Source: Silicimonas sp. (GTDB lineage Bacteria; Pseudomonadota; Alphaproteobacteria; Rhodobacterales; Rhodobacteraceae). From it: DNA of 64,000 nucleotides. Position numbers and translations under genes: made by a program. Of the stretch, positions 1-64,000 are shown piece by piece. Under the pieces are notes generated by a model. That model saw only the letters and a list, made by a program, of their open reading frames with translations, was not told the DNA's origin and searched no databases. Where the stretch lies: positions 1 through 64,000 of the forward strand of contig JAJDZT010000153.1 in NCBI GenBank assembly GCA_022824525.1, read 5' to 3'. How positions within the stretch are numbered: the stretch's first letter is position 1; the number at the start of each line of letters is the position of its first letter.

Positions 1-218
1 CAGGTTCGAGAGATCCATTGCGGCCTCTGATTCGATTTCAGTCAGAAAACGTCATAGACGGTTGACAGAAGAATGTCCAGCCTGTTCAGAAAACCCAATG
101 TAAAAATAGACGATCATGCACAGAAAAAATTCGCCGTGGCGTTTCACCGCTTCTTTATTGACATCCAAGTATCCAGACCATGAAGTCAGCGCGTTGGGTC
201 GCCTGAAGGACATGAGAT

Positions 219-1007
219 ATGGAAAATGCGCTGCGTGCGATTTGGAATCGTGATGAACCAGCACTGAATGCTTGGCTGAACATTGGCCACACATTCTCTG
301 CGGAGATCATGGCGAGCCAGGACTTTGATTCCCTGACCATCGATTGCCAGCACGGACCGATCGATTACTCATCTCTTCTTCCGATGTGCCAGGCGATGCG
401 CGCTTCCGGAAAAACTATCATGGCACGCGTCCCGTGGCGGGATCCTGTGTGGATCATGAAGTTTCTGGATGCAGGCGCCATGGGCATCATATGCCCGATG
501 GTCAACACGCCGGATGAGGCTGCAGAGTTCGTAAGCTACCTTCGGTATCCCCCTCACGGGCAGCGAAGCTGGGGGCCGACGCGCGCCATTTTTGCCCAAC
601 CGGACTACAACAAGGACGGTGCAAACGACGCGGTACTGGCGTTTGCGATGATCGAAACCGGAACGGCCCTCGAAAATCTGGACGCCATATCCCGAACGCC
701 GCATCTCGACGCACTTTATGTCGGCCCGTCGGATCTGTCGCTGGGGATGAGCAACGGACGGCTGAAACCCGGGCTTGATCGCGAAGAAGCCGAAGTGATC
801 GACACGTTGAAGCACATCGTCGGTGTCGCCCACGACAACGGGATTCGCGCCGCACTTCACTGTGCAACGCCGGAATACGCCGCTCGCGCGGTTGCGTGGG
901 GCTACGACATGGTCACCGTGGGCACCGATAGTGCAATACTCGCGCAGGGTGCCAAGGCGACGACTGCGGCGGTCCGTACCCTCATTCAAGAGAATAGAGG
1001 CGGGTGA
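219..1007 (+). CDS. HpcH/HpaI-type aldolase (2-oxo-acid / 2,4-dihydroxyhept-2-ene-1,7-dioate aldolase family)
   Basis: 262 aa ORF; motifs DSLTIDCQHGPID, GAMGIICPMVNTPDEA, YVGPSDLSLGM, typical of the HpcH/HpaI family. Confidence 0.88.
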   Translation: MENALRAIWNRDEPALNAWLNIGHTFSAEIMASQDFDSLTIDCQHGPIDYSSLLPMCQAMRASGKTIMARVPWRDPVWIMKFLDAGAMGIICPMVNTPDEAAEFVSYLRYPPHGQRSWGPTRAIFAQPDYNKDGANDAVLAFAMIETGTALENLDAISRTPHLDALYVGPSDLSLGMSNGRLKPGLDREEAEVIDTLKHIVGVAHDNGIRAALHCATPEYAARAVAWGYDMVTVGTDSAILAQGAKATTAAVRTLIQENRGG

Positions 1008-1187
1008 AAAACCGCAGTTTACCGCTGGCAGACTTTGCGTCCCAGCCTGAGCTTGGCCTTCTGGACTTAAGCAATCATTGTTTTGGCCTTAATTCCAGCT
1101 CGGCCCGGATATAGGATCTTTGCGGTAAAGACTTTAGGTTAGCGTGAAGAGTGTCCTCAGGGGGCCGGGACAGGGAATACTGCCAAA

Positions 1188-4013
1188 ATGAATGTCCAAC
1201 TAAACACATCGCCCAAAGTCTCGGACGAAGTTCGAAAGACGACGTGCTACATGTGCGCCTGCCGCTGCGGCATCAACGTGCATCTCAAAGACGGCAAGGT
1301 TGCCTATATCGAGGGCAACAAGGATCACCCGGTAAACAAAGGTGTGCTCTGCGCCAAAGGGTCGTCGGGGATCATGCAACATCTTTCGCCTGCACGACTA
1401 CGGTCTCCGCTGAAGCGCGTGGGGCCGCGTGGTTCAGGCGAGTTCGAAGAAATTTCCTGGGAAGAAGCCCTTGAGACTGCGGTGTCGTGGCTAAAGCCGC
1501 TCCGCGATTCCGATCAGTCCAAACTTGCCTTCTTCACCGGACGCGACCAGTCGCAATCCTTCACATCCTTCTGGGCGCAGGCGTTTGGCACACCGAACTA
1601 CGCAGCTCACGGCGGCTTTTGTTCCGTCAACATGGCAGCCGCCGGCATCTACACAATGGGCGGCGCGTTTTGGGAGTTCGGACAGCCAGACTGGGATCGC
1701 ACCAAGCTGTTCATGATCTTTGGCGTTGCCGAAGATCACGACAGCAACCCCATCAAGATGGGACTTGGCAAACTCAAGGCGCGTGGCGCGAAGGTCATTG
1801 GCGTCAACCCGATCCGGACAGGCTACAACGCCATTTCCGATGAATGGGTCGGCATCACCCCCGGAACGGACGGGCTTTTCATTCTCAGTCTGGTCCATTG
1901 TCTCATGAAGGCCGGCAAAATCGATCTCGATTACCTGGCGCGTTTCACGGACGCTCCCTGCCTTGTGAATGGAGACGAAAAGTCCGACGAGTTCGGCTTG
2001 ATCCTGAAAGACGCGGCCGGAAAAGCGCTCGTCCTGGACCGCAAGACCGGCAAACCGACCCCGTTCGATGACCCTGACGTCGAACCGGATCTTTCCGGGA
2101 GCTATCGCCACGCAGGCATCACCCACCGACCTGTCCTGCACCACATGGCGGATCGCTACCTATCCGACACCTACGCACCGGAAACCGTTGCGGCCAAAAT
2201 CGGCATAACCGCTGAACGCATCCGTGCCATCGCCGCCGACCTTGCACGCGTGGCGTTTGACGAAGCCATCGAGCTTGACCGGGAATGGACAGATTTCCGC
2301 GGAAAGAAGCACAGCAAGATGGTTGGTCGACCGGTCGCGTTCCATGCAATGCGCGGGATCAGCGCTCATTCCAACGGATTTCAGACCTGCCGTGCCTTGC
2401 ATGTCCTGCAAATCATTCTGGGCAGCGTCGAAGTGCCTGGCGGCTTCCGTTTCAAGCCGCCCTACCCCAAGCCCTTCTGGGCGCATCCCAAACCACATGC
2501 CACGCATCAACCTGGCCAGCCGCTGGACGGGCCGCATCTGGGTTTCGTGCACGGACCGGACGACCTTCTGCTGAAGAATGACGATCCGCAGATCAATGAT
2601 CCGAACACGCCGAAACGCATCGACAAGGCCTTCAGCTGGGAAAACCCGATGAGCAGCCACGGGTTGATGCACATGCTCATCTCCAACGCGCATGCGGGCG
2701 ACCCGTACAAGATCGACACCATGATGCTCTACATGGCGAACATGTCGTGGAATTCGTCCATGAACACGTCGGGCGTCATGCAGATGCTGACTGACAAGGA
2801 TGAAAACGGCGACTACGTCATACCGCGCATCATCTATTCGGACGCCTATTCCTCCGAGATGGTGGCCTATGCCGACCTGATCCTGCCAGACACGACCTAT
2901 CTTGAGCGTCATGACTGCATTTCCCTCCTCGACCGCCCGATTTGCGAAGCGGAGGCGGCAGCAGACGCAATTCGTTGGCCAGTGGTTGAGCCCGACCGTG
3001 ACGTGCGCGGCTTCCAGTCCGTCCTCTGCGATCTTGGCGGACGGCTTGGCCTGCCCGGCTTCACGAACGAGGACGGCAGTACGAAGTACAAGGACTATGC
3101 CGACTACATACAGAACCACGAGCGCAAGCCGGGTGTGGGTCCTCTGGCGGGGTGGCGTGGCAACGGAGACGAGCACGGACGCGGTGGAGCGAACCCCAAT
3201 CAGATCGAGAAGTACATCGAGAACGGCAGTTTCTGGGTAAGCCACATTCCGGAAGAAGCTGAATTCTACAAACCCTGGAACGCCGCCTATCAGGATTGGG
3301 CCGTGAACCTTGGCTTGTATGACGCGCCGACACCCTATCTTTTCACGCTCTGGAGCGAGCCGCTTCGACGCTTCCAACTTGCAGCCGAGGGCAAACACCG
3401 TCTTTCCCCTCCCGAGCATCTGAAAGCGCGCTATGCCGAAACGATGGATCCCCTCCCGCTCTGGTATCCGCCATTTTCTGATGCTGATGAAGGTTACGAT
3501 GTCCATGCGCTGACGCAGCGACCGATGGCCATGTATCACTCTTGGGGATCGCAGAACGCCTGGCTTCGACAAATTCACGGTCGTAACCCGCTCTATGTGC
3601 CGACAAAGATCTGGGAAGCGAACGGCTTTGAAGACGGAGATTGGGCGAAGGTCACGTCACCGCATGGCAACATCACGGTGCCGGTCGCTCACATGGCCGC
3701 TCTTAATGAAAATACAGTGTGGACCTGGAACGCTATCGGCAAACGGAAAGGAGCGTGGGCCCTTGAACCCGATGCGCCGGAGGCGACCAAGGGTTTTCTT
3801 CTGAACCACATCATCCACGAACTGCTTCCTCCCAAAGGCGATGGCCTTCGCTGGGCCAACTCAGACCCGATTACGGGACAGGCCGCGTGGTTCGACTTGC
3901 GGGTCAAGATCGAGAAGACCGAAGCTCCCGAGGAAAGCCAGCCGAGCCACCCGGGTCAGAAGAGTCCGGTTGGTGCTGGCCCATCCACAGTGAAACAGAA
4001 GCTCGGCGAATGA
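1188..4013 (+). CDS. soeA: Molybdopterin oxidoreductase large subunit, probable SoeA-type sulfite dehydrogenase (complex iron-sulfur molybdoenzyme)
   Basis: 941 aa; N-terminal CYMCACRCGINVHLKDGKV...GVLCAKG [4Fe-4S] site, no Tat signal; followed by FeS and membrane-anchor genes in SoeABC order. Confidence 0.8.
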   Translation: MNVQLNTSPKVSDEVRKTTCYMCACRCGINVHLKDGKVAYIEGNKDHPVNKGVLCAKGSSGIMQHLSPARLRSPLKRVGPRGSGEFEEISWEEALETAVSWLKPLRDSDQSKLAFFTGRDQSQSFTSFWAQAFGTPNYAAHGGFCSVNMAAAGIYTMGGAFWEFGQPDWDRTKLFMIFGVAEDHDSNPIKMGLGKLKARGAKVIGVNPIRTGYNAISDEWVGITPGTDGLFILSLVHCLMKAGKIDLDYLARFTDAPCLVNGDEKSDEFGLILKDAAGKALVLDRKTGKPTPFDDPDVEPDLSGSYRHAGITHRPVLHHMADRYLSDTYAPETVAAKIGITAERIRAIAADLARVAFDEAIELDREWTDFRGKKHSKMVGRPVAFHAMRGISAHSNGFQTCRALHVLQIILGSVEVPGGFRFKPPYPKPFWAHPKPHATHQPGQPLDGPHLGFVHGPDDLLLKNDDPQINDPNTPKRIDKAFSWENPMSSHGLMHMLISNAHAGDPYKIDTMMLYMANMSWNSSMNTSGVMQMLTDKDENGDYVIPRIIYSDAYSSEMVAYADLILPDTTYLERHDCISLLDRPICEAEAAADAIRWPVVEPDRDVRGFQSVLCDLGGRLGLPGFTNEDGSTKYKDYADYIQNHERKPGVGPLAGWRGNGDEHGRGGANPNQIEKYIENGSFWVSHIPEEAEFYKPWNAAYQDWAVNLGLYDAPTPYLFTLWSEPLRRFQLAAEGKHRLSPPEHLKARYAETMDPLPLWYPPFSDADEGYDVHALTQRPMAMYHSWGSQNAWLRQIHGRNPLYVPTKIWEANGFEDGDWAKVTSPHGNITVPVAHMAALNENTVWTWNAIGKRKGAWALEPDAPEATKGFLLNHIIHELLPPKGDGLRWANSDPITGQAAWFDLRVKIEKTEAPEESQPSHPGQKSPVGAGPSTVKQKLGE

Positions 4014-4077
4014 CACGAAACCTTGCCAGAAACGCGCGCCGCGATGTGCGCCCCATGATCCAATACGGGCTTTTGCC

Positions 4078-4827
4078 ATGACGACACTGCCGCAGCATAC
4101 TGAAAAGTCACTTGGCCTTGTGATCGACCTAGATACCTGTGTCGGTTGCCATGCCTGCGTCACCGCCTGCAAAGGCTGGAACACGGAAAACTACGGCGCG
4201 CCACTGGCCGATACCGATGCTTACGGCGCCAACCCCGTCGGCAGCTTCCTGAACCGCGTCCATTCCTATGAGGTTCAGCCCGAGACCGGGCCCGCCCAAC
4301 TCTTCCACATGCCGAAGTCGTGCCTCCACTGCGCCGACGCGCCCTGCGTCACCGTTTGCCCCACGGGTGCCAGCTACAAGCGCGTGGAAGACGGCATCGT
4401 TTTGGTCAACGAACAGGACTGCATCGGCTGCGGCCTCTGCGCCTGGGCCTGCCCCTACGGCGCGCGCGAAATGGACCCATCCGAAGGTGTGATGAAGAAA
4501 TGCACCCTCTGCGTCGACCGGATCTATAATGAAAACCTGCCGGAAGAAGATCGCCAACCGGCATGCGTTCGGACCTGCCCGGCAGGCGCACGTCATTTCG
4601 GAGACCTCTCCGACCCGGAAAGCGACGTCTCGAAGCTTGTGGCAGAGAGGGGCGGTATCGATCTGATGCCCGAGCAGGGAACGTCGCCGGTGAACCAGTA
4701 CCTGCCACCGCGCCCACGAGATGAAGCGCCGGAATTCGACGTGCTTGCCCAGTTTCTTGAACCAGTCGCCGAGGAACCTTCTGGCTTCCTCGGTTGGCTG
4801 GATCGCACGCTCTCCAAGGTGTCCTGA
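4078..4827 (+). CDS. soeB: 4Fe-4S ferredoxin-type electron transfer subunit, probable SoeB
   Basis: Multiple CxxCxxC clusters (CVGCHACVTAC, CLHCADAPCVTVCPTGA, CIGCGLCAWACPYGA). Confidence 0.82.
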   Translation: MTTLPQHTEKSLGLVIDLDTCVGCHACVTACKGWNTENYGAPLADTDAYGANPVGSFLNRVHSYEVQPETGPAQLFHMPKSCLHCADAPCVTVCPTGASYKRVEDGIVLVNEQDCIGCGLCAWACPYGAREMDPSEGVMKKCTLCVDRIYNENLPEEDRQPACVRTCPAGARHFGDLSDPESDVSKLVAERGGIDLMPEQGTSPVNQYLPPRPRDEAPEFDVLAQFLEPVAEEPSGFLGWLDRTLSKVS

Positions 4828-5696
4828 TGCATCCCGCTCCCTCAATCATCCTTTTCACGACACTCTCGGGCCTGGGCTTCGGCATGCTGGCCTTCTTGGG
4901 ACTTGATGTACCCGCACCCCGCGGATGGATCGCTTTCTGGTTCTTCCTGATCGCTTACGTTCTTGCGGTCGGAGGACTCTTGGCATCGACCTTTCATCTC
5001 GGTCATCCGGAACGCGCGCTGAAAGCCTTCACGCAATGGCGATCGTCATGGCTTAGCCGGGAAGCGTGGCTTGCCGTGGCAACCCTTGTCCTCATGGGAA
5101 TATACGCGCTTGGCCTTGTCTTCTTTGATGTCAGGCTCAGGCTTTTCGGCATTGCCGGCGGCTTGCTTGCGCTCGGAACGGTCTTCGCAACATCGATGAT
5201 CTACACGCAAATGCGCACGGTGCCGCGGTGGAACCACTGGACCACGCCAATTCTGTTCTTGGCCTACGCCATTGTCGGCGGTGCGCTCCTGACAGGACGC
5301 GTGGAACTTGCGCGCGCCCTGTTACCTCTCCTTTTGATCCTTCAAGTCTTTGCGTGGATCGACATGGACCGGCACGAAAAAGCCGACCCGACGAACATTG
5401 GCACCGCCACCGGGCTGGGTGATCGTGGAACGGTGCGTGCCTTCGAGGCACCCCATACCGGTGAGAATTATCTCACGAAGGAGATGGTCTTCCGCGTTGG
5501 CAGAAAGCACAGTTCCGTGCTCAAGGTTCTCGCGCTTTTCATTGGTATGCTGCTGCCGGCATTTCTGCTCTTCCTCCCGTTCAATCACGTGTTCGCCGCG
5601 TTTGCGGTCCTGCTACATCTCACAGGTGTTCTGGTCCAACGCTGGCTCTTCTTCGCTGAGGCGCGACACGTGGTCAGCTTTTACTATGGGCGTTGA
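4827..5696 (+). CDS. soeC: DmsC/NrfD-like membrane anchor subunit, probable SoeC (start taken at the ATG overlapping the soeB stop)
   Basis: Hydrophobic multi-TM protein MHPAPSIILFTTLSGLGFGMLAFLGL...; TGATG overlap with soeB. Confidence 0.78.
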   Translation: MHPAPSIILFTTLSGLGFGMLAFLGLDVPAPRGWIAFWFFLIAYVLAVGGLLASTFHLGHPERALKAFTQWRSSWLSREAWLAVATLVLMGIYALGLVFFDVRLRLFGIAGGLLALGTVFATSMIYTQMRTVPRWNHWTTPILFLAYAIVGGALLTGRVELARALLPLLLILQVFAWIDMDRHEKADPTNIGTATGLGDRGTVRAFEAPHTGENYLTKEMVFRVGRKHSSVLKVLALFIGMLLPAFLLFLPFNHVFAAFAVLLHLTGVLVQRWLFFAEARHVVSFYYGR

Positions 5697-5766
5697 ACGC
5701 ATAACGGGTATGAGTGCGTAGCGGCATTCCGTGCATTGCGTTTTTTCAGCAATCGCCTATTAAATG

Positions 5767-5777
5767 CTGCAGTGCAG
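5767..5777. promoter_or_regulatory. Candidate PhaR (PHB repressor) operator CTGCAGTGCAG
   Basis: CTGC-N3-GCAG palindrome 30 bp upstream of the phaA ATG. Confidence 0.55.
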
Positions 5778-5806
5778 AAAAACTCTGCTTCTGAGGAGGA
5801 AGCCAT

Positions 5807-6982
5807 ATGACCAACGTCGTTATCGCCTCTGCTGCCCGTACCGCGGTCGGCAGCTTCAACGGTAGTTTTGCGAACACCCCCGCCCATGATCTTGGCGCCA
5901 CCATGCTGGAAGCACTGGTCGAGCGCGCGGGCGTCGAAAAATCAGATGTCTCCGAAACCATTCTGGGTCAGGTGCTGACCGCTGGCCAAGGTCAAAACCC
6001 GGCGCGCCAGGCGCATGTGAATGCCGGCCTTCCGATCGAAAGCGCTGCGTGGGGCATCAACCAGGTTTGCGGTTCCGGCCTTCGCGCCGTCGCGCTTGGC
6101 GCACAGCACATCCAACTGGGCGACGCGTCGATTGTTGCTGCTGGTGGTCAGGAAAACATGTCGATGAGCCCCCACGCTCAGGCAATCCGCGCCGGACAGA
6201 AGATGGGCGACCTGAAACTGATCGACACGATGATCAAGGATGGTCTCTGGGACGCATTCAACGGCTATCACATGGGCCAGACGGCCGAGAACGTTGCCGA
6301 GAAGTGGCAGATCAGCCGTGAGCAGCAGGACGAGTTTGCCCTCGCCTCTCAGAACAAGGCCGAAGCCGCTCAGAATGCAGGCAAGTTCGACGATGAGATC
6401 ACGCCTTTCACCGTGAAGACCCGCAAGGGCGATATTGTTGTCGACAAGGATGAGTACATCCGCCACGGCGCAACGATCGACAACATGACAAAGCTCCGTC
6501 CGGCTTTCACAAAGGAAGGTTCGGTCACGGCAGGAAACGCATCCGGCATCAACGACGGCGCTGCCGGTGCTCTCTTGATGAGCGCGGACGAAGCAGAAAA
6601 GCGCGGGATCGACCCGCTTGCACGCATCGTTTCCTACGCAACGGCCGGCCTTGATCCTTCGATCATGGGCGTAGGTCCAATTCACGCCTCCCGCAAAGCT
6701 CTGGAAAAAGCGAACTGGAAGGTTGAGGATCTGGATCTCGTTGAAGCCAACGAAGCCTTTGCGGCCCAGGCCTGCGCCGTGAACAAAGACATGGGGTGGG
6801 ACCCTGAGATCGTGAACGTCAACGGCGGAGCGATCGCGATCGGCCACCCAATCGGTGCATCTGGCGCACGCGTTCTCAACACGCTGCTGTTCGAGATGAA
6901 ACGCCGCGACGCCAAGAAAGGCCTCGCTACGCTTTGTATCGGCGGCGGCATGGGTGTTGCGCTTTGCGTTGAACGCCCCTGA
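5807..6982 (+). CDS. phaA: Acetyl-CoA C-acetyltransferase (PhaA)
   Basis: 391 aa thiolase; [54 protein letters not shown]. Confidence 0.95.
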
Positions 6983-6991
6983 GGCAATGAC

Positions 6992-7020
6992 GTGATGGCG
7001 CAGTCCTACTGCGCCATCAC
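6992..7020. repeat. Perfect 13-bp inverted repeat (GTGATGGCGCAGT-CCT-ACTGCGCCATCAC) between phaA and phaB
   Basis: Direct reading; 3-nt loop, no following T-tract. Confidence 0.9.
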
Positions 7021-7071
7021 AGCGTATCTCGTGACAAGATTCCAAATCACACATTTCTCGAGGAGGAGAAC

Positions 7072-7794
7072 ATGACCCGTGTAGCACTGGTCACCGGCGG
7101 CTCGCGTGGCATCGGTGAAGCTATTTCCAAGGCACTCAAGGCAGATGGTTTTGAAGTTGCCGCCACCTATGCAGGCAACGACGAAAAGGCAGCTGCCTTT
7201 ACCGCGGAAACCGGCATCAAGACGTACAAGTGGAACGTGGCAGATTACGAAGCGTCCAAGGCAGGCATTGCTCAGGTGGAAGCCGATCTTGGCCCAATCG
7301 ATACCGTCATTGCCAACGCTGGCATCACGCGGGATGCGCCTTTCCACAAGATGAGCCCGGAGCAGTGGAAAGAGGTGATCGACACCAACCTCACCGGTGT
7401 CTTCAACACCATTCACCCGATCTGGCCTGGAATGCGCGAACGCAAGTTTGGCCGTGTTGTGGTGATCAGCTCGATCAACGGCCAGAAAGGACAGTTCGCT
7501 CAGGTGAACTATGCCGCAACAAAGGCGGGCGATCTGGGCATCGTGAAATCGCTTGCGCAGGAAGGCGCGCGGGCAGGCATCACGGCGAATGCCGTTTGCC
7601 CCGGTTACATTGCCACCGAAATGGTCATGGCTGTGCCGGAAAAGGTTCGCGAGAGCATCATCGCCCAGATCCCGGCCGGTCGCCTTGGGGAACCGGAAGA
7701 GATCGCGCGCTGCGTGTCTTTCCTCGCCCGCGAAGACTCAGGTTTCATCAACGGCTCGACGATTTCTGCCAACGGGGCGCAGTTCTTCGTTTGA
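7072..7794 (+). CDS. phaB: Acetoacetyl-CoA reductase (PhaB)
   Basis: 240 aa SDR; VTGGSRGIGEAISKAL, NAGITRDAPFHKMSPEQW, VNYAATKAGDLG; directly after phaA. Confidence 0.95.
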   Translation: MTRVALVTGGSRGIGEAISKALKADGFEVAATYAGNDEKAAAFTAETGIKTYKWNVADYEASKAGIAQVEADLGPIDTVIANAGITRDAPFHKMSPEQWKEVIDTNLTGVFNTIHPIWPGMRERKFGRVVVISSINGQKGQFAQVNYAATKAGDLGIVKSLAQEGARAGITANAVCPGYIATEMVMAVPEKVRESIIAQIPAGRLGEPEEIARCVSFLAREDSGFINGSTISANGAQFFV

Positions 7795-7812
7795 CGCCAC
7801 CCAAGTAATGTC

Positions 7813-7847
7813 AAAAGGGCCGGTCGAAATGACCGGCCCTTTTTTTT
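7813..7847 (+). terminator. Rho-independent terminator after phaB
   Basis: AAAAGGGCCGGTC-GAAAT-GACCGGCCCTTTTTTTT hairpin plus U-tract. Confidence 0.92.
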
Positions 7848-7872
7848 GTATCGTTCCGGTCGCTTGCAACGA

Positions 7873-7986
7873 TTACCGGAAGACACGGAAGATGTTTGCG
7901 AAAGCTTTTGCGCGTTCCTGGTGGGCTGCGCGAATAGCATCACGGGTGCGGGCATTTGCTGTCGGTTCGTACATCGGGGACCTCAT
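7873..7986 (-). CDS. Small protein (37 aa, or 33 aa from the internal Met): MRSPMYEPTANARTRDAIRAAHQERAKAFANIFRVFR
   Basis: Untracked ORF divergent from the LysR gene; charged helical composition; no database check. Confidence 0.5.
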   Translation of the reverse strand: MRSPMYEPTANARTRDAIRAAHQERAKAFANIFRVFR

Positions 7987-8058
7987 TAGGTTTGAATTTC
8001 TGAATTGAACTCAATATGGCCACCAGTCTTTAAACTGACAAACGAGACTTTACGCACC

Positions 8059-8078
8059 TTCAATTAAGATATATTGAA
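8059..8078. promoter_or_regulatory. Candidate LysR-type operator TTCAAT-N8-ATTGAA upstream of the LysR gene
   Basis: Inverted repeat 7 bp upstream of the regulator ATG; the ATTGAACT arm recurs at 8004-8011. Confidence 0.4.
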
Positions 8079-8084
8079 CTGAAA

Positions 8085-9035
8085 ATGGCAGACCGACTTC
8101 CTCCTCTCACAGCTCTCCGCGCTTTCGAAGCCGCCGCACGTCACATGTCTTTTGCCAAGGCCGCTGAGGAACTGAATGTCACTCCGGCCGCTTTGTCATT
8201 TCAGATCAAATCGCTGGAGGAGCATCTGGGGCGACCGGTTTTCAACCGCCTGAACAGGGCTGTCGAGTTGACTGAAGTCGGTACATTGCTTGCGCCAGGC
8301 ATCAGGAACGGGTTTGACGAGATCTCGCGCGCATGGAGCCGAGGCCGCCGCCACGCGGATCAAAGCATTTTGACGGTAACCGCAGGCCCTGCATTCACTG
8401 CGCTTTGGCTGGCCCCACGACTGTTCAGCTTCGCGACCGAGCATCCTGAGATAGAGTTGAGGTTTTCGGCCAGCCTACGTCTCGTGGATTTCGATCGGGA
8501 TGACGTTGACCTGGCCATCAGGTTTGGACCGCGGCCGGATGAAAGCCTGTTCTCGCGCGCGTTAGCCGAAGAATGGGCAACACCGATGATGTCGCCGGAA
8601 CTGGCGGGGCGCGTCAAATCTCCGGAAGACCTGAAGGACATTCCGCTTCTGACGGATGAGGTGTCCGAGTCGATACGGCCGTCAATAGGATGGGAAGCAT
8701 GGCTGAAGGCGGCGGGGCTACCGCCCATAGAAACGCATGGTGCACGCTTCAACCAGGCAGATCACGCCGTCAGCGCCGCAGTTGCAGGAACGGGCGCAAT
8801 CATGGGGCGTGGATCACTGACAGAGGCCGCCCTGCGGGAAGGGCGACTGAGCATGCCGTTCAAGCTCTCGCTTCAAACCGCCTCAAAATACCGGCTGGTT
8901 TGCCCACATGGAGTAGAGACGCGACCGCACGTTGCGGCGTTTATGGATTGGATCGACGAGCAGGCCTCTAGCTTGCGCGAGCTTGCGAGAGACCGGGTCT
9001 TCGCCGATCCCCAGAGCATCAATGTCGTTGACTGA
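8085..9035 (+). CDS. LysR-family transcriptional regulator (GcvA-like)
   Basis: MADRLPPLTALRAFEAAARHMSFAKAAEELNVTPAALSFQIKSLEEHLG HTH domain. Confidence 0.92.
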   Translation: MADRLPPLTALRAFEAAARHMSFAKAAEELNVTPAALSFQIKSLEEHLGRPVFNRLNRAVELTEVGTLLAPGIRNGFDEISRAWSRGRRHADQSILTVTAGPAFTALWLAPRLFSFATEHPEIELRFSASLRLVDFDRDDVDLAIRFGPRPDESLFSRALAEEWATPMMSPELAGRVKSPEDLKDIPLLTDEVSESIRPSIGWEAWLKAAGLPPIETHGARFNQADHAVSAAVAGTGAIMGRGSLTEAALREGRLSMPFKLSLQTASKYRLVCPHGVETRPHVAAFMDWIDEQASSLRELARDRVFADPQSINVVD

Positions 9036-9189
9036 GGCGCTCGATTTCTTCTTTAATCTTTAGTTTTTGCTTTTTGAGCGCAGAAAGTTGGAGGTCATCG
9101 AAAGCCGGGCTGCGCTGCGCCTCTTCGACTTCCACTGAGAGATGTTGGTGTTTCTTGCGGAGTTCCTGAAGGTGTGAACTCAAGCTCAT
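9019..9189 (-). CDS. YdcH/DUF465-family small protein (56 aa), not in the ORF track
   Basis: MSLSSHLQELRKKHQHLSVEVEEAQRSPAFDDLQLSALKKQKLKIKEEIERLSQRH; DUF465-like helical pattern; SD AGGAGG upstream of the ATG. Confidence 0.82.
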   Translation of the reverse strand: MSLSSHLQELRKKHQHLSVEVEEAQRSPAFDDLQLSALKKQKLKIKEEIERLSQRH

Positions 9190-9295
9190 TGTCGTCCTCC
9201 TGTGTTAGTGGGCAACGCACTGAGTGCAGCACGAAAATCGATTCGTGTCACGCGCCTCTGAGAATCTGGGCCGAAAGGATTGTCAGAAGGTTAAT

Positions 9296-10039
9296 TTACA
9301 GGGGAAGTGCTCGTCCGTCCCGCAAGACAGATTTCGCTAATTGGGAGTAATTGTCTCCGTCTCGAACATGTCTGGCGCCATCATGAAGGATGATTGGCGG
9401 CAAAAGTGTCATGGGCGCCCGGGCCCCTTTTCGGGCGGTCAAAAGAAACAGTTTCGCAGCTCGACCTTCACGTGACGACAAGGGAAGCACCTTCAGGGCG
9501 CCGGCCCTTTGATCCACAACACGAATACACTCCGGCATCTGCTCGATACGATTGATCAGCGTCAGCGAACCTTCCGGCCGCACTCTTCGCAACGCGATAT
9601 CGAGCCAAGTCTCAATCGACATTGACATGCGGCGGCTGGCATCCCGTCCTGCCTCTGTCGCCGGACTGCTCTTTGCAGGCTCAAAGAAGGGCGGGTTCGT
9701 CATTACGTGGTCAAAGCTCTGTTCGCGAATGGAGGATGGCAGTTTTCCGATATCGGCCAAAACGATATCGCCTGCCAGGTTGTTCAGCCCGAGGTTCTCC
9801 CGGGCCAGCCGAGCAAGGTCTTCTTGAAGCTCAACACCAGTGACGTTCACCTCGGGGAGCCGGGCTTTGAGACAGAGCATCGCCGTGCCTACGCCACACC
9901 CAAGATCAAGCACCTTGTCTCCTGCCTTTGCGTTGATCGAGGACGCAAGGAACACCGGATCAGCGCCTGCACGATAACCCGACTTTGGCTGCCTGATCCT
10001 GAGCCGCCCGCCCAAGAACAGATCGTCCGTCGTTTCCAT
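9296..10039 (-). CDS. tRNA1(Val) A37 N6-methyltransferase family (TrmN6/YfiC-like)
   Basis: DLFLGGRLRIRQPKSGYRAGADPVFLA, VLDLGCGVGTAMLCL, MTNPPFFEP. Confidence 0.85.
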   Translation of the reverse strand: METTDDLFLGGRLRIRQPKSGYRAGADPVFLASSINAKAGDKVLDLGCGVGTAMLCLKARLPEVNVTGVELQEDLARLARENLGLNNLAGDIVLADIGKLPSSIREQSFDHVMTNPPFFEPAKSSPATEAGRDASRRMSMSIETWLDIALRRVRPEGSLTLINRIEQMPECIRVVDQRAGALKVLPLSSREGRAAKLFLLTARKGARAPMTLLPPIILHDGARHVRDGDNYSQLAKSVLRDGRALPL

Positions 10040-10254
10040 CAGCCTTCGACCGGAATGTCGTTGTCTTTCATCACCGCACTTGCACGGAAATGATCACTGT
10101 CCCGCACCATCAAACGACGCGGGAGTACTCCGATCGACCCTTCAAGGACGCTCATGTGGACGTCCATCTCGAAGCAGTCTATATGCTCGCCCTCAAGCAG
10201 GGCTTTGGCGAAAGCGATGACCGTGGGGTCGTTGGTGCGCAAAAGTTCCTTCAT
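10039..10254 (-). CDS. DUF2007-domain small protein (71 aa); start trimmed to MKELLRTNDP
   Basis: MKELLRTNDPTVIAFAKALLEGEHIDCFEMDVHMSVLEG...; overlaps the trmN6 start. Confidence 0.78.
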   Translation of the reverse strand: MKELLRTNDPTVIAFAKALLEGEHIDCFEMDVHMSVLEGSIGVLPRRLMVRDSDHFRASAVMKDNDIPVEG

Positions 10255-10306
10255 GAGATGGACATAAGAACAGACCGATTGGTTTGTCGAGCAGCCTGAC
10301 AGGGGT

Positions 10307-11314
10307 GTGATGAGCTTGGACACCGATAGTTCGGGAAAACCGCACGAAAGACTGGCCGATTTCCTGCGAGACGATCTTGCCGCCGTGGACCGCCTGATCC
10401 GTGAACGTATGGCATCCGAGCATGCCCCGCGCATTCCGGAAGTCACCGCGCATCTCGTGGACGCTGGCGGCAAACGGGTACGGCCCATGCTCACGCTCGC
10501 CGCCGCGCGGCTTTGCGGGTACGAGGGCGACAACCATCATAAGCTGGCAGCGACGGTCGAATTCATTCACACGGCAACGCTTCTGCATGATGACGTGGTC
10601 GACGAAAGCGGTCAGCGGCGCGGTCGCCCGACCGCGAACCTGCTTTGGGACAACAAGTCATCCGTGTTGGTTGGCGACTACTTGTTCGCGCGTTCCTTCC
10701 AACTGATGACGGCAACCGGTTCGCTGAAGGTTCTTGATATTCTCGCCGACGCCGCTGCCACGATTGCCGAAGGTGAGGTTCTTCAATTGACGGCCGCGGC
10801 CAACCTGGCGACGACCGAAGACATTTATCTGAAAGTCGTTCGCGGAAAGACAGCGGCGCTCTTTGCAGCAGCGGCCGAGGTCGGCGGTGTCATCGCCGAC
10901 GTTGACGAGGCGAAGATCGAAGCGCTGCGCACTTACGGAGACGCACTTGGCATCGCCTTCCAGATCGCCGACGACCTGCTCGACTATGGCGGCGACACGA
11001 CGGCCACCGGCAAGAACCTCGGCGACGATTTCCGTGAACGCAAACTGACCCTGCCTGTGATCAAGGCGGTCGCGAAAGCAGATGAAGACGAACGGACGTT
11101 CTGGCAACGCACCATCGAAAAAGGCGATCAGAGGGAGGGCGACCTCGATCAGGCTCTGTCACTTATTGCCAAACACGGCACAATGGACGAAACCCGAAGC
11201 CATGCCCTTGGCTGGTCATCGAAGGCGAAAGATGCGTTGGAAGTCTTGCCCGGGCATGAATTGCGGGAGATGCTAAGCGACCTCGCCGACTATGTCGTGG
11301 CTCGGATCAGCTAG
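10307..11314 (+). CDS. ispB: Polyprenyl (octaprenyl/decaprenyl) diphosphate synthase
   Basis: 335 aa; GGKRVRPML, LLHDDVVDES, FQIADDLLDY. Confidence 0.92.
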   Translation: MMSLDTDSSGKPHERLADFLRDDLAAVDRLIRERMASEHAPRIPEVTAHLVDAGGKRVRPMLTLAAARLCGYEGDNHHKLAATVEFIHTATLLHDDVVDESGQRRGRPTANLLWDNKSSVLVGDYLFARSFQLMTATGSLKVLDILADAAATIAEGEVLQLTAAANLATTEDIYLKVVRGKTAALFAAAAEVGGVIADVDEAKIEALRTYGDALGIAFQIADDLLDYGGDTTATGKNLGDDFRERKLTLPVIKAVAKADEDERTFWQRTIEKGDQREGDLDQALSLIAKHGTMDETRSHALGWSSKAKDALEVLPGHELREMLSDLADYVVARIS

Positions 11315-12176
11315 ACTGGACTTTCGTTACTTCGACCCACCAGTCTTCGTGCGACGCTCGCAACTGGTCAGCGGCACGCCGGGCCAAGCTCTCTCTTTCG
11401 AACAAACCCCAACAAGTACTGCCAGAACCAGACATGTTGGCAATGGAACACCCCTCGAACGGGCGCAGCGCCCAGATGCATTCCAAAACACCCATTTGAA
11501 AGTCATACATACACATCGTCAAATCGTTACGCGTGCCGGACAACCAAAGCTCGAAATCGGAGTAGCTGCTTAGCTTAGGCATTTCTTCCATGGGTGGGTT
11601 ATCTACGCTGAAATGCTTGTGCAACCTGCCAAACACCTGAGCAGTCGGCACCACGATCCCGGGATTGATCAAAACCAACCAGCATTCCGGCAAATTTTGG
11701 GAGGTGCGGATAATATCGCCAATGCCACCCATGAACGCCGGCTTTGGTGCATGCAAACACACCGGTAGGTCTGCGCCAAGGGTGAGTGCGTCATCCGCTG
11801 ATAACGGCGGAACCTGCCATAGTTTGGCAAGCGCACGTAAGGCCGCCGCCGCGTCCGCAGAACCACCGCCTACTCCGCCACCGTGAGGAAGGTTCTTCAA
11901 AATACTTATGGACGCTCCACGGGTTACACTTCGCTTCGACCGAAGCAGTTTCGCGGCCTTAAGAGCAAGGTTTCTGTCGTCTACCGGGATACCCGAAGAA
12001 AATGGCCCAGACACCGACAGTGAAAGCTCTTCGGAGGGACCGATCGTCAACTTGTCTCCGACATCTCGGGCAAAAACGACCAAGCTGTCCAGCAAGTGAT
12101 AGCCGTCATCCCTTTGTCCGGTGACATGGAGTGTCAGATTGATCTTCGCTGGCGCAAAAACCTCAACCGTCGTCAT
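11307..12176 (-). CDS. ispE: 4-diphosphocytidyl-2-C-methyl-D-erythritol kinase
   Basis: 289 aa GHMP kinase; FAPAKINLTLHVTGQRDDGYHLLDSLV, LPHGGGVGGGSADAAAALRAL. Confidence 0.93.
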   Translation of the reverse strand: MTTVEVFAPAKINLTLHVTGQRDDGYHLLDSLVVFARDVGDKLTIGPSEELSLSVSGPFSSGIPVDDRNLALKAAKLLRSKRSVTRGASISILKNLPHGGGVGGGSADAAAALRALAKLWQVPPLSADDALTLGADLPVCLHAPKPAFMGGIGDIIRTSQNLPECWLVLINPGIVVPTAQVFGRLHKHFSVDNPPMEEMPKLSSYSDFELWLSGTRNDLTMCMYDFQMGVLECIWALRPFEGCSIANMSGSGSTCWGLFERESLARRAADQLRASHEDWWVEVTKVQSS

Positions 12177-13878
12177 TGGCGACCCGAAGTGGCGGCGCGC
12201 CTTCTTCTTCCAGAACCTTGTAAAGACCGACGTCCAACTTGCGACGGATGCGATCCGGATCGATGTCGTTCAGATCGGTGTCGTCCGTGATAAACGAGAG
12301 CGCCCGATGCCACTGGAACTCCGCCTCACGATAACGGCCGACAGCCCAATACACATCGCCGAGATGGTCGTTGACGATGGGATCGACCGGCATCTTTTCA
12401 ACGGCGTTCTCCATGTGACCGACCGCCTCTTCGTATCGGCCAAGGCGGAACAAACCCCACCCGAGCGAGTCGATGATGTAACCTGACTCCGGCTGAAGCT
12501 CGACGGCGCGTTCAATCATCGAAAGCGCTTCGTCATAGTTGGTCTTCATCTCAAGGAAAGAGTAACCGAGGTAGTTCAAAACCTGTGGCTGGTCCGGACG
12601 TAGCTCCAGAGCTTTTCGGAAGTCAGCCTCAGCAGGTTCCCATTGTTGTGTGCGCTCAAACGAGATGGCTCGCGCGAAGAACACGATCCAATGCTGTTCC
12701 TCCGGCGTGTCGATAAGAGAAATTGCCTTGTTGTAGGAAACCAGCGCTTCTTCAAAACGCTCCATTCCACGAAGGGTGTCGGCAAGCGTGACATGAACCA
12801 ACGGAAGGTCACCATGGCTTTCAGCAAGCTGGTTAAGTACCTCGATTGCGGCTTCCTGCCGTCCTGAACGTCTTAAGGCTTCCGCACGTCCGATTTCCGC
12901 CGCATGGAACGACGGGTCATCTCGGGGAACCCGATCATAGACCTCGGTCGCCAAATCGAAACGCTGGAGGCTTTCGAGAAGCTCCGCAGAAAGCAACAGG
13001 GCATCGATATGGTCCGGGCGAATGGTAGCCGCCATCCGAGAATACAGAACCGTGTAGGCCGGCTGCGCCTCGACACGGAGGGCGTTTGCGATCGAGAAAT
13101 AGACTTCGGCAACGCCTTCTGCAGGGGATGTCACCGTTTCAAAGCTCAGGGTCTCCCCTGCTTCGAGGCGAATGCGAAGATCTTCCAGATAGGGGTCCAG
13201 CGAAGACCCGAAGGAAGCGGAAATTAACTCGATGGCATCCGCGTTTCTTTCGAGTTGGCTCAATACTTCCGCATAGGCCACCACACCGCGCCGCGACAAA
13301 CGCAGCTCGGTGCCGCCTTCGCCGGACATGATGGTCGCCGCGCCTTCGAAGTCGCCTACGGAGGCAAGCGCCAATGCCTTGTGATAGAGGCCAAATGCCT
13401 GAACGCCCGCATTCGCCGACACCTCGTCAAACGCGTCGACAGCCGCCGTCATGTTGCCGGAACCGACCAACGACCAAGCTTGCACCAAACCGTCAAACAA
13501 TGGTCCCACGGACAGGCCACGGTCGAAGCCGCCGCGCAGATCGTCCCATGCACCGGCCTTTGCATTCGCGCCCGTCAAAATCAGACCGCCCAACTGTCCG
13601 GTGGACCCGGCCGACACCATACGGCGTGCAATTTCGGTTGCGCGATCCAGATCGCCCAATCCGACATAAGCGGTCGCGGCACTCTCAAGCAGCGTCAGAT
13701 TGCCGGGATCACGGATCAAGGCGCGGGAAAAGTACTCCGCCGCGGCATCATAATCGCTCGCTGCGATGGCCGAACGGGCTGCAAGATAGCTTCCGCTGTC
13801 AGCAAGGCTCGCGGATGGCGAAAGGCCAACGCTCAAGGCAATCGCAAGGGTCAGTTGTGTAAGCCGCATCAAGGGCAC
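12163..13878 (-). CDS. Tetratricopeptide-repeat protein with signal peptide
   Basis: 571 aa; repeated TPR patterns, e.g. NYLGYSFLEMKTNYDEALSMIERAVELQPESGYIIDSLGW. Confidence 0.88.
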   Translation of the reverse strand: MPLMRLTQLTLAIALSVGLSPSASLADSGSYLAARSAIAASDYDAAAEYFSRALIRDPGNLTLLESAATAYVGLGDLDRATEIARRMVSAGSTGQLGGLILTGANAKAGAWDDLRGGFDRGLSVGPLFDGLVQAWSLVGSGNMTAAVDAFDEVSANAGVQAFGLYHKALALASVGDFEGAATIMSGEGGTELRLSRRGVVAYAEVLSQLERNADAIELISASFGSSLDPYLEDLRIRLEAGETLSFETVTSPAEGVAEVYFSIANALRVEAQPAYTVLYSRMAATIRPDHIDALLLSAELLESLQRFDLATEVYDRVPRDDPSFHAAEIGRAEALRRSGRQEAAIEVLNQLAESHGDLPLVHVTLADTLRGMERFEEALVSYNKAISLIDTPEEQHWIVFFARAISFERTQQWEPAEADFRKALELRPDQPQVLNYLGYSFLEMKTNYDEALSMIERAVELQPESGYIIDSLGWGLFRLGRYEEAVGHMENAVEKMPVDPIVNDHLGDVYWAVGRYREAEFQWHRALSFITDDTDLNDIDPDRIRRKLDVGLYKVLEEEGAPPLRVANDDG

Positions 13879-13990
13879 CTTTCCTGATTTCCGTCAAAGC
13901 CTAGTGCTCGCACGGGCGTCAGGCAATGCAGGCGCGCAGAATGACGCAGTATTCTGACAGAACTGTTACACACGGTCCCCGGATCGCATG

Positions 13991-15643
13991 TCACATATTC
14001 GGATAGTTGGGCCCGTCACCACCCTGTGGAACCGTCCACGTGATGTTTTGGCTTGGATCCTTGATGTCGCAGGTCTTGCAGTGCACGCAGTTCTGAAAGT
14101 TGATCTGAAAGCGGCGTTCCGCGTCCTCGCCCACGAATTCGTACACACCTGCTGGACAGTAGCGGGCCGACGGTCCGGCATATTTCTCCCAGTTCACCTT
14201 CACAGGAACTTCAGGATCCGCAAGTTTCAGGTGCGCTGGCTGGCTTTCCTCATGGTTGGTGAAGGAAAAGCTCACATTGGTCAGGCGGTCGAAAGACAGC
14301 TTACCGTCGGGCTTTGGATACTCGATCGGTTCGTGCTGAGACGCCGGCTCGGTGGCTTCGGCGTCCGTTTTTCCATGGCTCAACGTCCCGAACAGGCTGA
14401 ACCCGCCGAAAAGCGTCTGAAACCACATGTCGAACCCGCCAAGTGTGAGACCGCCGAGTGGCCCATATTTCGCGTTGAGCGGCGCGACGTTTCGGACCCG
14501 CTTCAAATCGCGCCCAACCGGACCCTCGCGCAGGTTGTAGTCGTAGCTTTCCAACACATCGCCCTGCCGGCCCGCCTGTATCGCGCCGTAGGCCGCTTCA
14601 GCCGCCTCGATGCCGGAATGCATGGCGTTGTGGTTGCCTTTGATGCGAGGGAGATTGACAAGGCCAATCGAACACCCAAGAAGCGCTCCGCCCGGGAAAG
14701 CCGCCTGCGGGATCGACTGATACCCGCCTTTCGTCACCGCACGCGCGCCGTACGCGACGCGTTTGCCCCCGTCCAGGACCTTTGCGATCGCAGGATGGTG
14801 CTTGAACCGCTGGAATTCCATGTAGGGGAAGAGATGCGGGTTCTTGTAGTTCAGATCGACGATGTAGCCAACGTAAACCTGATTATTATCAAGGTGGTAC
14901 ATGAAGCTACCCCCGGACTGCTTCCAGCCTAGCGGCCAGCCCATGGTGTGAAGCACAAGCCCTTCGTCATGGTTCTCCGGCTTGATTTCCCAGATTTCCT
15001 TCATGCCCACGCCGAATTTCGGCACATCGCAATCGGCGGCCAGATCGTATTTCGCGATCACCTCTTTCGAAAGCGATCCGCGCACGCCTTCCGACAGGAA
15101 GACATACTTGCCAAGGAGTTCCATGCCCGGCTCGGTGTTTTCGCCGATACTTCCATCGGCTTCCAAACCGAATACACCCGCGACAACGCTTTTGACCTCG
15201 CCGTTGTCACCGTAGACCAGGTCGGAGCAAGACATGCCCGGGAAGATTTCCACGCCCATCTCCTCGGCTTGCTCCGCCATCCACCGACAGACATTTCCCA
15301 TCGAGACGATGTAGTTGCCGTGGTTGTTCATCAAAGGCGGCATCAGGAAATTCGGCAGGCGGAGTTTGCCTGACTCGCCCAGAACAAAGAACTTGTCCTT
15401 CTTGACCTCGACCGTGACCGGCGCCCCCCGCTCTTTCCAGTCCGGCATAAGCCGGGTCAGACCGGATGGGTCCAGAACCGCACCGGAAAGGATATGCGCC
15501 CCGACCTCGGAGCCCTTTTCCAAGACAACCACATTCAGGTCAGCATCAAGCTGTTTCAACCGGATCGCCGCCGACAGGCCAGCCGGCCCCGCGCCCACGA
15601 TAACCACATCGTATTCCATGCTTTCGCGTTCGATCTCGGCCAT
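13991..15643 (-). CDS. Electron transfer flavoprotein-ubiquinone oxidoreductase (start trimmed to MAEIERESMEYD)
   Basis: YDVVIVGAGPAGLSAAIRLKQL; C-terminal 4Fe-4S CPAGVYEFV...NCVHCKTCDIKDPSQNITWTVPQGGDGPNYPNM. Confidence 0.95.
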   Translation of the reverse strand: MAEIERESMEYDVVIVGAGPAGLSAAIRLKQLDADLNVVVLEKGSEVGAHILSGAVLDPSGLTRLMPDWKERGAPVTVEVKKDKFFVLGESGKLRLPNFLMPPLMNNHGNYIVSMGNVCRWMAEQAEEMGVEIFPGMSCSDLVYGDNGEVKSVVAGVFGLEADGSIGENTEPGMELLGKYVFLSEGVRGSLSKEVIAKYDLAADCDVPKFGVGMKEIWEIKPENHDEGLVLHTMGWPLGWKQSGGSFMYHLDNNQVYVGYIVDLNYKNPHLFPYMEFQRFKHHPAIAKVLDGGKRVAYGARAVTKGGYQSIPQAAFPGGALLGCSIGLVNLPRIKGNHNAMHSGIEAAEAAYGAIQAGRQGDVLESYDYNLREGPVGRDLKRVRNVAPLNAKYGPLGGLTLGGFDMWFQTLFGGFSLFGTLSHGKTDAEATEPASQHEPIEYPKPDGKLSFDRLTNVSFSFTNHEESQPAHLKLADPEVPVKVNWEKYAGPSARYCPAGVYEFVGEDAERRFQINFQNCVHCKTCDIKDPSQNITWTVPQGGDGPNYPNM

Positions 15644-15838
15644 GAAACGTTCCCTCTTAGCATTGTTCGGAAAGACGTAGTCAGAAGCCCGTTCCGGGTC
15701 AATCAAGACGGTGCGTTACGGGGGAATTCACAAGGCTCTTGGGCGCGACCCAATAAGGCGCGCCCAAAGCAATTTTGCGCTCGTCTGCTCTGGCAGATAA
15801 CCGGTCGTCGACAGGATCGCCGACCGCCGCGAGCGTCT

Positions 15839-16153
15839 CTAGCCCGGAAGCGACTGAGACGGATTGGACGGCAGCGCATTTTCCGATGAAGGGCGCGTCA
15901 CAACTCTGCGGCGCGAAACCGGTCTGCTCGGATGCTCCGACATGGGCCGCGAAACCGGCTGCCCTTCTTGCAGGTTCCAGAGTTCCATGCGGCTCTGATC
16001 AAGGCTCTTCTTCCAGAACTGGGCCTTGGCCTCGAGGTCATTCATGGCTGCTCTCGAAACGCCGCCATAGCGCCAGAGCGACCAGCCAAGGAATACCCCC
16101 AACAGGAACGTGCAGGTCATGAAAGCAAAAAGCTGGATAAGTGCTGGTGACAT
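15839..16153 (-). CDS. Small single-TM hypothetical protein (104 aa)
   Basis: MSPALIQLFAFMTCTFLLGVFLGWSLWRYGG...; trimmed from the 127 aa ORF. Confidence 0.6.
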   Translation of the reverse strand: MSPALIQLFAFMTCTFLLGVFLGWSLWRYGGVSRAAMNDLEAKAQFWKKSLDQSRMELWNLQEGQPVSRPMSEHPSRPVSRRRVVTRPSSENALPSNPSQSLPG

Positions 16154-16161
16154 TTGGGTTC

Positions 16162-17532
16162 CTATCCGTCGACGTTGTACGTTGTTTCTTCTTCGGCCGT
16201 GTCGTCTTCCCGCATCTGCCACGTGAAGGTGATGCGGCGGTTCTGGGCGCGCCCGACCGGTGTGTCGTTGGTCGCAATCGGCTGCGATTCACCGTAGCCC
16301 ACGGCGATCATCGTGTCGGCGGGGATGCCCCGTCCGATCAGGAAGTCGCGGACCGAGTTGGCACGCGCCTCGCTCAACCTTTGGTTGGCGGCTTCAGCAC
16401 CCTGGCTGTCGGTGTGTCCTCCGATTTCGATGAACATCTCGTCGCTTTCACACCCGATCGCGAGATCGCGCAGGTGATCGAGCGTTGCGGTGGACTGTTC
16501 GGAAATGGACGACGTGCCCGTTCCGAACTTGATCTGCGAAATCTCGAAGATCTTGTTCGCGCGATCGATACAGGCCGACGCCATTTCCATGGGCGAAGCC
16601 GGTTTCTGGTCAAAGCCCATCCGGAGGTGCGAGATGGTTTCCGTTTGGGAATCGACAAGTCCAGTCAACTCAGCGAGCCGCGCCGACAAGCTTTGAAGCT
16701 CTTCCGACGGGTCACCATCGGTCTCGCTCGCTACACTCGCAGTTTCAATAGCTTCCGCCTTCTCTTCCAACTCCGCCTGCAATTGCGCAACCGTTGCTTC
16801 ACGGTCGCGGAGTGTTTCGGTGACCTCGGACAGGCGGGCCGCGGAATCGGCCGCAGCACTGTTGAGTTCATCGATGGTCGCCCGCGCGAGTTCCAACTCT
16901 TCAGCGAGGGCTGCGGTTGCGTCATCGCCTTCGGCAACCGGCGCAGCGGTCGCTGTGTCATCCCATGCGTCGATACGCTCTTGCAGCTCTGAGATGGCCT
17001 CATCGCGCGATGCCAGTTTCATGTTGAGCGCGGCGATTTCCGCAATGAGTTCCGCACTTTCTGGCGAATTCTCGGGCGCGCCCGATCCGTCCTGACCGAG
17101 GGTTTCGATCTGGGCGGTCAATGCACCAAGCTCGGCATCTTTGGCTTCCAGAGATGCGTCCCGCGCCGCGATCTCTTCGGCGAGATCAAGGTTCTTGGCC
17201 TCAAGCTCACTGATGGTTTCGCGGATCGCATCCGCCGCACTGCGTGCGACCGCAACTTGCGTCATAAGGTCTTCTTTTGCAGATGACAGGTCTTCAACCG
17301 TCCCGGTCAAAGCGGCGACCTGCGCCTCTGCCGCGGTCTTTCCATCCGTCAAAGCTGCAATCTCGTCCGCAAACTTCGCGTCGGATTGTTTCATATGTTC
17401 TTTCAGCGCGGCTTCGATCGTCGTCTGCTGCTCAAGCGCCACTGTTCGCTCGCTTGCAGAAGTCAATCGTTCGGCAGCAACAAACGTCCCGGCTGTCAGG
17501 CAGAGGCCCGTAGTGACAAGAAGTTTTCGCAT
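16162..17532 (-). CDS. OmpA-family protein with signal peptide and long coiled-coil region
   Basis: C-terminal IEIGGHTDSQGAEAANQRLSEARANSVRDFLIGRGI; start trimmed to MRKLLVTTGLCLTAG. Confidence 0.85.
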   Translation of the reverse strand: MRKLLVTTGLCLTAGTFVAAERLTSASERTVALEQQTTIEAALKEHMKQSDAKFADEIAALTDGKTAAEAQVAALTGTVEDLSSAKEDLMTQVAVARSAADAIRETISELEAKNLDLAEEIAARDASLEAKDAELGALTAQIETLGQDGSGAPENSPESAELIAEIAALNMKLASRDEAISELQERIDAWDDTATAAPVAEGDDATAALAEELELARATIDELNSAAADSAARLSEVTETLRDREATVAQLQAELEEKAEAIETASVASETDGDPSEELQSLSARLAELTGLVDSQTETISHLRMGFDQKPASPMEMASACIDRANKIFEISQIKFGTGTSSISEQSTATLDHLRDLAIGCESDEMFIEIGGHTDSQGAEAANQRLSEARANSVRDFLIGRGIPADTMIAVGYGESQPIATNDTPVGRAQNRRITFTWQMREDDTAEEETTYNVDG

Positions 17533-17807
17533 TATTGGCTCCCAGAGCAAAAGGTCGAAAGGGTGTCTAATCCCTGCTTCTGAGGGAATTTGGATACGAA
17601 TTGAGAAAATATTGAGGCAAATAATGGGACTAATCGCGATCTGACACGGTGATTTGCCGTCCTCTTTCACGAAATCGCGAGTTTTAGCGGGCAATGCGCG
17701 AACTTGGACGGGCGAGACCGCTGGATAGCTCCCCAAAAGAAACTTCTCGTAAACCTTTCTTAACGATACCTGCCGCCAGGTAATGGTTGGGTGCAGAAAC
17801 AGATCCC

Positions 17808-17890
17808 TGCACCGACGCAATACCGACGTAGGGACCGACGTATTACCGACGTCGCGTTTGCAGCGCATACCCTTGTTTGCTTGCATTAAC
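17808..17890 (-). repeat. 83-nt element copy A: four ACCGACG iterons spaced 11/12/11 bp
   Basis: ACCGACG at 17811, 17822, 17834, 17845; homologous to 46535-46617. Confidence 0.85.
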
Positions 17891-18019
17891 TCAACGCCAG
17901 CAGGTCGGCGGTCTCAAGCCGGCGAACGAGGTGTTAACCGTTCCGCGCCAGACAGGGCCTTGCCCTACCCGACAATCGGACGCTAGAACGGTCCAGACTT
18001 TCTCGTAAGGTTGGTTTCC

Positions 18020-18490
18020 ATGGAAAAGATACCGCTGACACGCGCGGGGCAAACCGCGCTGAATGATGAATTGAAGAAGCTGAAATCGGTGGAACGGCCT
18101 GCCGTTATCCGTGCCATTGCGGAAGCGCGCGAGCACGGCGATCTAAGCGAGAATGCGGAGTATCACGCAGCACGCGAAAAACAGAGCTTCATCGAAGGCC
18201 GCGTGAAGGAGCTCGAGGGCATTCTGTCGCTTGCGGATGTCATTGATCCGGCATCACTTTCTGGCTCCATCAAGTTTGGCGCAAAGGTCACAATCGTCGA
18301 TGAAGACACCGACGAGGAAAAAACCTACCAGATCGTGGGCGAGCCCGAGGCGGACATCGAGAACGGAAAGCTGAACATCAAATCCCCGCTTGCACGCGCA
18401 TTGATCGGCAAGGATGAGGGCGACAGCGTCGAGGTGCGCACGCCCGGCGGCGAAAAGAGCTATGAGATTTTGAGCATCGAATACAGTTAG
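18020..18490 (+). CDS. greA: Transcription elongation factor GreA
   Basis: [55 protein letters not shown]. Confidence 0.97.
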
Positions 18491-18505
18491 AGGCAGTGGA
18501 TCACA

Positions 18506-19522
18506 GTGTCTGAAACTCCTAATTCTCCCCCCGTCGATCTCGGAATTTACGGGCGGGTGGACAAGCGAGAAGGTCTTGATGCGACCGATCGTCTGGCTCT
18601 GGTAGCAAGCGTCGCTTGGGGGCTGGCAGCAATTGTCTTCCTCCTCGTTGCTGGTCTGGGCAGCGATGCATCGCTCGGCCCATTACGTTTTCTCATCGTC
18701 ATTCTGGCGATTGGATTGCCAATCGCGCTGATCTGGATTGCCGCAATCGCGCTGAAGAGCGCGCGGGTAATCCGCGAGGAGAGCGAACGCCTTCAGGCGT
18801 CAATGGACGCGATGCGCCAGATTTATGTCAGCCAGGCCCAGATTGCGGCGACAACCATGGGTCCGAATGTCGAACGAAAGATCGACGAGATCGTCAAAGC
18901 TCAGAAACGTGCCGAAGAAACCCTTCATCACTTCACGGCAGTGAAACCTGAACGTCCGTCAACGGAGCCTGCTACCGACGCGCCTCTCCTATCTGCCAAG
19001 GCGGTCGAGACGCAGCCCGTTCTGGAATTCGGGGCGGCACCCCCCGTCCCGGCAGTCTCGACACCTGACTTCCTGGCAGCTTTGAACTTCCCAGAAACGG
19101 CCGAGGATCGAGCCGGTTTCGATGCGCTGCGGCGTGCCTTGAACGATCCACGTGTCGCGCCACTCATCAGAGCCAGTCAGGACGTGCTGACCCTTCTCAG
19201 CCAGGACGGCATATACATGGATGATCTGACGCCGGATCGCACACGACCAGAAATTTGGCGGAAGTTCTCGGCAGGAGAACGCGGGCCTGCAATATCAGGG
19301 ATTGGCGGCATCCGAGATCGGTCTTCGCTTGCCCTCAGTTCCGCGCGCATGCGCCAAGACACGATCTTCCGCGACTCCGTTCACCATTTTTTGCGAACGT
19401 TCGACCGCACGCTTGTGAACATGACAGAATCATTGTCCGACCAGGAACTGGCGATCTTGGCCGAAACGCGCACTGCCCGAGCATTCATGCTACTCGGTCG
19501 CGTCGCTGGAACGTTTCACTAA
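18506..19522 (+). CDS. Conserved hypothetical membrane protein
   Basis: 338 aa; two hydrophobic helices then a soluble region; no family recognised; GTG start. Confidence 0.7.
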   Translation: MSETPNSPPVDLGIYGRVDKREGLDATDRLALVASVAWGLAAIVFLLVAGLGSDASLGPLRFLIVILAIGLPIALIWIAAIALKSARVIREESERLQASMDAMRQIYVSQAQIAATTMGPNVERKIDEIVKAQKRAEETLHHFTAVKPERPSTEPATDAPLLSAKAVETQPVLEFGAAPPVPAVSTPDFLAALNFPETAEDRAGFDALRRALNDPRVAPLIRASQDVLTLLSQDGIYMDDLTPDRTRPEIWRKFSAGERGPAISGIGGIRDRSSLALSSARMRQDTIFRDSVHHFLRTFDRTLVNMTESLSDQELAILAETRTARAFMLLGRVAGTFH

Positions 19523-19528
19523 CTGCCG

Positions 19529-20449
19529 TCAGACCAAAAGGTCGAGTGGCGGCTCTTCCTGATCGATAATGTGCTCACAGAGGCCGACACAGCCACAGGG
19601 ATTGGGTTGTTTCGTGAAATCGATCACCGGCAGATATGCCTCTGCCGTTTCACCGTGGACATGATAGCCGTGAACACAATTATGCGCTCCCAGAACAAGC
19701 ACATCGTCTGAAGGCGCATCACCTACATCGTCGCTGTCATTGTTGCTGTCGCTGACGGCTTTGCCAGCGGCCATTGCGACGGCTGCACCTGCCCCACCCG
19801 TGAAGAGCGATGCAACCAACCCGAGAAGCGCCACAAGGAGCCCAAGGGCACCGCCACCGCCGCCGCCGTCATCTCCTCTGCCAGCACCACCGGTCGATTG
19901 TTCAGGTTGTTCCACGACCACATCACCGGCATCAGTCCCGTAGATGAACTGTGCGCCCGCGATATCGATCGTGCTGAGATCACCAACCGAAATCACGCTG
20001 TTCATGATTTGGCTCGAATCGGGCGGCTGTGGATGGTCCAGCCCGATAACATGACCAATCTCGTGTACGGCCACGGCATAGAAATTCACCGTGTCGAACA
20101 CTCCGCCAAAAGGAGACCAGGTTTCGTTGCTGCTGAACTCAACATTGGCAGAGGTCATGGTGAAGATGCCGGTGTGGCTTACTGGGAACGGTCCAGCCTG
20201 TCCGACCACCGGCGACGTCAGGTCTGCCGTACCGACGGAGACAAGACCGCCCGTTGCAACCTCTTGGAAATCAATGGCCGCCACATTCTCCCAAGCGTCA
20301 AAAGCCGAACGTAGCGCACCCGTGATGTCATTGAGATCGAACCCGCTTGCGATGTCGAAATCGCCGCCAAGCTCAGAAGACCAAGTGATGGTTCCACTGG
20401 GAGTGCCGAACGTGGGGTCACCCCATTTCACATCGAGCAACTCGAACAT
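19529..20449 (-). CDS. Matrixin-like zinc metalloprotease (HExGHxxGxxH) with Gly-rich/hydrophobic linker and Cys/His-containing tail
   Basis: AVHEIGHVIGLDH motif; GRGDDGGGGGGALGLLVALLGLVASLF; tail NCVHGYHVHGE...NPCGCVGLCEH. Confidence 0.8.
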   Translation of the reverse strand: MFELLDVKWGDPTFGTPSGTITWSSELGGDFDIASGFDLNDITGALRSAFDAWENVAAIDFQEVATGGLVSVGTADLTSPVVGQAGPFPVSHTGIFTMTSANVEFSSNETWSPFGGVFDTVNFYAVAVHEIGHVIGLDHPQPPDSSQIMNSVISVGDLSTIDIAGAQFIYGTDAGDVVVEQPEQSTGGAGRGDDGGGGGGALGLLVALLGLVASLFTGGAGAAVAMAAGKAVSDSNNDSDDVGDAPSDDVLVLGAHNCVHGYHVHGETAEAYLPVIDFTKQPNPCGCVGLCEHIIDQEEPPLDLLV

Positions 20450-20556
20450 CTAATCACACCCGCTCAAAATCCTCTTCCCGAGAGAAATTTTAAGGGGCGC
20501 GGCGAGCCGAAACAACGGTATTTGGAAATGTCGGGGCAATCATATTGAATCCCCTC

Positions 20557-21030
20557 TCAACCGTGTTCTTTAAGCAACCTCTGCTTTTGCCGATTCCAGT
20601 CGCGCCTTGCCTGTGTTTCGCGTTTATCCTGTGTTTTCTTGCCCTTAGCGATGCCGATTTTGATCTTGGCCATGCCGCGGTGATTAAAATAGAGCACAAG
20701 CGGCACGAGGGTCATGCCCTTCCTCTGGGTTGCATTCCAGAGATCGGAAAGTTCTTTCTTGGAAACCAAAAGCTTACGTCTGCGGCGATCCTCGTGACCG
20801 AACATCGCTTGCTCATACGGCGCGATGTAGCTGTTCACCAGCCAGAGTTCCCCATCCTCCACCGCCGCGTAGCTTTCGGCTATATTGGACTGTCCAGTGC
20901 GCAGAGATTTCACCTCGGATCCCATGAGCTGGATGCCACATTCAATATCGTCCTCGATCGCATAATCGAAACGAGCGCGCCGGTTTTCGGCGATCACCTT
21001 GTAGTTTTCGTTGTCGGGCTTCTTGGACAT
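20557..21030 (-). CDS. smpB: SsrA-binding protein SmpB
   Basis: [42 protein letters not shown]; 157 aa. Confidence 0.96.
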
Positions 21031-21096
21031 GGTCGCGAGGAGATAAGGTGTTCGGACCTACCTGTCTAGGGCAGCGCCCATCAAGTGCGCGGCGCT

Positions 21097-21939
21097 CTAG
21101 GCGTCGGCAGACCGTCGACCCCGGAAAACGATGTAAAGCCCGGACGCCACGACAACCACACCTCCAAGAACCGTCAGCGCATCAAGTGCTTCGCCAAACA
21201 CGGCCACACCAAGGCCGACGCCGAACAGGATGCGGCTGTAGCGAAAAGGGGCGACCGTGGCGATTTCGCCGGTTCGCATGGCCATTGTAAGCGCCGTGTA
21301 AGCGGAAACACCAAATAGAATGGCGAGCCCCAGCCAAGCCATGCCGGCACTTTCAGGAACAACAGCGGGACGGCCTTCAACAAACGACCACAGGCCGCCC
21401 GCCACGAAGATCGCAAGAAAGCCCCATACACCAAGTGTAGCGGGGCCAAGGCTGCGAGGACTCGCGCGCGTCGCCAGATCCCTTGCTGCGAAACCAAACA
21501 TGCCGAGCACAGCGTAAATCGCAGGAACCAAGGCAACCCCGTTGGCATCTGGCCGTATCATCAGTGCGACGCCTGCAAACCCGACAAAAATGGCCAGCCA
21601 GCGACGCCACCCGACATGTTCTCCGAAGAAGATCGCGGCTCCAGCAACGACGACAAGCGGTGAAGCCTGCAAAACGATTGTCGTAAAGGCCAGCGGCGCG
21701 TGAATGAAGGCGAGCGTATAGAAGAGCCTTCCCATGATGTCGAAAGCGCCCCGGACAAGCATTGTGGGCTGGAACGCCTCTGGTGGCGCAATGCGTTCGC
21801 CACGCAGACGGGCGGCCAAAAAGAAGACGATCGCGCCCAGCCCACCAAAGGCGACCATGACCTGCCAAGCAGGAAGATCGGCCGCTGCCAGTTTGAGGAC
21901 CATATCTTCTACGGCGAACCCCGCCATGGCAGCCACCAT
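21097..21939 (-). CDS. DMT/EamA-family transporter
   Basis: 280 aa, about 10 hydrophobic helices in an EamA-like pattern. Confidence 0.85.
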   Translation of the reverse strand: MVAAMAGFAVEDMVLKLAAADLPAWQVMVAFGGLGAIVFFLAARLRGERIAPPEAFQPTMLVRGAFDIMGRLFYTLAFIHAPLAFTTIVLQASPLVVVAGAAIFFGEHVGWRRWLAIFVGFAGVALMIRPDANGVALVPAIYAVLGMFGFAARDLATRASPRSLGPATLGVWGFLAIFVAGGLWSFVEGRPAVVPESAGMAWLGLAILFGVSAYTALTMAMRTGEIATVAPFRYSRILFGVGLGVAVFGEALDALTVLGGVVVVASGLYIVFRGRRSADA

Positions 21940-21983
21940 CCAGAGGCTGCCAACAAAGTTCGCTCGTACGACGGAAGGCGCGT

Positions 21984-22859
21984 TCAGTTCAGGAGACCCG
22001 CATGGATCATGGCGTTCTTGATGGCCTTTTGCGTTGGCTCGGTCACCTGCGTCATCGGCAGGCGAATTTCGTTTTCGCAGCGACCGAGCAAAGACAAACC
22101 GTACTTTGCACCCGCCAGCCCAGGCTCCATGAAGATGGCCAAGTGAAGCGGCATCAAGCGATCCGTGATCTCCAGTGCAGTGGCGTAGTCACCTTTCAAA
22201 GTGGCGCTCTGCATCTCGGCGCAGAGTTTCGGAGCCACATTGGCGGTCACACTGATGCAGCCCACGCCTCCATGAGCGTTGTAGCCAAGCGCCGTCGCAT
22301 CCTCGCCGGAGAGCTGTACGAAATCCTTGCCACAGGCGAGTCGTTGCTTCGGAACACGGGCCAGGTCGCCTGTCGCATCCTTGACGCCCACGATCCTCGG
22401 CAATTCGGCGAGGCGTGCCATGGTTTCAACCGACATGTCGATCACCGAGCGACCCGGAATGTTGTAGATAATGATCGGAAGCTCCGCAGCGTCGTGCATG
22501 GCCTTGAAGTGCTGGAAAAGGCCTTCTTGCGTTGGCTTGTTGTAGTACGGCGTCACAACAAGTGCGCCATCGGCCCCAACGGCCTTGGCATGGCGCATGA
22601 AACGTATGCCCTCATCTGTGTTGTTCGAGCCCGCACCCGCGATCACGGGGACCCGGCCCGCAGCGGCCTTCACGACCTCTTCGATCACCATTTCGTGCTC
22701 TTCGTGGCTGAGAGTCGGGCTTTCGCCGGTCGTGCCGACCGGAACCAAACCGTGCGAACCGCTTTCGATCTGCCATTCGACCAGTTTTTTCAGGGCCTCG
22801 ACATCGACGGAGCCGTTCTTGAACGGCGTGACCAATGCAGGCATGGATCCCTGAAACAT
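21984..22859 (-). CDS. dapA: 4-hydroxy-tetrahydrodipicolinate synthase
   Basis: [62 protein letters not shown]. Confidence 0.96.
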
Positions 22860-22983
22860 TTTCTCACTCCTTGGCAGATATTAAGCGGGCGGACACTATC
22901 TGTCGGTAACGGAATTGCCAAGCAGGTCCCTTATGTGCTTTTCTTCGGATGCTGAGGGGCGAAAGAAGAACGGACAGCTGCCA

Positions 22984-25107
22984 ATGTTCAGAGCCCTACT
23001 TGCGGCTTCTCTGATCAGTGTGAGTGGCGCCTCGGCCGAGGAATCGGTCGGGTTCGCGTCCGTGGCTGCTGTGGCGGTTCAAGATCAGGCGGTCGACCGG
23101 ATCGTTGCACCCGTGATTCCGATAGACCCAGCCATCGCCCGCGACATTGGCGAATGGCAGCGACTTAGGGCGGGTCGCGGCACGTTTTCAGACGCCATCC
23201 GTTTCATAAATGCCCACAAGGATTGGCCCGGCCTGGCGTTGCTTCGCAAGAAAACCGAAGCCGAGTTGCCGATAGGATCCCGCACAGACGAGGTCATCGC
23301 GTTTTTCGAGGGCAATGGGCCGCAGACCGGGCGCGGGGCAAGGGCACTCATCGCTGCGTACCGGGAATCCGGGGCCACCGATGCCGCTGAGGACCTTTTG
23401 GTGCGTACTTGGCGCACGATGATTTTGACGGCAGAGGACGAAAACGCCCTGATCGGTGCTTATGGCGATGTCTTGAAGGATCATCACGAAGCCCGGCTGG
23501 ATATGTTGCTGTGGCGTGGCGTGTCTGGCGGCGCGGAGCGGATGATACCGCAGGTCGGCGACGGGTGGCAGAAGCTTGCAAAGGCACGCATGGCACTCCG
23601 CGCGCGCAAGAAGGGCGTCAATGCGCTGATCGATGCCGTGCCAAAGTCACTGCAATCCGATCCGGGGCTTGCCTTTGAACGCATGCAGTGGCGCGCGCGG
23701 AACAAGAAAAGTGCTGATGCAATGGCACTCATGACGGCAGCCAGTCCCGATGCCTTGGGCGAACCGGAACGATGGGCCGGTTGGCGCCGGTCTTTTGCCC
23801 GGTCGGAGATGCGGGCAGGACGGATCGAAAAGGCCTATGAACTGGCTTCCAAACACGGTCTTTCGAGCGGATCGCACTTTGCGGACCTTGAATGGCTTTC
23901 AGGGTACCTTGCGCTGACCTACAAAGGAGACCCCGAGAAAGCTCTCAAGCACTTCCTGAGATTCCGAAGTGCGGTGGAAACGCCAATTTCGCTCGGTCGC
24001 GCCGGATATTGGGAAGGTCGCGCTCACGAGGCGAAAGGAGATATCGAGGCCGCGCTGCTCGCGTATGCCTTCGGCGCGGAGTACCAGACCAGTTTCTACG
24101 GGTTGTTGGCTGCGGAGCGCGCGGGTCTTCCCATGGACGAAAACCTGACCGCGAAAGCCACGTATCCGGACTGGCAGTCGACGTCCTTCGCCGATACCTC
24201 TGTTTTTCATGCAGCCCGCTATTTCATCGCGACTGGCAAGCGAAACCTGGCGGAACAGTTCGTTCGGCACATGACCGAGACCCTGCCTGCCGCCGAAATT
24301 GGCAGCCTTGGCGATTTCGTTCTTGCGGAAGACGAGCCGCATTTGGCGGTGATGATCGGCAAACAGGCGGCACGTCGCGGGATTGTTGTGCCGAGGGCGT
24401 ATTATCCAGTAACGCCACTGGGGCAGGTCGGATCACCTGTCCCGCGCGAGTTGTCGCTCGCCATCGCGCGACGGGAAAGCGAATTCGATCCGATCGTGAC
24501 CAGCCATGCGGGAGCGCGTGGTCTCATGCAGCTCATGCCGGCCACCGCGCGCGCGGTCGCCGCGGATCTGGACATCCGGTATGAAGGCGACCGTCTTCTC
24601 ACCGACCCGGCCTACAATGCGAAACTCGGAAACGCCTATCTGGACGAGTTGCTCGAAGTCTTTGACGGCAATGTCGTCATGACCGCCGCCGGTTACAATG
24701 CCGGTCCGGGCCGCCCGATCAGATGGATGCGCCAACGCGGCGACCCACGGCGCGGCGAAATAGACATCGTCGATTGGATCGAACACATCCCCTTCGACGA
24801 GACGCGCAACTACGTGATGCGTGTTGCCGAGAGTTTGCCGGTCTATCGTGCCCAGCTCGCAGGAAAGACGGCGCCCCTTACATTTACCCAAGAGCTAACG
24901 GCTCGACCGGGCTATGTTCGAAAGGTCACGAGAGAAGCGTTTGTCCGACCAAAACCTCGCCCCAAAGACTTGGGACAAGCGACATTGCCTGATGTTGAAG
25001 CGGCCAGCACTACCCTTGATGCTTCAAACGGCGCCGAGACTGTTCGTCTGCCAGAAACCCCAAGGCCTCGTGCCCGGGTCCTTCCGGAAAGTCAGGACGC
25101 ATCCTGA
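22984..25107 (+). CDS. Soluble lytic murein transglycosylase (SLT domain)
   Basis: ARRESEFDPIVTSHAGARGLMQLMPATARAVA...YNAGPGRPIRWM; start trimmed to MFRALLAASLI. Confidence 0.9.
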   Translation: MFRALLAASLISVSGASAEESVGFASVAAVAVQDQAVDRIVAPVIPIDPAIARDIGEWQRLRAGRGTFSDAIRFINAHKDWPGLALLRKKTEAELPIGSRTDEVIAFFEGNGPQTGRGARALIAAYRESGATDAAEDLLVRTWRTMILTAEDENALIGAYGDVLKDHHEARLDMLLWRGVSGGAERMIPQVGDGWQKLAKARMALRARKKGVNALIDAVPKSLQSDPGLAFERMQWRARNKKSADAMALMTAASPDALGEPERWAGWRRSFARSEMRAGRIEKAYELASKHGLSSGSHFADLEWLSGYLALTYKGDPEKALKHFLRFRSAVETPISLGRAGYWEGRAHEAKGDIEAALLAYAFGAEYQTSFYGLLAAERAGLPMDENLTAKATYPDWQSTSFADTSVFHAARYFIATGKRNLAEQFVRHMTETLPAAEIGSLGDFVLAEDEPHLAVMIGKQAARRGIVVPRAYYPVTPLGQVGSPVPRELSLAIARRESEFDPIVTSHAGARGLMQLMPATARAVAADLDIRYEGDRLLTDPAYNAKLGNAYLDELLEVFDGNVVMTAAGYNAGPGRPIRWMRQRGDPRRGEIDIVDWIEHIPFDETRNYVMRVAESLPVYRAQLAGKTAPLTFTQELTARPGYVRKVTREAFVRPKPRPKDLGQATLPDVEAASTTLDASNGAETVRLPETPRPRARVLPESQDAS

Positions 25108-25129
25108 AACGGCAAAACGTGTCGGGCGC

Positions 25130-26383
25130 TCAACGCAAGGCTCTGCCCTTGATGATTGCATCTGATCCAAACCGAGCGCGAATATCGTCGGAAGCACGTT
25201 CCGCGCCGGCGCGTTGCCGTGCCTGAGGGTCCAGAAGATCACCTTCGCTGTCGGCCATATCGGCATCCGAAAGGTGTGAAATGCCCACCCCTACCAACCG
25301 ATACGGCCCCTCGTCTCCAACCTGGTCGAAGAGCGCTCGCGCCGTCCGATAGATGCGATCGGCAATCTGTGTCGGATCCGTCAAGCGCGATTGTCGCGTA
25401 AGACTGCTGTGATTGGCGCGTTTCAGCTTGAGCGTCACAACATGCCCGGCTTTCTCCTTGGCCTTCGCTCTATCGGCAACATTCTCGGCAAGGCGCCAGA
25501 TATGGCCATCCAGAATATCAGGATCGTTGGTGTCTTCGCCAAAAGTGGTTTCGTTGGAGATCGACTTCACCGGGGCATGAGCGCTGACGCGGCGGCGATC
25601 CTCCCCGCGCGCAAGATGCCAGAGCCGTTCCCCCATGGACCCGAACCGCGCCACGAGGTCCGTTTTCTCCCAACGGATCAGATCGGAAAATGTGCGGATA
25701 CCGACCTTTTCCAGCGAGGCCTGTGCCTGATGTCCAACGCCCCAAATCAAGCGCACCGGTTTGTCATGCAGGAACTCGGCCGTTTCCGCCTTCCCAATAA
25801 TGGCAAAGCCTCTTGGCTTATCGATATCGGACGCAACCTTGGCAAGAAACTTGTTGTGAGAAAGGCCGATCGAGCCGGATATGCCAAGCTCCGTCTCCAT
25901 GGCCCGCACAAGACCAGCCAACATGACAGCCGGTGGCTTTCCGTGAAGCCGGGCCGTTCCGGTGAGATCAAGAAAAGCCTCATCCAATGACAGCGGCTCA
26001 ACAACCGGTGTCAGATCATCCATCAACGCGCGTATCTGTCGGCTGACATCCACGTAGGCGCTCATCCGCCCCCTGACGACGACCGCGTCCGGGCAGAGCT
26101 TCAGAGCCTGAAACATCGGCATGGCAGATCGCACACCCTTGATCCGCGCAATGTAGCAAGCGGTGGAGACCACGCCGCGCCTCCCACCACCAATGATGAC
26201 AGGTTTGTCGCGTAACTCCGGATTGTCGCGCTTTTCGACGGAGGCATAGAACGCGTCACAGTCCATATGCGCAATTGAGAGATCGAAAAGCTCCGGATGC
26301 TCAAGAACGCGCGGTCGGCCACAGGACGGACAACGTGGGCCGGTCTCGAAGGTCTCAAGGCAATCGCGGCAAAGAGCGGGCAT
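25130..26383 (-). CDS. dinB: DNA polymerase IV (DinB, Y-family) with N-terminal CxxC...CxxC ribbon
   Basis: IAHMDCDAFYASVEKRDNPELRDKPVIIGG, EPLSLDEAFLDLTG, GLSHNKFLAKVASD; N-term CRDCLETFETGPRCPSC. Confidence 0.95.
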   Translation of the reverse strand: MPALCRDCLETFETGPRCPSCGRPRVLEHPELFDLSIAHMDCDAFYASVEKRDNPELRDKPVIIGGGRRGVVSTACYIARIKGVRSAMPMFQALKLCPDAVVVRGRMSAYVDVSRQIRALMDDLTPVVEPLSLDEAFLDLTGTARLHGKPPAVMLAGLVRAMETELGISGSIGLSHNKFLAKVASDIDKPRGFAIIGKAETAEFLHDKPVRLIWGVGHQAQASLEKVGIRTFSDLIRWEKTDLVARFGSMGERLWHLARGEDRRRVSAHAPVKSISNETTFGEDTNDPDILDGHIWRLAENVADRAKAKEKAGHVVTLKLKRANHSSLTRQSRLTDPTQIADRIYRTARALFDQVGDEGPYRLVGVGISHLSDADMADSEGDLLDPQARQRAGAERASDDIRARFGSDAIIKGRALR

Positions 26384-26497
26384 CAGAGGTCCAAATTATC
26401 GCGCTTCGGTTTCTTGAGACAGGTCTTTCTTGCCGAAGTAGCTTTCGATCACTGGAACGGTGTCTGGACCAAGGCCGCAAGATCAGACGGGAGGTTC

Positions 26498-26523
26498 GTC
26501 CGGGGGAGTGATTCCCCCCGGAC
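26498..26523. repeat. 9-bp perfect stem hairpin GTCCGGGGG-N8-CCCCCGGAC between the 56-aa ORF and dinB
   Basis: Direct reading; no T-tract on either side. Confidence 0.85.
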
Positions 26524-26554
26524 CAGCCGGACACAAAGGCAATCACGGCGCTGC

Positions 26555-26725
26555 TTAACGGCCGCCTGTGCGACCCGGGAACCTTGGTGGTCGCCCTCCT
26601 CGCGTCTGACCGTTTTTTCGTTGTCCTTTGCCACGCGGGTCGAACCGCGCAGGGCTCTTTCTAGGGCGGACAGGCAAGAGAGATACGGCCCCTGACACAG
26701 GGGGTTTCTTTGAGTTGTTGGGCAT
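26555..26725 (-). CDS. Small basic protein, 56 aa: MPNNSKKPPVSGAVSLLPVRPRKSPARFDPRGKGQRKNGQTRGGRPPRFPGRTGGR
   Basis: Untracked ORF with SD GAAAGG upstream of the ATG; Arg/Lys/Gly-rich, RNA-binding-like composition. Confidence 0.6.
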   Translation of the reverse strand: MPNNSKKPPVSGAVSLLPVRPRKSPARFDPRGKGQRKNGQTRGGRPPRFPGRTGGR

Positions 26726-26781
26726 TTTCGTGCCTTTCGATGCAATGGATCGTTGCGGGCATGTTGCCCGCGAGGGCGGTG

Positions 26782-26799
26782 TCAGCCGAGTTTGTCCAT
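26782..26799 (-). CDS. Upstream mini-ORF 2: M-D-K-L-G-stop with SD AAGGAG (26810-26815)
   Basis: Duplicated AAGGAGTGCAC(A/T)GAC(A/G)ATGGAC module. Confidence 0.5.
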   Translation of the reverse strand: MDKLG

Positions 26800-26856
26800 C
26801 GTCAGTGCACTCCTTGAGAAAGTGACGCCGCCAAGAGCGGCAAAGCTACGCGCGGA

Positions 26857-26874
26857 TTAAGCGGCTTGGTCCAT
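26857..26874 (-). CDS. Upstream mini-ORF 1: M-D-Q-A-A-stop with SD AAGGAG (26885-26890)
   Basis: Duplicated module; same 10-nt SD-ATG spacing as mini-ORF 2. Confidence 0.5.
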   Translation of the reverse strand: MDQAA

Positions 26875-26902
26875 TGTCTGTGCACTCCTTCTCAAGAGCC
26901 TC

Positions 26903-26932
26903 TTTAGTGCCCGTTAATCTCGCGTGTGTCAA
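26903..26932 (-). promoter_or_regulatory. Candidate sigma70-type promoter: TTGACA -35 (26927-26932), 18-bp spacer, ACTAAA weak -10 (26903-26908)
   Basis: Perfect -35 hexamer just upstream of the tandem uORF leader. Confidence 0.4.
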
Positions 26933-27015
26933 ATTCGGCAAGTTTTCGCAATGCACTGGCCGCTGCCAAGTCGCGACCCTATCTCAAGCGCAAAGCCTCA
27001 AACGGAGAATGATTG

Positions 27016-27255
27016 ATGCAGTGCCCAATTGACGGAACTCAGCTTGTTATGTCGGACCGCCAAGGTGTCGAAATCGATTACTGCCCTCAGTGCCGAGGCG
27101 TCTGGCTGGACCGCGGCGAGTTGGACAAGATCATTGAGAGAAGCGCGCAAGCGTCTCCCCCGCCACCTCCGCAATCGACACGCGATTACCGCGAACCGCG
27201 CGAACGCAAGAAGAAGGGCATGAGCAGCTTCCTCGACGACATTTTCGACTTCTGA
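27016..27255 (+). CDS. TFIIB-type zinc-ribbon protein
   Basis: MQCPIDGTQLVMSDRQGVEIDYCPQCRGVWLDRGELDKIIE. Confidence 0.92.
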   Translation: MQCPIDGTQLVMSDRQGVEIDYCPQCRGVWLDRGELDKIIERSAQASPPPPPQSTRDYREPRERKKKGMSSFLDDIFDF

Positions 27256-27267
27256 ACTGGCGTCGCG

Positions 27268-28347
27268 TCAAAACACCAGCCGACGATCTGTGCGTGGGAC
27301 GATGCGCACAGTGCCTTGATGAGGATGGTTGTCGCGGTCGGGTGTCTCAATCATCTGGGGTTGCCCGGTTTTTGCCGCAGCCTCGATCGCCAGCAGGGCA
27401 CGCACGTCCGCCAGACCCTCTTCACCGTCGGGAACGGGACGTTCGCCCTTTAAGATGCAATCAGAGAAATATGCGGCCTGACCGCCAAAATGGTCACTGT
27501 CCGGCACCTCGATCGCGCGACGCTCCCGTCCCTGGGTCAACCAGATACGGGGAGAGAAATGAAAGTCGTAACATTGTTCGACAGTGATCTCGCCCTTCGT
27601 GCCAATGATGCGATACGTGTCGGTGTCATCCGTTTCGAAGCTGAACACAAACTGCGCGAGACGTTCGCCCGGAAAAGCGAGGGTGACCGCCATCGTACCT
27701 TCGACTTCACGGAACCGCGGGTCACCAGCCCCGTGCCCCTTCATCGCAATGGCCTGAGTTGGTTCGGCGCCAAGCGTATGTCGCGCGGCATTGAGGCAGT
27801 AGACACCGATGTCCTGCAACGGTCCTCCCCAATGCTCCGCAAGCAGTCGGTGATTGTCCTCACCGGACTGGAAGGAAAATGTTGAAGCAAAAATGCGCGG
27901 CTCGCCAATCTCGCCGGAACGGATGAGATCAAGAACCTTGACCGTTCCGGGTTCGGAATGCAGCCGATACGCCGTCATGAGGTAGACGTCGTTCTCTTCC
28001 GCAGCCGCGATCATCGCCTCGCACTCGGCAACCGAGATGGCGAGAGGTTTCTCGACCAGCGCGTGTTTTCCGGCCTTCATGGCGCGGATGGCATAGTCCG
28101 CATGGAGCGAGTTCGGGAGTGCTATGTAGACAGCGTCAATAACGTCTTCGGCAAGCATCGCGTCAAACTGATCATAATCGTATACACGTTCGATCCCGTA
28201 GAACTCTGCGAGTTTCCCCGACGTTTCGGGGTTGCCTGAAACGATTGCGGTCACAGTGGAATTCTCGACCTGAGGTATGGCCGGCAAAAAGGCTTCCTGG
28301 CTGATCCAACCAGCCCCAACGACGGCATATCGGACTGGGGAATTCAT
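27268..28347 (-). CDS. Gfo/Idh/MocA-family oxidoreductase
   Basis: 359 aa; VVGAGWISQEAFLPAIPQV, VYIALPNSLHADYAIRAMKAGKHALVEKPLAISVAECEAMI. Confidence 0.92.
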   Translation of the reverse strand: MNSPVRYAVVGAGWISQEAFLPAIPQVENSTVTAIVSGNPETSGKLAEFYGIERVYDYDQFDAMLAEDVIDAVYIALPNSLHADYAIRAMKAGKHALVEKPLAISVAECEAMIAAAEENDVYLMTAYRLHSEPGTVKVLDLIRSGEIGEPRIFASTFSFQSGEDNHRLLAEHWGGPLQDIGVYCLNAARHTLGAEPTQAIAMKGHGAGDPRFREVEGTMAVTLAFPGERLAQFVFSFETDDTDTYRIIGTKGEITVEQCYDFHFSPRIWLTQGRERRAIEVPDSDHFGGQAAYFSDCILKGERPVPDGEEGLADVRALLAIEAAAKTGQPQMIETPDRDNHPHQGTVRIVPRTDRRLVF

Positions 28348-28463
28348 TCGACGGGCTCCTTCCTCGAAACTCGCTGTTCGGGGCTTCTTTCGTTCACCTG
28401 TGTTCGGCGCAGTGCAAAAGCTCCGCTGCCGACAAAGTATGAGAAAATTCGATGCGTGTTCAT
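28344..28463 (-). CDS. 39-aa mini-ORF translationally coupled to the downstream oxidoreductase
   Basis: MNTHRIFSYFVGSGAFALRRTQVNERSPEQRVSRKEPVE; GGGGGGAG SD; stop overlaps the next ATG (ATGA). Confidence 0.45.
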   Translation of the reverse strand: MNTHRIFSYFVGSGAFALRRTQVNERSPEQRVSRKEPVE

Positions 28464-28536
28464 TGCTCCCCCCTTTTGCCGGGCAGCTTCAGCCCGAGGA
28501 CGGGAAGGGTCAAGGGCAAGTTAGGTGGGCCGAGGG

Positions 28537-29169
28537 TTACTCCGCAGCGTCGCGGCCAAGATCGAGGCCACCGATCCCGGCGATCAACTCGACAACGTCC
28601 GCAACGCCATGCCCATGGCGCAGTTGCGTGAAGACAAACGGTTTGTCGCCGCGCATCCGTTTTGCATCACGCTCCATAACCGCAAGGTCCGCGCCGACAT
28701 GCGGCGCAAGATCAGTCTTGTTTATGATGAGCACGTCGGACTTCGTGATGGCGGGGCCGCCCTTGCGGGGAATCTCCTCGCCGGCCGCAACATCAATCAC
28801 GTAGAGCGTCAGATCAGCCAATTCCGGACTAAACGTCGCCGAAAGGTTGTCCCCGCCACTCTCGATCAGGACCACCTCGACCTCCGGATGCCGGTCAACC
28901 ATTTTCGCCACTGCTGCAAGGTTGATCGAAGCATCTTCCCGGATCGCCGTGTGCGGACAACCACCGGTTTCGACCCCTATGACACGTGAGGCAGGTAGAA
29001 TCTGCATCCGCATCAGGGCCTCGGCATCCTCTTGCGTGTAGATGTCATTCGTAATGACACCGATGGAAACCCGGTCTTTCAAAGCTTCCGACAATCGGGC
29101 GGTCAAAGTGGTCTTTCCGGCTCCCACAGGGCCACCGATCCCGACGCGAAGTGGGCCGTGTCTGCTCAT
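28537..29169 (-). CDS. ureG: Urease accessory GTPase UreG
   Basis: [41 protein letters not shown]. Confidence 0.97.
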
Positions 29170-29795
29170 GACTGAAAAATCCTCGGGCTTTGGGTTTCGT
29201 GGCGCATCGCCTGAATGTCAGACAGAAATGCGGCGTTTGCCAGATCGTCGAGTGTGAAGGACTGCGCCTCGGAGGCGAGAGCCTCGCACTGGTTCTGAAG
29301 TCGCGCCAGCACAGCCTGACCTTCCGTTTGTCCAAGGGGCACAAGACGGATCGCAGCCGAAACCAGGTTGGCGCAAAAAGCGTGCGCATAAAGGGCAACC
29401 GTGGCTTCCAACGGAATACCCCGAAGCGCGGCAGCGCGCCCGACGGCCACGGGGTAAGCGAGGTCAGGAAGATCGAGTTGCCATGCATCACGAACAGTCC
29501 GACAGAAAGCCGAGCCAAGCTGGGTCGTCTCTAGAAGGCGTTCTGAGGACGGTTGGAAGGCAAGGGCAGCGGATTGGACGGCGTCCGGGGCGGCCGCTTT
29601 GTACGCATTAGCAAGAAGCACGGCGTCAGTCCGCCCCGACCCGAATTCGAGAAGATCATGGAGCCAGATCTCAAGTTCTGACCCGTCTGACACCAGTTGA
29701 TCTCGGATCGCCGTTTCAAGCCCATGCGAGAACGCGAAGGCACCCACGGGGAACGCAGGCGACAACCATTGGGTGAGAGTCAGCAAATCCTTCAT
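29166..29795 (-). CDS. ureF: Urease accessory protein UreF (start trimmed to [10 protein letters not shown])
   Basis: [21 protein letters not shown]; overlaps ureG. Confidence 0.94.
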
Positions 29796-29873
29796 TCCAG
29801 CAGGGCCATGCCCGAGGTCGCCTTCAGGCGCAATGCACACCATCCTGTGCCATGCGCCGGGGGAAATGCGCAC

Positions 29874-30344
29874 TCAATGCGCATGTGCAGTAGCCCCGTG
29901 CTCATGCGAATGGGTCCGCCCGTGTCCATACGCACCACCTTCCGGTGTGAATGGTCGCGTGACTTCCGTCAGTTCTGCACCAAGGTGTTCCAGCATATGA
30001 CCAATGACCTTGTCCTGCTGAATTAGCAGACAGTCATTGGCTATCTGACAAGGTGTGTGGCGATTGCCGATATGCCAGGCGAGGCGGGCCATGTCCGCTC
30101 CTCTCACCTGATAAAGTGGTTCCGCAGCGGCAACGATTTCGACGAGACGACCATCGGACAGTTCGAGGGCTTCACCCTCATTGAGCGACGTCGTCTTCTC
30201 GAGATCGACAACGAAGGACAAACCGGCTTCGGTGGTCAGCCGCTTGCGTCGAAGAAAACGCTCGTCATAGGTGAGAGTCACGCGGTCTGCGGACCCCTCC
30301 CAGGAACCTGCATCGCGGACCAGTTCTGCAACCAACCCGCTCAT
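29874..30344 (-). CDS. ureE: Urease accessory nickel chaperone UreE
   Basis: WHIGNRHTPCQI; His-rich C-terminus HGRTHSHEHGATAHAH. Confidence 0.93.
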   Translation of the reverse strand: MSGLVAELVRDAGSWEGSADRVTLTYDERFLRRKRLTTEAGLSFVVDLEKTTSLNEGEALELSDGRLVEIVAAAEPLYQVRGADMARLAWHIGNRHTPCQIANDCLLIQQDKVIGHMLEHLGAELTEVTRPFTPEGGAYGHGRTHSHEHGATAHAH

Positions 30345-30354
30345 AGGTCCGACC

Positions 30355-30585
30355 TCAGATCATGTAGATGTCGCGGAATACGTGGTGCGTGATACGGTCC
30401 CGGGGAATGCCCAGCTTTGCCAGCTCGGTATCCGAAAGCGCCTGCAACCGGTGAACTTCGCGAAGACGCGCCTCGGCTGACGCGTTGATCGTGATTGCTT
30501 TCGCCAGAGTTTGGCCGATTGCCTCTACGGCGGCCGCGATCCGATAGAAGATGCCGCTGTCGGCATCGAGTGAAACATTTGCCAT
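30355..30585 (-). CDS. DUF1127-domain small protein inside the urease operon (start trimmed to MANVSLDADS)
   Basis: C-terminal LQALSDTELAKLGIPRDRITHHVFRD, the DUF1127 signature. Confidence 0.85.
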   Translation of the reverse strand: MANVSLDADSGIFYRIAAAVEAIGQTLAKAITINASAEARLREVHRLQALSDTELAKLGIPRDRITHHVFRDIYMI

Positions 30586-30719
30586 TGGAAACCTCACACA
30601 TTCGAGTTTCGGGTTTCCTCCCTTGGCAGGAAAAGTAGTCAAAGGATGTCATCCGGACCACTCTCAATCGGGTATTTCCGCCATGCGCCACGTGCATATC
30701 AGAAGTCTTAACCTTTGTA

Positions 30720-32480
30720 TTAGAACAAGAAATATCTCTGCGCCATCGGCAACTCCGATGCAGGCTCACATGTCAGAAGTTCACCATCCGCGCGCACTTC
30801 GTAGGTTTCGGGATGAACCTCGACCTCAGGAGTGGCGTCGTTCAACAGCAAATCCTTCTTTCCGATGTCGCGGGTGTTTCGCACCGCAATCGTGGATTTG
30901 GCGAGACCGAGCGCATCACCAATCCCGGCTGCTGCGGCAGCCTCGGAAACGAATGTGACGGCAGAATTCTCAACCGAGCGACCGTAAGCCCCGAACATCG
31001 GGCGGGTATAAACCGGTTGCGGTGTCGGAATGGACGCATTCGGATCACCCATCTGGGCGCAGGCGATCGTCCCACCCAAAAGCACCATCTCGGGTTTCAC
31101 GCCGAAGAAGGCCGGGCTCCAAAGACAGATGTCGGCACGTTTACCGACCTCGATCGAACCGATCTCATGCCCAATCCCATGAGCGATCGCCGGGTTGATG
31201 GTGTACTTCGCCACATACCGGCGAACCCGGAAATTGTCGTTGTCGCCGGTTTCTTCGGCAAGCCGCCCACGCTGCTTCTTCATCTTGTCAGCTGTCTGCC
31301 AAGTGCGGATCACGACCTCGCCCACGCGACCCATGGCCTGGCTGTCGGACGCAATGATGCTGAAGGCTCCCATGTCATGCAGAATGTCCTCAGCCGCGAT
31401 GGTTTCGCGGCGGATACGGCTTTCAGCAAAGGCCACATCCTCCGGGATCGATTTGTCGAGGTGGTGACACACCATGAGCATATCCAGATGCTCTTCCAAC
31501 GTATTCACGGTGAAAGGCCGCGTCGGGTTGGTCGAGGACGGCAGCACGTGATCCTCGCCGCAGATCTTGATGATGTCGGGGGCATGCCCGCCGCCCGCGC
31601 CTTCGGTGTGGAACGCGTGGATCGTGCGGCCTTTCATGGCCTTGACCGTGTTCTCCACAAAACCGCTTTCGTTAAGCGTGTCGGTGTGGATCATCACCTG
31701 CACATCCATGGCATCGGCCACGGACAAACAGCAATCGATGGCACCTGGCGTCGTGCCCCAGTCCTCGTGCAGCTTCAACGCGCAGGCACCGGCATTCACC
31801 TGTTCCTCAAGTGCCGCTGGCAGCGAGGCGTTCCCCTTCCCGGCAAATGCCAAATTCATCGGGAAGGCGTCGGCGGCCTGCAACATGCGCCCAATGTGCC
31901 AAGGCCCGGGCGTGCAGGTCGTGGCCAATGTACCATGCGCCGGCCCCGTGCCACCGCCCAACATGGTTGTAAGACCCGAATGAAGCGCATCCTCGATCTG
32001 CTGAGGGCAGATGAAATGGATATGGCTGTCGAAGCCACCCGCGGTCAGAATGCGCCCTTCACCGGCTATGGCTTCGGTTCCCGGTCCAACGATAATATCC
32101 ACGCCGGGCTGAGTGTCCGGGTTGCCAGCCTTGCCAATCCCGGCAATACGCCCGTCCTTCAAGCCAATATCCGCCTTGTAGATACCTGTATGATCGACCA
32201 CGAGCGCATTGGTGATAACAGTATCGACAGCACCTTCCGCACGGGTCGTCTGAGCCTGCCCCATGCCATCGCGGATGACCTTGCCACCCCCAAATTTTAC
32301 CTCTTCGCCGTAGACCGCGGCGTTCTGACCAGTGCCGCCCGAGACTGCCGCGCCCACGGCTTCTGCAGTGAGATCCCGCTCGACCTCAATGATGAGATCG
32401 GTATCTGCAAGCCGCACTTTGTCACCGGTAGTCGGGCCAAACATGGCAGCATAGTCGGAACGGGAGATTTTGGCTGGCAT
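30720..32480 (-). CDS. ureC: Urease subunit alpha
   Basis: [51 protein letters not shown]. Confidence 0.98.
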
Positions 32481-32481
32481 A

Positions 32482-32610
32482 TCAGTTACTAACCCTCATG
32501 GTCTCGAAGTTTCTGGTGCGCTGCGAAGCCGGAAACGCTAGATCGCAACGGCACCTCATGCATTCTGGGGATCCCGCAAGGCTCTGCGGCTGCCTGTTCG
32601 CAGCACCCAT
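32482..32610 (-). CDS. 42-aa mini-ORF between the antifreeze-like gene and ureC
   Basis: [45 protein letters not shown] overlaps the upstream stop (TGATG), stop 1 nt before the ureC ATG. Confidence 0.45.
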
Positions 32611-32909
32611 CACCGGCGCCCCCTGCTCAAACGCTTTGCGTTCGACCGTGTCTTGCGGCTGATCGGCTGCAAGGCCGCCGACGCTATTTCATCCGGACGC
32701 TTGCCCCGCATCGCTGCCACCGTCGCATCGCCATAGGCGCGCATGAAGGCCGGGCCCTTTTCAAAGAACATGCGCGTGTTTTCGGATGGAGATACGGGCC
32801 ACCCGCCTGCCATGCCTGCAACACGGAATGCGATGACCGCTTGCGCCTCCACAATCATTTGCGCCGTTCTTATCCCCAAGGCCCAGTAAGCGATCGGAAC
32901 GAGGTGCAT
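32610..32909 (-). CDS. Urease-operon-associated small protein (of the type often annotated 'antifreeze protein' in roseobacters)
   Basis: 99 aa; [63 protein letters not shown] overlap with ureB. Confidence 0.7.
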   Translation of the reverse strand: MHLVPIAYWALGIRTAQMIVEAQAVIAFRVAGMAGGWPVSPSENTRMFFEKGPAFMRAYGDATVAAMRGKRPDEIASAALQPISRKTRSNAKRLSRGRR

Positions 32910-33214
32910 CAGAGCTCTCCCATGACCGCTTGATTGAACCCGAATATCTTGCGCGAACCGCTGATCGGGATAAGAGACACCTCCCGCCTTTGGCCCGGTT
33001 CGAACCGTACGGCTGTACCCGCCGCGATATCCAACCGCATGCCACGCGCCGCCTCACGATCGAAATCAAGCGCGGCGTTCGCCTCGCCAAAATGGTAATG
33101 CGAACCAACCTGAACAGGGCGGTCGCCTGTGTTGGCAACCATGAGTGTGATGGCCTCACGATCCGAGTTCAGGGTGATCTCGCCATCGGCCACGAAATAC
33201 TCTCCGGGGATCAT
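32909..33214 (-). CDS. ureB: Urease subunit beta
   Basis: [49 protein letters not shown]. Confidence 0.97.
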
Positions 33215-33251
33215 GGTGCTCTCCTTTTCCTCTTGTTCAAAACGCGGCCAT

Positions 33252-33554
33252 TCATCGGATCGGCTGGTGCACCGTCACCAGTTTCGTGCCGTCCGGAAAG
33301 GTCGCCTCCACCTGCACTTCGTGGATCATCTCAGCGATCCCATCCATGCATTGATCGCGGGTGATCACATGCGCGCCGGCCTCCATCAGATCGGCAACGG
33401 AGCGGCCGTCACGTGCGCCTTCGACCACGGCATCCGTGATCAAGGCAATTGCTTCGGGATGGTTCAGCTTCACACCACGTGCCAAGCGTTTGCGCGCCAC
33501 TTCCGCGGCCATGGCCACCAACAGCTTGTCGCGTTCTCTCGGAGTCAGGTTCAT
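33252..33554 (-). CDS. ureA: Urease subunit gamma
   Basis: [39 protein letters not shown]. Confidence 0.98.
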
Positions 33555-33555
33555 C

Positions 33556-34410
33556 TCAGATCATCCATGGTCTTGGGATTTGGTCGCCGTGCAAGGTTTC
33601 GATCACCGGCAACAGAGTTTTTCGGAGTTCAAAGGCGTCGGTTGCCAAGAACCTGGCAACCAGAACGGTATCACGCACGAGGCTGACACCGGCCGTTTCT
33701 GGCAAGAGGGGTCTCAAGCGGTCACGGGCGACTTCCACGGCGTCATCGACAAGAACAAGAATTGCCATCGCCCTCGCGCCGCTAGCAACAGCCGGCCGTC
33801 CAAGCGCAGCGGCAATGTCACCACCAAGCTGGGTGCGGTCCTTGAAGACCACTTGTTTGTCGATGGAGATATCAATCTGATCGGAAAACGCCCCGGAATG
33901 GACCTCTTCTCCCATCGCCGAACGACCAAAGACGACTGGCTCCACCAAAAGCGCAGACGCGCCCGCAGACACCTCAAGGCTCAGTCGCCGCGAAAAGTTA
34001 CAGCCGTCAAACAAGATGGTTTCTTGGGGAAGCCAGTGGAGGCGGCCTCGTCCGGAGACGCTCAACGTGGTGTCGATCCGCCCGATCTGCCCAGGTTGTG
34101 CCTTGTAGGCACGTTCGGCGGCTTGCGTGGTAATCGTGACCGCCCCACCGGTCATTGAGATGTCGTTGAGGAACCTGTCGCCGCCGGTCACGCCCCCGGA
34201 AGTATTGGTGAGAACCATTTGAAGAGACTTCGAAGCCGTTCGCGGAAAAAGAGCGCTTGACGATCCTGCCTGCCTAAGTGTCGCGAGCCGTGTAACCCCG
34301 CGCCCCGCATCAAACGAAGCGCGCACCTGTCCGCGCGCGCGCGGCTGCACGGTGGTCATCGGCTTGAGTAGTTCCGTCACATTACCCCCAGGGGTCGGCA
34401 GTCCTGACAT
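33556..34410 (-). CDS. ureD: Urease accessory protein UreD
   Basis: [40 protein letters not shown]. Confidence 0.95.
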
Positions 34411-34507
34411 GTGTAAACTGCCGTTGATAAGACCGAAAAGCCCGGCGCGGGTAAAACGGGTGGATTGAGGCCTGCTTTACGTTCATCTGCTGCTTTTTTA
34501 AGCAGTT

Positions 34508-35203
34508 TTAGGTGGGAGCCCGAGACGTCCGCAATCGTTCGGCATCGGATATGGCACGAGCGAGGTCGTCTGCGGTCGTGATCTTGTAGCCTGCTTCTGC
34601 GCCGGGAACGAAACGCACCTCCATCCCGGCCTCTCGGGCAACCGCCACGTCGTCGGCCCCACTTCCATCATGGCCTCGGTGCGCTTTCAGGATCGAGCCA
34701 AACCGGAAGCCCTGCGGCGTCTGCGCGCGCCAAAGATTGTGTCGCGGCACAGACGTCTCCGCGACCGCGTCACGAGCCGACCAAAGTGCATCGACGACGG
34801 GAAGAGCCGCGCAAGCCCCTTCCGCTTGTGTCAGCGCATCGATGACTTCGGAGATTACGTTGGCCGGCATAAACGGGCGCGCCGCGTCATGTATCAATAC
34901 ATTGTCGGGCGCGTCGGACGCCAATGCGTCCAGACCCGCCAGCACGGACGCAGCGCGTGTTTCACCCCCAAGCACCGGAGGGACCAGCTTCGGGTCCACC
35001 AATCCCAGCATCGCGTCTTCGTAAAGCGCACGATCATCCGCGTGGATGACCACAAGAACGCGAGTAACGCCCGGCACGCCCAGGAACAGCTCAACCGAGC
35101 GACGCAGGGCAGATCGTCCGTCGAGCGGGATGTATTGCTTGGGTATCTCTGCGCCCAGACGGGACCCGCGCCCCGCCGCAACGATTAGAGCGGCGCTCTT
35201 CAT
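34508..35203 (-). CDS. ispD: 2-C-methyl-D-erythritol 4-phosphate cytidylyltransferase (IspD; no IspF domain fused)
   Basis: MKSAALIVAAGRGSRLGAEIPKQYIPLDG; LIHDAARPF; WRAQTPQGFRF; start trimmed. Confidence 0.92.
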   Translation of the reverse strand: MKSAALIVAAGRGSRLGAEIPKQYIPLDGRSALRRSVELFLGVPGVTRVLVVIHADDRALYEDAMLGLVDPKLVPPVLGGETRAASVLAGLDALASDAPDNVLIHDAARPFMPANVISEVIDALTQAEGACAALPVVDALWSARDAVAETSVPRHNLWRAQTPQGFRFGSILKAHRGHDGSGADDVAVAREAGMEVRFVPGAEAGYKITTADDLARAISDAERLRTSRAPT

Positions 35204-35272
35204 AACTCGGACATCTTGGTCATCATGACTGGCGTCTACCACTCTGAAAGCGGAACGGGAACCAGCGCGTCG

Positions 35273-36343
35273 TCAGGCAGCGGAGGCTTTGAGCAAAGCA
35301 GCGTCAGACTTGCTCAGCGTCCGCCGAACCGATGGACCAAAGTTGGCAGTGTCTTCCATCAAGTCGGGCATCACATCGAAAAGTCGCATGCGCTGGTCTT
35401 CTTCGATGGCATCCAAGGCCGCCATGCCGGGGTGGAAGCTCTCCGATTCAACACCGTTGGCGACGACCACATGGTGCTGTTCCAGCATGAGATGATGGTA
35501 TGTAACTGATTTTGCTGCCAAATCACGACAAATTCGAGTTCCATCGATGAGATCGCGGGCCGCCACCAGAACCTCGTCTTCGCCCCACAACGCCTCCGCC
35601 GATTTCCCGCGGATCAACATGCGATGATCCGGCGAGACGATCAGGTCGCTTTTGGGACAATCCATGCCAAGCGCACCTTCACGAATGCGAACCGGGCGCA
35701 GGTCGGGCATTGCATAAAGACGCGCGCCGGAAACGCTGCGGCTTCCGGCCCAAACGATCTGTTGTGCGCCGGCGTCCTTTGTGACCACGCGATCACCGGC
35801 AACAAGGTCTTCGACCGCACGCAGTCCATCAGGTGTTTCGAGCAGCGTGCCCGGCGTGAAACATACCACACCTTCGGCCTCACCTGTCAGGCGAGCCGGG
35901 AGTGCGGGCTCGGCAAGACCTTCTGAAATGTAGAGCGGTGTATCGGCGGGCGGCATCTGGCCCGCGAACATGAGCAGCGGCCGCGCAATCTCTGGCATTT
36001 CGATAAGCGTGCCCGTCCATGAGTTCTGGCCATCCGTCAGAACAAAAGCCCTGTCGAATTCCACGACGTCGTCGACATAGGGTGTGCGAACGCCCTCGAG
36101 CACCAGAGCCCGTGCCACGATCCGGCGCGCACTTGCAGCGGCGCGGCGTCGATGATCCGCAGTTTCAGCGATACCCTGTCCCGAAAAGCGCCCTGACGCG
36201 CCGTCGATTTGCACCGGGGTGCCATGCCACATCCATACAGCGCCTGCATCGAGAGACGCTACGGGCGCCGCGACGATGCCATCGACCTCGGTTTGCGCCC
36301 AGGAAATGACGAACGTGCCCGCCGGGCTCGCCATCATGTTCAT
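35273..36343 (-). CDS. Hint (Hedgehog/intein-like) domain protein
   Basis: CFTPGTLLETPDGLRAVEDLVAGDRVVTKDAGAQQIVWAGSR; VSPDHRMLI. Confidence 0.85.
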   Translation of the reverse strand: MNMMASPAGTFVISWAQTEVDGIVAAPVASLDAGAVWMWHGTPVQIDGASGRFSGQGIAETADHRRRAAASARRIVARALVLEGVRTPYVDDVVEFDRAFVLTDGQNSWTGTLIEMPEIARPLLMFAGQMPPADTPLYISEGLAEPALPARLTGEAEGVVCFTPGTLLETPDGLRAVEDLVAGDRVVTKDAGAQQIVWAGSRSVSGARLYAMPDLRPVRIREGALGMDCPKSDLIVSPDHRMLIRGKSAEALWGEDEVLVAARDLIDGTRICRDLAAKSVTYHHLMLEQHHVVVANGVESESFHPGMAALDAIEEDQRMRLFDVMPDLMEDTANFGPSVRRTLSKSDAALLKASAA

Positions 36344-36396
36344 CTACCTGCCTCGGTATTTTTTGTTAGTTCTTTGTTAAGGAAGGTTAACGCGAG

Positions 36397-36405
36397 TTAT
36401 CCACA
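36397..36405 (+). promoter_or_regulatory. Perfect DnaA box TTATCCACA
   Basis: Exact consensus match in the intergenic region upstream of the Hint-domain gene. Confidence 0.55.
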
Positions 36406-36547
36406 GGGCAAGCAAAATGGGAAAGTGTCAGAGTGAGGTCTGAACTCTTGAGTCTTTCTTGCAACGGGTGACTGAACGCGCGCTCTGAGGTGGTGCGTTG
36501 CGCCGGTTCACCGTCATCCTGTCAGGACCTCATCTGGAGAGATGTCA

Positions 36548-38818
36548 TCAGCCGCATTTCGAGTGTCCGCAATTCGGACATGTCATGCAGCCCTCGATCA
36601 TCTGCATGCCGAACTGTCCGCAATTCGGACAAGCAGGCCCCGGGGTCTCACCCAAATTGACGACCTGAGCTTGCGGATCGCTTTTCAACCCCATTCCCTC
36701 GCCTTCGATGAAGCCGATCGAAATCATATGACGCTCGATCACACCGCCAATGGCTGCAAGGATGGAAGGAACGTATTTTCCGTTCATCCATGCGCCCCCG
36801 CGCGGATCGAAAACCGCCTTCAGCTCTTCCACGACAAACGACACATCGCCGCCGCGTCGGAACACTGCAGAAATCATGCGTGTGAGCGCAACCGTCCAGG
36901 CAAAGTGTTCCATGTTCTTGGAATTCACGAAGACTTCGAACGGCTGGCGCCGTCCGCCAATGATGATGTCGTTCACCGTGATGAACAGCGAATGCTCCGA
37001 TCCTGGCCACTTCACTTTATAGGTCTGGCCTTCCAGCGCGGCAGGGCGATCCAAGGGCTCCTCGATATAGATGACTTCTCCGGTCGCCGCTTCATTGGCC
37101 TGCTCCGGTGCTTCGGCTTCCGAGACACTCAGGACCGATCCCGTCACCGCGTTCGGACGATAGGTTGTGCATCCTTTGCAGCCCGTTTCATACGCCTGCA
37201 TGTACACATCCTTGAAGGCCTCGAAGGAGATGTCTTCCGGCACGTTGATTGTCTTCGAAATCGACGAGTCGACCCATTCCTGTGCGGCGGCCTGCATGCG
37301 AACATGGTCAGCGGGTGCGAGTGTTTGCGCGTTGACGAAATAGTCCGGCAACGGTTCATCCCCCTTCAGATCACGCCACATCTGAACGGCATAGTCGACC
37401 ACTTCCTCTTCGGTTCGCGAACCGTCCTTTTGGAGCACTTTGCGGGTATAGGCATGGGCAAAGATGGGCTCGATGCCGGAGGAAACATTTCCTGCAAACA
37501 GGGAAATGGTTCCGGTCGGCGCAATCGAGGTAAGCAGCGCGTTTCGGATGCCATGTTCCCTGATCAACTGCCGAACACCTTCATCCATTTGCGCCAGCGC
37601 ACCGCTCTCAAGGTACTTTTCGGCATCAAAAAGCGGGAAAGCGCCTTTCTCGGCCGCCAGATGCGCCGAAACCGTGTAGGCGGCGCGGGCGATCCGCTCC
37701 AACCAGCGGGACGTTAGGCGCGCCGCTTCCTCGGAACCATAGCGCACACCCACCATGGCAAGCGCGTCCGCCAGCCCGGTCACACCAAGACCGATCCGGC
37801 GCTTGTCCAAGGCCTCCTGCTCCTGCTCTTCCAACGGGAAGCGTGACGCATCAACCACGTTGTCCATCATGCGGATCGCCGTGGTGACCAAATCGTCCAG
37901 CGACGTTTCGCAAAGGTGGGCCTTCTCGTCCTCGAAAGGATACCAGACAAGCCTAGCCAGGTTTATCGATCCCAGAAGGCACGCACCGTAGGGCGGCAGC
38001 GGTTGCTCCCCACACGGGTTTGTTGCGCTGATCGTCTCGCAATATTGCAGGTTGTTCATGGCGTTGATGCGATCGATAAAGATTACACCGGGTTCGGCAT
38101 AGTCATAGGTCGCGCGCATGATGCGGTTCCAGAGGTCCCGCGCCTTCACCGTCTTGTAGACCTTTCCGCCGAATGTGAGGTCCCATGGACCGTCTGCCTT
38201 GACCGCATCCATGAACGGATCGGTGACGAGGACGGATACATTGAAGTTCCGCAGCCGCGCGGGGTCGGACTTCGCCGTGATGAAATCTTCGATATCCGGG
38301 TGATCGCAACGCATGGTTGCCATCATCGCGCCCCGCCGGGAGCCTGCCGACATGATCGTCCGGCACATCGCGTCCCAGACATCCATAAACGAGAGCGGAC
38401 CCGAGGCATCGGCCGCCACGCCTTTTACATCAGCGCCCTTGGGCCGGATGGTCGAGAAGTCGTAACCGATGCCTCCGCCTTGCTGCATTGTCAGCGCGGC
38501 TTCCTTCAGCATGTCGAAGATGCCACCCATGCTATCGGGGATCGTGCCCATGACAAAACAGTTGAAAAGCGTCACGGAGCGATCAGTGCCCGCTCCTGCC
38601 ACGATCCGACCGGCGGGGAGGAACTTGAAATCCTCCAGCGCGGAATAGAACGTGTCTTCCCACTTGGCAGGCTCAGCCTCCTGTTCGGCCAAAGCACGCG
38701 CAATCCGCCGCCAAGTATCTTCGATCGTCGCATCAACGGGCGTGCCCTCCGCCGTTTTGAGGCGGTACTTCATATCCCAGATCTGTTCGGCGATCGGCGC
38801 GGCGAATCGGCTCATCAC
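36548..38818 (-). CDS. nrdJ: Adenosylcobalamin-dependent (class II) ribonucleoside-diphosphate reductase
   Basis: 756 aa; FLPAGRIVAGAG, NPCGEQPLPPYGACLLGSINLARLV, C-terminal CPNCGQFGMQMIEGCMTCPNCGHSKCG. Confidence 0.95.
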   Translation of the reverse strand: MMSRFAAPIAEQIWDMKYRLKTAEGTPVDATIEDTWRRIARALAEQEAEPAKWEDTFYSALEDFKFLPAGRIVAGAGTDRSVTLFNCFVMGTIPDSMGGIFDMLKEAALTMQQGGGIGYDFSTIRPKGADVKGVAADASGPLSFMDVWDAMCRTIMSAGSRRGAMMATMRCDHPDIEDFITAKSDPARLRNFNVSVLVTDPFMDAVKADGPWDLTFGGKVYKTVKARDLWNRIMRATYDYAEPGVIFIDRINAMNNLQYCETISATNPCGEQPLPPYGACLLGSINLARLVWYPFEDEKAHLCETSLDDLVTTAIRMMDNVVDASRFPLEEQEQEALDKRRIGLGVTGLADALAMVGVRYGSEEAARLTSRWLERIARAAYTVSAHLAAEKGAFPLFDAEKYLESGALAQMDEGVRQLIREHGIRNALLTSIAPTGTISLFAGNVSSGIEPIFAHAYTRKVLQKDGSRTEEEVVDYAVQMWRDLKGDEPLPDYFVNAQTLAPADHVRMQAAAQEWVDSSISKTINVPEDISFEAFKDVYMQAYETGCKGCTTYRPNAVTGSVLSVSEAEAPEQANEAATGEVIYIEEPLDRPAALEGQTYKVKWPGSEHSLFITVNDIIIGGRRQPFEVFVNSKNMEHFAWTVALTRMISAVFRRGGDVSFVVEELKAVFDPRGGAWMNGKYVPSILAAIGGVIERHMISIGFIEGEGMGLKSDPQAQVVNLGETPGPACPNCGQFGMQMIEGCMTCPNCGHSKCG

Positions 38819-38836
38819 AGTTTTTCCCCAGAGTTA

Positions 38837-38851
38837 CCCACAATTTGTGGG
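38837..38851. promoter_or_regulatory. Palindrome CCCACAATTTGTGGG upstream of nrdJ, candidate NrdR-like operator
   Basis: Perfect palindrome 19 bp upstream of the nrdJ ATG. Confidence 0.4.
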
Positions 38852-38928
38852 GCTTCAAACGCTAGCACATATCCACATCTGGTGCCAGCGCATTGCACTC
38901 GCGCCAGAAAGCCCTACTGTCCCGTTGC

Positions 38929-39360
38929 ATGTCTGGAACACTCAACCTGATCAAGCTTTGCGTCGGCGCTGAAACCGTCAAGGACCTGACCGACTGGCAG
39001 ACAAACCCGCGCGCCAAAGGCCCGGATGGCTTGCCACGCCACGTCACCCGGATGTGGCCAAAGCGCGAGGCGGAGCTTTTGGACGGTGGCTCGCTCTACT
39101 GGGTGTTCAAGGGAGTTGTCCTTTGCCGTCAACGCATACTCCGCCTCGACGAGGTCGATCGCGGCGATGGTATCCGGCGGTGCGGCATCGTTCTGGATCC
39201 CGATGTTGTCCGGGTCGAAGGCTATCCGAAGCGGCCGTTCCAAGGGTGGCGCTACCTGACCGGTGAAGACGCCCCTCGTGACCTGACGGCCGGGAGCATC
39301 GCCAACGACGACCTTCCGCCGAAGCTGCTTATCGCGCTGTCCGAAGTGGGCGTCCGATAA
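38929..39360 (+). CDS. DUF1489-family protein
   Basis: MSGTLNLIKLCVGAETVKDLTDWQ...PRHVTRMWPKREAELLDGGSLYWVFKGVVLCRQRI. Confidence 0.88.
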   Translation: MSGTLNLIKLCVGAETVKDLTDWQTNPRAKGPDGLPRHVTRMWPKREAELLDGGSLYWVFKGVVLCRQRILRLDEVDRGDGIRRCGIVLDPDVVRVEGYPKRPFQGWRYLTGEDAPRDLTAGSIANDDLPPKLLIALSEVGVR

Positions 39361-39408
39361 AGGCTGGTTCCCAGGCCTGCCCGCAAATCACACATGCGGG
39401 ACGCAACC

Positions 39409-40095
39409 TCAGGTCAAACGTGCGAGAAAGGCGTCCAGGTGGGCGCTTTCTTCCGATGTAAGTTGTGCGACTTGGGACCTGAAAAGAGTCGCTTGGCTCG
39501 CGTGGATGACGTCGCCAATGACTTTCAGGTGGTTTGCGTCAAGCGTTGCACCTGTTGAGGTGATGTCGGCAATCGCCTCGGCCGTTCCATTTGCCACAGT
39601 CCCTTCCGTAGCGCCCTGACTATCAACGAGCTGATATCCGGCAACACCGGACTGTCGAAGGTGCGCACGCACAAGTCGATGGTACTTCGTCGCGATACGA
39701 AGCCTCATGCCGTGGGTTTGCCAGAACGCCTGAGCGACAGCATCGAGATCGGAAAGATCTGAAACATCGGTCCATGTCTTGGGAACTGCGAGCACAAGAT
39801 CGGCATGGCCGAAGCCCATTGGTGCAATCGGCGTCACTTTGCCCTGCCAGCCTGCAACCTTTTCCTGGACCACATCCGTTCCGGTCACCCCAAGGGCTAT
39901 GCGGCCGGAGGCAAGCTCCCGGGGAATTTCGCCAGCGGCCAGCAAAACGAGTTCTATACCGTCCGCGCCTTCAACACGCCCCGCATACTCACGATCGGTT
40001 CCCGTTCGCTCGATCCGCACGCCCCGCGTGGCGAACCAGTCGAACGTATCCTGCATAAGGCGGCCTTTCGACGGGATCCCGAGCTTGACTGTCAT
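39409..40095 (-). CDS. hisG: ATP phosphoribosyltransferase, short HisZ-dependent form
   Basis: KLGIPSKGRLMQDTFDWFATRGV, GVTGTDVVQEK; 228 aa; next to hisZ. Confidence 0.95.
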   Translation of the reverse strand: MTVKLGIPSKGRLMQDTFDWFATRGVRIERTGTDREYAGRVEGADGIELVLLAAGEIPRELASGRIALGVTGTDVVQEKVAGWQGKVTPIAPMGFGHADLVLAVPKTWTDVSDLSDLDAVAQAFWQTHGMRLRIATKYHRLVRAHLRQSGVAGYQLVDSQGATEGTVANGTAEAIADITSTGATLDANHLKVIGDVIHASQATLFRSQVAQLTSEESAHLDAFLARLT

Positions 40096-41117
40096 GACCC
40101 ATCCCTCAGCGACAGCACGACTTCTGGCCGGATGATGCCCCCGACCGCGGGTGCTGGGGCGCCGCCATTCAGCGCGGCCGTCAACAGATCGTAGCGCCCG
40201 CCAGTTGCCGCAGGCGCTTGACCGTCTGCGGTGAAACCAAAGACGAAGCCGGAGTAGTACTCGAGTGATGTCAATCCAAAGCTCGCCTGGAACTGCAGAA
40301 GGCTCGGGTCCTGACCCTGGTCTGCCATTGCGTCCAGTCGCATCGACAATCGCTCCGCCGAAGCAGGTTCAGAGAGCTGTTTCAGCTTGGACACGGCATC
40401 GGTTGCGGGACCTTCAACTTTCTCAAGAGCACGCAGCCGCTTTATCTCGGCTTCGGCGATCGGTGGCGTTTCGGCCTCCTCGCGAAGAACTGCGATCCGC
40501 CTCGCGATATCGTCGCGACTGCGGAGACCCACGTGGGTCACATCATCCGCTGGCAGGTCAGGAGGCGGTGGCGCGGGTCGTGAAAAACGGTCGAGCAGCG
40601 CATTGAACCGCTGCGGGCGCCATATGTGGCGCAGCAACGCCTTCTTGCGCCGATCAGGCGTGTCGAGGTGTTCGATGGCCGAAGTGAGAACGCCGAAATC
40701 GCCGATGATTGCCCGAACCGGCAAGCCGGAAAGGGCGTCTGCCATCGCAGCGAATACTTCGGCGTCGGCGTCCAACCCGCCACCGAAGACCTCGAACCCA
40801 ACCTGCAGGTACTCGCGGGGACGGCTGTCGTCGTCCTCCTGTCGCCGGAAGACTTCGCCTGCATAGGTGTAACGGGTGGCCGAACCGCTTTCGAGGTGGC
40901 GCTGCACAAGCGGCACAGTGAAGTCGGGGCGCAGCATCATTTCACCGCGCAGCGGGTCCTGCGTTACGAAGGCGCGGGCCCGGATATCCTCGCCGTAAAG
41001 CTCCAGAAGTGCGCCCGCCGGTTGCAGGATATCAGCTTCGAAAACCTCCGCGCCGCGCGCTTCGAACTTGGCCCGCAAACGGTCGGCTTCGGCCCGGATG
41101 TCGGCCTTGAGGGTCAC
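40092..41117 (-). CDS. hisZ: ATP phosphoribosyltransferase regulatory subunit
   Basis: HisRS-like fold without anticodon domain; [14 protein letters not shown], between hisG and hisS. Confidence 0.92.
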
Positions 41118-42580
41118 TTGTCCAGAAGCTTTCGGACCTCGGCGACCAGGTCGTCGCGGTTCGCTTCAAACTGCTGCTTCTGCTCTTTCCACTCTTCGAC
41201 GGAGGCCGTTTCGGCAATCTCGGCGCCTAGAATGAGGTCCTTGATCTGGACAACACCCCGTTCAGCTTCGTCGCTACCTTGGATGATCGCGACAGGAGAT
41301 GCGCGCTTGTCGGCGTATTTGAGCTGGTTGCCGAAGTTCTTCGGGTTGCCAAGATAGACTTCGGCCCGGATGCCCGCAGCCCGGAGTTCATTCGCCATCG
41401 CCTGATAGTCGGACATACGATCGCGGTCCATCACGGTGACGACGACAGGACCTTGGGCGGCCGTGTCGAGGCGCCCTTTGGCGTCGAGCGCGGCGAGGAG
41501 GCGGTCGACACCTATTGAGACACCGACCGCGGGCACGGCCTGCCCGGTGAAGCGCTTGACGAGGTCGTCGTAGCGGCCACCTCCGGCGACGGAGCCGAAC
41601 TGGCGGGGGCGGCCTTTTTCGTCGGTGATCTCGAAGGTGAGTTCGGCTTCGAAGACCGGGCCGGTGTAGTAGCCGAGGCCACGGACGACGGAAGGGTCGA
41701 TGACGATGCGGTCTTCGCAAAGTTCTTTGATGCCACGTAGTTCGGCGATACCTTCCTTACCGGTTTGGTTGTCACCAACCAAACTGGATAGGATGTTTAT
41801 TGGATTGCCATCCGCGAAACCAGCCTCAACAAACCTCATTATGGTGGCGGCTGTATTGCCAGCGAGTCCAGCCCCCTCCGTAAAGTCTCCGCTTTCGTCC
41901 TTCCGCCCTTCTCCCAACAGCGCGCGTACACCATCCGGCCCCAGCCGATCCAGCTTGTCGATGGCGCGCAGCACGATCCCACGCGTGCGCTCATCGTCCT
42001 CGGCGATCCCCGCGACCTCCAGCACCCCGTTCAGCACCTTGCGGTTGTTCACGCGGATCACGTAGTCGCCGCGCTCGATGCCGACGGCTTCCAGCGCGTC
42101 TGCCAGCATCATGCAGATCTCGGCATCCGCCGCGACCGACGCTGTGCCGACCGTGTCCGCGTCGCATTGATAGAACTGCCGGAAGCGGCCCGGCCCCGGC
42201 TTCTCGTTCCGCCAGACCGGCCCCATCGCGTAGCGGCGGTAAGGCGTCGGCAGATCATTCCGATGTTGCGCGAAGACACGGGCCAAAGGTGCGGTCAGGT
42301 CATAGCGCAAAGCCAGCCAGTCGCCGGGCTTTTCGGCCTCCGCATCCTCCTGCCACGCGAAGACGCCCGCGTTCGGGCGGTCGACGTCCGGAAGGAAGGA
42401 CCCCAACGCCTCAACCGTTTCGACGGCGGACGACTCCAGCGCGTCGAACCCGTAGCGATGATAGACGGCGGCGATCTTGTCGAGCATCGCCTTGCGGCTC
42501 TCGACTTCGCTGCCGAAGTAATCGCGAAAGCCCTTTGGCGTCTCTGCCTTGGGGCGCGGGGTTTTCTTGGTCTTGGCCAT
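41114..42580 (-). CDS. hisS: Histidyl-tRNA synthetase
   Basis: [54 protein letters not shown]. Confidence 0.96.
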
Positions 42581-42638
42581 GGCCCTTGCCTTGCGTTAAT
42601 GCGGGGTCGCTTTATCCCGCACGGGCAAAGGGAGCAAG

Positions 42639-42836
42639 ATGAGCACGGAAATCGAAGAACGACTGGCGCATCTGGAACGCCTTACGGATGAACTGAATGA
42701 CGTGGTCGCGACACAGGCGCGCGAAATTGACCGGCTCACCGCGCGGGTGGCCATGTTGATGGAACGCGAAGCTGCGCGGGAGGCCGAAGGTGGAGGCGGT
42801 ATCATTCTCGGTGACGAGAAACCTCCGCACTACTAA
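42639..42836 (+). CDS. slyX: SlyX-family protein
   Basis: MSTEIEERLAHLERLTDELNDVVATQAREIDRLTARVAMLMER. Confidence 0.92.
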   Translation: MSTEIEERLAHLERLTDELNDVVATQAREIDRLTARVAMLMEREAAREAEGGGGIILGDEKPPHY

Positions 42837-43029
42837 CTGCCGTTGTTTCAGACCATCCACGCTTGGCGTGAGGCGTCACCAAACTGATTCATAACCCGAC
42901 TAGACAAGGCCCGCGGGTTCCCCGACTCGCCGAAGGTCAGCCACCCCTCGTCCCACCCGGTGATCGCTGCCATGCGTGCCACCTGGCTGTCCCTTCGAGA
43001 GCATCGAATGTCCAAGCCCGATGTTCTTG

Positions 43030-43064
43030 CCCCCGGCGACATAGCACGCCGGGGGTTCTTTTTT
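43030..43064 (+). terminator. Strong intrinsic terminator about 190 nt downstream of slyX
   Basis: CCCCCGGCG-ACATAGCA-CGCCGGGGGTTCTTTTTT. Confidence 0.88.
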
Positions 43065-43142
43065 GCACACCAAAAGTGCATAAAGCGGCGTTTTGTGCGC
43101 AACTGCGTGTCGCTATCTTCCGGGTCAAAGGAGTTTGGCGTT

Positions 43143-43628
43143 ATGACATACACTGTTGATCCCGGAATGTCGGTTGGGCATGTCCATTTGAAGGTCTCAG
43201 ACCTCGACCGGTCCATTGCCTGGTACAAAGAGGTGCTGGGGCTTGAAATCATGCAAACCTACGGGAAAGCTGCCGCTTTCATGAGCGCGGGTGGGTATCA
43301 TCATCATCTGGGTCTGAATACTTGGGAAAGCCGTGGGGGCGGGCGCCCCCCCTCGAACACAACCGGATTGTACCATGTCGCGTTTCTCTTCCCGGACCGA
43401 GCGGCCCTCGGCGCGGCCGTAGCGCAGGTTCTTCGCAGTGGCGTTAAACTGATTGGTGCCGCCGATCACGGCGTCTCCGAGGCCGTCTATCTAGAAGACC
43501 CGGATGGGAACGGGATAGAATTGTATCGTGACCGCGGCAGAGATGAGTGGCCCCGCGACCAGAACGGAGAATTGTCGATGGTGAACGAACCGCTCGACGT
43601 GGAAGCACTGGTCGCCGAAGCGGCCTGA
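43143..43628 (+). CDS. VOC/glyoxalase-family dioxygenase-like protein
   Basis: VGHVHLKVSDLDRSIAWYKEVLGLEIM...YHVAFLFPDRAAL...EDPDGNGIELY. Confidence 0.9.
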   Translation: MTYTVDPGMSVGHVHLKVSDLDRSIAWYKEVLGLEIMQTYGKAAAFMSAGGYHHHLGLNTWESRGGGRPPSNTTGLYHVAFLFPDRAALGAAVAQVLRSGVKLIGAADHGVSEAVYLEDPDGNGIELYRDRGRDEWPRDQNGELSMVNEPLDVEALVAEAA

Positions 43629-43680
43629 TCAGACAATATGCCGCGATACGGTGCGAACATTTGGTTCTTATCTGAAAGTC

Positions 43681-44136
43681 ATGAGCAAAGTTCGCACCAT
43701 ATCTCTGCCGGATGAAAGTTGCCTCCATGCAAGGGTGGCCGAAGGTGACTTCATCGATTGCTATGCCGTCGCGTCTTCTTTGACGCCTCGGAAAGCAGCT
43801 GAAACCATCGTGGATTTCCCGGGATGGGCGCGGTTTCTGCTTGTGATCCGACGCATTGTTGTTGCGCCGTTCGGGTTGTCGAACGATGGACCGGACGCAC
43901 CAGACAAGCTGGGTCCGTTCCCAGTGGAAACCGAGACAGATGAAGAGGTGATTGCGGGCTTCAATGATCGGCACCTCGACTTTCGTGTCAGCGTGTTTGC
44001 GACAGGCGAACAGGTGTCCTTGGCGACTTGGGTCCACCCGCACAACCTGGGCGGAAGGCTGTATTTGCGGACGATCCTTCCGTTCCACATCGCAATTGCG
44101 CGAAACGCGCTCCTCCGGGTCGCGAAGGTAGGATAA
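43681..44136 (+). CDS. DUF2867-like hypothetical protein
   Basis: 151 aa MSKVRTISLPDESCLHARVAEGDFIDCYAV...; family call tentative. Confidence 0.6.
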   Translation: MSKVRTISLPDESCLHARVAEGDFIDCYAVASSLTPRKAAETIVDFPGWARFLLVIRRIVVAPFGLSNDGPDAPDKLGPFPVETETDEEVIAGFNDRHLDFRVSVFATGEQVSLATWVHPHNLGGRLYLRTILPFHIAIARNALLRVAKVG

Positions 44137-44194
44137 ATCGAGGTTTACCCCTTTGCGCCCTGCCCCTAGTGTCTCGCTTCGGGAGGATCCGCAC

Positions 44195-45058
44195 ATGGCA
44201 TTCGGAAGCAAAGTTCGCACCTATTTCAACGGGACATGGCATGATGGCGACGTCCCCGTGATGTTCGCTGCGGATCACGGTGCGTGGCTTGGTTCCAGCG
44301 TGTTCGACGGCGCACGCTACTTCGACGGTGTCGCACCGGATTTGCTCGCGCATTGCCAACGCGTCAACAGATCTGCCGAAGCTCTTATGTTGAAGCCCGA
44401 AGTCTCGGCCGAGGATATGGTGCAGATCATCTGGGACGGCATTCGTGGTTTCGACTGGGACGACGCGATTTACCTGAGACCGATGTACTGGGGCGTCGAT
44501 GGGGATGGCACCGCGATCATTCCCGAGGGAAATGCCGGTTTCGCGATTTGCCTCGAAGAACGCGGCCTCGCACCAACCGAGATCTCGGTCCGAACGACAA
44601 CCACGCGGTTTCGGCGCCCGGTTCTTGAAGATGCCGTGGTGAATGCAAAAGCCGGATGCCTCTATCCGAACAACGCCCGGATGCTGAGGGAGGCAAACTC
44701 GAAAGGCTACCAGAATGCGCTTGTTGCCGATGCCATGGGCAATCTCGCAGAAAGCGCGACAGCAAATGTATTCCTTGTGAAAGACGGGGAAGTGTTCACG
44801 CCTATTCCAAACGGCACTTTCTTGGCGGGGATCACACGCGCTCGTCATATGAAGAACCTGTCAGACGATGGAACCGAAGTGCACGAGACTGTGCTGACAT
44901 TCGACGATGTCCGGAACGCCGATGAAGTCTTCCTGTCCGGAAACATGAACAAGGTGACGCCTGTCACCGAATTCGACGGCACAAACTACCAGGTGGGCCC
45001 TGTGACACGGCGCGTTCGTGAGATGTATTGGGATTGGGCGATGAGCGAGCGCGTGTGA
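44195..45058 (+). CDS. ilvE: Branched-chain amino acid aminotransferase (class IV)
   Basis: TYFNGTWHDGDVPVMFAADHGAWLGSSVFDGARYFDG; NLAESATANVFLVKDGEVFTP; start trimmed to MAFGSK. Confidence 0.9.
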   Translation: MAFGSKVRTYFNGTWHDGDVPVMFAADHGAWLGSSVFDGARYFDGVAPDLLAHCQRVNRSAEALMLKPEVSAEDMVQIIWDGIRGFDWDDAIYLRPMYWGVDGDGTAIIPEGNAGFAICLEERGLAPTEISVRTTTTRFRRPVLEDAVVNAKAGCLYPNNARMLREANSKGYQNALVADAMGNLAESATANVFLVKDGEVFTPIPNGTFLAGITRARHMKNLSDDGTEVHETVLTFDDVRNADEVFLSGNMNKVTPVTEFDGTNYQVGPVTRRVREMYWDWAMSERV

Positions 45059-45993
45059 TGGTCCTGTATCTGCCGGACGACGCCCTTGAGGCGATGGACA
45101 TTGCTCCGGCTGCCATCGCCGACGCAATCGAAGCGGCGTTGATGGAAAAAGCCGAGGGGCACCTCCATGTTTCGCCCAAAGCCGCGATTCTTCCGGGTGA
45201 AGGCAGATACATGATGTCGACCTTGGCTGTCGGCGGCGTCACCGTCGTGAAGCAAGTCACGGTTTCACCAGACAATCCACAAAAAGGGCTACCGGCAATC
45301 AACGGCGCAATCATGGTGTTGGATGCTGAAACAGGCTTGTTGCGGGCTTTGATGGGGGCAAACTGGATTACGGCGCATCGTACCGCCGCGCTCTCCGCCG
45401 TTGCGGCCCGCCGGTTGGCAGACCCGGACGCTTCCACGATTGCTTTTGTGGGTTGTGGTGTACAGGCGCACAGCCATTTGCGGGCCTTTCGCGAAATGTT
45501 CCCATTGAAAAAAGTGATCGCGGTTGGCCGCAGCCAGTCCACTGTCGACACCTTTCTCCAGCATGCAGTGGCGCAAGGTTTCGAGGCAATACAGGCCGCA
45601 CCTGAAGACGCCCTGGGCGAAGCGGACCTGATCGTGACATCCATTACGCTCAACTACGACACAACACCCTTTCTGGATGCGCGTTGGCTCAAGCCCACAG
45701 CATTTGCAGCGATCACCGACCTTTGCATTCCTTGGGTCGATGCTTCGATGGAAGCCTTCGGAACCGTCGTTGTCGATGACCTGGAACAGGAGCGAACCGC
45801 GGAAAAGCCGATGCTGAATTCAGAGATGATCGCTGGCGACCTGACAGGCTTGGTGACGGATGATATCGGCACGCCACCACTTGGCAGGCCAGCGGCCTTT
45901 GCCTTTCGCGGCATCGCCCTTGGTGACTATGCGGCTGCAGCTCTTGCCTTGAAAATCGCCAAAGAAACCGGCGCTGGACAGCGCATCGGTTGA
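45058..45993 (+). CDS. Ornithine cyclodeaminase / mu-crystallin family protein
   Basis: MVLYLPDDALEAMDIAPAAIADAIEAAL, HRTAALSAVAARRLADPDASTIAFVGCGVQA; TGATG overlap with ilvE. Confidence 0.88.
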   Translation: MVLYLPDDALEAMDIAPAAIADAIEAALMEKAEGHLHVSPKAAILPGEGRYMMSTLAVGGVTVVKQVTVSPDNPQKGLPAINGAIMVLDAETGLLRALMGANWITAHRTAALSAVAARRLADPDASTIAFVGCGVQAHSHLRAFREMFPLKKVIAVGRSQSTVDTFLQHAVAQGFEAIQAAPEDALGEADLIVTSITLNYDTTPFLDARWLKPTAFAAITDLCIPWVDASMEAFGTVVVDDLEQERTAEKPMLNSEMIAGDLTGLVTDDIGTPPLGRPAAFAFRGIALGDYAAAALALKIAKETGAGQRIG

Positions 45994-46022
45994 CCGCCAT
46001 CATTCGACGTGGAGGATCGTCC

Positions 46023-46478
46023 ATGCGCAAGTTTCTCGTCATTCTTGATGACAGTCGTGAATGTCTGAACGCCATGCGCTTTGCGGCCATGCGCGCGGCG
46101 CACACCGGTGGCGGTGTCGAAGTTCTCGCTGTCATTCCGCCGGAAGAGTTCAATCACTGGATCGGCGTGGGAGAAATCATGCGCGAGGAGGCACGAGACC
46201 GTATCCATGCCCATTTCGAGGTTTTTGCCAAATGGATGCGGGACCGGCAAAATGTCGACCCCGAACTGGTCATTCGCGAAGGCCAGCCTGTGCAGGAAAT
46301 TCTCAAGCAAATTGAGGAAGATAGCGAGATTGGCGTTCTTGTCCTTGGCGCCTCCGCCGAGAAGGGTGGTCCGGGGCCGATCGTGACCGCGCTCGCCCGG
46401 AACTTCGGGTCCTTACCCGTACCGTTGACCATCGTGCCCGGCGAGTTGTCGAAAGACCGGCTTGAGGCCGTCAGCTAG
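46023..46478 (+). CDS. Universal stress protein (UspA family)
   Basis: MRKFLVILDDSRECLNAMRFAAMRAA...VLVLGASAEKGGPGPIV. Confidence 0.88.
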   Translation: MRKFLVILDDSRECLNAMRFAAMRAAHTGGGVEVLAVIPPEEFNHWIGVGEIMREEARDRIHAHFEVFAKWMRDRQNVDPELVIREGQPVQEILKQIEEDSEIGVLVLGASAEKGGPGPIVTALARNFGSLPVPLTIVPGELSKDRLEAVS

Positions 46479-46534
46479 GCAAAACCGTTAAAGCTTCGGC
46501 CGGACGACATGTCCGTGCGCAACACGACGCATCC

Positions 46535-46617
46535 GTTAATGCAGGAAAACAAGGCGAAAGCGCTAAAAACGCGACGCCGGTATCGCGTCGGTGTTACGTC
46601 GGTATTGCGTCGGTGCA
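46535..46617 (+). repeat. 83-nt element copy B: four CGNCGGT iterons spaced 11/11/11 bp
   Basis: CGCCGGT 46575, CGTCGGT 46586, 46597, 46608; homologous to 17808-17890 on the minus strand. Confidence 0.85.
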
Positions 46618-46863
46618 TGAGCCGGTTGCGGCATCCGGACGCGGAAGAACGGCAATCAGCGTTAACACAGGTAAATGCCTGGTTGACGAGTGTGCGGAAC
46701 ATTCTGGCGGCACCGAAGTCTCGGCGATGCGCCTCGGCGGGAAGACTCAAGCGTGAACGCAAAATTAACCATAATTAGGCCCGCTTACGCCGCATTGGTA
46801 TGGTTAATGTTCCGCGGTGGAGAAAAGCCGACAGTTCGGCAAATGTGTTAAAGTGAGTGAGTT

Positions 46864-47571
46864 GTGATGTTTCGAGTGATGACAGCTATCCTGGCGATAG
46901 CGTTCGCCGCGTCCGGTACGAAATCGGCATATGCAGAAGACTGCAGCACGTTCCTGGGCATTGATCTTTGCCATGAGAGCCAAAGCGCAATAGCAGGCGG
47001 CGCGCCAGAAGACGGCGCATCAGGCAACCTTACCTCGGCAGGCAAAGCGCAGGTTGATCCGGCAGAACTGCTGTCGGCTCGAGCTGAGAAAATGGAAAAG
47101 AAGGCTCAGCGCGCAAAAGCTGAAGCCAAGGAAGCTCAGAAGAAGGCGAAGACGGCCAAGCGAGAGGCGAAGAAGGCGACGCGGGTCGCTGGACGGGCCG
47201 AAAAGCAAGCCACAAACGCTTCAAAGAGGGCAGAAAACGCGGCTGCTCGCGCAGAAAAGACAGCGCAGCAGGCCGAGGCCAAGGCGGAAAAGGCCCTTTC
47301 CAAACCCAATGAGCGCACAAAGAAAGCTGCTGAAAAGGCTGCTGCCCGCGCCGACAAGGCCGCCGTCGCTTCTGAGAATGCCGAAAAGAAGGCAAAGACC
47401 AAGGCCAAGGCCGCGAAGAAAGCAAAGAAGCAAGAAAAGAAATCCGCAAAGCGTGCGGATAAAGCTGCCGCAAAGGCGGAGAAGAAAGCCTCCAAGGCCG
47501 AGAAGGCCGCCACGAAGGCAGACCAGGCTGCCGCAAAGGCTGAGAATGCGGCGTCCAAAGCAAAGAAATAA
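46864..47571 (+). CDS. Exported Ala/Lys/Glu-rich coiled-coil protein of low complexity
   Basis: Signal peptide MFRVMTAILAIAFAASGTKSAYA, then about 165 residues of AEKA/AKKA-type repeats. Confidence 0.78.
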   Translation: MMFRVMTAILAIAFAASGTKSAYAEDCSTFLGIDLCHESQSAIAGGAPEDGASGNLTSAGKAQVDPAELLSARAEKMEKKAQRAKAEAKEAQKKAKTAKREAKKATRVAGRAEKQATNASKRAENAAARAEKTAQQAEAKAEKALSKPNERTKKAAEKAAARADKAAVASENAEKKAKTKAKAAKKAKKQEKKSAKRADKAAAKAEKKASKAEKAATKADQAAAKAENAASKAKK

Positions 47572-47599
47572 GGGGGGAACGTTCCGAACAGGGTTCCCG

Positions 47600-47640
47600 G
47601 GGGCGCTGACCAAGCTGTTCAGCGCCTCCATTTCTTTTTT
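47600..47640 (+). terminator. Intrinsic terminator after the coiled-coil gene
   Basis: GGCGCTGA...TCAGCGCC stem followed by TTTCTTTTTT. Confidence 0.8.
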
Positions 47641-47787
47641 GCGCATGGCCTGAAGTTTGGCATGGCTTCTTGCCGAGCCTACCGGCAAACGCAGGCCAGA
47701 AGCGGTATTCGCAGTGATGCACCCAATGAGCGCTTCGTCCTCTGATTGGCCAAAACACCAAAGAGGACACGACACCTGCACACCCGC

Positions 47788-47815
47788 TTGACTCGTTCTG
47801 AAAGCCGGATATAAG
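47788..47815 (+). promoter_or_regulatory. Sigma70-type promoter of rpsD (TTGACT-16 bp-TATAAG)
   Basis: -35 at 47788-47793, -10 at 47810-47815. Confidence 0.7.
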
Positions 47816-47920
47816 CCGCGCTTCATTGGTGTTGGTGGACCCCGCAAGGGGAAACCTGTCGCCCCGGCCAAATCCGGGGAGAAGGACAACGCCCTTCGCA
47901 AACGCAGAAGGAGATCAGCC

Positions 47921-48541
47921 GTGACCAAACGCACGTCTGCCAAGTACAAAATCGACCGCCGGATGGGCGAAAACATCTGGGGTCGTCCGAAATCCCCAGT
48001 CAATCGCCGCGAATACGGCCCCGGCCAGCACGGTCAGCGCCGCAAGGGCAAGATGTCCGACTTCGGCCTGCAGCTTCGTGCCAAGCAGAAGCTCAAAGGC
48101 TACTATGGCGATCTGACAGAAAAGCAGTTCCGCCGCATCTTCTCCGAAGCCGAGCGTCTGCGCGGTGACACGGGTGAACTGCTCATCGGCCTGCTGGAGC
48201 GTCGTCTCGACGCTGTCGTGTACCGTGCCAAGTTCGTGCCGACGATCTTTGCCGCCCGCCAGTTCGTGAACCACAAGCATGTCCGTGTGAACGGTCAGGT
48301 CGTGAACATCCCTTCGTATCGCGTGAAGGAAGGCGACGTGATCGAGGTGCGCGACCGCTCGAAGCAGATGGCTCTGGTGCTGGAAGCCGCTCAACTGCCG
48401 GAACGTGACGTGCCGGATTACATTGAGGCTGACCATTCCAAGATGACTGCAACCTTCGTGCGCACACCAGGACTTTCCGATGTGCCGTACCCGGTCATGA
48501 TGGAACCGAACCTCGTCATCGAATATTACGCGCAGAACTAA
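47921..48541 (+). CDS. rpsD: 30S ribosomal protein S4
   Basis: 206 aa [66 protein letters not shown] start. Confidence 0.98.
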
Positions 48542-48560
48542 GGCTTCTGTTTGCGTTAGA

Positions 48561-48589
48561 AAGGCCCGGGCAAACCCCGGGCCTTTTTT
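48561..48589 (+). terminator. Intrinsic terminator after rpsD
   Basis: AAGGCCCGGG-CAAA-CCCCGGGCCTTTTTT. Confidence 0.92.
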
Positions 48590-48647
48590 GGTTCTTGGAC
48601 CCGTCCGTGATCCGAAAGAGCGCCGCCAATGAATATGGCGTCTCCTA

Positions 48648-49082
48648 TCACTCCACGGTGATCGTGATCTGGTCAGACGCCACCACAGGGTCATGCGGCA
48701 CGTGGTTCAGGTCACCGAGTACAAGCTGCAGCGTGTGCTCCCCGGGCGCCAGTTCAAGCGTTGTTTGCGTTTGGCCTCCCCCGAAGTGCAGATGGTTGTC
48801 GTCGGCCGGAAGGCTGTACATCAATTCCTCGGCCCCATCTTCGCCCTCTCCGATAGGCGGTCGATTGACCAGGAGGTGATGATGCCCGGTCTTTTCCTTC
48901 TCCGTACCGGCTGGAGCGACGCCCATGCCTTCCAGACCGAACACGACCGTCACCGGCGAAGAGACGCTTGCGCCATCTTCCAGGTTGATGAAGTAGACCC
49001 GTGCACCTTCGGGCGACATCGTATCTTGAGCCATCGCAAAGCACGGCACTGTGACAAGAGCGGCGAGAATTAGGTGTTTCAT
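48648..49082 (-). CDS. DUF4399-domain exported protein
   Basis: MKHLILAALVTVPCFAMAQ signal; GHHHLLVNRPP...LPADDNHLHFGGGQTQTTLELAPGEHTLQLVLGDLNHVPHDPPV-type pattern. Confidence 0.85.
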   Translation of the reverse strand: MKHLILAALVTVPCFAMAQDTMSPEGARVYFINLEDGASVSSPVTVVFGLEGMGVAPAGTEKEKTGHHHLLVNRPPIGEGEDGAEELMYSLPADDNHLHFGGGQTQTTLELAPGEHTLQLVLGDLNHVPHDPVVASDQITITVE

Positions 49083-49140
49083 TGCTTTTCCCAGCTTCCT
49101 AGTTTCGTTGCGAGGGGGAGCACGAAACACCCACCTCTGA

Positions 49141-49680
49141 AACGACAACACTTGGGGCGGCGGAACTATTCGAAAGTTTTTTTCTTCTGCGAGCGAACGG
49201 GAGATTCGAGCGGCGCTGCCGAGCGTCTTCCCACGCCTTTGGCGGTACGCGCTGGCGTTGTCGCGCGACCCGAGCGAAGCCGATGACCTTGCGCAGGAGG
49301 CGATGACACAAGGGTTGCGCAAAGCCTCTCAATTCACGCCCGGCACACATGTGGACCGGTGGCTGTTCAGCATTCTCCATCGCCTCTGGCTGAACCGGCT
49401 GAGATCGGCGAAGGTTCGCTCCGGTCAAGGACTTGTCCCGGTCGAGGACGCCGGGTTGACGGCACCGGAAAATCAGGAAGAGACTTTTTTCGGCTCTCAG
49501 GTGTTATCTGCAATAGAGGAACTGTCAGAAGTGCAGCGCGTCGCGGTTATGCTGGTTTATGTCGAAGGATACACCTATGCCGAAGCCGCGGAATTCGTCG
49601 GTGTTCCGGTCGGAACGATCATGAGCCGGCTGGCTGCAGCCCGCACCACCTTGAAGGCCCAGTTGGGAGATACGGAATGA
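49141..49680 (+). CDS. ECF-type RNA polymerase sigma factor (N-terminus uncertain; tracked ORF starts at TTG 49258)
   Basis: Frame open from 49141: ...SEREIRAALPSVFPRLWRYALALSRDPSEADDLAQEAM...; region 4 SEVQRVAVMLVYVEGYTYAEAAEFVGVPVGTIMSRLAAART. Confidence 0.85.
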   Translation, partial: NDNTWGGGTIRKFFSSASEREIRAALPSVFPRLWRYALALSRDPSEADDLAQEAMTQGLRKASQFTPGTHVDRWLFSILHRLWLNRLRSAKVRSGQGLVPVEDAGLTAPENQEETFFGSQVLSAIEELSEVQRVAVMLVYVEGYTYAEAAEFVGVPVGTIMSRLAAARTTLKAQLGDTE

Positions 49681-50387
49681 CCGAAAGGGACTGGACACAA
49701 GACGACGCCCTTCTGGTCGCCTATCTCGATGGGAACCTGCCAGAAGAAGAAAAGCTCCTTTTGGAAGGTCGCCTTGCCGATGATCCGGAGTTGCGGGCGC
49801 GCCTCGAAGCGATGGATGTCGACCTCGGCCCGCTCCGTTCCGAATTTGACCAAGTTCTGGAAATGGCCCCTCCTTTCGCATCACCGCCACAGCCATCTTT
49901 GAACGTCGTACGTTACGCGGCCGCCGCGTGCTTGGCCTTAGCGCTCCTCTTTGGTGGGTGGATGCTTGGAACCAAAAGCGCGGCAGACGACTGGCGCGAC
50001 TTCGCTGCCGCCTATCACCTGCTCTATCGCTCGGAAACTCTTGCCAGCGCGCGCAGCGGCGATGGTGGCATTGAAAATGTATCGACCGCACTCGGGCGTG
50101 ACCTATCGGCCCTGTCAGATGTAGCAGGCCTCGACTTTCGCCGCGCGCAGGTGCTTGGCTGGAAAGATAAGCCTCTCATTCAATTGGCCTATCTCGATGC
50201 AGACGGTCGTCCATTCGCCATTTGCGTGATCGAGGCGACCGGCGCGAGCACTTCGGTAGAAAGCGAACTGCGTCACGGATTGCCAACCGCTTCATTCGCG
50301 AACGGCCCTTATCAAATCATGGTCATAGGCGCAGAAGGTGCCGAGACCGTCGGCGCGATTGCCCACGAAGTCTCTCAACTGCTTTGA
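49677..50387 (+). CDS. Anti-sigma factor (single TM), coupled to the ECF sigma gene
   Basis: ATGA overlap with the sigma gene; MTERDWTQDDALLVAYLDGNLPEEEKLLLEGRLADDPELRARLE, one TM helix. Confidence 0.82.
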   Translation: MTERDWTQDDALLVAYLDGNLPEEEKLLLEGRLADDPELRARLEAMDVDLGPLRSEFDQVLEMAPPFASPPQPSLNVVRYAAAACLALALLFGGWMLGTKSAADDWRDFAAAYHLLYRSETLASARSGDGGIENVSTALGRDLSALSDVAGLDFRRAQVLGWKDKPLIQLAYLDADGRPFAICVIEATGASTSVESELRHGLPTASFANGPYQIMVIGAEGAETVGAIAHEVSQLL

Positions 50388-50486
50388 TCGCGGTTCATGT
50401 GCATTCCTGCATGGTGCACATACGCACTCTCGCAGTTTTGCACGGATGCCGATTGATCTAAGTGGAGGTGCGAAAGGAACAATCTC

Positions 50487-51419
50487 ATGTCAGCGATCGT
50501 GCAGGTCGAGAACCTGAACAAAACCTATGACGGTGGGTTCGAAGCTTTGAAGAATGTCTCGCTCGATATCGAAGAGGGCGAGATACTTGCGCTGCTAGGC
50601 CCCAATGGCGCCGGGAAAACAACCCTGATTTCAACAATTTGCGGGATCACCCAGCCAACATCCGGGCGGATCATGGTCGGTGGCCACAACGTAGTGACGG
50701 ACTGGCGCTCAGCACGGAAACTCGTTGGTTTGGTTCCACAGGAAATCAACCTCGAGCCGTTCGAACCTGTTGGGAACACGGTGCGCTTTTCGCGCGGGCT
50801 TTTCGGCAAAGCTCGCAACGACGCCTTTATCGATCAAGTGCTTTCAGACCTGTCCCTGTTCGAAAAGAAGGACAGCCGCATCTCGCAGTTGTCGGGTGGC
50901 ATGAAACGGCGTGTCTTGATTGCAAAAGCGCTTTCCCATGAACCGCGTGTGCTGTTTCTGGATGAACCGACCGCAGGCGTCGATGTCGAACTCAGGCGAG
51001 ACATGTGGCAATTGGTTGAGCGCCTTCGGGCGGACGGCGTCACGATCATCCTGACAACTCATTACATCGAGGAAGCAGAGGCCATCGCCGACCGGGTTGG
51101 TGTGATCCGCAAAGGTGAGCTGCTGTTGGTTGAGGAGAAGGACCGGCTCATGGCCCGTCTTGGCCAAAAGGAACTGACCATCGAGCTGCGCGCACCGATC
51201 GACGTGGTGCCGGAAGGGCTGGCCGAGTTTGACCTGAGGCGAAGCGATGACGGGCTAAAACTTCATTACACCTACAAGGTGGGAGAAGAGCGAACGGGCA
51301 TCACGCGGTTGATCTCTGGCCTGCAGGCAGAGGGATTGGTCCTCGCTGACCTGCAAACCAATGAAAGCTCCCTCGAAGAGATATTCGTTGGACTGGTTCA
51401 CGATGGAGAGGCCGCATGA
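50487..51419 (+). CDS. ABC transporter ATP-binding protein
   Basis: [51 protein letters not shown]. Confidence 0.93.
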
Positions 51420-52177
51420 ACTGGCATGGCGTAGTCGCAATCTGGCGCTTTGAAATGGCCCGGTTCTTTCGGTCGATTGTTCAGTCGGTCGTCTCGCCGG
51501 TCTTGTCGACATCACTCTATTTCGTCGTGTTCGGTGCCGCTATCGGCAGCCGCATCCCGGAGATAGAGGGCGTTTCCTACGGAGCGTTCATCGTACCTGG
51601 CCTGATCATGCTGACGGTTCTGCAACAAGCGATCCAGAATGCGGGGTTTGGAATCTATTTTCCAAAGTTCATCGGCACGATTTTCGAAGTGCTGTCTGCG
51701 CCCCTGAGTTCGTTTGAGATCGTGCTTGGCTATGTCGGCGCGGCCGCTGCGAAGGCACTTCTGATTGGCTGCATCATACTGGGCACGTCCTTCTTCTTCG
51801 TGGACATCAGGATCGAACATCCGTTCTGGATGATCGCGTTCTTGCTGATGACCTCGGTCAGTTTTGCCTTGCTTGGATTCATCCTGGGCATCTGGGCACG
51901 CAATTTCGAGCAGTTGAACCTTGTTCCCCTGCTGGTCGTCACGCCACTCGTGTTCCTGGGAGGGTCATTCTATTCGGTGACCATGCTGCCGCCCTTCTGG
52001 CAGACGGTCTCGATGTTCAACCCGGTGCTTTATCTTGTTTCCGGCTTCAGGTGGTCGTTCTTTGGAATGGCAGACGTGCCGATTGCAGCGAGCCTTGCCG
52101 CTATTCTGATCTTCAGCGGACTTTGCCTTGCCGTGGTGTGGTGGATGTTCAAGACGGGCTACCGCCTCAAGAGCTAA
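51416..52177 (+). CDS. ABC-2 type transporter permease
   Basis: 253 aa, 6 [45 protein letters not shown]; overlaps the ATPase gene. Confidence 0.92.
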
Positions 52178-53124
52178 AGCTGCGAGACCACGCAATCGCG
52201 ATGCTGCTGTTCGGTCACTTCCGGATCGCACAAACGTGTTGCCTCGGTCATGGTCGCGGCACTTGCCGCGGCGACGCCCCAGCGCAGACAGTCCTCCACC
52301 GGCGCGTTTTGCGAAAGGTGGTAGGTGAACGCACCAACGAAACTGTCGCCTGCGCCGACCTTGGAGATTATTGGCGCGGGAGGGCTGACGCCGTGCCACG
52401 CCCCGTCTTTGGTTGCCATCACGGAACCATCAGCGCCACGTGCGACGACGACGATGCGCGCGACGCCCTTGTCGATCAGTTCTCGTGCAAACGCGGCGGT
52501 ATCTGCGCGGGTCGCCAGCGGACGACCTGCGAGTTCCTCCCCCTCTTCTCCGTTCATGCGGAGCACGTAGAGAGACTCCCGTGGTTGCTCGGCCAGATGG
52601 AACAACGCGGGTCCGGAGGTGTCGACGATCAGGCGCGATCCCTTGCCGGCCACGTGGTCGGAAAGAATTGACGGAAAATCCTTGGCAACACCCGGTGGCT
52701 GACTGCCGGACAGAACGACCAGAGTGTCTCCCCGCGCGGCCTGATCGACAGATGCGAGCGCGCGTGGAACGTCATGGTCCTGCCAGACGGGACCGGGCAT
52801 GACAAAGCGATACTGGCTGCCGGTTTCCTGATCGATGACCGACATGGACTGCCGGGTTTCACCGGGGCCTTGGAAGGCAACCGTCGGCACACCCTCCAGC
52901 GCAAGGAGCTGGAGCAGGTTCGCGCCCGTCGAAGCACCGATCGCCACGAGTGCCGTCGCCTGCCCGCCCAAAAGCCGAATGGCACGGGCGACATTGATCC
53001 CGCCTCCACCGGGGTCGATTTGCGGTTCGGTACAGCGAAGTTTCAAACCCGGTTCAATGCCGGGCGCGGTCATGCAGTAGTCGACCGTCGGGTTAAGCGT
53101 GATCGTAAGAATATGCGCTGCCAT
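52174..53124 (-). CDS. PfkB-family 1-phosphofructokinase/6-phosphofructokinase-like sugar kinase
   Basis: [49 protein letters not shown]. Confidence 0.88.
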
Positions 53125-53263
53125 GGCTTCTTTTCCTCAAGCCTCGGGAACATGGCCCGTTAGCGCAATCACGGCAAGAGTTTTTGCGTTTGCGGGCTGT
53201 GTAGTTGGCTGAAACCGCCGAAAGACCATTAGGTTTTCCGCAAACGAATGCGGATGGCAAAGC

Positions 53264-54586
53264 TCAGAGTGTCGGCTTCTTCGCGAGGAGCGGCATGACA
53301 TCCGCCATTTCCGGCCCGCGATGATGCCCCGTAACCGCCAGGCGGAGCGGCATGAACAAACCCTTGCCCTTGCGACCCGTCGCCTCTTTCACCGCGTTCG
53401 TCCAAGTGGACCAGGTTTCAGCGGAATACGGCGGCTCCCCAAGCATGTCCAAGGCCGTCACCACAAAATCACGATCCTCGTCGGCGACAATGGGCGTTGC
53501 CTGTCCTTGCAGGACCGGCCACCACTTTCCTGCCTCGGAGCGGGTTTCGACGTTGCCGCGAACAGCCAACCAATACGCAGATTGCGCGGCGTCCGGAACG
53601 CCGGATGCTGTCAGCTCTTCGGCCACGTCGTTTGCGTCCAGAGACTGTACGACACGAGCCGTCAAAGGCTTCAGATCTTCCTCGTCAAACTTTGTCGGTG
53701 CCGCGCCAAAATGCGTCAGTTCAAACCCGTCCAGCAGCTCCTGATGCGTCGTTCGCAGTTCGACCGGATCGGATGACCCAAGGCGTGCCATCAATGACAG
53801 AATGGCCATCGGTTCGAGACCCGCGGCGCGGAGGTCCCGAAGTGCCAGTGTGCCAAGGCGTTTCGACAAGGCTTCCCCTTGCGGACCGGTCAACAAGGAG
53901 TGATGGGCGAATGTGGGTGCCGTCTGACCCAGGGCTTCCATGATCTGGATTTGGGTTGCCGTGTTGGTGACGTGATCCGACCCGCGCACGACATGCGTCA
54001 CGCCCATTTCAGTGTCGTCCACTACGGACGCGAGCGTGTAAAGCACCTGTCCGTCCTGCCGGATCAAAACCGGGTCGGAGACAGAGGCGGCGTCGATGGA
54101 GATGTCGCCGAGAATGCCATCGGGCCACTCGATACGCGCATGGTTCAGCTTGAAGCGCCAGACACCGGCACCGCGATCGTCGCGCAGCTTTGTCTTCTCG
54201 TCTTCGGAAAGCGAAAGCGCGGCGCGGTCGTAAACAGGCGGCTTGCCCATGTTGAGCTGCTTTTTCCGCTTGAGATCGAGTTCCGTCGGCGTTTCCCATG
54301 CCTCATAGAACCGCTCGATGTCGCGAAGCTTGTCCGCCGCCTCAGCATATCGATCGAGGCGCATCGACTGACGCTCAACGCGATCCCACGTCAGACCCAG
54401 CCACTCAAGATCCTCCTTGATGGCGTCGACATATTCTTCCTTTGAGCGCTCGGGATCGGTGTCGTCGATGCGCAGAATAAATGTTCCCCCGGCCTTTCGT
54501 GCGATCAACCAGTTGAAGAGCGCGGTCCGAAGGTTGCCGATGTGAATATGGCCGGTCGGCGAAGGGGCAAAGCGGGTGACTGTCAT
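53264..54586 (-). CDS. gltX: Glutamyl-tRNA synthetase (start trimmed to MTVTRFAPSPTG)
   Basis: RFAPSPTGHIHIGNLRTALFNWL, FILRIDDTDPERS, EALSKRLG. Confidence 0.95.
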   Translation of the reverse strand: MTVTRFAPSPTGHIHIGNLRTALFNWLIARKAGGTFILRIDDTDPERSKEEYVDAIKEDLEWLGLTWDRVERQSMRLDRYAEAADKLRDIERFYEAWETPTELDLKRKKQLNMGKPPVYDRAALSLSEDEKTKLRDDRGAGVWRFKLNHARIEWPDGILGDISIDAASVSDPVLIRQDGQVLYTLASVVDDTEMGVTHVVRGSDHVTNTATQIQIMEALGQTAPTFAHHSLLTGPQGEALSKRLGTLALRDLRAAGLEPMAILSLMARLGSSDPVELRTTHQELLDGFELTHFGAAPTKFDEEDLKPLTARVVQSLDANDVAEELTASGVPDAAQSAYWLAVRGNVETRSEAGKWWPVLQGQATPIVADEDRDFVVTALDMLGEPPYSAETWSTWTNAVKEATGRKGKGLFMPLRLAVTGHHRGPEMADVMPLLAKKPTL

Positions 54587-54633
54587 GGGCCGAGGCTCTT
54601 TCACACGAGGTCCGTTTTGTCCATATCTGAGGT

Positions 54634-55038
54634 ATGGATATGAGCGATATAAAGGCACCGGATGCAGGCGAAATCGAACGTCTCGCCCTTATGGCGCGAG
54701 AGGCATTGCCAGAGCAATTTCGGGGGCCTGCAGGTTCAGTCGCTTTGCGAGTGGTGGATTTTGCAACTGAAGACATGCTGGATGATCTTGGAATCGACGA
54801 TCCTTTCGGACTGACAGGTCTCTATGAAGGGGTCCCGATGACCCTGAAATCCACATCGGATCAACCTGAACGCCCGGACGTCATCTGGCTTTTCCGTCGC
54901 GCCATTCTGGATGAATGGGTTGCGCGGGGGGACGTGACACTCGCCGCTCTGGTGACACATGTCTTTGTGCACGAATTGGCGCATCATTTCGGTTGGTCAG
55001 ACGATGATATCGCAACCATTGATGAATGGTGGCTGTGA
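54634..55038 (+). CDS. Zincin-like metallopeptidase family protein
   Basis: VTHVFVHELAHHFGWSDDDI; 134 aa. Confidence 0.85.
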   Translation: MDMSDIKAPDAGEIERLALMAREALPEQFRGPAGSVALRVVDFATEDMLDDLGIDDPFGLTGLYEGVPMTLKSTSDQPERPDVIWLFRRAILDEWVARGDVTLAALVTHVFVHELAHHFGWSDDDIATIDEWWL

Positions 55039-55126
55039 GCCTGCTCACAGGGTGCCTACAAAATTGCACATGGACGCCCGTCCAAGCGGCACTAGGTGCT
55101 AAGGCTGTTCCGAGAGGGAGAACCCC

Positions 55127-56056
55127 ATGATAAAATCCAAAATTACTCGCCGTACTGCCCTTACAGGTGCCGCAGCACTGCCATTGGCGGGCGGACTTGG
55201 CACCGTTTCGACCGCGCTGGCCGACGGGCACGCCGGCCCCAAGAATGCAATCCAAAACACCTTCGGACTTGGTGATTTCCAAGTCTCGACACTGCTTGCA
55301 GGGACCCGGCCCGTCGAAGACATTCAGACCATTTTTGGCATGAACGTCTCCGCCGAAGAGTTCGCCGAAGTGAGCGCGCAGAATTTCATTCCGGCGGACA
55401 AGGCGCAGTTCTTTTTCACCCCTACCGTCGTGCAAACCGGTTCGGATGTCGTTCTTTTCGATACCGGGCTTTCGGCGGCGGGCACCACTGCCGCGCTGAG
55501 CGCTGCCGGGATCGAGGCAAGCGATGTGACGGTCGTCGTTATCACGCACATGCACGGTGACCATATCGGCGGCTTGACCGACGATGCGGGCAACGCGACG
55601 TACCCGAACGCTCGCTACGTGACAGGCCAAGTCGAGTTCGACCATTGGGCCGGAGCGGATAACGAACGCTTTGAGGGCAAGGTGCGCCCGTTCGCTGAGC
55701 AGATGACCTTTATCGGTGACGGCGATTCAGTGGTATCCGGCATGACGGCCGTGGCCGCATTCGGTCACACGCCTGGGCATATGGCTTACATGATCGAGTC
55801 GGGTGGCGAGCAGGTCATGCTGATCGCAGACGCCGCCAACCACTATGTCTGGTCCGTCGGCTATCCCGACTGGGAAGTTCGCTTCGACATGGACAAGGCA
55901 GCGGCAGCGGCAACTCGCCGAAATCTTCTTGGCATGATTGCTGCGGATCGCATTCCGATGATTGGGTATCACATGCCCTTCCCCGGCATTGGATATCTGG
56001 AAACGCGCGACAGCGGTTTCCGCTACGTGCCAGCCACGTATCAACCAATGCTCTAA
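55127..56056 (+). CDS. MBL-fold metallo-hydrolase with twin-Arg-like signal peptide
   Basis: TRRTALTGAAALPLAGG; VITHMHGDHIGGL; FGHTPGHMAYMI. Confidence 0.92.
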   Translation: MIKSKITRRTALTGAAALPLAGGLGTVSTALADGHAGPKNAIQNTFGLGDFQVSTLLAGTRPVEDIQTIFGMNVSAEEFAEVSAQNFIPADKAQFFFTPTVVQTGSDVVLFDTGLSAAGTTAALSAAGIEASDVTVVVITHMHGDHIGGLTDDAGNATYPNARYVTGQVEFDHWAGADNERFEGKVRPFAEQMTFIGDGDSVVSGMTAVAAFGHTPGHMAYMIESGGEQVMLIADAANHYVWSVGYPDWEVRFDMDKAAAAATRRNLLGMIAADRIPMIGYHMPFPGIGYLETRDSGFRYVPATYQPML

Positions 56057-56084
56057 GACCTCAGCAGCGCGATGCGGCGGGTTC

Positions 56085-57053
56085 TTAACGTTCCTTGACG
56101 TAGGGCTCGCCGCCAGCGCGCGGCGGGATGGCCTTGCCGACAAATCCGGCAAGGATGACGACTGTCAGGATGTAGGGCAGCGCATCGAGGAAGGGCCCCG
56201 GGATTTCGGTGCCCACCACGGCTTCAACGACATCCGGACGGAATGAAAGCGCCTGAAAGAAACCGAAGAGTAGGCAGGCAAAGAGCGCGTACCATGGGCG
56301 CCACTTCGCGAAGATCAGGGCGGCGAGCGCGATGAAGCCACGGCCCGAGGACATATCCTTGACGAAACCGGCCTGCAGGCCAGTGGCAAGATAAACGCCA
56401 CCCAATCCGCAGAGCACTCCGCAGATCACGATGGCCGAATAGCGCAGCCGCACCACCGAGATGCCTGCGGTGTCGACAGCGGCCGGGTTTTCGCCGACCG
56501 CGCGCAGCCGCAAGCCAAAACGCGTGCGAAACAGGACCCACCAGACGAGCGGCACGGTCAGGAAACCAACATAGACCAACAGCGAATGGCCGGAAAAAAG
56601 CTCGGCATAGCTTTGACCGATGTAAGGAAGACCTTCGAACATATTGGCGAAGGGCAGAGTGATTTCCTGAAATCGCTCACCATCCCCGAGAGACGGGGTG
56701 CGCCCGCCCTGTTGGAACCAGCTTTGGGCAATCAGAACGGTCAGACCTGCCGCAAGAAAGTTGATGGCGACGCCTGAGATCAGCTGATTGCCCCGGAAGG
56801 TGATCGATGCCAGCCCGTGGATGAGGCTGAACGCCAGCGATGCCCCCACTCCGGCCAAAAGGCCGACCCAGACCGATCCGCTCACGGCTGCGACGGCCGC
56901 CGAGAAAAACGCGGCCGCCAGAAGTTTGCCTTCAAGCCCGATATCGAAAATGCCGGCACGTTCGGAGACGAGGCCTGCGAGGCAGGCAAACAGAAGCGGG
57001 GTCGCCAGCCGCACGGTCGTATCGAGGATCTGAAGAAGTGTCAGGAAATCCAT
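56085..57053 (-). CDS. BMP-type (nucleoside-like) ABC transporter permease
   Basis: ERAGIFDIGLEGKLLAAAFFSAAVAAVSGS; adjacent to second permease, ATPase and BMP-family SBP. Confidence 0.9.
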   Translation of the reverse strand: MDFLTLLQILDTTVRLATPLLFACLAGLVSERAGIFDIGLEGKLLAAAFFSAAVAAVSGSVWVGLLAGVGASLAFSLIHGLASITFRGNQLISGVAINFLAAGLTVLIAQSWFQQGGRTPSLGDGERFQEITLPFANMFEGLPYIGQSYAELFSGHSLLVYVGFLTVPLVWWVLFRTRFGLRLRAVGENPAAVDTAGISVVRLRYSAIVICGVLCGLGGVYLATGLQAGFVKDMSSGRGFIALAALIFAKWRPWYALFACLLFGFFQALSFRPDVVEAVVGTEIPGPFLDALPYILTVVILAGFVGKAIPPRAGGEPYVKER

Positions 57054-57056
57054 CGC

Positions 57057-58148
57057 TCACGCCTCCGGCTTGCGGAACATCAGGAACAGGCGTTCCAGCG
57101 GCATCCGGACCATGTTGTCCAACGCCCCCGTGAACAGGATCACCAGCGCCTGGATCACGATGATGAGTTCGCGTGGGATGTTGGTCCAGAAATCGATCTC
57201 CGCTCCGCCCTGCACGAGGAACCCGAAAAGGAGCGCCGCGAGGAGGACGCCCACGGGATGCGAACGCCCCATCAACGCCACCGCGATCCCGATGAAACCC
57301 GCGCCCTCGACAGAGTTCAGGACGAGGCGCTCTGCCGCCATGACATTGTTGATGGCCATACATCCCGCCAGCCCGCCGGAAATGAGCATGGCAACAATGA
57401 TGATTTTCGTGGGCGAGATGCCTGCGTAAAGCGCTGCAGTTTCGCTGTGTCCGTAGGCCCGGATCTCGTAGCCGAGCCGCGTGCGCCAGACGAGGAGCCA
57501 GAACAGAAAACACGCGAGAAGCGCAATGAAGAAGCTGACGTTTACCGGAGCGGCATCGGAAAACGGAATGCCGATGGCGCCTAGAATGTCGGACATCCGC
57601 GGGAGGTGCGTGCCTTCGGGAAACCGCGGTGTCGCCGGATCCATGGAGCCTGCCGGTTTCAGGACCTCGACAAGGAGATAGACCAGAAGCGCCGAAGCGA
57701 TGAAGTTGAACATGATCGTCGTGATGACGATATGGCTGCCGCGCTTGGCCTGAAGATACGCCGGGATCAGCGCCCAAAGCGCCCCGAAAAGCGCACCGCC
57801 GATCAGCGCCACGGGCAGCGCAATCGTCCAATGTGGCAATGGCAGAGAAAGGCAGACCAGGGCCACGCCGAGGCCGCCGAGCATTGCCTGGCCTTCGCCG
57901 CCGATGTTGAAGAGACGTGCGTGGAAGGCGATAGCGACGGCAAGACCGGTGAATATGAAATTGGTGGCGTAGAACAGCATGAAGCCGATGCCGGCCGAGT
58001 TGCCAAACGTGCCCTGCACCATGAGTTGCAGCGCACGAACCGGGTCTTCACCGATGGCGAGAATGACTAGAGCCGAGATAATGAAGGCCAGGATGATCGA
58101 GATCAGCGGGATCAGTATCGCGTCGGCCCACTTCGGAATTACATCCAT
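57057..58148 (-). CDS. BMP-type ABC transporter permease
   Basis: 363 aa; FHARLFNIGGEGQAMLGGLGVAL. Confidence 0.9.
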   Translation of the reverse strand: MDVIPKWADAILIPLISIILAFIISALVILAIGEDPVRALQLMVQGTFGNSAGIGFMLFYATNFIFTGLAVAIAFHARLFNIGGEGQAMLGGLGVALVCLSLPLPHWTIALPVALIGGALFGALWALIPAYLQAKRGSHIVITTIMFNFIASALLVYLLVEVLKPAGSMDPATPRFPEGTHLPRMSDILGAIGIPFSDAAPVNVSFFIALLACFLFWLLVWRTRLGYEIRAYGHSETAALYAGISPTKIIIVAMLISGGLAGCMAINNVMAAERLVLNSVEGAGFIGIAVALMGRSHPVGVLLAALLFGFLVQGGAEIDFWTNIPRELIIVIQALVILFTGALDNMVRMPLERLFLMFRKPEA

Positions 58149-58258
58149 TGACCACCTCCAGTCCCGAGGTCGACGGCGAGCATGGCTTTCGCGGAAGATG
58201 CGGTTCCTGCCGCGCCCTTGTCCTTCAAGGTGCCATCCCGGGCCACAGGATCAATCAT
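58139..58258 (-). CDS. 39-aa mini-ORF overlapping the ATPase stop and the permease start
   Basis: MIDPVARDGTLKDKGAAGTASSAKAMLAVDLGTGGGQWM; ATGA overlap upstream, 10-nt overlap downstream. Confidence 0.4.
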   Translation of the reverse strand: MIDPVARDGTLKDKGAAGTASSAKAMLAVDLGTGGGQWM

Positions 58259-59796
58259 GCTGCGCTCGTTTGGTTGGTGACGCCGGCCATCAGAAGTCCC
58301 AGCTCCGCTTCGTTGGTTTCGCTGGCCATACGTTCTCCCATGATCTTCCCATCGAACATCACGGCGATGCGGTCAGCGAGCGAAAGAATCTCATCAAGTT
58401 CGACCGACACGAGCAGGATCGCCTTCCCCTTGTCGCGCAGTTCCACGATCTGCTTGTGAATGAATTCGATGGCGCCGATATCGACACCCCGCGTTGGCTG
58501 CCCGACGAGCAGGAGATCGGGGTCGCGTTCGATTTCCCGAGCCAGCACGATCTTCTGCTGGTTTCCACCGGAAAAATTCTTGGCGGCCAAACCCGGAATC
58601 GGAGGCCGAACGTCAAAACGTTCCATCTTGGCTTCCGTGTCTTTTCGGATGGCGTCATTGTCCATAAACCAGCGGTTCTTCTGGTATTCTGGCGCATGGT
58701 GGTATCCGAAGACGATGTTTTCCCATGCGAAGTAATCCAGGATAAGGCCTTCCTTGTGTCGGTCTTCCGGAACATGGCAGATGCCGCGCGCGCGACGCGT
58801 TTGCCCGTCGGAGGCCGCTCCGGTCAGGTCAATCTCCTCGCCATTCAAACGAATGCTGCCGGTGCCCGTCATGTAGCCACCAAGGACTTCCAAAAGCTCG
58901 GACTGACCGTTCCCCGCCACCCCAGCTATCCCGAGAATTTCACCAGCGCGCACGTCAAGGCTGACCGACTTGAGGCGTTCCACACCGTCTTCGTCGGTGA
59001 CGCTCAGGTTCTTGACCTCGAGCACCTTGTCGCCCGGCGTTGCCGGAACTTTGTCGACACGAAGAAGCACTTTGCGGCCCACCATCAGCTCGGCCAGCTC
59101 AGCTGGGCTGGTGTCGGCGGTTTTTACCGTTGCCGTCATCTCTCCACGGCGCATCACGCTCACCGTGTCCGTCACTTCCATGATCTCGCGGAGCTTGTGG
59201 GTGATGAGGATGATGGTCTTACCTTCGTCGCGCAGGCCCTTGAGGATGCGAAAGAGGTGATCGGCCTCGGACGGGGTCAACACGCCGGTCGGTTCATCAA
59301 GGATAAGGATGTCCGCATGGCGGTAAAGCGCTTTCAGGATCTCGACGCGCTGCTGGTACCCAACGGAAAGTTCCTCGATCGTCGCGTCAGGATCGACGTT
59401 CAGCTCATATTCCTTGGCAAGTTCCGTCAGGAGTTGCCGGGCCTTTGCAAGTGATGGTGTCAGGCGGGCCCCGTCTTCGGCACCAAGAACAACGTTTTCG
59501 AGCACGGTGAAGTTCTCAACCAACTTGAAGTGCTGGAACACCATGCCGATTCCCGCGGCAATGGCAGCCTGACTGTCAGGTATCTCTGTCTTTTTGCCAG
59601 ATATGAAGATTTCGCCCGCGTCGGCCTTATAGAAGCCGTAGAGGATGGACATCAGCGTGGACTTGCCTGCTCCGTTTTCGCCAATGATCCCGTGAATGGT
59701 ACCGGGCATGACACGTATCGAGATGTCTTTGTTGGCCTGTACAGGGCCGAACGCCTTTGAAATGCCTTTCAGTTCAATCGCCGGGTCAACGCTCAT
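58255..59796 (-). CDS. BMP-type sugar/nucleoside ABC transporter ATP-binding protein (two ABC domains)
   Basis: IIGENGAGKSTLMSILYGFYKADAGEI; LSVGYQQRVEILKALYRHADILILDEPTGVL; FSGGNQQKIVLAREI. Confidence 0.93.
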   Translation of the reverse strand: MSVDPAIELKGISKAFGPVQANKDISIRVMPGTIHGIIGENGAGKSTLMSILYGFYKADAGEIFISGKKTEIPDSQAAIAAGIGMVFQHFKLVENFTVLENVVLGAEDGARLTPSLAKARQLLTELAKEYELNVDPDATIEELSVGYQQRVEILKALYRHADILILDEPTGVLTPSEADHLFRILKGLRDEGKTIILITHKLREIMEVTDTVSVMRRGEMTATVKTADTSPAELAELMVGRKVLLRVDKVPATPGDKVLEVKNLSVTDEDGVERLKSVSLDVRAGEILGIAGVAGNGQSELLEVLGGYMTGTGSIRLNGEEIDLTGAASDGQTRRARGICHVPEDRHKEGLILDYFAWENIVFGYHHAPEYQKNRWFMDNDAIRKDTEAKMERFDVRPPIPGLAAKNFSGGNQQKIVLAREIERDPDLLLVGQPTRGVDIGAIEFIHKQIVELRDKGKAILLVSVELDEILSLADRIAVMFDGKIMGERMASETNEAELGLLMAGVTNQTSAA

Positions 59797-59797
59797 C

Positions 59798-60157
59798 TCA
59801 GGGTGCACCCGTGCCCACGAAACCGGTCATGCGAGCGATTGGTCCGTCAGCCGGTTCGACGAAATACTGGCCGTGCTGCTCCATACCACCGGGCATCCGG
59901 AACGCGACGGTGACTCGGGTCATGCCTTGCGTGCTGTCGGTTTTGACAACTTCGGCAACCGCGCCGGGCGCTGATTGGCTGAACAAACCGATATACTCCA
60001 CCAACCCCTCTGCTCCTGCGATGGGCGCTTCGGTCCTTGGGTCTGCATAAATCACGTCCGCCGCAACGACGGCTTCAATCGCTGCCTTGCGGTCCGCGGA
60101 GTCTGCCATGCCCCAGGCTGAAAAGAACTGTTCGACCGGTGTCATGGCATCCCTCAA
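59798..60157 (-). CDS. SnoaL/NTF2-like small protein within the BMP transporter operon
   Basis: MTPVEQFFSAWGMADSADRKAAIEAVVAADVIYADPRTEAPIAGAEGLVEYIGLF. Confidence 0.8.
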   Translation of the reverse strand: MRDAMTPVEQFFSAWGMADSADRKAAIEAVVAADVIYADPRTEAPIAGAEGLVEYIGLFSQSAPGAVAEVVKTDSTQGMTRVTVAFRMPGGMEQHGQYFVEPADGPIARMTGFVGTGAP

Positions 60158-60204
60158 AAGTCAGAAAGTGAACGGGGCCAGAGACTCCTCTGGCCCCGTC
60201 TTGA

Positions 60205-61206
60205 TCAGAAGTCCAGCGCCGGGCAGCTGTCGTTCTCGTAATAGGCCACGACATTCAGATCGCCCGCGATGATCTTGGCTTTTGCCTCGTCGACTGCGGC
60301 CTTCATCTCGTCGGTGATGAGGCTTTCGTTGTTCTCATCAAGTGCATAGCCGACACCGTCGTTGGCCAAGGACATGGTGTGTACACCAGGCTCGAACCCA
60401 TCAACGCCTGCCGAGAAGACATCGTAGACAGCGTTGTCGACACGCTTGAGCATCGACGTCAGAACTTCGCCCGGGTGAAGGTGGTTCTGGTTCGAGTCAA
60501 CTCCGATGGACAGGATGTCGGCGTCCGCGGCAGCTTGCAGCACACCAACGCCGGTGCCGCCTGCGGCAGCATAGACCACGTCAGCGCCCTGGCTGATCTG
60601 GCTCTTGGTCAGTTCGCCGCCCTTCACCGGGTCATTCCACGCCGCAGGTGTGGTGCCGGTCATGTTGGCGATGACGGTGATGTCAGGGTTCACGGCCTTG
60701 GCGCCCTGCGCATAACCACAAGCAAAGTGACGGATCAGCGGTACATCCATGCCCCCGATGAAGCCGACCGTGTCGCTTTCGGAGGCCATCGCGGCGAGCA
60801 TGCCGACAAGGTAGGAGCCTTCATGTTCGGCAAAGGTGATCTGACGCAGGTTCGGAATATCGAGCCAGCCAACATCGATAATGGCAAACTTGGTGTCAGG
60901 ATACTTCGGAGCAACTTCTTCCACCGTCGCGGCGTTCTGGAAGCCAAGAACAACAATCGGGTTGTACCCTGCCTCTGCAAGGCGCGTGGCAAACTGAACG
61001 CGCTGTGCTTCAGCGGTCACTTCGATTTCCTGGTAGCTTTCACCTGTTTCGTCGGCCCAGCGCTTGGCGCCGTTGTAGGCAGCTTCGTTGAAGGATTTGT
61101 CGAACTTGCCGCCGAGGTCGTACATCAGCGCAGGTTCGGCGAGCGCGGCACCAGCCATCACGGCCAGAGCGGCGACACCGCCGAGTGCATTCTTCAGATA
61201 GGACAT
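60205..61206 (-). CDS. BMP-family (basic membrane protein) substrate-binding protein
   Basis: Signal peptide; LMYDLGGKFDKSFNEAAYNGAKRWADETG; QGADVVYAAAGGTGVGVLQAA. Confidence 0.92.
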   Translation of the reverse strand: MSYLKNALGGVAALAVMAGAALAEPALMYDLGGKFDKSFNEAAYNGAKRWADETGESYQEIEVTAEAQRVQFATRLAEAGYNPIVVLGFQNAATVEEVAPKYPDTKFAIIDVGWLDIPNLRQITFAEHEGSYLVGMLAAMASESDTVGFIGGMDVPLIRHFACGYAQGAKAVNPDITVIANMTGTTPAAWNDPVKGGELTKSQISQGADVVYAAAGGTGVGVLQAAADADILSIGVDSNQNHLHPGEVLTSMLKRVDNAVYDVFSAGVDGFEPGVHTMSLANDGVGYALDENNESLITDEMKAAVDEAKAKIIAGDLNVVAYYENDSCPALDF

Positions 61207-61357
61207 TAACAGTCTCCCAGTTGGTCAATACTGGGGCACCGTGCTGGGCCAAACCCCCCGGCGCCCTTTTTGATAGCACCGATTAAGGCCGTGAACCCCG
61301 GAGAGGGTCAATAGGAGTCTTGGGTAGAACAGCGAAAAACCACTCGATGACGCGGGG

Positions 61358-61777
61358 TTAATCCGTGACCAGGCGTTTCGTCATCAGAATGGCGTCGATC
61401 CGGGCATCTGCGGCTTTGTAATACGCTTTTCGAACACCGGTCTGCTGCCAGTTAGCCGATAGATACAGCGTGATCGCGGCGGCATTGGTTCGAGCGACTT
61501 CAAGGTGGAACGATTTCGCGCCATGTGCTGCCGCTTTGTCCTCGAACGCTGCGAGGCAAAACCGTCCAATTCCCTGCCGCCGCACCGCCGGATCGACGGC
61601 CAGTGTCAAAAGCTCCGCCTCGTCCATCACGACCCTGCCAAGTGCAAAGCCCGCCTGCGCCTTCCAGACGGAGAAAGCGCCGTCCAACTTCGACATGTCT
61701 TCGAAATCCTGAACCGTCCAAGGTGCCGGGACTGTCATGGCCAACGCGTGGATGCGCGCCATATCGGAAGGCGTCAT
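61358..61777 (-). CDS. rimI: Ribosomal-protein-S18-alanine N-acetyltransferase (GNAT)
   Basis: [55 protein letters not shown]; adjacent to tsaB. Confidence 0.88.
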
Positions 61778-62493
61778 GGCAGAATCACGGGCGGCGGATC
61801 GGAAGCAGGCGCTGCGTCTGGCGGACGGATGTAGAGGGGGACCGGGCTGGGAATGTCGCCTCCCTTTCCGAGACGGTCTGCGGCCATTTCTGCCACGCAG
61901 GGGGCAAGCCGATGTGCAAAGTCCTCAACGCCTATGGCCGCCGCAACGTCGGGAACCCGCCGACCTTCGACAACGGCGGAGGCTTCGCGCTCCATGCCGT
62001 CAGACCATGGGCCGATGAGCGCGGGTGGCGAGACATGTCCAAAGCACGGCAGGTCTGACCCCGAAATCAACCCGCGGACGTCCGGTGCACCCGTATTGTC
62101 GGTGATCTCGATCAACCATTGATCGCGGGGGGCGGGCAGCGCCGCCAGCCGCTTGCGTCCTTCGATGCCAGCGATGCGAGAAAGCGCCGCAAAGCTTGAA
62201 ACGCCGATCGACGGGATACCCAGCGACAGCGCAAGCCCACGTGCCGCGCTGACGGCAATTCGGATCCCGGTGAAGTTCCCCGGCCCGACGCCGACACCTA
62301 TGGCGTCGATTTCTTCCCAGACCGCACCGACCTCGCCCAGCACCTCTTCGAGCATCGGGAACAGGCACTCTGCCTGCCCTTTCTTCATCTCCATGAAGCG
62401 CGTGGCAACAATCTTGCCATTCATCAGCAAAGCGGCCGCGCAATGCGCGGCCGATGTATCAAAGGCAACAATCGTCGGGCCTGGCCGTGTCAT
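61774..62493 (-). CDS. tsaB: tRNA t6A biosynthesis protein TsaB (start trimmed to MTRPGPTIV)
   Basis: [54 protein letters not shown]. Confidence 0.93.
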
Positions 62494-62509
62494 CTCAACG
62501 CATGATCGC

Positions 62510-63073
62510 TCAGGCGGCGACGGGACGCACCTCGACCACTTCGGGGATGTAGTGCCGGAGCAGGTTCTCAATACCCATCTTCAACGTCAATGTGGACGAC
62601 GGGCATCCGGCGCACGCGCCCTGCATGTGAAGGTAGACGACGCCGCGGTCGAACCCGTGAAACACGATATCACCACCGTCCTGCGCCACGGCGGGGCGGA
62701 CACGTGTATCGAGCAATTCCTTGATTTGGTTGACGATTTCACCGTCTTCGCCGTCATGCTCGGCATGACCGGACACGGCGGCCTCATCCCCATCCATGAC
62801 CGGTTGGCCAGACTGGAAATGCTCCATGATGGCGCCCAAGATCGGGGCCTTGACCACGTCCCAATCGGAGCCATCGTCCTTCGTAACGGTCACGAAATCC
62901 GAACCGAGGAAGACACCGGTCACGCCATCCACATCAAAGATACGCTTGGCCAACGGTGATTTCGCCGCAGCTTCTGCCGACGGGAAGTCTGCCGTTCCCA
63001 TCCCCAGAACACTTTGACCTGGAAGGAATTTCAGCGTTGCGGGGTTCGGCGTAGCTTCGGTTTGGATGAACAT
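62510..63073 (-). CDS. NifU/Nfu-family Fe-S cluster scaffold protein (start trimmed to [11 protein letters not shown])
   Basis: [24 protein letters not shown]-terminal [23 protein letters not shown]. Confidence 0.94.
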
Positions 63074-63129
63074 GGGCAATCTCCGATCAGGCCTTAACAT
63101 ATGCGGGTCAGCCGGGCGCGTGTCAATAG

Positions 63130-63146
63130 TTTGGAATTATTCTAAA
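63130..63146. promoter_or_regulatory. Candidate Irr box / iron control element TTTGGAATTATTCTAAA
   Basis: One mismatch from the inverted repeat TTTAGAA-N3-TTCTAAA; 56 bp upstream of the nfu start. Confidence 0.7.
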
Positions 63147-63294
63147 TCGGTACCCGAATGGGCCGATCAGAATCGGATTGAAGAGCCGAAAACTACAAAA
63201 GGCACCGCGCCCCAACCTCACCACGAACCCAAGGATTTCGCGCTTTCTTACGGTCAGACGGCCGCGATGCTTGAAGACGCCAGCCGACGGTCTT

Positions 63295-63708
63295 TCAGCG
63301 CACGACCAGGACAGAGATCTTGGCGTGCGAGGCAAGATAACCCGCGTTTGATGCGAAAACGCGTTCAGCGAAGCCCGGCACGTGGCTGGCCATCACGATC
63401 AGGTCGACGCCCAAATCATCTGCCGCCCGTTCCAAAACGGTATCAAGGTCCACCGCGGGATCATGGCTGATCTCGGAATGCGCTCTGAAACTCACGCCAT
63501 GCGCGTTTGACTGGTCGGCGGCAAAAGTGGCGAGTTTTTCCGCATAGAGCTTTGGTGTCGGCGCAACATCAGTTGGACCGGATTGCGTCACCCCGACCAT
63601 GTAAGCCTCGGCACCGTAGTGCTTGCACAAATCAGCGCATACTTTCAGAGCCTTAGCCAGCCCGTCGGCATGAGCAAGATCGACCGGTATCATGAGTGTC
63701 TTGAACAT
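63295..63708 (-). CDS. Universal stress protein
   Basis: MFKTLMIPVDLAHADGLAKALKVCADLCKHYGAEAYMVGVT...VDLIVMASHVPG. Confidence 0.88.
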   Translation of the reverse strand: MFKTLMIPVDLAHADGLAKALKVCADLCKHYGAEAYMVGVTQSGPTDVAPTPKLYAEKLATFAADQSNAHGVSFRAHSEISHDPAVDLDTVLERAADDLGVDLIVMASHVPGFAERVFASNAGYLASHAKISVLVVR

Positions 63709-63814
63709 GGGTTCCTCCTTATATCCCGAGGAACCCTAACCGATGGCTTGCAGCACTCGCCGTGACCGAGATCAAATACGCCGAGAAATTATGCCTTGGT
63801 TCGCGTTAGAGCGT

Positions 63815-64000
63815 TCATTCCGCCGCTTCCGCATATTCCTCCAATGGCGGGCAGGTGCAGACGAGGTTCCGGTCGCCGAATGCATTGTCGACCCGGTTGA
63901 CCGGGGGCCAGTACTTGTCGACGCGGAATGCGCCCGCCGGGTAGCACGCTTCTTCCCTTGAATAGGGTCGGTCCCATTCCCCGACGAGGTCTTCGACCGT
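63815..64000 (-). CDS. gcvP: Glycine dehydrogenase (decarboxylating), C-terminal fragment truncated by the window edge
   Basis: [61 protein letters not shown], GcvP C-terminal signature. Confidence 0.9.

Follow-up and report, generated by a model that had tools for sequence, protein, structure and literature searches.

Two near-identical modules, each made up of a Shine-Dalgarno (SD) sequence, a five-codon ORF, and a hairpin, stand in tandem in front of a short ORF of Silicimonas sp. Do they form the 5' leader of a real gene, and if so, what could such a leader do? The window, that is, the whole 64,000-nucleotide stretch that was analyzed, comprises positions 1-64,000 of contig JAJDZT010000153.1 (GCA_022824525.1), and the leader lies on its minus strand (Table 1). 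An earlier note had described the modules, a 10-nt spacing between SD and ATG in both, and the two hairpins that follow them; all of these elements are present, with the spacing and both hairpins exact in the sequence. A repeat finder identified the two module copies (25 nt, 88% identical, spacing 75) as the sole direct-repeat family in 26380-27020, and the SD-start motif, at ≤2 mismatches, occurs in only these two places in the whole genome. We suggest, with roughly even confidence, that the region forms the 5' leader of a Rhodobacteraceae small basic protein gene that had not been described before, and that it works as a cis-acting translation sensor. The anatomy of the leader comes from comparative sequence, and from it we infer the regulation, its direction, and its signal.

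Table 1. Features of the leader and its gene in the window, with the corresponding observations at homologous loci.
Feature	Position	Strand	Observations
-35 element TTGACA	26927-26932	-	TTGA(C) 56-60 nt before the mini-ORF1 start at 37 of the 40 homologous loci, usually with a spacer of 17-18 nt
-10-like element CACTAA, 17-nt spacer	26904-26909	-	predicted 5' end ~26897
5' arm of stem A, UCUUGAGAAGG, predicted transcript 5' end	26887-26897	-	covariation with 3' arm, z 8.4, 31 thinned loci
Module 1: SD1 AAGGAG (26890-26885) and mini-ORF1 MDQAA-stop, ATGGACCAAGCCGCTTAA (26874-26857, ATG 26874)	26857-26890	-	
Inter-mini-ORF hairpin GCCGC/GCGGC	26827-26841	-	weaker conservation, z 3.0
3' arm of stem A, CUUUCUCAAGG, overlapping the first bases of SD2	26812-26822	-	
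Module 2: SD2 AAGGAG (26815-26810) and mini-ORF2 MDKLG-stop, ATGGACAAACTCGGCTGA (26799-26782, ATG 26799)	26782-26815	-	
Hairpin GCGGGCA/TGCCCGC shortly 3' of the mini-ORF2 stop	26755-26771	-	hairpins of this region covary in homologues, z 6.1
Main ORF SD, GAAAGG	26733-26738	-	conserved G-rich SD column, -10 to -7
Main ORF, 56-aa basic protein MPNNSKK...RGGRPPRFPGRTGGR	26555-26725	-	homologues share its N- and C-terminal motifs; pooled pN/pS 0.33
Hairpin D within main ORF, CCCCTG-TGT-CAGGGG, from +23	26689-26703	-	covaries across 40 loci, z 6.4
GC-rich inverted repeat 3' of main ORF, probable transcript end	26493-26528	-	without U-tract, weak evidence

A DNA search of the Rhodobacteraceae yielded three further loci with the same tandem layout (L070, L074, and L095), and a model built on the sequence alone of these four leaders recovered more members when applied to 394 genomes of the family. 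When the exact 19-base pattern GGAGNNNNCTGACAATGGACNNNNNNNNNTGA was scanned over 85,462 genomes, 26 stretches matched, 25 of them in Rhodobacteraceae, in the genera Flavimaricola, Tateyamaria, Tabrizicola, Boseongicola, Vannielia, Oceanicola, Silicimonas, Litoreibacter, and others. All 25 stand in front of the gene for the small basic protein, with mini-ORF1 found in every case in which the contig extends far enough to include it. The lone match outside the family (L145, Thermoanaerobaculia) has neither an upstream mini-ORF nor the small protein and was taken as chance. Using a protein profile on 391 family genomes, one per genus, we obtained matches in 28 at E ≤ 0.01, of which 21 had an E below 1e-5 and an intact frame; at this sensitivity ~5-6% of the genera carry the gene, and divergent copies may be missed. 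The element is absent from most genera, a point that speaks against the sensor reading. Forty curated Rhodobacteraceae leaders have a common layout: a sigma-70-like promoter, the predicted 5' end, mini-ORF1, mini-ORF2, hairpins, and the basic protein. Judged by this conservation across dozens of genera of a mostly marine family, the leader is real and not a product of chance. A chance repeat was rejected given homologous loci in many genera, as was a recent duplication or degraded gene start, because the two-module layout is ancient in the family and the sequences differ.

The ORF that follows had been put forward as a 56-aa basic protein, and it is a real, constrained gene. Its homologues are basic proteins of 53-65 aa with an MPK-like N-terminus and the C-terminal motif PG[RK]xGxR, and eight pairs of relatives gave a pooled pN/pS of 0.33, indicating a coding gene under purifying selection. 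The protein has no match in Pfam, NCBIfam, PHROGs, or PDB; in Pfam, the window protein and five homologues gave no match at E up to 1, and so the protein is not assigned to DUF1127. A search with the window protein alone returned chance matches only. Structure prediction gave a pTM of 0.17 with no secondary structure, from which we read the protein as probably disordered. Its charge, taken by itself, suggests ribosome or RNA binding.

In most loci, the gene lies beside a divergent gene for a DHH-DHHA2 protein (ppaC, which resembles a manganese-dependent pyrophosphatase), with a DUF2161 gene downstream. None of 30 other family genomes inspected has the element at ppaC, and in the window genome ppaC and the DUF2161 gene are adjacent without it. 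There the element has a zinc-ribbon gene on one side and dinB on the other; in the congener G002, a short spacer takes its place. Four congeneric genomes, three of them <90% complete, gave no match to the small protein. The note had asked whether close relatives lose the duplication: these four lack the whole element, and distant genera keep the duplication, so the absence among congeners reflects gain or loss of the entire gene rather than decay of the duplication. Gain by transfer or relocation, or repeated loss, is possible; a mobile or phage element was rejected, as there was no plasmid match and no PHROGs match. The neighboring dinB (25130-26383, minus strand) encodes a Y-family DNA polymerase with an N-terminal CxxC...CxxC extension, MPALCRDCLETFETGPRCPSCGRP, that is conserved in relatives. 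Rfam searches gave no leader match in the whole window at the gathering threshold or in six homologous loci at E up to 0.5. Elsewhere in the window, 31988-32277 on the plus strand matched 5_ureB_sRNA (RF02514, 121.9 bits), antisense to a urease alpha-subunit-like ORF at 30720-32480 on the minus strand.

What is kept in the two mini-ORFs is their start, stop, and spacing. A length of exactly five codons holds for mini-ORF1 in 37/40 loci and for mini-ORF2 in 37/39 (jointly 74/79); these and the following counts are descriptive and inflated by the relatedness of the loci. The exceptions are mini-ORFs of 9, 11, and 13 codons, each seen once, and one genome (L109, G358:C1, region 1448-1603) in which both mini-ORFs have three codons, MEK and MDK, as if the lengths co-vary. 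In another locus (L157, G186:C260), the mini-ORF2 stop is lost and the leader and small protein are otherwise retained. Mini-ORF1 starts with ATG in 36 loci and GTG in 4, and it stops with TGA (22), TAA (13), or TAG (5); mini-ORF2 stops with TGA (36) or TAA (3). Codon 2 is GAC in 65/79, and codons 3, 4, and 5 each encode ten or more different residues, giving peptides such as MDQAA, MDKLG, MDLHR, and MDMFG. Changing stop codons at a fixed position would be hard to explain except by termination. The five-codon length with changing codons, together with the use of all three stops in mini-ORF1, argues for selection on initiation and termination and not on the peptide sequence. Because codons 3-5 vary freely, the peptides are not the signal, and a peptide-sensing leader was rejected. 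Taken with the stem described below, the pattern points to selection for initiation, termination, and a reciprocal stem. The proposed 5' leader appears to contain two genuine mini-ORFs, with start, SD, five-codon length, and stop conserved across genera. The note had gone further and read the region as a ribosome-dependent attenuator or translation-sensing leader, possibly with decoy SDs; that reading is supported in part, in the leader and its components, with the attenuator and the decoys remaining conjectural.

A TTGACA element had been proposed to place the 5' end just before the first SD. The promoter is where the note had put it, and the position of its -35 element is fixed in the homologues (Table 1). 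Across loci, the predicted transcription start falls at -23 from AUG1 (IQR -23 to -22), at the start of stem A. The fit was optimized over positions with no null search, so that the tight clustering, rather than any individual score, is the evidence. A generic promoter scan made no call at the window promoter because of its weak -10 (CACTAA).

In stem A, which was absent from the earlier note, the 12 nt preceding SD1 are base-paired with those preceding SD2. We scanned 12-nt windows over the leader in 31 loci thinned to <80% similarity, comparing pairing within a locus to pairing with the partner window from other loci. The best of the 950 window pairs, by far the strongest covariation in the leader, joined the two segments that lie at -24 to -13, one of mini-ORF1 and the other of mini-ORF2 (z 8.4; the stem had first been spotted by eye in four loci, which are included in the scan), an arrangement symmetrical relative to both start codons. 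The second-best pair (z 5.0) was stem A again, against a spread of z 1.14 over all pairs. For all 40 loci, stem A gave 15.25 versus 12.30 (s.d. 0.39), and 0 of 20,000 permutations reached this value. Covariation is also seen for hairpins near the mini-ORF2 stop (z 6.1, versus -0.2 and 1.5 in shifted control windows) and for a hairpin in main-ORF codons 6-16 (z 6.4, versus 0.2 and 2.7 in controls shifted by 30 and 60 nt). In the window and the homologous loci, the distance of this last hairpin (26689-26703, minus strand) from its start codon is similar to that of the hairpin after mini-ORF2.

In folding calculations, addition of the 3' arm paired the 5'-terminal 10 nt, of which the unpaired fraction fell from 0.60 to 0.34 (p 2e-7), in line with the proposed sensor. 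This pairing, together with the coincidence of the predicted 5' end (-23 from AUG1) with the start of stem A, would also suit a 5'-end stabilizer, in which stem A blocks 5'-end-dependent decay, the SDs and mini-ORFs hold shielding ribosomes, and the output is mRNA lifetime with no dedicated sensing. The ompA mRNA has a 5'-terminal stabilizing stem-loop. Stem A is like it in lying at the extreme (predicted) 5' end; unlike it, stem A encloses mini-ORF1 and abuts two SD sequences. We consider this explanation unlikely, because a stem alone would suffice for it, leaving the two mini-ORFs and their fixed five-codon length unexplained, and because the 5' ends on which it depends are predicted.

The SDs of the mini-ORFs are stronger and more conserved, by information content, than the main SD, and the mini-ORFs do not overlap the main ORF, lying 67-155 nt upstream of it. 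(In locus L112, G203:C1, the spacer between mini-ORF2 and the main ORF has grown to 137 nt by tandem GC-rich units containing the hairpin region.) Both observations would fit a decoy, in which two strong ribosome-binding sites (RBSs) capture ribosomes and the weaker main RBS is poorly translated, a constitutive damping without a switch. However, at 67-155 nt from the main ORF, released ribosomes would not necessarily be in competition with its RBS, and a decoy needs neither the covarying stem A nor a fixed ORF length, making it quite unlikely in our estimation.

In 47% of loci, the stretch from mini-ORF2 to the main ORF contains terminator-like structures, compared to 18% of dinucleotide shuffles, and hairpins there covary. 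Such structures are what classical attenuation would require, with the hairpin after mini-ORF2 and a U-rich tract forming an intrinsic terminator that ribosomes on mini-ORF2 prevent or permit. Yet they are absent in half of the loci, the window included, and occur at comparable density (38%) between the two mini-ORFs. Furthermore, the covariation scan, which covered long-range pairings, revealed stem A and no competing conserved pairing of the anti-terminator type. Intrinsic attenuation is possible in some loci but not universal, and we think it very unlikely to account for the leader. Beyond the mini-ORF1 stop, C outnumbers G in the leader: the C/G ratio is 1.57 in the stretch separating the mini-ORFs, where 93% of loci have C>G, compared with 0.76 in the DNA preceding the leader. 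A C-rich, G-poor sequence would be expected of a Rho-loading region, although this bias is not specific to Rho sites.

Just as improbable is an effect in trans, whether through the ORF products, through peptidyl-tRNA drop-off, which short mini-genes favor, or through the transcript acting as a regulatory RNA besides being an mRNA: several RNA hairpins are conserved, one of them inside the coding region, but the peptide sequences vary, and the genome-wide pattern scan found the leader only upstream of the small-protein gene, which favors action in cis.

We return to the cis-acting translation sensor. When a ribosome was modeled as blocking the mini-ORF1 region, the mini-ORF2 platform opened from 0.34 to 0.49 (29 loci up, 1 down), a result that is partly built in, as the stem partner is itself blocked. 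With a ribosome on either mini-ORF, equilibrium folding gave no average accessibility change at the main RBS or at the other SD core, and the main SD showed no excess pairing with the leader. Equilibrium folding thus lends no support to the idea that occupying one mini-ORF with a ribosome exposes the main RBS or the SD core of the other mini-ORF, and purely translational coupling is unsupported; since the main RBS is unaffected, termination or decay is the likelier output. In the sensor we envisage, initiation by a ribosome on mini-ORF1, shortly after SD1 has been transcribed, would prevent stem A and keep the mini-ORF2 site open. If initiation were slow or ribosomes scarce, stem A would fold, hiding the flanks of both SDs and sequestering the 5' end. 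Whichever state the C-rich leader then adopts would decide synthesis of the small protein, most likely via premature transcription termination or mRNA decay, and the level of the protein would follow translation status.

Several known leaders share parts of this design. In trpL and tnaC, a short translated leader ORF is followed by hairpins upstream of the gene. The order is the same here; however, there are no control-codon runs and no conserved arrest peptide, but two ORFs of fixed length and free sequence. In another alphaproteobacterium, Sinorhizobium meliloti, a small basic protein gene of the DUF1127 family is controlled by translation of a leader uORF, with RNA structure at the uORF ribosome-binding site and termination between uORF and gene, and the system has been interpreted as monitoring ribosome availability and translation efficiency (PMC12218461). 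That attenuator has one uORF, whose C-rich early codons are regulatory and pair with the uORF RBS. Here there are two five-codon uORFs, the conserved pairing joins the flanks of two SDs, and the protein matches no Pfam family. By analogy, this precedent and the excess of C over G in the leader favor translation-gated termination. The E. coli topAI-yjhQP leader likewise has a short uORF that reports translation stress to downstream genes; this single uORF is reported to sense ribosome-targeting antibiotics through ribosome stalling at specific codons (PMC12121999), whereas codons 3-5 are not conserved here.

uORF leaders are known in bacteria, but we did not find a description of a conserved pair of five-codon, free-sequence ORFs with a covarying stem at the predicted 5' end. 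Searches of the openly licensed literature turned up no account of a twin mini-ORF leader, and an earlier description elsewhere is possible. The analysis also uncovers a small basic protein family that has no entry in the family libraries searched. Because only start, stop, and spacing are kept and the peptide is irrelevant, the leader would isolate initiation and termination as the sensed steps. A further reading, which we consider rather doubtful, is that the leader gauges free ribosomes cooperatively at two sites: stem A would lock the two identical mini-ORF start sites together, a ribosome on one would open the other, and the response to ribosome supply would be steep, with the protein being a new ribosome- or RNA-associated factor. 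If this were true, the controlled small protein would close a feedback loop on translation.
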